DNA of 40,462 nt from Desulfotomaculaceae bacterium (GTDB lineage Bacteria > Bacillota > Desulfotomaculia > Desulfotomaculales > Pelotomaculaceae): NCBI GenBank assembly GCA_028702695.1, contig JAQVOH010000013.1, positions 1-40,462 on the forward strand, given 5' to 3'. Below the pieces are notes generated by a model. That model made no database searches. It worked only from the letters and a program-made list of their open reading frames with translations, and was not told where the DNA came from. Below, piece by piece: positions 1-40,462 of the stretch (the first letter of the stretch is position 1; every line of letters starts with the position of its first letter). The position numbers were made by a program, and so were the translations under genes.

Positions 1-1202
1 GTTTTCACAGTTTTACGATTTGCCGGACGCGGGCCAAAAAAGCTGGTAAACTCCCGTCCGAAACCTGAAATCCGCTTTTTGGCATTTTCCAAACTACCGG
101 AACTGATCAGCAGGAAGCCAACGCCACCCACTATCGTGATCCCAAGGATCCAAGCAAGCGCTCTTCCGGCCCCACCGGCAGCGCCCGCAGGACTTCCGCC
201 GGCGCCAGGGGCCTGTGCGGCAGGACTACCGGTCGTGCCGGCAGCAAGCCCCAGCACGTTGGGAACAGCCTCTGAAAACAAAGCAATACCCATAGCAGCC
301 TCCTCCTTGGTGTTTGTGTGTGTTCCTGCCTCGAGCAAGAGGGCAGTTGGAGTCAGATCCTGGTTGTAATCACCCTTGCCGACGAAAATCTCCTTTACCA
401 CCTTGTTGTGCAGGTTATTGGCCGCTGCCATCGTACGCTTGGCAAAATCCATATTGGCGTCCATGCGAGGGTTTTCGCGCCCAACCACCAGGCGCAGCTG
501 GGCTATTTTATTGCCGTCCACGGTGGCCCGGTAATAAGCGGGGTCAGGAACCCCGTCGCGGTGGACATCGAAAATTGCGGCCGGGTTGCTTTTTATTAAA
601 TTGGCGGCCGTCCTGCGGGAGCGGACGTAAGCGTTATTATCGTGCGGGTCATGGGGCGTCTCGTCGTAGTTTACTGTGACCCCCTTGCCCTGCAGCTTAT
701 CCATCATGGTTTTGCCGACCTGGTAAATGCCTCCTTTAAAAGATATGCTCTCCGTGCCGTCCGAAGGAACATACGACTCGTCCGTATGAGAATGGTAGAT
801 GGCAATAGCGCTTTTTTTCTGTTCCGCCAGGTTGGTCGTGACGGGAGCCACCTGATTCGCATACAATTCGTTATAAGCAACGATTTGGGGATCCATCCCC
901 AGAAACTGCGTCTCTGCCTGATCTCCTACGACCCTGCTGATGCGGTAACTGCGACCCTCAGCGGTATACAACTGATCTCCTACGAAGATCGTGCGGGCCA
1001 TCATGCTGAGCATTTCGCCCTGCTCATCAATAATTGTCGTAAAACTGTCGCCCATGTGGTCCGGGGTACCCCGGTCAAAAAGATTCGGCATAGCCAGGGC
1101 ATGACGCAAGCTGAGGCTCCCTGTTGAATAGAAAGCTACAAGCAAAAACGAAGCTAAAACCACCAGAGTACCAAACAGGATTCTAAGTTTACTCCCGTTC
1201 AT
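1..1202 (-). CDS. spoIIP: Stage II sporulation protein P (SpoIIP), C-terminus truncated by window edge
   Basis: Not in ORF track because it runs off position 1. Reverse-strand translation from ATG at 1202: MNGSKLRILFGTLVVLASFLLVAFYSTG...IAIYHSHTDESYVPSDGTES...AAIFDVHRDGVPDPAYYRATVDGNKIAQLRLVVGRENPRMDAN, typical SpoIIP (YHSH, DxHRD motifs). Confidence 0.93.
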   Translation of the reverse strand, partial: MNGSKLRILFGTLVVLASFLLVAFYSTGSLSLRHALAMPNLFDRGTPDHMGDSFTTIIDEQGEMLSMMARTIFVGDQLYTAEGRSYRISRVVGDQAETQFLGMDPQIVAYNELYANQVAPVTTNLAEQKKSAIAIYHSHTDESYVPSDGTESISFKGGIYQVGKTMMDKLQGKGVTVNYDETPHDPHDNNAYVRSRRTAANLIKSNPAAIFDVHRDGVPDPAYYRATVDGNKIAQLRLVVGRENPRMDANMDFAKRTMAAANNLHNKVVKEIFVGKGDYNQDLTPTALLLEAGTHTNTKEEAAMGIALFSEAVPNVLGLAAGTTGSPAAQAPGAGGSPAGAAGGAGRALAWILGITIVGGVGFLLISSGSLENAKKRISGFGREFTSFFGPRPANRKTVK

Positions 1203-1977
1203 CAAGGTCAGCCACCTTTCTCTGTTCTTGCGCCAAGCCCGCTTGTTCCACATTCTTGTCGACTTGAGTACCCGGCGCGTTTAGTTCCGGCTTCTTCAAA
1301 CCTTTAATCAGTTCTGAAGGACGGCCCTTGCTGCTTGGTCCACCGGAAAGCCTCTCAAAAGATTCCCCAATTATTTCAGCCAACAAGATGGCCACTAAAC
1401 CAGCCAGGACAATGGTATCAAAAGCCCCTGCGCCACCTATGGCAACAGCATAGTTAGCAGGAGCATTCTTGTTCAGGAGCCAGACGTAATGAAACACATC
1501 AACCAGCAGGACACCGAGGGTAGCAGCAATAAAGGCCGCTCTCCTGGATCTGCCAAGCAGGTAGGCCACGATACCTCCAACCAGGGGGTAAAGGTAAATG
1601 GCATCGATTAAAGCGTAGCGTCCCGCAGGTTCCATGGTCGTTCCGGCGTTAATCAGGGAGCCGATGATATAGACAACTACCGCGGTGACGACCGCCCCCA
1701 CCAAGGCTCTGCTCCACTCTTTGGTGGTACCCGCTCTTATCAGAAGGTAAATGGCCAACCCAATGGGGACCAACGCCCCTCCTACGTTTACAGAGGTCCT
1801 AAAAGGTAGAAAAGCGAGGGGAATGTTGACAAAACTGCCCAAAATAATGGCTCCAATAAAAACCAGGGCACCCCGGTCGGAAAGCCTCATCCGGTCCAGG
1901 GCACGCTGGGCCAGGCCCAGGTAAATAAGCACCGACACAACGATTAAGATAATGATACCTATGGGAAAACCCTCCAA
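1189..1977 (-). CDS. DUF1614-family multi-TM membrane protein
   Basis: ORF 1189..2043; AAGGAGG followed 8 nt later by in-frame TTG at 1977 suggests the true start. Multiple hydrophobic helices; pattern resembles DUF1614 proteins next to spoIIP. Confidence 0.7.
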   Translation of the reverse strand: MEGFPIGIIILIVVSVLIYLGLAQRALDRMRLSDRGALVFIGAIILGSFVNIPLAFLPFRTSVNVGGALVPIGLAIYLLIRAGTTKEWSRALVGAVVTAVVVYIIGSLINAGTTMEPAGRYALIDAIYLYPLVGGIVAYLLGRSRRAAFIAATLGVLLVDVFHYVWLLNKNAPANYAVAIGGAGAFDTIVLAGLVAILLAEIIGESFERLSGGPSSKGRPSELIKGLKKPELNAPGTQVDKNVEQAGLAQEQRKVADLDERE

Positions 1978-2041
1978 ATGTATCAGCCTCCTTGTTCTGG
2001 AAATATCAACGTTAGACTTCCCATTTGTCCCGGAAATATGC

Positions 2042-2064
2042 AAAAAAAAGCGGCTTTACGCCGC
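2042..2064 (-). terminator. Intrinsic terminator
   Basis: Minus strand GCGGC-GTAAA-GCCGC-TTTTTTTT downstream of the ispH-rpsA fusion. Confidence 0.85.
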
Positions 2065-2153
2065 ATTAACAAGTTAACTTATATGTTATTAAGTCCTAAA
2101 ATTCATTAAAGCACTGATACCCATGCTAAACGCAGACCCATCAGACTTAATTA

Positions 2154-4151
2154 TTACTTCTTGTCGAACAAGTCTCCCACCATATCACCTATAGTAACCA
2201 CATCTCCGGTATCTTCGGTTTTGTTGTGGTTATAGTCCCGGTATTCCCGCTCCTGTTTTTCCTTGTATACTTCTCTTATGGATAAACGGATTCTCTTCTC
2301 GACCGGGTCTACGCTAAGCACCTTGACGTTGACCTCTTCTCCTTCAGTAACCACCTCGTCCGGCTTGGCCACATGTCTTTCCGCCAGGTGTGAGATATGG
2401 ACCAGACCTTCTACACCGGGTTCCAACTGAACAAAGGCACCAAAAGGAGCCAGGCGGACTACTTTGGCCGGAACAACGCTGCTCACCGGGTATTTTTCTT
2501 CAACTGTGTCCCAAGGGTTAGGCAGGACCTGTTTTAAGCCGAGGGATATTTTTTCGTTATCCCGGTCTACTTTTAGTACCATTACTTCAATTTCGTCACC
2601 CACCTGTACTACTTCAGAGGGATGGTTGATGCGGTGCCAGGACATCTCAGATATGTGCAGCAGGCCGTCTACCCCGCCGATATCTACAAAAGCGCCAAAC
2701 TGGGTCAACCGCCGTACTACACCTTTGACAACCTCACCTTCCGCAAGGTTGGTCAGGAGTTCCTGGCGCAGCTTAGCGAACTCCTCTTCCAAAACCGCTT
2801 TGCGGGACAGGATAACCTTTTTCCTGGCACGGTTCATCTCGATTACGCGTGAGGCTATGCTCTGTCCCAAGTACTTGGAGAGGTCTTCCACATAACCGCG
2901 GTCAACCAGGGAAGCGGGTAGAAAAGCTCGTACCCCGATGTCCACCAGCAGGCCACCCTTCACTACTTCCCGCACCGTACCCTCAACGGTTTGCCCTGAA
3001 TCAAGGGCTTCCTCCAGGCCGCTCCAGGCTTTTTCAGCATCGGCTTTTTCTTTGGAAAGGATCAGCTTGCCTTCGTTGTCCTCTGCCTTCAACACATATA
3101 CTTCTATTTGATCCCCCACCTTGACGATATCCTGGATGGAGGTAACTTCACAGCAGGACAGTTCCCTGATTGGAATAACGCCTTCCGACTTAGCTCCAAC
3201 ATCCACCATCACCTCATCCTGGCCAACGTGGACAACCGTGCCAGTAACAATTTCACCGCTCCGAATGGCCTTGACTTCAACCGCGTCCTTCATACCTTCC
3301 TCATTGCCGTTTTGTTCTTCAATCTCACTCATTCGATTCTTAACCTCCTCTATTATCCAGTCAGGTGTAGACGCACCCGCTGTTAACCCTGCTGCCTTCA
3401 CACCCTGAAACCAAGCCGGTTCCAGTTCGCCTACCTCCTCAATATGGTATGTTGTCGTCCCACAGGCACGGCAGAGGCTGGCCAGTTTTCTCGTGTTGGC
3501 GCTATTTGCGCCTCCGACAACGAGCATCACATCAACCTGACAGGCGAGTTCATGGGCAGCTTTTTGGCGCTCAGATGTTGCGCTGCAGATGGTCTTAAAT
3601 GCCTGGACAACCGACCCGCTCTTTTCCAGGGTCTCCACAACAGCGTTAAAGTTTTCCTCGGATTGGGTGGTTTGGGCCAACACCCCTATCTTTCCCCGTG
3701 CCTTTACGAGACCGGCCTCCCATGGATTCTCCACGACCTCCGCTTTACCATCGGCCCATCCCAGGATTCCCTGTACTTCCGGGTGGTTTTTATCCCCCAC
3801 AATCACCACCTGGTAGTCTTTGGTCATCAGGTCATGGGCAACCACCTGGGTCCTGCGGACAAAGGGGCAGGTTGCGTCAACAATGTTTAACCCAAGCTCC
3901 TGTGCGGCATTCAGCAAGGCTGGAGCCACCCCATGAGACCTGATTATAAGCGTGCCTTCTTTAATCTCCCCAATATCTTTAATTTCCTGAACACCTAATT
4001 TGCCCAGGTAGGCAACCACCTGGGGATTGTGAATCAGTGGCCCCAGGGAGAAAATCGGGCCAGGCCTGTTGCGGACAGTATCCTTGGACAGCTCAATGGC
4101 TCTTTTTACACCGTAGCAAGAACCGGCTTTTGCGGCTACCCTCACATCCAT
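2154..4151 (-). CDS. ispH: Fusion of 4-hydroxy-3-methylbut-2-enyl diphosphate reductase (IspH/LytB) and ribosomal protein S1
   Basis: ORF 2154..4259; likely start MDVRVAAKAGSCYGVKRAIE at 4151. N-terminal IspH (conserved Cys, VDATCPFV, GGANSANT) then four S1 repeats (GTVVHVGQDEVMVDVGAKSEG..., GAFVDIGGVDGLLHISEMSW...). Confidence 0.93.
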   Translation of the reverse strand: MDVRVAAKAGSCYGVKRAIELSKDTVRNRPGPIFSLGPLIHNPQVVAYLGKLGVQEIKDIGEIKEGTLIIRSHGVAPALLNAAQELGLNIVDATCPFVRRTQVVAHDLMTKDYQVVIVGDKNHPEVQGILGWADGKAEVVENPWEAGLVKARGKIGVLAQTTQSEENFNAVVETLEKSGSVVQAFKTICSATSERQKAAHELACQVDVMLVVGGANSANTRKLASLCRACGTTTYHIEEVGELEPAWFQGVKAAGLTAGASTPDWIIEEVKNRMSEIEEQNGNEEGMKDAVEVKAIRSGEIVTGTVVHVGQDEVMVDVGAKSEGVIPIRELSCCEVTSIQDIVKVGDQIEVYVLKAEDNEGKLILSKEKADAEKAWSGLEEALDSGQTVEGTVREVVKGGLLVDIGVRAFLPASLVDRGYVEDLSKYLGQSIASRVIEMNRARKKVILSRKAVLEEEFAKLRQELLTNLAEGEVVKGVVRRLTQFGAFVDIGGVDGLLHISEMSWHRINHPSEVVQVGDEIEVMVLKVDRDNEKISLGLKQVLPNPWDTVEEKYPVSSVVPAKVVRLAPFGAFVQLEPGVEGLVHISHLAERHVAKPDEVVTEGEEVNVKVLSVDPVEKRIRLSIREVYKEKQEREYRDYNHNKTEDTGDVVTIGDMVGDLFDKK

Positions 4152-4236
4152 AAGCTCACCTTTTATCCATCGTGAAAATATTCTATAAGGTACTCGAATT
4201 TCCTTCCTACTACCATTTATTTTCAGAAAAATCCGC

Positions 4237-4812
4237 TTAGCTCCCGAGCAATAGGGCAATCTCAGACATAATCCGGTCGCTTACGCTTTCCAGATCGGCC
4301 TTGGTTGCCTTTGTCACTGACTGAAAGTGGATGGGACTACCCACATAGACAGTTATTTTGCCAAACATGCCTCTGGTACCACTAACGGCTACCGGCACTA
4401 CGGGGGTCCCCGCCTTAAGCGCAATCATGGCGGAGCCCAAGTGCGGCTTCAACATTTCCTCACTTTTGCTCCTGGTCCCCTCTGGAAAAATTCCCACTAC
4501 TTCGCCTGCCTGGAGCAGACGTAAGGCAGTCCTTACGGCATTCCGATCGGTCACATCCCGGCGTACTGGAATAGCTCCGGAAGAACGCACAGCGTAGCTG
4601 ACCAGTGGTATCTTAAAGAGCTCGGACTTGGCCATAAAAAAAACCTGCCGTTTCATGGCACAGATAATTGCAACCGGGTCCCAGTAGCTGACATGGTTGG
4701 CCACTAATACCACCCCACCGGTGGCAGGAAGGTTCTCCACTCCCCTGATTTCCCAACGCCTTAGCACTAACAGGACCAGCCTGGCGCCAGCTTTAAGTAA
4801 ACTGAAAATCAT
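4237..4812 (-). CDS. plsC: 1-acyl-sn-glycerol-3-phosphate acyltransferase
   Basis: NHVSYWDP (NHX4D) and FPEGTRS motifs; overlaps cmk by 4 nt. Confidence 0.93.
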   Translation of the reverse strand: MIFSLLKAGARLVLLVLRRWEIRGVENLPATGGVVLVANHVSYWDPVAIICAMKRQVFFMAKSELFKIPLVSYAVRSSGAIPVRRDVTDRNAVRTALRLLQAGEVVGIFPEGTRSKSEEMLKPHLGSAMIALKAGTPVVPVAVSGTRGMFGKITVYVGSPIHFQSVTKATKADLESVSDRIMSEIALLLGS

Positions 4813-5492
4813 AGTTTTTGCCTTTCACCCGTTACCCTGGCCACGATCAAGTCAACTACCCCTTCTATTGTATAAGAAGTACTGTCAATAATGACGGCAT
4901 CTGCAGCCGGCGCCAGAGGATCCATTTCCCTTGAAGTGTCAATAAAATCCCGGTTGCATATTTCTTCTTCGATTTGACGCTGGTCAACCCTTATCCCCTT
5001 GTCAGACAATTCTTTCCAACGTCGTCTGGCCCTTTCCCCAGTAGCAGCAGTTAGGTATATCTTGACCTGGGCATCGGGCAATACTGCCTTCCCGATATCC
5101 CTGCCTTCCATAACCACGCCGCCCAACCTGGCCATGTCCTTCTGCAACTCAAGCATCTTCCGGCGTACAACCGGAACTTTAGCCACCAGTGAGACACTGT
5201 TCGAAACAGCCGGTAATCGAATTTCTTCGGTTACGTCCTCCCCGTCTAACAACACGGTAAGGTTTCCATTAGAGCCCACCTTGAGTCTTATTAATACGGC
5301 AGACGCCAGCCTGCCCAGTTTTTCGTGGTCGTTTAAGTCTACCCCGTCACGCAGCGCCTTTAACGTCACGGCGCGGTACATGGCTCCCGTATCTATATAT
5401 AAATAGCCAAGATTTTTTGCGACCAGTTTGGCAACTGTACTTTTGCCGGCCCCGGCTGGCCCGTCAATGGCTATGTTGGGTTTGCAATGCAT
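4809..5492 (-). CDS. cmk: Cytidylate kinase
   Basis: IAIDGPAGAGKSTVAKLVA P-loop, YIDTGAMYRAVT, GRDIGKAVLPDAQVKIYLTA. Confidence 0.96.
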   Translation of the reverse strand: MHCKPNIAIDGPAGAGKSTVAKLVAKNLGYLYIDTGAMYRAVTLKALRDGVDLNDHEKLGRLASAVLIRLKVGSNGNLTVLLDGEDVTEEIRLPAVSNSVSLVAKVPVVRRKMLELQKDMARLGGVVMEGRDIGKAVLPDAQVKIYLTAATGERARRRWKELSDKGIRVDQRQIEEEICNRDFIDTSREMDPLAPAADAVIIDSTSYTIEGVVDLIVARVTGERQKL

Positions 5493-5576
5493 GGCTCCCC
5501 TCCAAAAAACAGCTGTACTTTATAAAGCAATGCATCTTTACTATTCGACAACATATAATTTTTCTCCTTTGTCAAT

Positions 5577-5615
5577 CTAAAACAAAAAGCCTGAAGAGGA
5601 ATACCCTTCCAGGCT
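5577..5615 (-). terminator. Intrinsic terminator between aroF and cmk
   Basis: Minus strand AGCCTGGAAGGGTATTCCTCTTCAGGCT followed by TTTTTGTTTT. Confidence 0.75.
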
Positions 5616-5751
5616 GTATTATTCTACCTGCATGCTTTTTAATACATTCTCGAAGTCTGTAAAGGGAAACCTTGATACATTCAGGTATTACGTGACGTAC
5701 TCCCATCACCTTAGAGGGAGCATTCTTGCCGCACGAGGTTAAATTGCGGTG

Positions 5752-6768
5752 CTAAGACATTTTCCTGCCCACTACAACGGCTATCTTCTTTAATTCTGGC
5801 ATTAGTTCAATAAAATTATGGGGGGTCAGTGACTGGGCCCCGTCACTCAGAGCTTCAGCCGGGTTGGGGTGCATTTCTATCATTAGTCCGTCGGCGCCCG
5901 CGGCTATCGCAGCCATAGACATGGCAGGAACGTAGCGCCACTTACCGATGGCGTGACTGGGGTCAACAATTACCGGGAGGTGGGAAAGGTGCTTGACCAC
6001 CGGCACAGCGGTCAGGTCAAGCGTATTCCTCGTATAGCCCTCAAAGCTGCGGATCCCGCGCTCGCACAAAATCACATTGTAGTTGCCGCCGGCCATGATG
6101 TACTCAGCCGCCATCAACCATTCTTCGATGGTGGCTGAGGGTCCCCTCTTTAGCACAACGGGTTTGTCTACCTTGGCTACTTCCCGCAGCAGGGAAAAAT
6201 TCTGCATATTGCGGGCGCCTATCTGCAATATATCGGCATATTCTGCAACCATAGGGAGCGTCCTGGCATCCATTACCTCGGTCACGATCAAGAGACCGGT
6301 GGCCTCTCTGGCTTCAGCCAATAATTTGAGACCCTCTTCCTCCAACCCTTGGAAGGAATACGGTGAAGTCCTGGGCTTGAAAGCCCCGCCCCTCAGTATT
6401 GTCGCGCCTGAACTGCGGGCAATGCTTGCCGCCTCCATGAGTTGTTCCCTGCTTTCCACAGCACAGGGACCGGCTATGACGTGAATGGTGTCCCCGCCGA
6501 TTTCCAGACCACCGACCCTAATCACGGTCCCTTCCTCCTGAAAGATCCGGCTGGCCAACTTGTAGGGCTGAAGAATAGGGACGACCCTCTCTACGGAAGG
6601 CATCGCCCCCAGACCAAGGTCACCCAGGGGTGTTTTATCTCCAATCGCTCCGATAATGGTGCGCTCAACTCCACGGGAAAGGTGCGTCTGGAAGCCAATC
6701 CTTTCCAGGCGCAGCACAACTGCTTCAATCTCATCGTCCGTTGCCCTATGTCTCATAATCACAATCAT
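5752..6768 (-). CDS. aroF: 3-deoxy-7-phosphoheptulonate synthase (DAHP synthase, AroG/KdsA-type with N-terminal regulatory extension)
   Basis: [18 protein letters not shown]... then [55 protein letters not shown]. Confidence 0.95.
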
Positions 6769-6931
6769 ATATTCACCTCCTTACCATCCGTTAAGACAGA
6801 TCAAATCATTATTATTCCCATTTGCATAAAGAGCACTCATAAGGAAACTGATAGGTGTGTCTAAATCCGCGTTAATTACTTGACTGACCGGTATTCTCCC
6901 CTGACAGGTGAACTCATCATTATCACACCTT

Positions 6932-6967
6932 AAAAAAAGCAAAAACCGGCACTCAAACGAGTGTCGG
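6932..6967 (-). terminator. Leader terminator (candidate attenuator) upstream of aroF
   Basis: Minus strand CCGACACTC-GTTT-GAGTGCCGG-TTTTTGCTTTTTTT; one mismatch in a 9-bp stem; ~164 nt before aroF ATG. Confidence 0.8.
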
Positions 6968-6984
6968 CGGATTTTCACTTCCAG

Positions 6985-7041
6985 CTACCAAACTCTCATC
7001 TCAGCTAAGCTCAACTAATTTCTCAATTTCACTCTACTCTA
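6985..7041 (-). promoter_or_regulatory. Tandem (G/U)AG-triplet array, candidate TRAP/NAG-binding-protein site in aroF leader
   Basis: Minus strand TAG-AG-TAG-(AGTGAAATT)-GAG-AAAT-TAG-TT-GAG-CT-TAG-CT-GAG-AT-GAG-(AGTTTGG)-TAG; five consecutive triplets with exact 2-nt spacers. Confidence 0.7.
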
Positions 7042-7058
7042 AACTTAATGCCAATACT

Positions 7059-7087
7059 AACATACATGCTGGACAAAAGAACGTCAA
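7059..7087 (-). promoter_or_regulatory. Sigma-A-like promoter for aroF leader transcript
   Basis: Minus strand TTGACG (7087-7082), 17-nt spacer, TATGTT (7064-7059); predicted TSS ~7052, about 10 nt before the triplet array. Confidence 0.65.
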
Positions 7088-7170
7088 TTATCATTTTCAG
7101 CAGACTACCCCTGGCCAAATAACATGCCAGGTTAGCTATAAAATGTAGGGGGAAAAGCAGTATGACCGAA

Positions 7171-7590
7171 TTAAGATTGGACTGCCCTGTGGCCCAAACC
7201 GATGGCTACATCATCCATATGCAGGAGGCCCACCCCGAAAAACACGGCTACGCTTATATGGTCGCCCTGCCTGGCAATCCCTATTTTTCCCCCGACGTTA
7301 AAGCCTAAAGACTTTGTCATAATCTGAGTGATGGCTTCGTGGGCAGCCCCGGCAATGGCACCTTCATCGGCGTGCACTTCCTTGATCACGCCTTCCCGCT
7401 TCGCCGCAACCACCGCCCGCTCAATTATTTTGTTCACCGAGGTAATAAAGTCTCCACCATAGTCGACAGCCGCAGTCTTAATCCCTTCCTCTGCAAAGCG
7501 CTGTTTAAATAACTTTTCTTCTTCCCTGCTCTCAGTTAACGCCATTTCAATTGCCACTCGCGCTACTTTCCGGCTTCCGAAAAGGGCCAT
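7171..7590 (-). CDS. HutP-family (RNA-binding antiterminator-like) protein
   Basis: 139 aa; ...KREGVIKEVHADEGAIAGAAHEAITQIM...VGGKIGIARQGDHISVAVFFGVGLLHMDDVAIGLGHRAV resembles HutP core (GVI...HA..EA...VG.....WIAVS..G.IG......GVGI.H). Confidence 0.7.
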   Translation of the reverse strand: MALFGSRKVARVAIEMALTESREEEKLFKQRFAEEGIKTAAVDYGGDFITSVNKIIERAVVAAKREGVIKEVHADEGAIAGAAHEAITQIMTKSLGFNVGGKIGIARQGDHISVAVFFGVGLLHMDDVAIGLGHRAVQS

Positions 7591-7710
7591 AAACGGCAGC
7601 TCCTCCCAAGAAAATTAAAATACACCCCGCAAGGGAGTGTTATAGGCAGTATTATTATACCCCTGGCAATATTATACTGGAGGGCTTTTTAAAAAGCAAT
7701 AACAAGGGCT

Positions 7711-8178
7711 CTACCTGTTCTCCAGGCGCACCCGGCCCAGACAGGTTATACCACCTTCAACACGCAAATGATCGCCTGCGGATGGGACCAGCACTTCTTT
7801 AGAAACATCCAAAACCTCTATATCGAGAGGCCTGCTGTATCTAGATCCGTCCACTTCAAGCATGTCCCCTTCCCGGACGAAAACTGTGACGTAACGCTCA
7901 CGGAACTCCCCACGGGATTCACCGTTAACCAATACCCTGGCCAGTGGTAGTGTGGAATAATTTTTTAATTGAAAGGTAATCACAGGTTCCTGCAGCAAGC
8001 TGGCTGGATAAAGAGAGGGGCGGGTCCGCTCAAGCGATGTAACCGGCACAGCATCCGGCAGAGGGTCGCCCACTCTGAGCGTCTGTACCAACATTACTAT
8101 CGCGGCAATAACAACCACCAGTCGGATTAGAGCCCGTTCCAGCCTATCCCGGCCCGGTCTGTGCATCCCTGTTTTCAT
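7711..8178 (-). CDS. Hypothetical protein with N-terminal TM anchor
   Basis: ORF 7711..8256; GGGGGGTG SD before in-frame ATG at 8178; one N-terminal hydrophobic segment (LIRLVVVIAAIVMLVQTL). Confidence 0.6.
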   Translation of the reverse strand: MKTGMHRPGRDRLERALIRLVVVIAAIVMLVQTLRVGDPLPDAVPVTSLERTRPSLYPASLLQEPVITFQLKNYSTLPLARVLVNGESRGEFRERYVTVFVREGDMLEVDGSRYSRPLDIEVLDVSKEVLVPSAGDHLRVEGGITCLGRVRLENR

Positions 8179-8269
8179 CAATACACCCCCCGCCAATTTT
8201 CTTCCAGTAAAGTCTATGACCTCATCTGGAAGAAAATACATTGACAGGAGATTCATGCTGCATTAAAAA

Positions 8270-8734
8270 TTATTTTAAGTTATACTTCTTTTCCAGGCGC
8301 AACCTGTATTCTTTCATCTCCTCGTGCACTCTGAACAAGAGCCTCTCCAGGTCGGAATGGCTTAGATTTACAGACGCAGGATCCAGTATTTCAATTTTCC
8401 TGAAGTCCTCCCTGGTTATAAAGCGGATCATATTCTCCAGGTTATCAGCCTTAACAGTCAACACCAGAGGGGCATAAGCAGCATATGTATTGGCTATTTC
8501 GTCATAAACCGAGTATACATCCGTGCTTACGTCTATGTCGATAATTTGAATACCTTGCAGGGGAATGTTCCGGAAAACCGCAACCTGTTGCTCCCTGGCC
8601 TCCTCAGCTGCTTTATCGGAAGGCTTTCCCCCAAAAAGCAGACGCCCCGGCTTGCCGTTTGACTTGAAATCTAGACGCACCTTAAAAAGTACGCCATTCC
8701 TGTCGACCAGGCTGTTGTCCTCACTCAATGGCAT
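8270..8734 (-). CDS. Conserved hypothetical protein
   Basis: ORF 8270..8848; internal start MPLSEDNS at 8734 (or TTG at 8740) preceded by AGGAGGG. Confidence 0.65.
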   Translation of the reverse strand: MPLSEDNSLVDRNGVLFKVRLDFKSNGKPGRLLFGGKPSDKAAEEAREQQVAVFRNIPLQGIQIIDIDVSTDVYSVYDEIANTYAAYAPLVLTVKADNLENMIRFITREDFRKIEILDPASVNLSHSDLERLLFRVHEEMKEYRLRLEKKYNLK

Positions 8735-8913
8735 AGTCAAAAAAAACCCTCCTATCAAAAGGGGATTACCCTGCAAAAGGTAATTCAACCCAGAATCAAA
8801 AAATCCTGCGTGCATTTTACATGTTTTACCACTATATATAAGGGACAAATACTAAAACATAATCGCCTATGGCGACCTGTGTGCTTACAACACGGCTCAT
8901 GAGATTTTTTCCA

Positions 8914-9651
8914 TTACTTACCCGAGCCCGGCTTCAACCCGGCAAGCTCTTTCAGTTGTCTCAATTCCAACTCACTCAGGTGGCGGTACTCCCCTGGTCT
9001 CATTATATCCAGGTTGAGGTTTCCAATCTTGCTCCGCCTCAACCGCAAAACCTGGAAATTGATATGTTCAAACATGCGTCTGATCTGGCGGTTGCGTCCT
9101 TCCCGGATGGTGACCTCCACCAGCGCGTTACCATCATGCTGGCCTGCCAGCCTGACTTTGGCGGGGGCGGTGAGGCCATCCTCCAGTTGGAGTCCCCCGG
9201 CCATCTGTTCCAACTGCTCCTTCGTAGGAATTCCGGCCACCCGCACCAGGTAGGTCTTCGGGACGAGGTGGCTGGGATGAGTCAGAGCGAAAGTAAGTTC
9301 TCCATCATTGGTCAACAAGAGCAGTCCTTCACTGTCGTAGTCCAGCCTTCCGACGGGATAAACCCTGGCGTTTATTCCTTTAAGTAGGTCGGTTACCTGT
9401 TTGCGGCCTTTTTCATCACTCATAGTTGTGATATACCCGCGGGGCTTGTACATCATTAGGTAATATTTTTGTGACGACAGGTGCAACCCCTCGCCACCTA
9501 CCTGAATTTTATCTTTGTCCGGGTCAACCTTGGTGCCCGGTTCGGTTACGACCCGGCCGTTCACTTTTACCATACCGGCAGCAATCATCGTCTCACAGTG
9601 CCGCCTGGAAGCAACCCCGGCGCGGGCCATCACCTTTTGTAGTCGTTCCAT
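8914..9651 (-). CDS. rluB: 23S rRNA pseudouridine synthase (RsuA/RluB family)
   Basis: S4-like N-terminus MERLQKVMARAGVASRRHCE, VYPVGRLDYDSEGLLLLTNDGEL, REGRNRQIRRMFE. Confidence 0.95.
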   Translation of the reverse strand: MERLQKVMARAGVASRRHCETMIAAGMVKVNGRVVTEPGTKVDPDKDKIQVGGEGLHLSSQKYYLMMYKPRGYITTMSDEKGRKQVTDLLKGINARVYPVGRLDYDSEGLLLLTNDGELTFALTHPSHLVPKTYLVRVAGIPTKEQLEQMAGGLQLEDGLTAPAKVRLAGQHDGNALVEVTIREGRNRQIRRMFEHINFQVLRLRRSKIGNLNLDIMRPGEYRHLSELELRQLKELAGLKPGSGK

Positions 9652-9947
9652 ATATCCACCTGACCATACTCCTATATTTTAATGATTGTGCTATCTCTGA
9701 CACTTATTATACCCAATAATAAAACCAACCCTTAAGTGAATTTAATCAGAACTAAACTCTGTTGTCAAATAAAAACAATGGGCAGTTTTTCTAGGAACAA
9801 TTTCTTATACGTAGAGCTAACAAAAAATAAGACCATCAAGCAGTCGCACACGATCATGACAATATTGATTAAATGATTGATTGGATGTCAAAAAAATTCC
9901 GAAGGCGTTAGTCCCCGGGTAAACAGTACTCTATTTTATGTATTTTC

Positions 9948-10478
9948 TCAAAACAAGGTTCTGACGATACAAACTGAGGCAACCAGGGTGGTGAGGTCTG
10001 CTACCAGTCCCAGGAGGACCGAGTAGCGATATTTTTTGATCCCAACTGAACCGAAATACAAAGTCAAGACATAGAAAGTAGTATCACAGCTGCCCTGCAT
10101 GGTGGAGACCAGCCGTCCTAGAAAACTGTCCGGACCGTAGGTCTTAATAATATCCGAGGCAATACCCAGAGCAGCTCCACCGGAGAGGGGCCGCATGATG
10201 GCATGGGGCAAGACCTCCGCCGGCAGGCCGATCAGGCTAAGCAGCGGGGACAAAGCTGCTACCAGTACTTCCATTGCCCCGGAAGCCCGGAAAATACTAA
10301 TGGCGACCAGCATGGCCACCAGATAGGGAATGGTCTTTACAGCGGTTGCGAAACCAGCCTCCGCCCCTTCCACAAAGGTTTCGTAGACCTTGACCCCACG
10401 AAGTACCGCCACCAGGGGGACTATCAGGAGAATCACCGGGATAGCCCAGCGGGACATTTCCGCGATAAACTCAAACAT
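9948..10478 (-). CDS. spmB: Spore maturation protein B
   Basis: 176 aa membrane protein, nucleoside-recognition (Gate) fold, adjacent to spmA. Confidence 0.9.
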   Translation of the reverse strand: MFEFIAEMSRWAIPVILLIVPLVAVLRGVKVYETFVEGAEAGFATAVKTIPYLVAMLVAISIFRASGAMEVLVAALSPLLSLIGLPAEVLPHAIMRPLSGGAALGIASDIIKTYGPDSFLGRLVSTMQGSCDTTFYVLTLYFGSVGIKKYRYSVLLGLVADLTTLVASVCIVRTLF

Positions 10479-10481
10479 GCC

Positions 10482-11078
10482 CTACCTCCTTTTGCCCGAA
10501 TAAAGCAGCCGTAGCAGCCGGTCCACCACGATGGCCACTACCATGCTGAAGGCGGTTGCTATGATGGTTGGCCCTACGATATCGGTGGGGTCGGTGGAGC
10601 CGTAAAACAGGCGGATACCGATAATCGTGGTTGGGATTAGGGTGACACAGGAGGTGTTAAGAGCAAGAAAGGTACACATGGCGTCTGAAGCAGTGTCTTT
10701 GGAGTGGTTTAGTGTCTGTAGTTCCCGCATAGCAATCAGTCCCATGGGTGTGGCAGCGTTCCCCAGTCCGAGGATATTAGCACTGAGGTTCATCACAATA
10801 GCCCCCATAGCCGGGTGTTCCCTGGGCACGCTGGGGAAGAGAAAACGCATTACCGGGCGTACCAGCCATGCCAGCGCGCGTACCAGTCCAGACTCTTCGG
10901 CCAGCTTCATGATGCCCAGCCAGAAAGTGATAATGGCAATCAGGCTGATGGATATTTTTACCGCATTATTAGCGCCATCAAAGGCCGCCTTCGTAACAAC
11001 CTCGATATTTCCGTTGATCCCGGCCACAACGATGCCGAATACAACCATCACCAGCCAGATAAAGTTGACCACTTTCAC
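10482..11078 (-). CDS. spmA: Spore maturation protein A
   Basis: 198 aa, FWLGIMKLAEESGLVRALAWLVRPVMRFLFPSVPREHPAMGAIVMNLSANILGLGNAATPMGL. Confidence 0.93.
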   Translation of the reverse strand: MKVVNFIWLVMVVFGIVVAGINGNIEVVTKAAFDGANNAVKISISLIAIITFWLGIMKLAEESGLVRALAWLVRPVMRFLFPSVPREHPAMGAIVMNLSANILGLGNAATPMGLIAMRELQTLNHSKDTASDAMCTFLALNTSCVTLIPTTIIGIRLFYGSTDPTDIVGPTIIATAFSMVVAIVVDRLLRLLYSGKRR

Positions 11079-11156
11079 ACCCCCACTAATGCTTGTCCTC
11101 TAATACTTTATGAGTCGGAGTGGATAAATAGTATAAAATATGGAAATTTATACTTA

Positions 11157-12434
11157 TCATATAATGCTACGATTAAAGACCCCTGCCAGACCGGTTCTGG
11201 CAACCCGCTCTCGGATTTGCGCCATGTCGGTGGTATAGAGCCCTCGTTCCTGCATCCTCTGGAAGTATACAGAGCCGGAAAAAGTATATTTATTGCTTAT
11301 CCCTTCAGGGGTTTTCATTTCCCTGTGCATAAAGGAAATAATATCGCCGCAGGCCAGTTCGGGGGGGAGTACGAGTAGTTCGCTACCGGCCAACATCCTT
11401 ACCGCATTATGGCCGGCCAGAAAACCGGTCACAATGGCCTCGGTATGCCCTACCAAAAGGCCGGTCTTCTCACCGGCGCAAAGCAGGTTTAAGGCGCCTG
11501 AAACCACCAGGCTGTCATTGCATGGCGCCATAGCCATAAAACGTACTGAATTACCCATTCCACCTGAATAGGGATCCGCATAGCGGGCATCCTCTAAGCC
11601 CTTCAGGGTGCGGAGTATTTCCAGCGGAAAATATGGCGCCATTAACTTGGCGTGGCCGGTATCAAGGAACACCAAATTTTCCGCAAACTCGGGCAGGGAA
11701 TATTGTTGGCAAGCTTTGCGGTCAAGTTTGCTGCTGGCGTGGAGGATTTCAGGAAGGGGAATGACCAGCACACCATCTCGCTCCAGCTTTGCCACCAGGG
11801 CAGTTGATATCGATTTTTTTTCGAGTTTGCAGGACCCGCTCATGGCCTCAAACTGGGGAAAACCCTCCCCGGCTGTTATTTCGGTTATTCCGGCTTTAGC
11901 CGTTAGGCTGGTACGTGGTCCGAAGGTAGGACAGCGCAGGATGCACATGGCGCAACCGGAACCATATAAGGTGCAGTACTGTGACGGTCCGGCCGTACCC
12001 GTGCAGTCAATAAAGACATCTCCCTTGATATGCTCCCCGTCGCCTGTTTTAATCCCGGTAATAAATCCATTACTACTCGACACTGCGGCCATTCTTTTCT
12101 GCAGCTTCAACTTAACCCCCGCTGTTCGAAGCGCCATTTTAATCAATGGCTCTATTCTGGTGACATCGTATAGCATGGCATGGCGGTGCCCTGGAAAGTC
12201 AATGTTATGGTGGGTGGCAGACTGCTCAATCGGCTTAAGGAAATTCCCGGCGCCGAGTTCCCTCATTTCTTCCATGGCCGTGAGGCGGCCGTTGTTGCGC
12301 ATTATACCACCTACCAGGCCGGTGCCCAGGAGCATATCGGTTTTTTCAATGATTACCGTGTCGGCTCCGGCCACGGCTGCGGCATAAGCGGCGGAACATC
12401 CAGCCCAACCGCCCCCGACGATAACAACAGTCAT
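11157..12434 (-). CDS. FAD-dependent oxidoreductase
   Basis: MTVVIVGGGWAGCSAAYAAAVAGADTVIIEK Rossmann motif, C-terminal NLLCAGEKTGLLVGHTEAIVTGFLAGHNAVR (GidA/TrmFO-like). Confidence 0.8.
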   Translation of the reverse strand: MTVVIVGGGWAGCSAAYAAAVAGADTVIIEKTDMLLGTGLVGGIMRNNGRLTAMEEMRELGAGNFLKPIEQSATHHNIDFPGHRHAMLYDVTRIEPLIKMALRTAGVKLKLQKRMAAVSSSNGFITGIKTGDGEHIKGDVFIDCTGTAGPSQYCTLYGSGCAMCILRCPTFGPRTSLTAKAGITEITAGEGFPQFEAMSGSCKLEKKSISTALVAKLERDGVLVIPLPEILHASSKLDRKACQQYSLPEFAENLVFLDTGHAKLMAPYFPLEILRTLKGLEDARYADPYSGGMGNSVRFMAMAPCNDSLVVSGALNLLCAGEKTGLLVGHTEAIVTGFLAGHNAVRMLAGSELLVLPPELACGDIISFMHREMKTPEGISNKYTFSGSVYFQRMQERGLYTTDMAQIRERVARTGLAGVFNRSII

Positions 12435-12559
12435 AAAAAAGCCCTCCCCAGAAACAGTATATTCAATGGGAGAGCTAAAAGCTTCTATCTTACCAGATTA
12501 AGGCTAAAAATATAGAAGCTGTTATCTGTATAGTCTGTTATCTGTATAGTCTGTTGTCT

Positions 12560-13981
12560 CTACAAAAATTTCTTAGAGCCTTTTTCTCCATTATGGGAAA
12601 AAAGCACCTGCTTGTTGTCCAGACGTGTCTCTAAGTGAACGGTTTTGCCCCACAGGGTGAAAACGTGAGGGAGGGTCTTTTCCAGGTAGAAAACATCAAG
12701 TTCATCTCCCTCAAAGTAGTGCTTGAGGTAGAGTTCACCCCGCTTATTAAAGTCGCCGTCCTCCACCACAATATGCGGATAGCCGCAATTGGTAAGACTG
12801 GACACCAGGCCATCCCTGACCTTTTCCCATTCCTTCTGACTGACTTTCCAGTCGTAACCCATTTTCTTAAATAAATACAGGTCCATATCGTTAACCAATT
12901 CTTTGGTGAGGTAATTCCGGAGAAATGAACTATCATTTTCCATTGCCCTTACCTCAAAAATTTTCTGTTTCCCTTCCCCACCCGGGCGTCCGTATTTTTC
13001 TCTTTCTTCTTCTGTGGGGGTTTCCCACCGCTTTTCGATGTCTTCGAATATTCTTAAGCCCAGTGAGTAAGGGTTAAGGCGAGTACGGGAGGTCTGAATA
13101 ATGCCTGAATGCATCTTGGCAAACTCGATTGTATCAGCCTCGTCCAATTCGACTTCCCGCATGATCCTGAGGTGCCAATAGGACGCCCAACCTTCATTCA
13201 TTATTTTTGTCTCCATCTGAGGCCAAAAATATAGCATTTCCTGACGGATTACGGACATGATGTCCTGCTGCCAGTCCTCCAGCTCCACACTGTTCTGCGT
13301 TATGAAAAGCATCAGATCCTTATCCGGCTCGGGTGGGAACTTCCTGGGATAAGCGCAAGTATTGCATTCAAATAATCCTTGCTCATCCAGGGACCAGAGA
13401 TCATCATAAGGCGTTTCCTTTTTTCTATGCCGGCATTCATACTTTGGCGCCTCGGCCTTTTTTGGGCTTTTCTTAACCAGTCGCCTTGGCTCCACATGTT
13501 CCTGTAGCGCGATAGCCGCGTCGATAAAAGACTCGACTTTGGCTCTGCCATACTTGAACTCGTATTCCCGGAAGCGGTTGGCGGCGGCAGCCATAGATTC
13601 AACCATTGCTCTGGAGGTGTTATTGAAATAAATGTTATTTTTAAAGAAATCGCAGTGAGCTATGACATGCGCCATGATCAACTTGTTCTGAAGCAGGCTG
13701 TTCCCCTCCAGGAGAAATGCATAACAGGGATCGGAGTTAATTACCATCTCATAAATGCGGCCTAGATTATAATCGTACTGGGTCTTCATTTTGTGGTAGG
13801 CCTTGCCGAAGGTCCAGTGGGAGAAGCGGGTGGGCATGCCATAAGCGCCAAAAGTATAGATAATATCGGCAGGGCAAATTTCAAAGAAAATGTCATAAAA
13901 GTCAAGGCCGAATTCCCTGGCCTTAGCCGAAATATTTTCCATGGCCTCCTCCAGGAAGCTCAGTTCTTTCTGCTGATTCAA
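12560..13981 (-). CDS. spoVR: SpoVR family protein
   Basis: 473 aa; NEGWASYWHLRIMREVEL, NPYSLGLRIFEDIEKRW; downstream of yhbH and prkA. Confidence 0.95.
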   Translation of the reverse strand: MNQQKELSFLEEAMENISAKAREFGLDFYDIFFEICPADIIYTFGAYGMPTRFSHWTFGKAYHKMKTQYDYNLGRIYEMVINSDPCYAFLLEGNSLLQNKLIMAHVIAHCDFFKNNIYFNNTSRAMVESMAAAANRFREYEFKYGRAKVESFIDAAIALQEHVEPRRLVKKSPKKAEAPKYECRHRKKETPYDDLWSLDEQGLFECNTCAYPRKFPPEPDKDLMLFITQNSVELEDWQQDIMSVIRQEMLYFWPQMETKIMNEGWASYWHLRIMREVELDEADTIEFAKMHSGIIQTSRTRLNPYSLGLRIFEDIEKRWETPTEEEREKYGRPGGEGKQKIFEVRAMENDSSFLRNYLTKELVNDMDLYLFKKMGYDWKVSQKEWEKVRDGLVSSLTNCGYPHIVVEDGDFNKRGELYLKHYFEGDELDVFYLEKTLPHVFTLWGKTVHLETRLDNKQVLFSHNGEKGSKKFL

Positions 13982-14066
13982 CAGTCATCACTCCTTGGTT
14001 TACAATATGCTAAAAGTTTTTTTTATTGCCACTTTCCTGGGGACACCGTCAGTATGCAGGGATGAT

Positions 14067-14094
14067 AAAAAAGGGTCCCCGTTTAGGGAGACCC
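14067..14094 (-). terminator. Intrinsic terminator-like hairpin between yhbH and spoVR
   Basis: Minus strand GGGTCTCCC-TAAAC-GGGGACCC-TTTTTT. Confidence 0.7.
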
Positions 14095-14180
14095 GAGGCT
14101 GGTTAGGGTGTAAGTATTCTGCAACCCTATAGGCGCAATGTGCTACATGAGTCACATCCCTACAGGCCATTAAAAGGTGC

Positions 14181-15329
14181 TTACTTTTTCTCCTGTGTCT
14201 GACTAAAGAATTTTTTTAGGGCTGGATAGACCCCACTTTTGTCACGGATGGTGACGCAGGTGAATTTGGGATTCTGGATCTTTTTGAACGTGTTGCGCAG
14301 AGTGCTAGTGTAGTAATACGGCCCCTCAATTTCGCCGTAGCCCACCATATTGCAGACCTCCAACAGCGCGTTGATCTGTTTCACGCAGTTCTCATTATCT
14401 GACGACAGGTTATCGCCGTCTGAAAAATGAAAGCCGTAAATGTTGTAGTCCTGTGGGCTATAGCGCTTTTCAATAACCTCCAGGGCCAGCTTATACACGG
14501 AAGAGCAGCGGGTACCGCCACTGGCTCCCTTGGTGAAGAATTCCTCTTCAGTTGTTTCCTTGGCTTCGGTGTGGTGGGCCAGGAAAACAATCTGGACGTT
14601 GTTGTACTTGGTGCGCAGGAAACGAACCATCCAGAAGAAAAAACTGCGGGCGATGTACTTCTCAAAGGGCCCCATCGACCCCGAGGTATCCATCATAGCC
14701 AGGACTACGGCGCTGGATTCAAATTTGTAGGTTGTTTCCCAGGTCTTATAGCGCAGGTCCTCTGGCGTGATGCCATGCAGGCCGGGGTTTCCTTGCAAAG
14801 CGTTGCGCTTGATGACCTCCATAATCGTCCGCTTACGATCGATGTTGCTGGCAATACCTTTTTTGCGGACGTCCTTGAACTCGGCCGCTTCCGAGGCAAT
14901 TTCCGGTTTTTTCTTCTGCTCCAGGTTTGGCAGCCCCAGGTCCTCGAAAATCATTTCGGCCAGTTCATCGACGGTAATGTCAGCCTCGTAGTAATCAACG
15001 CCCGGCTCTTCGCCGGCTCCCTTTCCTTTACCCTGTTTCTGCTGGGGATCGGAATAAATGACATCCCCTTGCTTGCTGTTCCCGTCCCCCTGGCCGCCGT
15101 GCTGCTGCTTGCCGAAATCATAGCGAAAGTGAAATTCATCCAGTGAGCGTATCGGTACTTTAACCACCTTGCGCCCATCATGCATGATAATACTTTCTTC
15201 ACTAACAATATCGGCCAGGTTCTTTTTTATAGCTTCCCGTACCTTCTCCCGGTGACGCTGGCGGTCAATCTCCCCCTTGCGGTGAAGCGACCAGTCCTCC
15301 CGGGTGATGACGAAGTTGGTTTTGGCCAT
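14181..15329 (-). CDS. yhbH: Sporulation protein YhbH (DUF444, VWA-like)
   Basis: 382 aa; VVLAMMDTSGSMGPFEKYIARSFFFWMVRFL MIDAS-like motif. Confidence 0.95.
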   Translation of the reverse strand: MAKTNFVITREDWSLHRKGEIDRQRHREKVREAIKKNLADIVSEESIIMHDGRKVVKVPIRSLDEFHFRYDFGKQQHGGQGDGNSKQGDVIYSDPQQKQGKGKGAGEEPGVDYYEADITVDELAEMIFEDLGLPNLEQKKKPEIASEAAEFKDVRKKGIASNIDRKRTIMEVIKRNALQGNPGLHGITPEDLRYKTWETTYKFESSAVVLAMMDTSGSMGPFEKYIARSFFFWMVRFLRTKYNNVQIVFLAHHTEAKETTEEEFFTKGASGGTRCSSVYKLALEVIEKRYSPQDYNIYGFHFSDGDNLSSDNENCVKQINALLEVCNMVGYGEIEGPYYYTSTLRNTFKKIQNPKFTCVTIRDKSGVYPALKKFFSQTQEKK

Positions 15330-15341
15330 GACGCTTCCTCC

Positions 15342-17237
15342 CTAACGGTTCAACAGGCTGCCGACATATCTCAACAATTCATTGGCACAGGTCGGGCAGT
15401 ACCCGTGCTCAGCCATCAACCTGGCGCTAACCTCATTGACCCGCTTCAACTGCCCGGCGTCGGGTGTCTTGGTGGAAGTCGTAATTTTGACTACATCCTT
15501 TAAGTCGGCGAACAGTTTTTTCTCAAGGGCTTCCCGCAGGCGTTCATGCGAGCTGTAATTAAAACGCCTGTTCTTGCGAGCATAGCTGGAGAGTCTGATC
15601 AGGATTTCCTCACGGAATGACTTCTTGGCACTTTCGGAAATACCGATTTGCTCCTCGATGGAGCGCATAAGTTTTTCGTCCGGGTCCATTTCTTCGTCGG
15701 TCATGGGGTCCTTGATTTTGACACCGTTGCAGTAAGCTTCGACGTTATCGAGATAGTTGTTAAACAACACTTTGGCCGATTCCTCGTAAGCATAGACAAA
15801 TGCTCTCTGGACTTCCTTCTTGGCCATTTCATCATACTCTTTGCGTGCCACCGATATGAAATTGAGCAACCGTTCTTTTTCCTCTTTGGTAATGGATGGG
15901 TGCTGGTCAAGCCCTTCCTTCAGCGCCCGCAATACGTCAAGCGGGTTAATGCACTGGGTAGAGGTACGAATCAGAGCTGAGGAGAGGCGGTTGATCACAT
16001 AACGGGGGTCGACACCGCTCATACCCTCGTCAATGGCCTCTATTTGGAGCTCATGGAGGTCTTTTTGTTTAAAGCCCTCAACATCCTCACCATCATACAG
16101 CTTCATCTTTTTGGTCAGATCCATACCCTGCTTTTTGGACTCCTTAAGCCTGGTCATAACCGAGAAGATACTAGCCACCCGCAAGGCGTGGGGAGCGATA
16201 TGGATGCTGCGCAGGTCACTTTGACCGATCAGCTTCTCGTAAATTTTTATTTCGTCTCTTACCCTCAAATTATATGGTATTTTCAGGACGATAATACGGG
16301 ACTGGAGGGCCTCGTTCTTTTTGTTGCTAATGAAGGTCTTATATTCATTTTCGTTGGTGTGAGCCACAACCAGTTCGTCCGCGTAAATAAGCGCAAAGCG
16401 GCCGGCCTTAAAGTTGCCCTCCTGAGAGAGGCTGAGCAGGTTCCATAGAAATTTCTCATCACATTTGAGCATTTCCTGGAACTCCATCAGACCCCTGTTG
16501 GCAATGTTCAGTTCCCCGTCAAAGCGGTAGGCGCGAGGATCCGATTCTGAACCGTACTCGGCAATGGTGGAAAAATCCACGCTCCCGGTAAGGTCGGCGA
16601 TATCCTGGGATTTGGGGTCGGAAGGTGTAAAAGTCCCGATACCCACCCGGTTGTCCTCGGACAGAAAGATTCTCTCAACCGGTATTTTCTCAATCCTACC
16701 ATTATATTCTTGCTCAACCATCATCCGGCAGGAGGGGCATAGTTCTCCTTCAATATAAACTCCGTAGGCCTCCTGAAAATCTCCCCTCAGCTCTTTGGGG
16801 ATCAAGTGCAACGGCTCCTCGTGCATGGGGCAGCCTTTAATCGCGTAAAGACTCCCGCGTTCCTCACGGCTGTATTTCTCCAAGCCCCGCTTGAGCATGG
16901 CCACCAGGGTTGATTTTCCTCCACTGACAGGTCCCATCAATAGCAGGATCCGTTTGCGCACATCCAGACGCCGTGCAGCCGGGTGTAAATACTCTTCCAC
17001 CAGTTTTTCCAGGGTTTTGTCAAGACCAAATAGTTCCGAGGAAAAGAAAGTATAGTGTTTTACACCCTCTGTTTCCTCCACCCCGGCATCCTTGATCATT
17101 GAATATAGCCTGGCATGGGCAAGCTGTGACACATAAGGCTTTTCTCTTAGGATGGCAATATAATCCTGGAACGTTCCCTCCCAGGTAATCTGTTTTTCTA
17201 AGGAGCGGTATTCTTCCAAACGCCGCAGGAAGTCCAT
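15342..17237 (-). CDS. prkA: PrkA serine protein kinase / AAA+ protein
   Basis: ORF 15342..17405; start MDFLRRLEEYRSLEKQITWEGTF at 17237 behind GGAGTG; LLLMGPVSGGKSTLVAMLKRGLE P-loop. Confidence 0.95.
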   Translation of the reverse strand: MDFLRRLEEYRSLEKQITWEGTFQDYIAILREKPYVSQLAHARLYSMIKDAGVEETEGVKHYTFFSSELFGLDKTLEKLVEEYLHPAARRLDVRKRILLLMGPVSGGKSTLVAMLKRGLEKYSREERGSLYAIKGCPMHEEPLHLIPKELRGDFQEAYGVYIEGELCPSCRMMVEQEYNGRIEKIPVERIFLSEDNRVGIGTFTPSDPKSQDIADLTGSVDFSTIAEYGSESDPRAYRFDGELNIANRGLMEFQEMLKCDEKFLWNLLSLSQEGNFKAGRFALIYADELVVAHTNENEYKTFISNKKNEALQSRIIVLKIPYNLRVRDEIKIYEKLIGQSDLRSIHIAPHALRVASIFSVMTRLKESKKQGMDLTKKMKLYDGEDVEGFKQKDLHELQIEAIDEGMSGVDPRYVINRLSSALIRTSTQCINPLDVLRALKEGLDQHPSITKEEKERLLNFISVARKEYDEMAKKEVQRAFVYAYEESAKVLFNNYLDNVEAYCNGVKIKDPMTDEEMDPDEKLMRSIEEQIGISESAKKSFREEILIRLSSYARKNRRFNYSSHERLREALEKKLFADLKDVVKITTSTKTPDAGQLKRVNEVSARLMAEHGYCPTCANELLRYVGSLLNR

Positions 17238-17459
17238 CGTCTTCACTCCTTCCATATTAAATTTAGAATTTCTGGATACAGTCAGACAGGTTAATAATGC
17301 TACATTATATGCAAACCAGTTAAAAAGAAGAATGTTGGTACAAGTCTTAGCGCCAACAGGAGACATTTTTTGTCTTTTATTTGTATGGGGTGTACAGACC
17401 AGCAAAGCAAGGCAACATATGCCACGTCAGTTACATACTACTAAACTATTAAGGGCAAA

Positions 17460-17489
17460 CAAAAAAGGCCACAATAATTTTGCGGCCTT
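17460..17489 (-). terminator. Intrinsic terminator-like hairpin
   Basis: Minus strand AAGGCCGCAA-AATTA-TTGTGGCCTT-TTTT. Confidence 0.7.
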
Positions 17490-17633
17490 CGGTCACGATA
17501 TAAAGCTTGCTTAGATATAATCCTTACATGCATTACTGGCTAAATGTGGAGTGTGAATTAATATGAAAATAGTTTTGCAGCCCAACCTAAATGCGAGTGT
17601 ATCGCAATGGTAAAGGTCATTGTTAACTGGTTC

Positions 17634-17853
17634 TCGAAAAGCCTTTGGGGTAGTGGGCTTGGGGTTATCCTCCGCTCGCTTCGCAATTCTCCATTTGTGC
17701 AACAAGAGCGTTATGCCGACCGCAGCTACATACAGCCATCCGGTAGCTACGCGCTATTTAAGCTTTTCTGCATGCAACGCACGCGCTAAGGAACGCACCC
17801 AGGTGCTCCGCTCGCTCCGGATAACCCCAAGCCCGCAAGTCAAGCCTTTTCGA
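17634..17853. repeat. ~220-bp inverted-repeat element
   Basis: GGGCTTGGGGTTATCC (17655-17670) / GGATAACCCCAAGCCC (17819-17834) perfect 16-bp arms, plus outer TCGAAAAGCCTT / AAGCCTTTTCGA (11/12); internal direct repeat TCCGCTCGCT at 17671 and 17807. Confidence 0.75.
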
Positions 17854-17967
17854 ACAATATATTGAGACAGGTGAGGCAGTTGAGGAGACATATGTCTCCT
17901 CTTTGACAATCCCCAGTATGCATTTTCAGCCATCCGCCTCTGCCGGGCAACATCAGCGGTTCAGTCA

Positions 17968-18849
17968 CTACCAGGTGACCGGCACGACCACCTTATCAAG
18001 CTCCTCCCCATCTTTCGGGCTGGCCCAGAAGACCTCCACCTTGCCGCTACCAGCTGTGGTGGGTGTAAACGGCAACGAAAACTCGAAGTCCCCGCGGCCA
18101 GGAGCGCCCTCGCTGGCAGTAGCATACCCCTGGGCCAGTTCTTTACCTGAATTATCTATAATTCTCGCATTCACCGTAGCCTCAAAAACCCTGGCGCTGC
18201 CGTGGATTTGCAAAGGGGATGTTATCTTCTGACTGGGTTTAGGAGAGGTTACCCAAATGACCGGTTCATAAACCGCAGATACATCTCTCTTAAACGGCTG
18301 GTTATAGAGCCCGACGTGACCCCACCAGTCCTTTGTTCGTTCATCCAGCTTCCCGTCCACCCAAAAAGAAACCTGCTTAATCTCAGGGAATTCGGTCAAG
18401 GTATTTACGATGCTCTGGATGCCCAGAGCTTCCCCCGCAGCCCCCACGTTGGCCTTGAGAACCTCACTTGAAAAGTCAACACTGGCATTTCCATCCTTTA
18501 CAGAGATGCCCCTAACTATAGTTTCTGGCGGGAGCACCCTTGATGCGCCAGTGGTTACCGGGCTGCCTTTGATAATTTCTTCCAGGGCAGCTTTGGCTAC
18601 CTCGCGGGTGTAAGGGACCTGGTGTACCTCGCGAACCAGATAGGCGTCATTATCGGTAATTTTGACGTAATACACGGCCAGATTCAAGGGTGTTTCTGCA
18701 GATGGACTAGCTTCCTCAGGCGCACCGCCCGGCGCAACCTGCCCGGACCCCTTGCTGTCAAGAGTGCAAGCGCTTAGCAATGACAGTGTTAAGAGCAGCG
18801 TTGCCAGGATGACAACAGCCCTGATTATTTTCTGGCTTGATTGTCTCAT
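17968..18849 (-). CDS. GerMN-domain lipoprotein with C-terminal Gmad2 (Ig-like spore germination) domain
   Basis: Lipobox LLSACT; GerMN-like LVREVHQVPYTREVAKAALEEIIKGSP; Gmad2 VTSPKPSQKITSPLQIHGSARVFEATVNARI. Confidence 0.88.
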   Translation of the reverse strand: MRQSSQKIIRAVVILATLLLTLSLLSACTLDSKGSGQVAPGGAPEEASPSAETPLNLAVYYVKITDNDAYLVREVHQVPYTREVAKAALEEIIKGSPVTTGASRVLPPETIVRGISVKDGNASVDFSSEVLKANVGAAGEALGIQSIVNTLTEFPEIKQVSFWVDGKLDERTKDWWGHVGLYNQPFKRDVSAVYEPVIWVTSPKPSQKITSPLQIHGSARVFEATVNARIIDNSGKELAQGYATASEGAPGRGDFEFSLPFTPTTAGSGKVEVFWASPKDGEELDKVVVPVTW

Positions 18850-18934
18850 ACTATAAACCCCCTTAATATTTATGTGATGATCGAGTCCAGCATGACAATA
18901 AACTTGGACAATCTCATGTTATTTTAATATACAC

Positions 18935-18957
18935 AAAAAGGCCGGATTAATCCAGCC
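18935..18957 (-). terminator. Intrinsic terminator
   Basis: Minus strand GGCTGGATTAATCCGGCC-TTTTTGTG. Confidence 0.7.
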
Positions 18958-19034
18958 CTAAGACACGATACAATCTGAGGTTTATGACAAGCCTTGTGTC
19001 ATAAGCTAAAACGAAATATTAAACTTCTTGACAA

Positions 19035-19157
19035 TTAATGAGGCAGCTCGGCCACAATATATTTCTTATCCTCTTCAAACAAACTGCTGATCTCTTCTTC
19101 ATCTACAAAACGGTAACAGACTTCGTCACCCTCCGACCAGGTTACGATGTATTGCAC
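19035..19157 (-). CDS. Small acidic protein, 40 aa
   Basis: Not in ORF track (below cutoff). GTG start with GGAGG 9 nt upstream; MQYIVTWSEGDEVCYRFVDEEEISSLFEEDKKYIVAELPH*. Confidence 0.5.
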   Translation of the reverse strand: MQYIVTWSEGDEVCYRFVDEEEISSLFEEDKKYIVAELPH

Positions 19158-19280
19158 TGTCCACTACCTCCCTGTTATTGTATACAGGATTCTTTATTCA
19201 CTATACTACATTTTAAATAATAGGTACAGTAATGGACACTGAAATAAAAGACCTAAACAGGAAATATAAAAGCAAAATTG

Positions 19281-20018
19281 CTAGCCTTTACTCACTCGAA
19301 GCTTATCCAGCATAACCTGGCAGGCACTGTTTTCGAAGCGATCGTCCAGGGGCATTAGTTCTGGCTTTATGCCTCGCCTGGCCAGGGCCAGAGTAATCAA
19401 TTGATCGGTCAACCTGGCGTTCTTGGGCAACAGCGGGCCATGCAGGTAGGAACAGAATACATTTTTATAGCGGGCGCCCTCAAGCCCGTCCACACCGTTG
19501 TTGCCCCCCCCGGCCAGGATCCTGCCAAGTGGCTGGATATTCCCCAGGTAGGTCTGGCCGGAGTGGTTTTCAAAGCCGGCTATACTGAACTTCTTCCCGC
19601 CCATATTCACCTCGACCGCTACATTGCCGACCAGACGTTTGTCCCCGGCGCGGGTGTAAAAATCCAGTATGTCCAGACCTGGTATATTTTCGTGATCAAG
19701 TGTAAGGTAGTACTTCCCCAGCAGTTGGTAACCTCCGCATATGGCCAGTACCACCAGGCCGTCCTCGATTGCCGCCGCAAATTCGTCCCTGTGTTTAAGT
19801 AAATCAGCCGCGATGAGGTTTTGTTCCCGGTCCGATCCACCGCCCAGTAAGACAAAATCGTAATCTTTGAAATTAACTGGTTCCCCCAGGTTAATGGCCC
19901 GCACTGAAACGGGTATATTGCGCCAGCGGCAGCGCTGCACAAAGGTGATGATATTGCCCCGATCCCCGTAAAGGTTTAATAATTCAGGATATAAATGGCC
20001 CACCTGCAGCATAAGCAC
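19281..20018 (-). CDS. gatD: Lipid II isoglutaminyl synthase, glutamine amidotransferase subunit
   Basis: CobB/CobQ-type GATase: LLGGGSDREQNL, VLAICGGYQLLGKYY, SYLHGPLLPKN; overlaps murT. Confidence 0.93.
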   Translation of the reverse strand: MLMLQVGHLYPELLNLYGDRGNIITFVQRCRWRNIPVSVRAINLGEPVNFKDYDFVLLGGGSDREQNLIAADLLKHRDEFAAAIEDGLVVLAICGGYQLLGKYYLTLDHENIPGLDILDFYTRAGDKRLVGNVAVEVNMGGKKFSIAGFENHSGQTYLGNIQPLGRILAGGGNNGVDGLEGARYKNVFCSYLHGPLLPKNARLTDQLITLALARRGIKPELMPLDDRFENSACQVMLDKLRVSKG

Positions 20019-21387
20019 CCTCCTTGTCGACCAGGCTGTTTAGTATTTTGTGGACAGGCCACAGGGCTGTGTAAGTTGAAAAGAGGTAGACCATATCTGA
20101 GCGACTGTCCAGCACACTTCTAATGCCCCGCTCCATATCCTTGCAGACAACAATTCTATCCATAGGTATGCCGGCATATTTCAGGCGCAGGGCGATCTCT
20201 TCTCCCCTGCTACCGGAACAGATAAAGCCCGCCAAGTCGTTGTGGTCCTTGTTCAAAACCTCAAAATCAACATCCCACAGCCAGGAAATATCCCTTCCGT
20301 CCGCATCATTGTCGTTAATGGCAAAAAAGAGGCTTTTTGTTCCCTTCATACTGCGCAAATCTGCAAGGCCCTCGTTAAAACCGGTGGGGTTTTTGACCAG
20401 ACTCAAAAAGGCACTCCTGCCTTGATAGCTAAACCTCTCCAACCGGCCAAGCACCGGACGGTACTTGCGCAGGCTTTCCAGCATCAACGGGACGTCTACC
20501 CCGAAATGCAGGCCCACGGCAAAGGCCGCCATAGCATTATAAAGGTTATAAAGGCCCTGTACCTGCATGGTCAACTCGGCCTCCTGCTGGTCAAAATACA
20601 GGCGGCAGTTGGCAACACCGTCCCTTATGCGCGGCTCCCCAGCCTCAACCCTGGCTACTGGGCGGGCAAAATCGCAGCCGCTACAGCGGTACCGGCCTAG
20701 CTGCCCATAATGGTAAAATTCATAGCCCAGTGGTGAACCACAGAAAGGACAGTACTGTGCCTCCCTGGTCTGAGTGCTGGTACTTGCCGAGCGCTCGCTG
20801 CCGGACAATCCGTAAAACACCACAGGCAAACCGGCGTTTTTCTCAAACTGGGCAACCAGCGGGTCGTCTGCGTTTAGGATCAGGGTGGTATTTCTGTCAT
20901 TATTTTTTAGGGATTTGCGGATGACGCCGATGACTTTGTCAAGTTCCCAGTAACGATCCAACTGGTCACGGAAAAAATTGGTCAGAACCACGACCCCTGG
21001 AGTTAGTTCTTTTAAAACAATAGGCATGGTGGCTTCATCCACTTCCAGCACCGCATAGTCGCAGTCGATTTTGCCACTAAGCCCGGCTCTCTTGACAAAG
21101 CTGGTAGTAACCCCGGAGACCATGTTCGCCCCCTCCAGGTTGGCAATGTTCTGATAGCCGGCATCACGCAATATCCCGAAAATCATGTTGGAGGTGGTAG
21201 TTTTCCCATTGGTCCCGCTGACAACGATAATCTTCTTGCGGACCTGGGCGGCCAAATCACGCAGCGTGCCGGAATATATTTTGAGCGCAACCATACCGGG
21301 CAGTGAAGATCCTTTATGGCCTTGCCTCTTACTCAGCCAGGAGGCGACCCTCCCAGCCACAATGGCAGCGGACATCCTCAGGTTCAT
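19984..21387 (-). CDS. murT: Lipid II isoglutaminyl synthase, Mur ligase subunit MurT
   Basis: VVSGTNGKTTTSNM, zinc ribbon CPFCGSPLGYEFYHYGQLGRYRCSGC, C-terminal DUF1727. Confidence 0.95.
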   Translation of the reverse strand: MNLRMSAAIVAGRVASWLSKRQGHKGSSLPGMVALKIYSGTLRDLAAQVRKKIIVVSGTNGKTTTSNMIFGILRDAGYQNIANLEGANMVSGVTTSFVKRAGLSGKIDCDYAVLEVDEATMPIVLKELTPGVVVLTNFFRDQLDRYWELDKVIGVIRKSLKNNDRNTTLILNADDPLVAQFEKNAGLPVVFYGLSGSERSASTSTQTREAQYCPFCGSPLGYEFYHYGQLGRYRCSGCDFARPVARVEAGEPRIRDGVANCRLYFDQQEAELTMQVQGLYNLYNAMAAFAVGLHFGVDVPLMLESLRKYRPVLGRLERFSYQGRSAFLSLVKNPTGFNEGLADLRSMKGTKSLFFAINDNDADGRDISWLWDVDFEVLNKDHNDLAGFICSGSRGEEIALRLKYAGIPMDRIVVCKDMERGIRSVLDSRSDMVYLFSTYTALWPVHKILNSLVDKEGAYAAGGPFIS

Positions 21388-21405
21388 GCGTATACTTCCT
21401 TTAAA

Positions 21406-22365
21406 TTATTTTGATGAGGAAAGGCGGTACAAGGAGACCCCGTCCTGCACTTCATGGCTCACCTTGCCACGTGCTTCAAGGTAATCCATATAAGCTAAAA
21501 CCTCTGAAATTCCCAGCAAAATATCAAACCCTCTGATCCCGGGGTACATGATCCTCATCACCTGGTAGGTACTCAGGACAGCTCCCTCCAGGATGCCGGA
21601 GAAAACATCCATACGCTTATACCGATGGTCTAAAACCTTTGCAATAACCGCAGGGCAATCGCTAATATTCTCCCCATGTCCGGTTAAAATAAGACTTATA
21701 TCCATATCTTTCATTATATTCAACCCAGTCAAATATTGAGCCAGGGTCTGGACTCTTTGATTAGGATCTTCCGGCCGGGCCGCTATGAAGGGATTCGGGG
21801 TAATGTGCGCGAGGATGAAGTCCCCTGCTAGAAATATTTTACTTTCAGCGTCATAGAGACAGATATGTCCTGTTGAGTGGCCGGGCATATGCATAACCTG
21901 GAGTGCGCCACCGGTAAAGGCCAGGGTCTCTCCACCCTCAAGCAGGTTGACCCTAGTTAAGGGCAGTAACGGATTGGGCAGCGGGTCCCTGTCGTTGAGC
22001 ATTTCCTCCAGATCACTTGAGGGCACGCCGGCCTCAAGCAGGAAGGGCAGCCTTTCCGCGTGTTTGTCATAGCCAGGCGTGAGCTTTGGCTTTTCCAGCC
22101 TGTGCACATAAACTTGCACCCCCCACTGCTCGCTAAGCCAGCTGGCCAAGCCGCAATGGTCGGCGTGCCAGTGGGTAATGATTACCCGTTCAATCTCGTC
22201 AGGGCGAACACCTGCGTCTGAGAGACCGGCCAACAGGCCTTCGCGCCCCTCTGCAGATTCAGGCCCCGGGTCAACCAGGGTAAAAGGCCGGTTCATGATC
22301 AGGTAGCAGTTGACCGGACCAACCTGGTAAGGTGTTGGCACATAAATTTTACGAATATCAAGCAT
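21406..22365 (-). CDS. MBL-fold metallohydrolase
   Basis: THWHADHCGLASWL, MPGHSTGHICLY, AGDFIL, GHGENI. Confidence 0.93.
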   Translation of the reverse strand: MLDIRKIYVPTPYQVGPVNCYLIMNRPFTLVDPGPESAEGREGLLAGLSDAGVRPDEIERVIITHWHADHCGLASWLSEQWGVQVYVHRLEKPKLTPGYDKHAERLPFLLEAGVPSSDLEEMLNDRDPLPNPLLPLTRVNLLEGGETLAFTGGALQVMHMPGHSTGHICLYDAESKIFLAGDFILAHITPNPFIAARPEDPNQRVQTLAQYLTGLNIMKDMDISLILTGHGENISDCPAVIAKVLDHRYKRMDVFSGILEGAVLSTYQVMRIMYPGIRGFDILLGISEVLAYMDYLEARGKVSHEVQDGVSLYRLSSSK

Positions 22366-22419
22366 GTTTATCTCCTTTATTAAACCCTTATGTGGGTGCG
22401 AATATAAATGGTAAGCCTC

Positions 22420-22701
22420 CTAGCCAACGATACTGAAACCCTGATATTCACCTTTAAAATCCCCCCACTCTACTTGTACGCCACTGACTTGTGACGCTGA
22501 GGGACCTTGCCGGCTCCAGTCAATGAATTTCACAACCTTTTCCCTATTCCCTTCAATTACCGCTTCCACGGCCCCGTCCGGACGGTTTTTAACCCAACCG
22601 TTGATACCGAGAGCACGGGCCTCTTGCCTCGCCGTGACCCTGTAATATACTCCTTGAACCACGCCGGTTATAATTAGGTGGGCTCTTACCCTCTGAAGCA
22701 T
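22420..22701 (-). CDS. acyP: Acylphosphatase
   Basis: VQGVYYRVTARQEARALGINGWVKNRPDGAVEAVIEG. Confidence 0.96.
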   Translation of the reverse strand: MLQRVRAHLIITGVVQGVYYRVTARQEARALGINGWVKNRPDGAVEAVIEGNREKVVKFIDWSRQGPSASQVSGVQVEWGDFKGEYQGFSIVG

Positions 22702-22785
22702 TGCTCTCCCTCCAAGAACATAATGGGCTATATTTACTGGTTACCCATTATTTTGCAAATCAATCCAATTTATATACCATTATAC

Positions 22786-22819
22786 CAAAAAGACCGGTGA
22801 TTAAAAAAAAAATCACCGG
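22786..22819 (-). terminator. Intrinsic terminator-like hairpin in acyP/ldcA divergent region
   Basis: Minus strand CCGGTGATT-TTTTTTTT-AATCACCGG-TCTTTTT; perfect 9-bp stem. Confidence 0.7.
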
Positions 22820-22965
22820 CTATCTAATAATTTGAGAGCTGTGGATTATATTTGCACATCTCAGAGAAATGCTGGCTCTGGTAATTCATGGTTATTAGCA
22901 AACCACACTGATCGTTTCCGCTGTCGGAACATATATTAGAACAGGCATCAAAGTCATTAAAAACC

Positions 22966-23919
22966 GTGGTGAGAAAAACGCACGTGATAAAACCTTATGC
23001 GCTGGCGCCCGGCTCTACCCTGGGCATCATCGCCCCGGCAAGCCCCGCCTACGACCCCCTGGAAGTGGGACTTGGAAAAAGTTTACTGGAAGAGCTTGGC
23101 TTCCAGGTTGTGGTGGCCCCGCACGCCTTGAAGAAAAACCGGTACCTAGCCGGAACAGACGCAGAAAGAGTGTCCGACCTGAACTATATGTTCCTCAACC
23201 CCAACATAGACGGACTGCTCAGCTTGCGGGGAGGGTACGGTTGCATGAGACTGCTCTCTCAAATAGATTATCGCATCATCCGGCACAATCCTAAAATCCT
23301 GGTGGGTTACAGCGACATTACCGCTCTCCAGCTCGCTATCTGGAAGCGTACCGGGCTGGTGACTTTCTCCGGTCCCATGCTGGTATCAGATTTTGGCCGG
23401 GAAGCGGGGGAATATACACTTAAGCATTTTCACAAAGCCCTTACCAGTCCCTTTGCGCTGCACACCATCCCTCCGGCCCCGGACATCAAGAGCGAGGTGA
23501 TCAGGCCGGGCCGAGCCAGCGGTCGCCTTCTGGGCGGGAATCTCACCCTCATTGCAGCCACCCTGGGTACTCCTTACGAGATTGATACCCGCGGGACGAT
23601 CCTTTTCCTGGAAGATGTAGACGAACAGCCCTACCGTGTTGACCGGCTGCTTCAACAATTGCGTTTGGCCGGCAAATTTAGATCTGTCGCGGGGGTTGTT
23701 TTCGGTGAGTTTGTGGGGTGTGAGGCCGAGGAGGAGGCGAGTTCCTTTTCCCTGTTGGAAGTCATCAAGGACGCCATGAAGGAGCCCGCTGTGCCTTGTT
23801 ATTACGGGCTCGCTACCGGACATGGTGTCAACAAAGCCACCCTGCCGTTAGGGGTGAAAGCGGAAATCGATGCAGCCAAGTGCCTTTTGACCATCACCGA
23901 GCCGGCCACTATTATATAA
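22966..23919 (+). CDS. ldcA: LD-carboxypeptidase (muramoyltetrapeptide carboxypeptidase)
   Basis: GSTLGIIAPASP, LLSLRGGYGCMRLL, ILVGYSDITALQLAIW, GRLLGGNLTLIAATLGTP. Start may be GTG at 22966 or 22984. Confidence 0.93.
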   Translation: MVRKTHVIKPYALAPGSTLGIIAPASPAYDPLEVGLGKSLLEELGFQVVVAPHALKKNRYLAGTDAERVSDLNYMFLNPNIDGLLSLRGGYGCMRLLSQIDYRIIRHNPKILVGYSDITALQLAIWKRTGLVTFSGPMLVSDFGREAGEYTLKHFHKALTSPFALHTIPPAPDIKSEVIRPGRASGRLLGGNLTLIAATLGTPYEIDTRGTILFLEDVDEQPYRVDRLLQQLRLAGKFRSVAGVVFGEFVGCEAEEEASSFSLLEVIKDAMKEPAVPCYYGLATGHGVNKATLPLGVKAEIDAAKCLLTITEPATII

Positions 23920-23948
23920 GAATAGGTACCAGGTACCATGATTCTTTA

Positions 23949-24347
23949 TTAAAAAAATCTCCCTCTCCTGAACAATAATTCCCTGATCAACAATATAGAA
24001 ATCAAATCCCTTAAAAATATTCTTCCAACAAAAGGTCCACCAAATCCTGGTCCGACAAACCCAGGTCCTCCAAAACCTGGCCCGAAAAATTGGCGAGGCA
24101 TAGGTTGAACATCATCTCTAATTCCGAAGTTTATTACTACGTTATTATATATTTGGTCAGCCATTTGTTCGACAACTGCTCTACTTGGGGACGGGCACAT
24201 ATGAGTATTTGTAGGAACATCGTACATCTCACACATGCTTCTTACCATCGGATGCACACAATGATAAATATCCGGATACATAGACTCCAAAGCCTCTCCA
24301 CAGTTTGCAGAAATATTCATTTCATTCGGATATACCGTATCTGGCAT
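23949..24347 (-). CDS. Hypothetical protein with C-terminal Gly/Phe/Pro-rich segment
   Basis: 132 aa; GGGTGAG SD region; ...CGEALESMYPDIYHCVHPMVRSMCE... then FFGPGFGGPGFVGPGFGGPFVG and Arg/Phe-rich tail. Confidence 0.65.
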   Translation of the reverse strand: MPDTVYPNEMNISANCGEALESMYPDIYHCVHPMVRSMCEMYDVPTNTHMCPSPSRAVVEQMADQIYNNVVINFGIRDDVQPMPRQFFGPGFGGPGFVGPGFGGPFVGRIFLRDLISILLIRELLFRRGRFF

Positions 24348-24488
24348 AATGGACTCACCCTTTCAATACCTTTATAACCATCTTATGCCAATATGTGATC
24401 TTTGTTCCTTCCATGGGACAGTTAAGTCTGCCGGGATGATGAGTTTTTTGCTGGCCTATTAGATTTTTTAGTGACAATATGACGGTCC

Positions 24489-24494
24489 TATGAT
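24489..24494 (+). promoter_or_regulatory. -10-like element for iorA leader
   Basis: TATGAT just upstream of the 5' stem-loop; -35 poorly conserved. Confidence 0.4.
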
Positions 24495-24507
24495 AACATT
24501 TAGCTAG

Positions 24508-24527
24508 GTGGAAGGGGAGCCTTCCAC
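24508..24527 (+). promoter_or_regulatory. 5' stem-loop in iorA leader
   Basis: GTGGAAGG-GGAG-CCTTCCAC, perfect 8-bp stem with 4-nt loop at the predicted RNA 5' end. Confidence 0.7.
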
Positions 24528-24530
24528 GCG

Positions 24531-24605
24531 TAGCAGAGCTAGAATCGACAATTACATAATTGAGGTGAGTTGAGCATGAGCTGAGCCAGGACGAGTGGAG
24601 ACGAG
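24531..24605 (+). promoter_or_regulatory. Tandem (G/U)AG-triplet array, candidate TRAP-type binding site in iorA leader
   Basis: TAG CA GAG C TAG (24531-24542) then GAG-GT-GAG-TT-GAG-CAT-GAG-CT-GAG-CCAGGAC-GAG-TG-GAG-AC-GAG (24562-24605): 11 (G/U)AG triplets in total. Confidence 0.8.
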
Positions 24606-24627
24606 GGTGTTTTTTATTTGTCCAAAG

Positions 24628-24659
24628 ACCGGGCCACGCTGCCCGGTTTTACTTATTTT
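24628..24659 (+). terminator. Leader terminator (candidate attenuator) upstream of iorA
   Basis: ACCGGGC-CACGCT-GCCCGGT-TTTACTTATTTT; 161 nt before iorA start. Confidence 0.75.
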
Positions 24660-24820
24660 AAGGTATTCGCTATACAGAGGAATCCTTCGGCAGGTGTCGA
24701 ACCATATAAAAGTTTGCGGTTTTCAAGATTACATCCATCACATACAGAACTTAATGTTTCAACTCATGCAGATTTTGCCAAACATAGCAACCCAAGACCA
24801 TCAACTTAGGGGGAACAATC

Positions 24821-26614
24821 TTGACACTAAAACTCCTCATGGGCAATGAAGCAATCGCCTACGGCGCGGTAGAGGCGGGAGTTCAGGTAGCTAGTGCCTA
24901 TCCGGGCACACCCTCCTCGGAAATTCTGTCCACCCTGGCTGGCTTGGCCCTGGAAAAAGGTTTTTACGCCGAGTGGTCGGTTAACGAAAAAGTAGCCCTG
25001 GAAGTCGCTGCCGGCGCCGCCTACGCCGGAGCGCGGGCGCTGGCGGCCATGAAACAAGTCGGGCTGAACGTGGCCTCCGACCCGCTGATGAGCCTGGCCT
25101 ATATCGGTGTTAAAGGTGGACTGGTCTTGGTGGTGGCAGATGATCCCGGGCCACACAGCTCTCAGACCGAACAGGACACTCGCCTGTTTGCCCGGTTTGC
25201 CAAGCTGCCGGTCCTCGACCCGGCTACACCACGTGAAGCCAAAGAAATGACTAGGTACGCCTTTGAACTCTCAGAAAAACTGCTACTGCCGGTAATCCTG
25301 AGGCCAACCACACGGACCTGCCACGCCTGCCAGGACGTGGAGATACAGGATACCACCGCAGTGCCCCAGCCTGTTTCCGGTTTTCAAAGAAGTCCCAACT
25401 GGGTGATCTTTCCGAACCTATCCGCCCGTAAACACGTCTGGCTCAACGGTCAGCAGGAAGTCGCGCGGGAGAGCTTCGAGAACTCCCCTTTCAACCAGTT
25501 AACCATTAATGAACAATCTGACGTGGGGATTATTGCCTGCGGCGTTAGCTATAACTACGTGATGGAGGCGCTGCAACTGACAGGGCTGGAAGCTTCCGTC
25601 CTAAAAATCGGCACTCCCTATCCCCTACCCGCCGGTCCGGTCCTGCAGCTTTTACAGCATGCTAAAAAAATACTGGTAGTCGAAGAACAGGAACCGGTAG
25701 TGGAAGACCAGGTCATCGCCCTGGCCTGGAAAACTCGTTCTACCGCTCAGATTTCCGGCAAATACGACCGCCTGGTAGCACGTGAAGGCGAACTCAACGT
25801 CAATAAAGTCAGAGCCATCCTGGAAAATTTCTGTGGCCGGCAACCGCATTCTATTGAAGCGGCTGTCCCGCCGGAACTGCCGCTGCGCACACCCGTCCTC
25901 TGCGCGGGCTGTTCGCACCGGGCCTCCTTCTATATCCTTAAGGAAGCAGCGCGTGGTAAAGACACGTTATTTGCCGGTGATATAGGTTGCTACACTTTAG
26001 GCGCCATGCCTCCTTTGAACACCACAGACACCTGCCTGTGCATGGGCGCTAGCGTCAGTATTGCGGCAGGCTTGAGCCGCGTGGAACCGCACCGCCAACA
26101 GGTGGCCTTCCTGGGGGACTCTACTTTCTTCCACTCCGGGATACCTGGCCTGATCAACGCGGTACACAACGGCGCTAACATAACCCTGGTCATTCTGGAC
26201 AACAGTACCACGGCCATGACCGGACACCAGCCCCACCCCGGACTTAACCGCACTGCAATGGGTCCAACTGACCAGTCGATCAACATAGCGAGGATGGTTG
26301 AGGCCTGTGGTGTGGAGTTTGTGCGGGTGGCTGATCCCTTTGATCTAAAGGCAGCCTTGCAGGTGGCTAAAGACGCCCTAGCTTTTGCTGGGCCAGCAGT
26401 AGTAATTATGCAGCGTGAGTGTGTTGCACAGATAAATAAAGGTCGTCACCGCAGGATTAACCCTGATCTCTGCACTGAATGCGGAGCCTGCATTGATGAA
26501 CTGGGTTGCCCAGCCATCGGTAAACCGGCAGGTCAGCCGGAAATTCTGGAGAACTGCTTTGGTTGCGGCTTCTGCAACCAGGTCTGCCCCGTTGGGGCCA
26601 TCGAGGAGGTTTAG
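24821..26614 (+). CDS. iorA: Indolepyruvate:ferredoxin oxidoreductase, alpha subunit
   Basis: 597 aa; LLMGNEAIAYGAVEAGVQVASAYPGTPSSEI, AGCSHRASFY, GDIGCYTLG, C-terminal 2x[4Fe-4S] CTECGACIDELGCPA...CFGCGFCNQVCP. TTG start behind AGGGGG. Confidence 0.96.
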   Translation: MTLKLLMGNEAIAYGAVEAGVQVASAYPGTPSSEILSTLAGLALEKGFYAEWSVNEKVALEVAAGAAYAGARALAAMKQVGLNVASDPLMSLAYIGVKGGLVLVVADDPGPHSSQTEQDTRLFARFAKLPVLDPATPREAKEMTRYAFELSEKLLLPVILRPTTRTCHACQDVEIQDTTAVPQPVSGFQRSPNWVIFPNLSARKHVWLNGQQEVARESFENSPFNQLTINEQSDVGIIACGVSYNYVMEALQLTGLEASVLKIGTPYPLPAGPVLQLLQHAKKILVVEEQEPVVEDQVIALAWKTRSTAQISGKYDRLVAREGELNVNKVRAILENFCGRQPHSIEAAVPPELPLRTPVLCAGCSHRASFYILKEAARGKDTLFAGDIGCYTLGAMPPLNTTDTCLCMGASVSIAAGLSRVEPHRQQVAFLGDSTFFHSGIPGLINAVHNGANITLVILDNSTTAMTGHQPHPGLNRTAMGPTDQSINIARMVEACGVEFVRVADPFDLKAALQVAKDALAFAGPAVVIMQRECVAQINKGRHRRINPDLCTECGACIDELGCPAIGKPAGQPEILENCFGCGFCNQVCPVGAIEEV

Positions 26615-26616
26615 TT

Positions 26617-27207
26617 ATGAAGCTCGATATTGTTATCAGCGGCGTCGGCGGTCAGGGTTCCGTGCTGGCCTCCCGGGTGCTGGCCAGCGCAGGCATGGGC
26701 CTTGGACTGGACGTGCGCACCTCTGAAGTAATCGGCATGGCCCAGCGGGAAGGCTCAGTCACCAGCCAGGTACGGCTAGGCGAAAAGCTCTACGGAGCCA
26801 CCATCCCAGATCACGAGGCCGACATCTTGCTCGGCTTTGAACTGGCAGAAACCGTTAGAGCTGTGCCTAAGCTAAAACCGGGCGGCGCCATTATCGCCAG
26901 TGCATCTGCTATTGTACCGGTTTCGGTGCAGTTAGGCATATCCAGCTACGACCAGAAAGCCATGCAGCAGTACCTACGTGAACAACCCGGTCGGGTAGTT
27001 TTGCTTGACCTGGAGGAACTGGCTAAAAAAGCCGGTCACCCTAAAACCGGCAACGTCATTATCCTGGGAGCCCTGTCCACCCTGCCAGGCCTTCCTTTTG
27101 AACCAGAACAACTGCTGCAGGCCGTGCTGAGCTATATCCCCGAAAAGCTTCAGAATACCAACAAGCGCGCCTTTGAAGTCGGGCGCCAGTCCATGGAGGT
27201 GGCATAA
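26617..27207 (+). CDS. iorB: Indolepyruvate:ferredoxin oxidoreductase, beta subunit
   Basis: ORF 26563..27207; start MKLDIVISGVGGQGSVLASRVLA at 26617. Confidence 0.95.
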   Translation: MKLDIVISGVGGQGSVLASRVLASAGMGLGLDVRTSEVIGMAQREGSVTSQVRLGEKLYGATIPDHEADILLGFELAETVRAVPKLKPGGAIIASASAIVPVSVQLGISSYDQKAMQQYLREQPGRVVLLDLEELAKKAGHPKTGNVIILGALSTLPGLPFEPEQLLQAVLSYIPEKLQNTNKRAFEVGRQSMEVA

Positions 27208-28490
27208 TGTCAGTTGTACAAATAAAACCCAAGAAGCGCTTCGACCTGGAGGAAATCATTAGCGGCCAGGAGGCCCAGCTGCGGGAGTTCATGCCACGTA
27301 TCTACAAAAATTCACCTTTTTACCGCAAAAAATTAGATGAGGCCGGAATAAACCCGCTGGGCGTAAAAAGCATAGCCGATCTGGCCCGGTTGCCCTTCAC
27401 CTCCAAGGAAGAGCTGCGCCAGGGCTACCCGCTGGGGCTGCAAGCTGTACCAGATGAAAAGGTGGTCCGTATCCACTCCTCATCAGGCACCACCGGCAAG
27501 CCGATCATCGTACCTTACACTGCCAATGACGTAGCAACCTGGGCTGAGATGATGGCCCGCTGCATGGCCACCGCCGGAGTAACCAACCGGGACCGTGTCC
27601 AGGTCACACCCGGCTACGGGTTGTGGACAGCAGGGATCGGCTTCCAGGCCGGGGTGGAACGACTGGGCGCGATGGCCATTCCCATGGGGCCAGGTAACAC
27701 GGAAAAACAGATCGAGTTTATGGTCGATTTGCAAAGCACTGTACTAACCGCAACTTCCTCTTACGCCCTGCTCCTGGCAGAAGAAATCAACAGGCGGGGA
27801 CTTAAGAATAAGATTAAGCTACGCCTCGGTATCATAGGTTCGGAGCGCTGGGGTGACAAAATGCGCGCCAGGATCGAAGCACTTTTAGGCATCGATTCGT
27901 TTGATATCTACGGCCTTACCGAAATTTACGGGCCCAGCATCTCCATCGACTGCCCCGAACACGCAGGTCTGCACTACTGGAGCGATCACCTGCTCTTTGA
28001 AATTGTCGACCCGGTCACCGGAACGCAGCTTGCCCCTGGTGAGGAGGGTGAGCTGGTAGTTACCACCCTGACCAAGGAGGGTATGCCCCTCTTGCGCTAC
28101 CGTACCCACGACATTACCCGCCTTCTGACCGAGCAGTGCGCCTGCGGCAGCCCCTACCCAATGCACGCCCGGGTCCTCGGCCGCACCGACGATATGGTTA
28201 AAATCAAAGGTGTCAACATCTACCCCGGCCAGATTGATCACGTGCTGAAGATCACCGAAGGAGCCGGCAGCGAGTACCAGATCATAGTGAAACGCTCTGA
28301 TGGCAAGGACTCCATCCTGATCAAGGCTGAAGCGCTGGAGGGCCAACCACTTGACAAGGTGGCCGGCGAGTTAAAGAAAAATATAAAAACCCGCATCGGG
28401 ATCCTCACAGATGTGGAAGCCGTACCGCACGGCTCCCTGCCGCGAAGCGAAAAGAAGAGCAAAAGGGTCTATGACTACAGGGAGTGCTGA
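27207..28490 (+). CDS. paaK: Phenylacetate--CoA ligase (aryl-CoA ligase)
   Basis: IHSSSGTTGKPIIVPYT, GLTEIYGPSISIDCPEHAGLHYWSDH, GRTDDMVKIKGVNIYPGQID; start overlaps iorB stop (TAATG). Confidence 0.95.
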   Translation: MSVVQIKPKKRFDLEEIISGQEAQLREFMPRIYKNSPFYRKKLDEAGINPLGVKSIADLARLPFTSKEELRQGYPLGLQAVPDEKVVRIHSSSGTTGKPIIVPYTANDVATWAEMMARCMATAGVTNRDRVQVTPGYGLWTAGIGFQAGVERLGAMAIPMGPGNTEKQIEFMVDLQSTVLTATSSYALLLAEEINRRGLKNKIKLRLGIIGSERWGDKMRARIEALLGIDSFDIYGLTEIYGPSISIDCPEHAGLHYWSDHLLFEIVDPVTGTQLAPGEEGELVVTTLTKEGMPLLRYRTHDITRLLTEQCACGSPYPMHARVLGRTDDMVKIKGVNIYPGQIDHVLKITEGAGSEYQIIVKRSDGKDSILIKAEALEGQPLDKVAGELKKNIKTRIGILTDVEAVPHGSLPRSEKKSKRVYDYREC

Positions 28491-28507
28491 AAAGCACTCC
28501 CTTTTTT
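28480..28507 (+). terminator. Intrinsic terminator after paaK
   Basis: GGGAGTGCT-GAAA-AGCACTCCC-TTTTTT. Confidence 0.92.
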
Positions 28508-28700
28508 GGTCGTGAATCGTTGGACCTGTATATACTGCATTTGCACCTACATTTTGGTGTGGAAAAGTACATTGGGGATTATTTTAATAATGGAATTTTG
28601 TTTATTAGAAGGAATAAATGCGCTAAGAGGCGAAATTAGAGATTTGTTAGATACAGGCTACTCAGTAATATCTATTATTTTACAAAAGCGAGGTGAATTT

Positions 28701-29888
28701 TTGAAAAGTATTTTACGAGTTCTAACTTTTTGCCTGGTAACGTCAATGATTTTCTTCTTCCAAAGCTCTGTCGGTTTTGCTGAACAAATCGCGTTAAAGG
28801 AAGGCATGTCCGGGGACAGCGTGCTACGACTCCAACAAAAATTGCGTGATTTGGGCTACTATCAGGGCGTTCCGGACGGTTCCTTCGGCCCCGGCACTCA
28901 TAGTGCTGTAACCGGTTATCAGTCAGCCAACGAATTTACTGTGGACGGCATCGCTGGTGCGGGGACATTGGGGGCACTAGGCCTTCTGGGTTCAGAAGTT
29001 TCCAGTGGGAGTAATTCTTCCGCTGGAGAAACGTCTGTGCTAAAGGTGGGCGTGTCCGGTGACAGAGTGCTTAAACTCCAACAGCAACTGCGTGATCTTG
29101 GGTACTATCAGGGTACCCCGGACGGTTCCTTCGGACCAGCTACCCATAGTGCTGTAGCCAGTTATCAGTCTGCCAACAACCTTACTGTAGACGGCATCGC
29201 TGGTGCGGGGACATTGGGGGCACTAGGCCTTCTGGGTTCAGAAGTTACCAGTGGGAGTAATTCTACCGCTGGAGAAACATCTGTGCTAAAGGTGGGCGTG
29301 TCCGGTGACAGAGTGCTAATACTCCAACAAAAATTGAGTGAGTTAGGCTACTATCAGGGCACGCCGGACGGTTCCTTCGGCTCCGGCACCCGCAGCGCTG
29401 TTACTAACTTTCAGTATGACAACAAGCTTACTGTGGACGGCATCGCAGGCGATAAGACACTGCTGGCGCTGCAAAGCGCTAATCCTCAAGTGGCTCTCGC
29501 TAATAGAGGACAAGCCTTAGACCGGGATGCTCAGGTGATTGTAGCATTTGCCAAACAACACCTGGGAGTGCCGTATGTCTGGGCCGGTCAAGGACCATCA
29601 GGTTTTGATTGTTCAGGGTTCACTTATTATGTGTTTAACCACTTTAATATTGACTTGCCGCGTATGGCCAACGAGCAGTTTTATGCAGGTAGCCAGGTCA
29701 GCAAGCTCCAACCAGGGGATTTAGTGTTTTTCACTACATATGAACCAGGACCGTCACACGTTGGCATATTTATCGGAGATGATCAATTTATACACGCCAG
29801 CTCCGGCGCGGGCGAAGTTACAATAACTTCTCTTTCTGAAGCATATTACCAATCGAGGTATTTAGGCGCACGCCGTTATATTGGTTAA
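28701..29888 (+). CDS. Secreted NlpC/P60 endopeptidase with three N-terminal peptidoglycan-binding (PG_binding_1) repeats
   Basis: ORF 28506..29888; TTG at 28701 behind GAGGTG gives signal peptide MKSILRVLTFCLVTSMIFFFQSSVGFA; three VLxLQQxLxxLGYYQGxPDGSFGxxTxSAV repeats; YVWAGQGPSGFDCSGF, HVGIFIG. Confidence 0.93.
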   Translation: MKSILRVLTFCLVTSMIFFFQSSVGFAEQIALKEGMSGDSVLRLQQKLRDLGYYQGVPDGSFGPGTHSAVTGYQSANEFTVDGIAGAGTLGALGLLGSEVSSGSNSSAGETSVLKVGVSGDRVLKLQQQLRDLGYYQGTPDGSFGPATHSAVASYQSANNLTVDGIAGAGTLGALGLLGSEVTSGSNSTAGETSVLKVGVSGDRVLILQQKLSELGYYQGTPDGSFGSGTRSAVTNFQYDNKLTVDGIAGDKTLLALQSANPQVALANRGQALDRDAQVIVAFAKQHLGVPYVWAGQGPSGFDCSGFTYYVFNHFNIDLPRMANEQFYAGSQVSKLQPGDLVFFTTYEPGPSHVGIFIGDDQFIHASSGAGEVTITSLSEAYYQSRYLGARRYIG

Positions 29889-29928
29889 TCAATGAAAATA
29901 TCGACATCGCATCTAGCTAAAGATGGCT

Positions 29929-29957
29929 ACAGGGAGTGCAGAGCACTCCCTGTTTTT
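29929..29957 (+). terminator. Intrinsic terminator after NlpC/P60 gene
   Basis: ACAGGGAGTGC-AGA-GCACTCCCTGT-TTTTC. Confidence 0.85.
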
Positions 29958-30089
29958 CAATTAATGGCAACAGTGAACTCGTCCAGTTAAAGCTGGACTT
30001 TGATAAAAATTTAGTATACTTTTTAGTTCCGGTTAATAACAAACGTGCAGTTTATTGCGCCATCTAATAAAGTAGGTTTTCTTTAATTA

Positions 30090-32591
30090 CTATTTCGTGG
30101 ATAGACTGTTGTTATCCGTTGTAACCAGCACACTGACAATATCCGCAGCACCCTCCCCCGTTTCTGTTCCGGTCGGGGGCACGTAGGTCCCGCTTACCCA
30201 CCTGTAGATGTCGTCGTATATAGCCCGTACCTGCGGGCTGCTGCTAGCGGCTGCCTTGACCAACGCCTTAGAACCAGCATACCAGGCTAAGGTAATGTCA
30301 CGATCCAGACCCAGCTGATAGGCGCTGTTCAGCTGACTGTAGAACAGGTCATAATAATAGCGATTATAGAGTATATTCCCATCGCATTCCAGCTCCATTC
30401 CCAGATTATAGCGCCTGGCCAAATCGGTCGTGCGATCCATGCGTTCCTCCGGCGGACTGTCCACCGTATAAAAATTAGGCTGCAGGAACACGCGGGTGAA
30501 GCCGTATGAACTCCAGTCCTCATAGCCATGTGACCCGTGGTAGGGAATCCAGAAAAACTCAAGCCCGTCGTCCCGCACCAAACGCGCCGTATCCTGCACC
30601 AGTTCTGTCTCCCCGTTAACGGTCTGGTCCATCGATTCACTATACCAGTACATACCTGCCAGTTCCAGGTTGTTTAGCCCGGCCTGCTTCCACCTGCCGA
30701 TCAAGCTTTCATAAAACCACTGTACAGCTGCAAGCCTGTTCCTCGTCCCCCACTTTCCAGCAGACCCTGAAAAATTAAGTTGCAACCCATCTTCCTGGAT
30801 CCATCCGAAATGATTCTGTTTCGGTTCCGGATAGGGTAAGGTAAGAATTACCTTTTCCCTTCCACTGAGGCTGGAAATCGCATTCAAACGTCCCACTGCC
30901 TCGTCCAGGGCGGAAAGCTGCTTCCCCTGTGCAAATAAGTCTTCCAGGTAGGCAGTCCAACCCTCGCTGGTGCAGGGTACATCCGAGTAGGGCAGAAAAA
31001 GCATCGTATCAAACATCCTGCCCCCGGTAACCCCGTTGGCATCTTGATAGGCTACCATTGACTGGAAATCTTTGCTGTTCCAGGTTCCATCATCACCGTT
31101 GCCGCCGGTATAGACCAACAGAATATTTTTCATATCCGGAACATTCAAGAAGCCTACACCGGAAAGGCCTGTATTATCGGCAGGCGCCAGAACTGCGGGA
31201 TTATCCGCACAGCCGCCTCCTCTGACGGAAAGCTGCCTGGCAAAGACCCAGTTGTTAACGGGAAAGCTGAGCTTGATATAGCGCGTGATGACGGGCGCAA
31301 AGGAAAGTGTAAGATTTTTTGACTGTACCACCGTATCAGCAGGGTCTACATTGTGACTGACTTGTCCTAAGTGGTACCAAGACTTCCCGTCTGAGGAAAC
31401 TGCAGCCTTGAGATAGCTGGGAAGACCTATGCCCGACCCTGCATCTTGTAAAAATTCAAGGGAAATGCTGCTGACGGCTTGGCGTGTTTTCAGGTCAACT
31501 GTAATGTCCCGCCCTTGCTGGCGCAGGAATCCAGTCCACGCTTGGCCTTGGTATGTAAGGCCTTCAACAGGTCCTGAGTAGCTTTTGTACTCCGTCTCTT
31601 GAAAACCCAAATCTGGCGCGAGCTGTTCCACCCGGTAGGCAGCCCCAGACGCCAGTTCCTCTACAGGCTGACTGTTTACTGCAGAACCACTCCCAATTAT
31701 GTTTATCGCCTGCGAAGCATAGACGCTCGTTACGAGCGGATAGGAGTTTAAGCCGGCGTTAACCGTAACGGTGGCAGTTCCCTGCTGTTTGCCGGCGATA
31801 TTAGTACCATCGGTTGACAGAGCAACAACGGACGGGTTATCCACCCCGCAGACAGGGGTAAAGGCGAGAGGTATGCTGGCGGTTTCCGGCTCAATTTTCT
31901 GGGTTTCCCCCGTTTTTAATTCCAGCTTTCTCGATGAGACTACCGGAATAGCCGTCAGTGCTTGTCCCCTTCTCATGCTCAGCAACTGGTTAGCCAGCAC
32001 CGCTGCTTCAGCACGGGTCAACTCTTGAAGAGGAAAGAAGAAATCTTCACTGCCTCTCATCCAGCCCTTGCGGGTGACATAGCCCACACCAGCCTGTGCG
32101 TATGGAGATATCTGCCTCTCATCAAGATAGCTTCCAGCCAGGGACTCTGCTTCCGACTGATCCGGTAGGGAACGGAAAAGCATCACCGCGACGTCCTGCC
32201 GCAGGACGGGATCATCCGCCCCCAGCCTGCCATCTCCCGCACCGCTCATAATACCCAGTTGGGCCAGCGCCTCCACATAGCCGGCGCCTGGTAACTCGCT
32301 GGGCACATCTGAAAAAGTAGGCTGCTCAGGTTCCAAAGGCTGTATCCCTAACACCTTGGCCAGGAGAACGGCAAAATCCCCGCGTTTGATGTTCTGCTCA
32401 GGGCCAAACTCTTCCGGGTTGACACCACTGATGATGCCCTGGCTGGCAAGCTCAAGGATCGCCTCTTTGGCAAAAGAGGCGTTGATATCCTGGAATGCAG
32501 GGGAAGCCGGTTGGGCATGGGCCGGGACTACAAATACGAGGGAAAGCAGCAGTAAGAAGGTTGTCATTGTAAATTTCATTTTATTCTCCAT
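30090..32591 (-). CDS. S-layer-homology (SLH) domain protein with DUF4855 C-terminal domain
   Basis: Signal peptide; SLH repeats (FQDINASFAKEAILELASQGIISGVNPEEFGPEQNIKRGDFAVLLAKVLG...); DUF4855-like MKNILLVYTGGNGDDGTWNSKDFQSMVAY...GWIQEDGLQL...FWIPYHGSHGYEDW. Confidence 0.88.
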   Translation of the reverse strand: MENKMKFTMTTFLLLLSLVFVVPAHAQPASPAFQDINASFAKEAILELASQGIISGVNPEEFGPEQNIKRGDFAVLLAKVLGIQPLEPEQPTFSDVPSELPGAGYVEALAQLGIMSGAGDGRLGADDPVLRQDVAVMLFRSLPDQSEAESLAGSYLDERQISPYAQAGVGYVTRKGWMRGSEDFFFPLQELTRAEAAVLANQLLSMRRGQALTAIPVVSSRKLELKTGETQKIEPETASIPLAFTPVCGVDNPSVVALSTDGTNIAGKQQGTATVTVNAGLNSYPLVTSVYASQAINIIGSGSAVNSQPVEELASGAAYRVEQLAPDLGFQETEYKSYSGPVEGLTYQGQAWTGFLRQQGRDITVDLKTRQAVSSISLEFLQDAGSGIGLPSYLKAAVSSDGKSWYHLGQVSHNVDPADTVVQSKNLTLSFAPVITRYIKLSFPVNNWVFARQLSVRGGGCADNPAVLAPADNTGLSGVGFLNVPDMKNILLVYTGGNGDDGTWNSKDFQSMVAYQDANGVTGGRMFDTMLFLPYSDVPCTSEGWTAYLEDLFAQGKQLSALDEAVGRLNAISSLSGREKVILTLPYPEPKQNHFGWIQEDGLQLNFSGSAGKWGTRNRLAAVQWFYESLIGRWKQAGLNNLELAGMYWYSESMDQTVNGETELVQDTARLVRDDGLEFFWIPYHGSHGYEDWSSYGFTRVFLQPNFYTVDSPPEERMDRTTDLARRYNLGMELECDGNILYNRYYYDLFYSQLNSAYQLGLDRDITLAWYAGSKALVKAAASSSPQVRAIYDDIYRWVSGTYVPPTGTETGEGAADIVSVLVTTDNNSLSTK

Positions 32592-32889
32592 GTTTATATT
32601 AGTAAAATTGTTATATTTTATATTACCTTCTTATTTACCAGACAGGCAATGGAATAATATTACAATTATATACAGTCTTATCCCCTTTTCTAAATCATCA
32701 CCACAGTAATCAACCAGTTAACCAGAAGAAATCTCAGCGGCTGTATTGGCAACAATTCTTAATATCGAATGCTCATCTATATGCCTAGCCTGATACAGAG
32801 GAACATCCTGCACTAGGGGCTGCGGCTGCGGCCCGAGTGACTGTGGTTTGTCAAAGGGTAGTGGTTAATTAATGTACATCGACATATTG

Positions 32890-32938
32890 CTTGAGATGAC
32901 TACAGGGAGTGCTAAGCACTCCCTGTAGTCATCTCAAG
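32890..32938. repeat. Perfect 49-bp palindromic hairpin
   Basis: CTTGAGATGACTACAGGGAGTGCT-A-AGCACTCCCTGTAGTCATCTCAAG: 24-bp arms, 1-nt centre. Confidence 0.9.
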
Positions 32939-32987
32939 GTATCTGCTCTGGTATTATATGACAATAAATATATTGAGCCAGTCTTAA

Positions 32988-33350
32988 TCAAAACGGTAAT
33001 CTCCGCGCACGTATGGACTTTTCGTTAACAGAAATAATTACACCTGCATCAATATCATGCTTGCATAATATTAGTACTTTTTCTAGACGTCTATTGACTA
33101 CTTCAGAACGTTCGTCGCTAAGCCGGAATATAATAATGCTTGGCAAATTTCTTTCGCTTGTTGCAACAAGGTAGCCAAAATCCAAATCCATCGTTAGAAT
33201 AGTGCGGTTTTCTCGCTGCGCTTTCAATAAAACATCCTGATCAGATAACCTTTGCAAGCCTTCCTCACGTAAATGAATAGCGTCATAACCTTTCTGACGT
33301 AACCATTCGACAGTTCGATTTGAGATACCCATATCCGCCAAGAATTTCAT
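32988..33350 (-). CDS. DUF5615 family PIN-like protein (putative toxin)
   Basis: MKFLADMGISNRTVEWLRQKGYDAIHLREEGLQRLSDQDVLLKAQRENRTILTMDLDFGYL; internal ATG at 33350. Confidence 0.88.
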   Translation of the reverse strand: MKFLADMGISNRTVEWLRQKGYDAIHLREEGLQRLSDQDVLLKAQRENRTILTMDLDFGYLVATSERNLPSIIIFRLSDERSEVVNRRLEKVLILCKHDIDAGVIISVNEKSIRARRLPF

Positions 33351-33363
33351 AATTCTTTTCCCG

Positions 33364-33585
33364 TTACTGAGCATATATATTGTCACGCGTTAGAAATGCC
33401 GCATACTGTAATGCCTGCCGGATATCTTCTTTTTCTAAATCCGGATATTCGTCAAGAATTTCATCAAATCCCTTACCATACGCTACGAGATTAACAATTA
33501 GTGAAACCGGTATGCGCATTCCACGAATACATGCTTGCCCTCCCATTATGCGCCTATCAAACGTTACACGGTCAAAGCCAAACAT
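33364..33585 (-). CDS. DUF433 domain protein (putative antitoxin)
   Basis: RRIMGGQACIRGMRIPVSLIVNLVAYGKGFDEILDEYPDLEKEDIRQALQYAA. Confidence 0.9.
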   Translation of the reverse strand: MFGFDRVTFDRRIMGGQACIRGMRIPVSLIVNLVAYGKGFDEILDEYPDLEKEDIRQALQYAAFLTRDNIYAQ

Positions 33586-33769
33586 TATTTAAGCCTCCTG
33601 TTATCTCGTATCTGTCTCATACACCGTGAAACAACTACTATTACCAATATATTACACCACGGACTCTATTTTGCCCAGTACTTCACCGAATACATTTTAA
33701 ATATTTAATGTTATATTTCTATTCTCCCAGAAAACAAAACATATTAACAGGTAATATGTAATGGTTTCC

Positions 33770-35164
33770 TCAAAAAACCATCTTACCTGTTACATCTCCC
33801 TTAGCATCTAACACATGCGTCCCACAGTTTATACAGGGGTCAAAGGAACGAATGATCCGCCCCAAAATTGTATATAACATGTCCGGCCCGGGAATGACTG
33901 TCCCGGTCAGGGCGGACTCTGCAGGTCCGGACTGACCCTTATTATTCTTGGGCGAGAAATTCCAGGTGGTGGGTGTAATCATTTTGTATTCTTCCACTTG
34001 TTCACCCTTAAGTCGCACACTGTGCAGCAAAGCCCCGCGCATCACGTCCGTGGTTGCTACAGCATGTTCTTTGACCGGTACTTTCTTTTGGTGGATTGGA
34101 GGTGGGCCGGGAACAAGTTTTTTCAACCAATCTATTACTAGTTCCGTTATCAGCAGGGTTTCCATGGCACGGGCATAAATTCGATCCATGCTGGAAGTGC
34201 CTCCACGGTAGAAACCGTTGATCACCATCCGGGCCAGTGGACCCATTTCATAGGTCTGTCCGGCATACTGGACGGATTTAATATAGGAATAGGCTGCGGG
34301 TTTATAAGGACTGGGAAGCTCCTGGCCATCAGCCCTGACATACCAGGAGTTGGTTATATCCTCACTGATTAAATGAATTTCAGGGACACTCAGCTGGCCC
34401 CCGGCCAATACACCACTGCGCCAAAGTGAATACTGGTTTTTAGGACCGAAACGAAACATCCCAAAGGACAAAAACCGTCCCGGTGTGTTTCCTATTGTAA
34501 AACAATTCCTATAAACATTTGCTATTAGTTCTGTGTCCGGCATAAGGCACTCTTTAACAAAACTGTGTACACTATAAATTAAAGCCAGGCACTGGTTTAT
34601 TTTATCTGCAGTGGGAGCCACGGCTACGCCGCCGTGGACATAACTATGCTGGTTTGGTATTTTACCACCAAATACCGTTAATAGCTGGTGAGCTTCCTGA
34701 GAGGCAACGATAGCACGAAAATAGTGTTCTACCAATCGCGCGTTATCCTGTGGGGACAGCCTGTGATCGGTTAAGTTTTGGTTTAAAAAAGGAGGTTGTT
34801 CCGGCATTTTAACATAATCAGGCAGGCTGAAAAAATAGAAGTGCCTGATATGGTTCTGTAAAATATCTGCCGCCAGCATGATATTTCTTAAATACTGGGC
34901 ATTTTCCGATATGTCATGATCATAAAGCTCATCCAACAGGTAACTGGCAACGGCGCCGTGGGCCAGCGAGCAAATGCCACAAACTCGCTGGGTTAAATAC
35001 ACCGCATCGGTTATGTGACGACCCTTCATGATAGCTTCAATGCCCCTAAACAGAGTACCGCTGGCCTTTGCTTCTACAATAATGCCCCGGTCCTCTACTA
35101 CTTCCACTGATAACAGGCCACTTAAGCGTGTGACCGGGCTAAAGACAATTCTCTTTTTAGTCAT
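33770..35164 (-). CDS. [NiFe] hydrogenase large subunit
   Basis: L1 motif RVCGICSLAHG, L2 motif DPCINCGTH followed by cleavable tail VLDAKGDVTGKMVF. Confidence 0.93.
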   Translation of the reverse strand: MTKKRIVFSPVTRLSGLLSVEVVEDRGIIVEAKASGTLFRGIEAIMKGRHITDAVYLTQRVCGICSLAHGAVASYLLDELYDHDISENAQYLRNIMLAADILQNHIRHFYFFSLPDYVKMPEQPPFLNQNLTDHRLSPQDNARLVEHYFRAIVASQEAHQLLTVFGGKIPNQHSYVHGGVAVAPTADKINQCLALIYSVHSFVKECLMPDTELIANVYRNCFTIGNTPGRFLSFGMFRFGPKNQYSLWRSGVLAGGQLSVPEIHLISEDITNSWYVRADGQELPSPYKPAAYSYIKSVQYAGQTYEMGPLARMVINGFYRGGTSSMDRIYARAMETLLITELVIDWLKKLVPGPPPIHQKKVPVKEHAVATTDVMRGALLHSVRLKGEQVEEYKMITPTTWNFSPKNNKGQSGPAESALTGTVIPGPDMLYTILGRIIRSFDPCINCGTHVLDAKGDVTGKMVF

Positions 35165-36029
35165 CTTGCTCCTCCCTTAGAAATAGCTGGTTGTTCTTTA
35201 TTCGGAGGCGCATTTTTTTCTGGTAAGGGCGTAAAAAAGGGTGAGGAACCGTCAGGGAAATCTTCATTGGTACAGCCAATGCAAGGGTATTGGCCCGAAC
35301 GGGCCAGTTCACGTGGTTAATCCATTGCCGGTAAGGACAGTCGGCGCCGGTCCTTGGACCAACACAGCCCAGAGAAAACATACACTCTATATCACCCAGC
35401 TTTTCTGCAAATTGACCCTGGTCAAAATAGGAACGCCGCTGGCAATGGCGGTGTACGGTAAAACCGTAAAAAAGGGTTGGCCGGTTCAAGTTGTCTAATT
35501 CCGGAGTGCCATAAAGTAATAGGTGGGCCAAGGTTGCTACAAACCAATCGGGATTTACGGGACACCCACTTACGTTAATAACCTCCCGTTTCAATACGTT
35601 ACGGACACCTACACTTCCGGTAACATTTGGCCTGGCGGCTGAAACTCCACCAAAACTGGCGCAGGTGCCCAGGGCGACAACATATTTAGCCAGTGGGCCA
35701 AGCCATGTTACTGCATCCAGGGCAGTAAGGCTGTAGTTTTCAGTACGGGCAATTACTGTATAAAGACCGTTATCCTTTAACGGTATAGCGCCTTCCACCA
35801 CCAGGGTGAACTTTCCCCTGAGCTCTGTGGCCCCCTGCTCCAAAATATTGAGAGCATCTTTTCCCTGCGCGGCCATAAAGGTATTGCTGTAAAGCAGGTC
35901 TATCAAACCGGAAAAAACTTGCCCCATATAGGGATAGGTTGTATTCATAAAGGCAATGTTGTTATCCCCGCTGTCGCTATTAATACTAGGCTTAGGCAAT
36001 CTGTTAATGACGGATGACGGGATAGGCAT
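35157..36029 (-). CDS. [NiFe] hydrogenase small subunit, N-terminus atypical or truncated
   Basis: FTLVVEGAIPLKDNGLYTVI, VALGTCASFGGVSAARPN, INVSGCPVNPDWFV, VHRHCQRRSYFDQGQ, CMFSLGCVGPRTGADCPYRQW; usual N-terminal CxxC position reads DSGD. Start may instead be ATG at 35948. Confidence 0.88.
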   Translation of the reverse strand: MPIPSSVINRLPKPSINSDSGDNNIAFMNTTYPYMGQVFSGLIDLLYSNTFMAAQGKDALNILEQGATELRGKFTLVVEGAIPLKDNGLYTVIARTENYSLTALDAVTWLGPLAKYVVALGTCASFGGVSAARPNVTGSVGVRNVLKREVINVSGCPVNPDWFVATLAHLLLYGTPELDNLNRPTLFYGFTVHRHCQRRSYFDQGQFAEKLGDIECMFSLGCVGPRTGADCPYRQWINHVNWPVRANTLALAVPMKISLTVPHPFLRPYQKKMRLRIKNNQLFLREEQDD

Positions 36030-36435
36030 CTTCGTAGTGAAAGAACTTCAGCAGTTAGAATGGCCTCCGGAAGTACAGATACTCGAGGTGGGGACATCTG
36101 TCTGTTATTATTTGGAGGAAATCAGCCGCTCCCGGCTCGTTATTGCGATAGATGCGATACACGCGAAAAGCAACCCCGGGAGTGTCTACCGCCTGGATAT
36201 TGATGATGTGCTTGATCATCAAGAGCAGGACTTGCACGGTATATCACTTCCCGGGGTGATTAAACGGGCCCAAAATATTAACGGTTTACCGGAAACAGTG
36301 ACTATTTACGGAGTGGAGCCTGAGGATTTAGGCCTGGGGATAATGCCCACAAGCACTTTACAGTTGGTAGGATTTAAGCTTGTTGCTTTAATCACGGCTG
36401 AAATACAACGTTTACTAGGAAAAAAGAAAGGGTGA
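35956..36435 (+). CDS. Hydrogenase maturation protease (HycI/HyaD family)
   Basis: LLILGLGNLLMTDDGIGIFVVKELQQLEWPPEVQILEVGT...VIAIDAI; divergent and overlapping with small-subunit ORF. Confidence 0.9.
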   Translation: MLLSPLSLLILGLGNLLMTDDGIGIFVVKELQQLEWPPEVQILEVGTSVCYYLEEISRSRLVIAIDAIHAKSNPGSVYRLDIDDVLDHQEQDLHGISLPGVIKRAQNINGLPETVTIYGVEPEDLGLGIMPTSTLQLVGFKLVALITAEIQRLLGKKKG

Positions 36436-36463
36436 GGCCGGGTATCGGGCTCACCCTTTCTTT
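36423..36463. terminator. Terminator-like hairpin after protease gene
   Basis: AAAGAAAGGGTGAG-(GCCGGGTATCGGG)-CTCACCCTTTCTTT. Confidence 0.75.
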
Positions 36464-36642
36464 CATTGTTGCAATTTAGGACCCTATCATATATTGCCAA
36501 AAACTAAAAGCAATAAAGGGATACACGTCTATTAAGTCAAATTAAGTAAATGACTATTTCATCATTCGATAAACTGATTTAATTTTTATATTGCTATAAT
36601 TAGTTAATACCTATAAAACTTTTCAACTGGGAGAAAAACAAA

Positions 36643-37791
36643 ATGCGAATCCTTCACACCTCCGACTGGCACCTGGGGCGCATCTTCCACGGTGTGCACC
36701 TCACCAATGACCAGTCCTACATACTAAACCAATTCGTCAAACTGGTTGGGACAAGCAAACCGGACGTCATCCTGATCGCCGGTGACATCTACGACCGCTC
36801 CGTCCCTCCTGCCGAGGCAGTGAAGCTCCTCGATGAGGTACTTTCCAACATCTTGCTGGACTTCGGCATCCCCATTATTATGATCGCAGGCAACCACGAC
36901 AGCCCTGAGCGGCTGGGATTTGGCACCCGTCTGCTGGCCCGCCAGGGCCTGCACCTTATTGGGCAGCTTTCGGATTTTGAGCCGATCGTGCTCCACGACG
37001 CGCATGGACCGGTCTACTTCAGCCCGCTCCCCTATGCCGAGCCGGCTGTGGTGAGAGAAAAATTAGCCAACCCGGAGGCGGTCGACCATGAGTGGGCCAT
37101 GCGTTTGTTAGTTAACCAGGCAGTTAAAAAAATCCCCCCGGATGCCCGTAAGGTGGCAATAGCCCATGCCTTCGTGGCCGGTGGTGAGGTGAGCGAATCG
37201 GAGCGCCCCCTGTCCGTCGGTGGTACGGGGACGGTTGACGCCGCCTGCTTCCAACCCTTCCATTACACGGCCCTTGGGCACCTGCACCAGTCCCAGAATA
37301 ACGGCGCCAGCATCCGCTACGCCGGGTCCCTGATGAAATATTCCTTTTCTGAGGCAGCACATAACAAGTCCGTGACCCTGGTGGAAATGGACGGCGCGGG
37401 GAAAACCACCCTGGAGGAAATCAGCCTCAGCCCACGCCGGGACGTTCGTTGCCTGGAGGGTTTTATAGGTGATATTCTGACCGGGCCGCAAAACGGGGAA
37501 AGCCGGGAAGACTATCTGATGGTCACTTTGCAGGACACCGGCGCGATCCTCGACGCCATCGGCAAACTCCGGGAGGCATACCCCAACGTCCTGCACATCG
37601 AGCGACCGCACCTTGCCATTGGTGGAGAGCTGCGCGGTCCCGGCGGGGACCACCGCCGCTTGAGCGAGAGCGACCTCTTCGCCTCGTTCTTTGAGCAGGT
37701 TACCGGCGACCCGCTTAGTGACGGGCAGGCCAGCGCCTTTGCTGAAACAGTGGAGGAACTATACCGCAAGGAACGGGAGGCGCTGTCATGA
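36643..37791 (+). CDS. sbcD: Exonuclease SbcCD subunit D
   Basis: MRILHTSDWHLGRIFHGVHL, IAGDIYDRSVPPAEA, IAGNHDSPERLGF. Confidence 0.96.
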   Translation: MRILHTSDWHLGRIFHGVHLTNDQSYILNQFVKLVGTSKPDVILIAGDIYDRSVPPAEAVKLLDEVLSNILLDFGIPIIMIAGNHDSPERLGFGTRLLARQGLHLIGQLSDFEPIVLHDAHGPVYFSPLPYAEPAVVREKLANPEAVDHEWAMRLLVNQAVKKIPPDARKVAIAHAFVAGGEVSESERPLSVGGTGTVDAACFQPFHYTALGHLHQSQNNGASIRYAGSLMKYSFSEAAHNKSVTLVEMDGAGKTTLEEISLSPRRDVRCLEGFIGDILTGPQNGESREDYLMVTLQDTGAILDAIGKLREAYPNVLHIERPHLAIGGELRGPGGDHRRLSESDLFASFFEQVTGDPLSDGQASAFAETVEELYRKEREALS

Positions 37792-40462
37792 AACCTTTAA
37801 AGCTTACGATGAACGCTTTCGGGCCATACGCCGGAACACAGGCGCTGGACTTTACAGAATTGGGTGAACGCACCTTCTTTCTGGTGCACGGCCCCACCGG
37901 CTCGGGCAAGACAACCATCTTAGACGCCATCTGCTTTGCCCTCTATGGAGATACCAGCGGGGCGCAGCGTGATGGAAAGCAGATGCGCAGCGACCACGCC
38001 GACCCCTCTGTACCTACCGAAATAACTTTTGACTTTGCCGTCGGTCAAGATACATACCGCATCAAGCGTAATCCTGAACAGGAGCGGCCCAAGAAGCGCG
38101 GCGAAGGCTTTACAGTCATGTCCAACAACGCCACCCTGTGGCAGCGAACCGGAATCACTGCAGACGGTGAAGAGGGGCATGTACTGGAAAGCGGGTGGGT
38201 CAAGGTTACGGAGGCGGTGGAAACGCTGCTGGGGTTTAAGAGCAGCCAGTTCCGCCAGGTGGTGATGCTGCCCCAGGGCGAGTTCCGCCGGCTGTTGAAT
38301 GCAGACTCACGGGAGCGCCAGGTGATCCTGGAAGCTCTCTTTAGGACTGAACTCTATCGCCGCATTGAGGAAGCGCTGAAAGCATCCGCCAAAGAGCTTT
38401 CCGACAACTTTAAAAAGCTGTCGGAAAGAAAAACCTGGGTGCTGCAAGAAGCGAAAGCGGATAACAGGGATGAGCTTGAAAACCGGTATAACCTACATAC
38501 GGACCAACTGAACGAAGCAGCAATTAAAACTGAACTCACCCGAAAAAATGTTAAGGCAGCACAGGACAAGCTGAATGAGGGCAAGCAAGCCAGGGAAAAA
38601 CTTGAGGAAAAAAAGCAGGCTGCAAGCGCTGTAGCTGTTCTAGAGGCAAAAGTTGAAGTGATTAATTCTAAGAAAGCCGTGCTGGCTAAGGCGCGCCTTG
38701 CCTCCAGCCTGCAAGACGCCGAGAAATCCCTGCAAGCCCGCCAAAAAGACGCGTCAGGTACAGCTAAAAACCTCCTGGCCAAAGAGAAAGCTAAGGCTGA
38801 GGCCTCAACCGCTAAAGAAGAGGCGGAAAAGGACCTGGCGGTAGAAACTGCAAGGGAGCCAGAGCGTGAAGCCGCCGGGAAAGAGTTGACCCAACTGGAG
38901 GAACTGACTGGCAAAGTGGCCGCCCTGGCAGAGGCCCGCGAGAAGGCTGTCGAAACCGGCAAATTAGCTTCTATAGCGGAAATAGAGCTTAAGCAGGCCG
39001 AAGTAACTGTGACCCAGCTCAGGGAGACCCTCGATGAAAAAACTTTTGCACACCTTCAAGCGGTAAACCAAGGAGCAAAGGTAGCTGAGTTGGAAGCGGC
39101 CTTCCATAACGCTGAGCAGATCTACCAAAAGAGAAAAAGTCTCGCAGACAAAAGCGGCGAGCTGATGTTTGTAGAAAAGAACCTGAAGCAGGCGGCCGGC
39201 GCCTTGCGGCAGTGCCAGGACAGCTATAGCAAAGCCAGGGACGAACTTACACGCTTACAGGAAGCCTGGAACAAAGGTCAGGCCGCTATTCTTAGCGGCG
39301 CCCTCAAGGAAGGCCTCCCCTGCCCGGTTTGCGGTTCAACGGCTCATCCCTCCCCCGCGAGGAGTAACGTCAGACTTCCCGGGGAAGAGGAAATCAAGGC
39401 TAAACAGCAAGTCGTAGCTAATCTTGAAAAACGCCGCGACAAAGCCCAGCTTGAATTAAATGCTATCACCAACAAAAAAGCAGGAGTCGCGGGCGGTATC
39501 GGGGAGCTTGAGCAGGAGCTGGGGGAAAGGGCCGGCGCTACCCCACAAGCTCTCCTGGCAACAGCTGCAAAAGCCCAAAAAAGCTGGCTGGAGGCCGGCC
39601 AGGCGGCGGCAAACGCCTCTGTCCTAAATGGTGAAATCGAGCAGTTAAAACTCCGGCAGGAAAAAGCAAATGGGCAGCTGGAGGCCTTGCAGCAGGCTTT
39701 CGGTAAAACAAGTGAGGACTACAAAGCAGCGTTGGCTATCGTAAAAGAACGCGAGTCCGCCATTCCTGAGGCGCTCTGCGACCCGGCTTCCCTGCAAAAA
39801 GCCCAGTTGGTGGCCAGGAGAAAGCGTGACCTGCTGCTGGCCGGATTTGAAGTAACTCGCAAGGCCGTAGAGGTTGCGGCTCAGGCGCTGGCCAGGGCTG
39901 AGGCTGCCGAACAGGAAGCCTCTGACTCCCTGCAGACTGCCAGAGAGCGGGCGGCCATTGAAGAACTCGCTTTCAAACGGAGACTGGAGGAATCCGGCTT
40001 TATAACCCTGGCAGAATACGAAGCAGCCAGACTGGAAAAGGCAGCTATGCTGGCGCTGGAAACGGATCTTGGGAATTTTGATGAGGCTGTGGCGAAAGCT
40101 AAAGACCGACTGGACCGGTCAGTCCGGGCGGCTGAAGGACTGTCCGAGCCCAACTTGTCTGCCTTAACGCAGGCTGTAAGTGACCTTGAAAAAGAGCGGG
40201 ACGATTCTTTAGCCCTGGGTTCAAGGTTGCAAACCCAGGTGGAACATGAAAAAGAATGGTTGGAAAAGCTGCGGCAGTTTGCTGATAATTTAAAAGGGTT
40301 GGAAACCAGGCATGAAATAATCGGGCGCATCGCGGAGGTGGCCAACGGTAGAAATAAGTATGGGCTGACCTTCCAACGCTTTGTGCTCGGCGCCCTGCTG
40401 GACGATGTGACGGTGGCCGCCACCCAGCGCCTCAAGCTCATGAGCAGGGGTCGCTACCACCT
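37788..40462 (+). CDS. sbcC: Exonuclease SbcCD subunit C, C-terminus beyond window
   Basis: Not in ORF track (no stop in window). ATGAAACCTTTAAAGCTTACG... start overlaps sbcD stop; Walker A GPTGSGKTTILDAICFALYG; coiled coil; zinc hook CPVCGSTAHPSP. Confidence 0.95.
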   Translation, partial: MKPLKLTMNAFGPYAGTQALDFTELGERTFFLVHGPTGSGKTTILDAICFALYGDTSGAQRDGKQMRSDHADPSVPTEITFDFAVGQDTYRIKRNPEQERPKKRGEGFTVMSNNATLWQRTGITADGEEGHVLESGWVKVTEAVETLLGFKSSQFRQVVMLPQGEFRRLLNADSRERQVILEALFRTELYRRIEEALKASAKELSDNFKKLSERKTWVLQEAKADNRDELENRYNLHTDQLNEAAIKTELTRKNVKAAQDKLNEGKQAREKLEEKKQAASAVAVLEAKVEVINSKKAVLAKARLASSLQDAEKSLQARQKDASGTAKNLLAKEKAKAEASTAKEEAEKDLAVETAREPEREAAGKELTQLEELTGKVAALAEAREKAVETGKLASIAEIELKQAEVTVTQLRETLDEKTFAHLQAVNQGAKVAELEAAFHNAEQIYQKRKSLADKSGELMFVEKNLKQAAGALRQCQDSYSKARDELTRLQEAWNKGQAAILSGALKEGLPCPVCGSTAHPSPARSNVRLPGEEEIKAKQQVVANLEKRRDKAQLELNAITNKKAGVAGGIGELEQELGERAGATPQALLATAAKAQKSWLEAGQAAANASVLNGEIEQLKLRQEKANGQLEALQQAFGKTSEDYKAALAIVKERESAIPEALCDPASLQKAQLVARRKRDLLLAGFEVTRKAVEVAAQALARAEAAEQEASDSLQTARERAAIEELAFKRRLEESGFITLAEYEAARLEKAAMLALETDLGNFDEAVAKAKDRLDRSVRAAEGLSEPNLSALTQAVSDLEKERDDSLALGSRLQTQVEHEKEWLEKLRQFADNLKGLETRHEIIGRIAEVANGRNKYGLTFQRFVLGALLDDVTVAATQRLKLMSRGRYH

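Follow-up and report, generated by a model that had tools for sequence, protein, structure and literature searches.

What reads the regularly spaced GAG triplets that lie ahead of iorAB-paaK—genes for an indolepyruvate:ferredoxin oxidoreductase (IOR) and an aryl-CoA ligase—in a Desulfotomaculaceae bacterium, and to what effect? For the tryptophan-responsive regulator TRAP, encoded by mtrB, the papers found name as targets the trp operon together with trpG, trpP and ycbK (PMC11255114). At the trp leader, binding of tryptophan-loaded TRAP stops transcription, in the classical view because TRAP prevents an antiterminator from forming (PMC3913778). The original prediction for this locus, made from the DNA letters, proposed a tryptophan-responsive TRAP attenuator. 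We followed up that reading in the window (the whole stretch of 40,462 nt that was analysed), in the remainder of its genome and in related genomes, and found it supported by mtrB, by recurring arrays with terminators and by the co-occurrence of array and gene.

Materials and Methods

Triplet chains were scored by counting KAG as 1 and CAG and AAG as 0.2, with gaps of 2–3 nt free and others penalised. The window’s genome was scanned for an exact five-triplet pattern, with the reversed pattern as control. Close iorA orthologues were defined by an identity of at least 51%. Of the 33 leaders examined, three belonged to named genomes that were not part of the order sample. L135, L142 and L133 belong to other mtrB-positive Clostridia. 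Co-occurrence was assessed in 72 named genomes with iorA relatives, in which a strong array was one scoring at least 5 in the operon region.

Results

Anatomy of the leader before iorA

Inspection of the window’s sequence found every predicted leader feature in its expected place (Table 1), with some refinement. TATGAT (24489), formerly taken as the −10 element, gave way to a better promoter, GTGACA-17 nt-TAACAT, which places the expected RNA start near 24506, immediately next to the 5′ stem-loop. The transcript would begin with that stem-loop and continue through the GAG array, a U-rich stretch (GGTGTTTTTTATTTG, immediately 3′ of the array) and the terminator. The perfect 8-bp stem-loop is present as predicted and is retained 32–35 nt ahead of the array in G012, G011, G020 and G002 (trpP leader); stem changes between relatives preserve pairing, as in GTGGAAGG/CCTTCCAC versus GTGAAAGG/CCTTTCAC. 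The terminator hairpin with its U-rich tail, once placed at 24628–24659, was also found, its stem occupying 24625–24650 and being followed by ACTTATTTTA.

The prediction’s 11 (G/U)AG triplets are all there, but the total is partly coincidence: the main array holds eight GAG triplets (starting at 24562, 24567, 24572, 24578, 24583, 24593, 24598 and 24603), its one break filled by a CAG at 24587. This falls within the class definition of at least 7–11 (G/U)AG repeats spaced by 2–3 nt. The interruption and the shortfall from 11 triplets count against a TRAP attenuator; stable TRAP binding requires only seven or more repeats (PMC4027176).

Just 5′ of the array, the box GACAATTnCATA (window 24547–24558) occurs also in L055, L096, L097 and L213–L216, and TRAP binding does not explain it.

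Table 1. Features of the two leaders and adjoining genes in the window.
Feature	Position	Strand	Remarks
Promoter GTGACA-17-TAACAT, TG before −10	24471..24499	+	Similar element at similar distance in most relatives’ leaders
5′ stem-loop GTGGAAGG-ggag-CCTTCCAC, 8 bp	24508..24527	+	5′ end of predicted transcript
Three upstream triplets, TAG-GAG-TAG	24531..24542	+	19 nt apart from main array
Conserved box GACAATTACATA, just 5′ of array	24547..24558	+	Similar in 8 leaders of family
TRAP-type array: GAG ×5, CAG, GAG ×3	24562..24605	+	Gaps 2,2,3,2,1,3,2,2
Competing hairpin, 3′ array part and U-rich linker	24589..24623	+	Adjoins terminator stem without overlap
Intrinsic terminator, 10-pair stem, 6-nt loop, T-rich tail	24625..24660	+	Precedes first gene
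Scar of trpP-ecfA-ecfA'-ecfT deletion	24664..24673	+	Alignment to G012
iorA, indolepyruvate ferredoxin oxidoreductase alpha	24821..26614	+	TIGR03336, 807.5 bits (cut-off 650.9)
iorB	26563..27207	+	TIGR03334, 187.9 bits, just below cut-off (205.8)
PaaK-type aryl-CoA ligase	27207..28490	+	TIGR02155, 430.5 bits, below cut-off (646.3)
Second TRAP-type array	6995..7046	−	Aligns with G012 trpE leader
Terminator of second leader (approximate bounds)	6930..6968	−	
Frameshifted remnant of trpE 5′ end	6841..6919	−	SSPVRGEYRSVK*...INADLDTPIS versus G012 EYLSLSKRYDLIPVSQVINADLDTPIS
aroF (DAHP synthase)	5752..6768	−	Last gene of trp operon region in G012

The array departs from chance and from other leader types

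Upstream of iorA the chain score was 7.2. In 300 dinucleotide shuffles of that region the score never exceeded 4.0, and 60 shuffles covering both strands of the entire window peaked at 6.0. The five-triplet scan of the window’s genome returned three matches: the ior leader, window 6995–7017 (minus) and G000:C97:20576. The last of these (20576–20598, minus; L207), at a KaiC-like gene junction, was read as a probable chance run because the control, the reversed pattern, likewise matched once.

A separate observation is that an SD-like GAGGTGA, followed by ATG-AGC-TGA, forms a two-codon ORF at the start of the array (24562–24584) and is kept in G012 and G001–G004. This conserved mini-ORF could suggest a ribosome-mediated leader peptide, but it lacks a Trp codon. 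An Rfam search gave no family at the gathering threshold, only chance-level snoRNA models with E up to 5, and a covariance-model search of the leader gave no T-box match. Taken with the shuffles, the conservation across families and the tie to mtrB described below, these results leave it extremely improbable that the locus is a chance GAG run beside an ordinary terminator, a T-box or a leader-peptide system.

The genome encodes TRAP, and strong arrays keep company with mtrB

The prediction looked to an mtrB elsewhere in the genome, and one lies at G000:C144:6989–7189 (PF02081, E 5.6e-39, 133.7 bits, cut-off 21.3). Its product matches solved structures of B. subtilis-type TRAP (E about 1e-28), and the alignment retains the core FHHSEK...TEHTSAIKIRG and with it the RNA-contact residues; in TRAP, Lys37, Lys56 and Arg58 contact RNA. 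We found mtrB in 24/25 genomes of the family and 105/113 of the order.

Among the named genomes sampled, all 11 strong arrays fell in mtrB-positive genomes and none in the 52 mtrB-negative ones (Fisher p = 5.6e-8, relatedness not corrected). Against this, no array was seen in some mtrB-positive genomes that carry an ior gene; in several, the contig stops short upstream. A weak array in the mtrB-negative genome of L153 was rejected as a false positive, being irregularly spaced and 3.6 kb upstream of iorA.

Arrays recur at orthologous ior operons

Close iorA orthologues occur in 39/113 genomes of the order, the window’s own included. Triplet periodicity had been expected to persist in the leaders of iorA orthologues, and it does: among the order's 38 other orthologous ior operons, 29 are preceded by a comparable (G/U)AG array and a terminator, across several families and with spacing mostly of 2–3 nt. 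In nine genomes of the order an orthologue occurs without a strong array in the stretch that was read; several of these stretches run out at the contig edge or contain a partial upstream operon. The iorA paralogues (41–48% identity) carry no array. A terminator follows the array in 33/33 leaders examined.

The array directly precedes iorA in G017, G019, G020, G023, G063, G066, G079 and G085, and stands about 3 kb or more upstream in G012, G010, G011 and, by position, most others. In G012 the leader heads an operon ordered trpP (PF17099)-ecfA-ecfA'-ecfT (PF02361)-iorA-iorB-paaK. Members of genus g2 (G001–G004; L058–L061, L213–L216) have two leaders in one operon: trpP is preceded by a leader of 10–16 triplets, iorA by a weaker array and its terminator. 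Leaders with array and terminator also precede trpE in G063 (11 triplets), G011, G079, G012 and G099.

Elsewhere, in L135 (about 9420–9465), L142 (about 9450) and L133 (about 3860), an array lies over the region in which paaK or trpP starts. These placements suggest that TRAP may control translation there, and they resemble the sites at which TRAP acts on translation in B. subtilis.

A deletion brought the ior leader next to iorA

Comparison with the same-genus relative G012 explains why the leader adjoins iorA here. Window positions 24290–24663 align to G012:C2:162500–162884 and 24674–24734 to 166394–166454, which leaves the window’s genome short of about 3.5 kb, the stretch that carries trpP-ecfAA'T. 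The leader thus originally stood first in the ancestral operon, trpP-ecfAA'T-iorAB-paaK, which would have served tryptophan uptake and, probably, arylacetate salvage.

A real deletion, with trpP-ecf still in place in G012, invites the reading that the ior leader is a non-functional relic. That is very unlikely: array and terminator are almost identical to those of G012 (two substitutions in about 45 nt of array, none in a GAG triplet), whereas the wider upstream stretch is only about 82% identical and thus less conserved. The genes concerned are under purifying selection relative to G012, with dN/dS of about 0.10 for iorA, 0.06 for paaK and 0.10 for mtrB (range 0.06–0.19 across iorA, iorB, paaK, aroF and mtrB). 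Moreover, the order array-terminator-iorA without an intervening trpP is also found in the first seven genomes listed above as having the array directly before iorA.

A second leader outlived the trp operon

The second array in the window has a comparable history. G012 carries trpE, then six ORFs whose sizes and order fit a trp operon (one of them confirmed as trpA), then aroF; by alignment about 6.8 kb of this region is missing from the window’s genome, and with the trp genes deleted the old trp leader now stands directly before aroF. On sequence grounds we take the second array to be the leader of the former trp operon, kept after the operon was lost. Pattern and family searches found no trpE, trpA or trpP anywhere in the window’s genome. 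The absence of trp genes and trpP at these two loci is not an assembly gap, since both scars fall within a contig that shares synteny with G012 to either side of them.

Folding and the direction of control

Folding gave the array and linker of the ior leader a higher stability than permuted arrays (z −4.0; nascent RNA z −2.2) and predicted a hairpin at 24589–24623 that TRAP, once bound to the array, would block. The earlier call for alternative folds was borne out for the terminator, which folds whether the array is free or held unpaired; an antiterminator overlapping it was not clearly shown, in that the predicted folds of the ior leader included none that clearly excludes the terminator. Across the 33 leaders, pairing of the array with the terminator arm and loop was at the level of permuted arrays (6.2 versus 6.0 expected pairs, p = 0.36), energy tests over all leaders were weakly positive (p about 0.02), and RNAalifold on eight family leaders mainly supported the terminator.

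TRAP can also terminate transcription in vivo without an attenuator hairpin if an A+U-rich stretch lies downstream of its site (PMC3913778), and a stretch of that kind follows the ior array. In the mechanism we propose, the GAG array would wrap around tryptophan-loaded TRAP. Plentiful tryptophan would put TRAP on the nascent RNA and stop transcription ahead of iorA; when tryptophan is scarce, TRAP would be released and iorAB-paaK would be transcribed. We infer this OFF direction from analogy, the operon partners and the direct-termination mode, rather than from a demonstrated antiterminator.

The logic might be reversed, with bound TRAP promoting read-through and IorAB-PaaK degrading excess tryptophan. 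IOR can serve amino-acid fermentation (PMC13285125), and the lack of a strict antiterminator in the ior leader would suit such a scheme. We nevertheless regard it as unlikely: since the terminator still forms with the array held unpaired, TRAP binding would not remove it, and co-transcription with trpP, the presence of this type of leader at trpE and the repression known to result from TRAP binding all favour OFF with tryptophan. The ior leader (24471–24660) is, with high probability, a TRAP-dependent attenuator at which tryptophan-rich conditions would stop transcription before iorA.

The regulated genes and a possible salvage route

The earlier gene calls hold, iorA exceeding its curated cut-off and iorB and the PaaK-type ligase being clear homologues below theirs. 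Homology in iorB begins at about residue 20, so its true start probably lies inside the ORF; the ligase does not reach the cut-off for phenylacetate-CoA ligase PaaK (TIGR02155).

For an IOR accompanied by an AMP-forming aryl-CoA ligase, a biosynthetic role has been put forward (PMC13285125). IorAB-PaaK probably runs in that direction as arylacetate salvage, rebuilding aromatic amino acids; repression by tryptophan and a shared operon with a tryptophan transporter gene would fit. With trpE, trpA and trpP gone, indoleacetate salvage could be a tryptophan route in the window’s genome. More tentatively, and at slightly under an even chance, TRAP may have been kept for aromatic salvage: IorAB-PaaK (indoleacetate to indolepyruvate to tryptophan) would be the remaining tryptophan route with TRAP as its feedback switch, and the orphaned trp leader would control aroF.

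Discussion

Among the closest known counterparts is the leader of B. subtilis trpEDCFBA, which shares a (G/U)AG array with 2–3-nt spacers, a terminator before the first gene and mtrB (PMC3913778, PMC4027176). The ior leader differs from it in its target, iorAB-paaK (ancestrally trpP-ecf-ior), in an array of eight GAG triplets and one CAG with a break, and in a 5′ stem-loop placed 34 nt ahead of the array with no clear overlapping antiterminator. A 5′ stem-loop as such is common to the two leaders. B. subtilis also places a tryptophan transporter gene, trpP (yhaG), under TRAP (PMC11255114). The B. subtilis trpP, trpG and ycbK sites are translational and lie across the ribosome-binding site, whereas the ior array and terminator lie upstream. 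On the metabolic side, the same pair of IOR and aryl-CoA ligase has a proposed biosynthetic role, arylacetate salvage, in methanogens and Bacteroides; no TRAP control is described there, unlike that predicted here (PMC13285125).

The claim that no TRAP attenuator had been described for an indolepyruvate:ferredoxin oxidoreductase and aryl-CoA ligase stood up to a literature search, which found no report joining TRAP with indolepyruvate, most subscription papers lying outside the search. The predicted mechanism is a known one; the regulated operon would be new.

In this order of anaerobes, nearly all of whose sampled genomes have TRAP, the TRAP regulon would thereby come to include IOR and an aryl-CoA ligase in addition to the synthesis and transport of tryptophan. 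How the operon is regulated also bears on the direction in which IOR runs in bacteria: if tryptophan represses it, biosynthesis would be favoured, and if tryptophan induces it, breakdown. Both leaders kept in the window, for their part, illustrate how regulatory RNAs can outlive the genes they governed and pass to the next gene in line.
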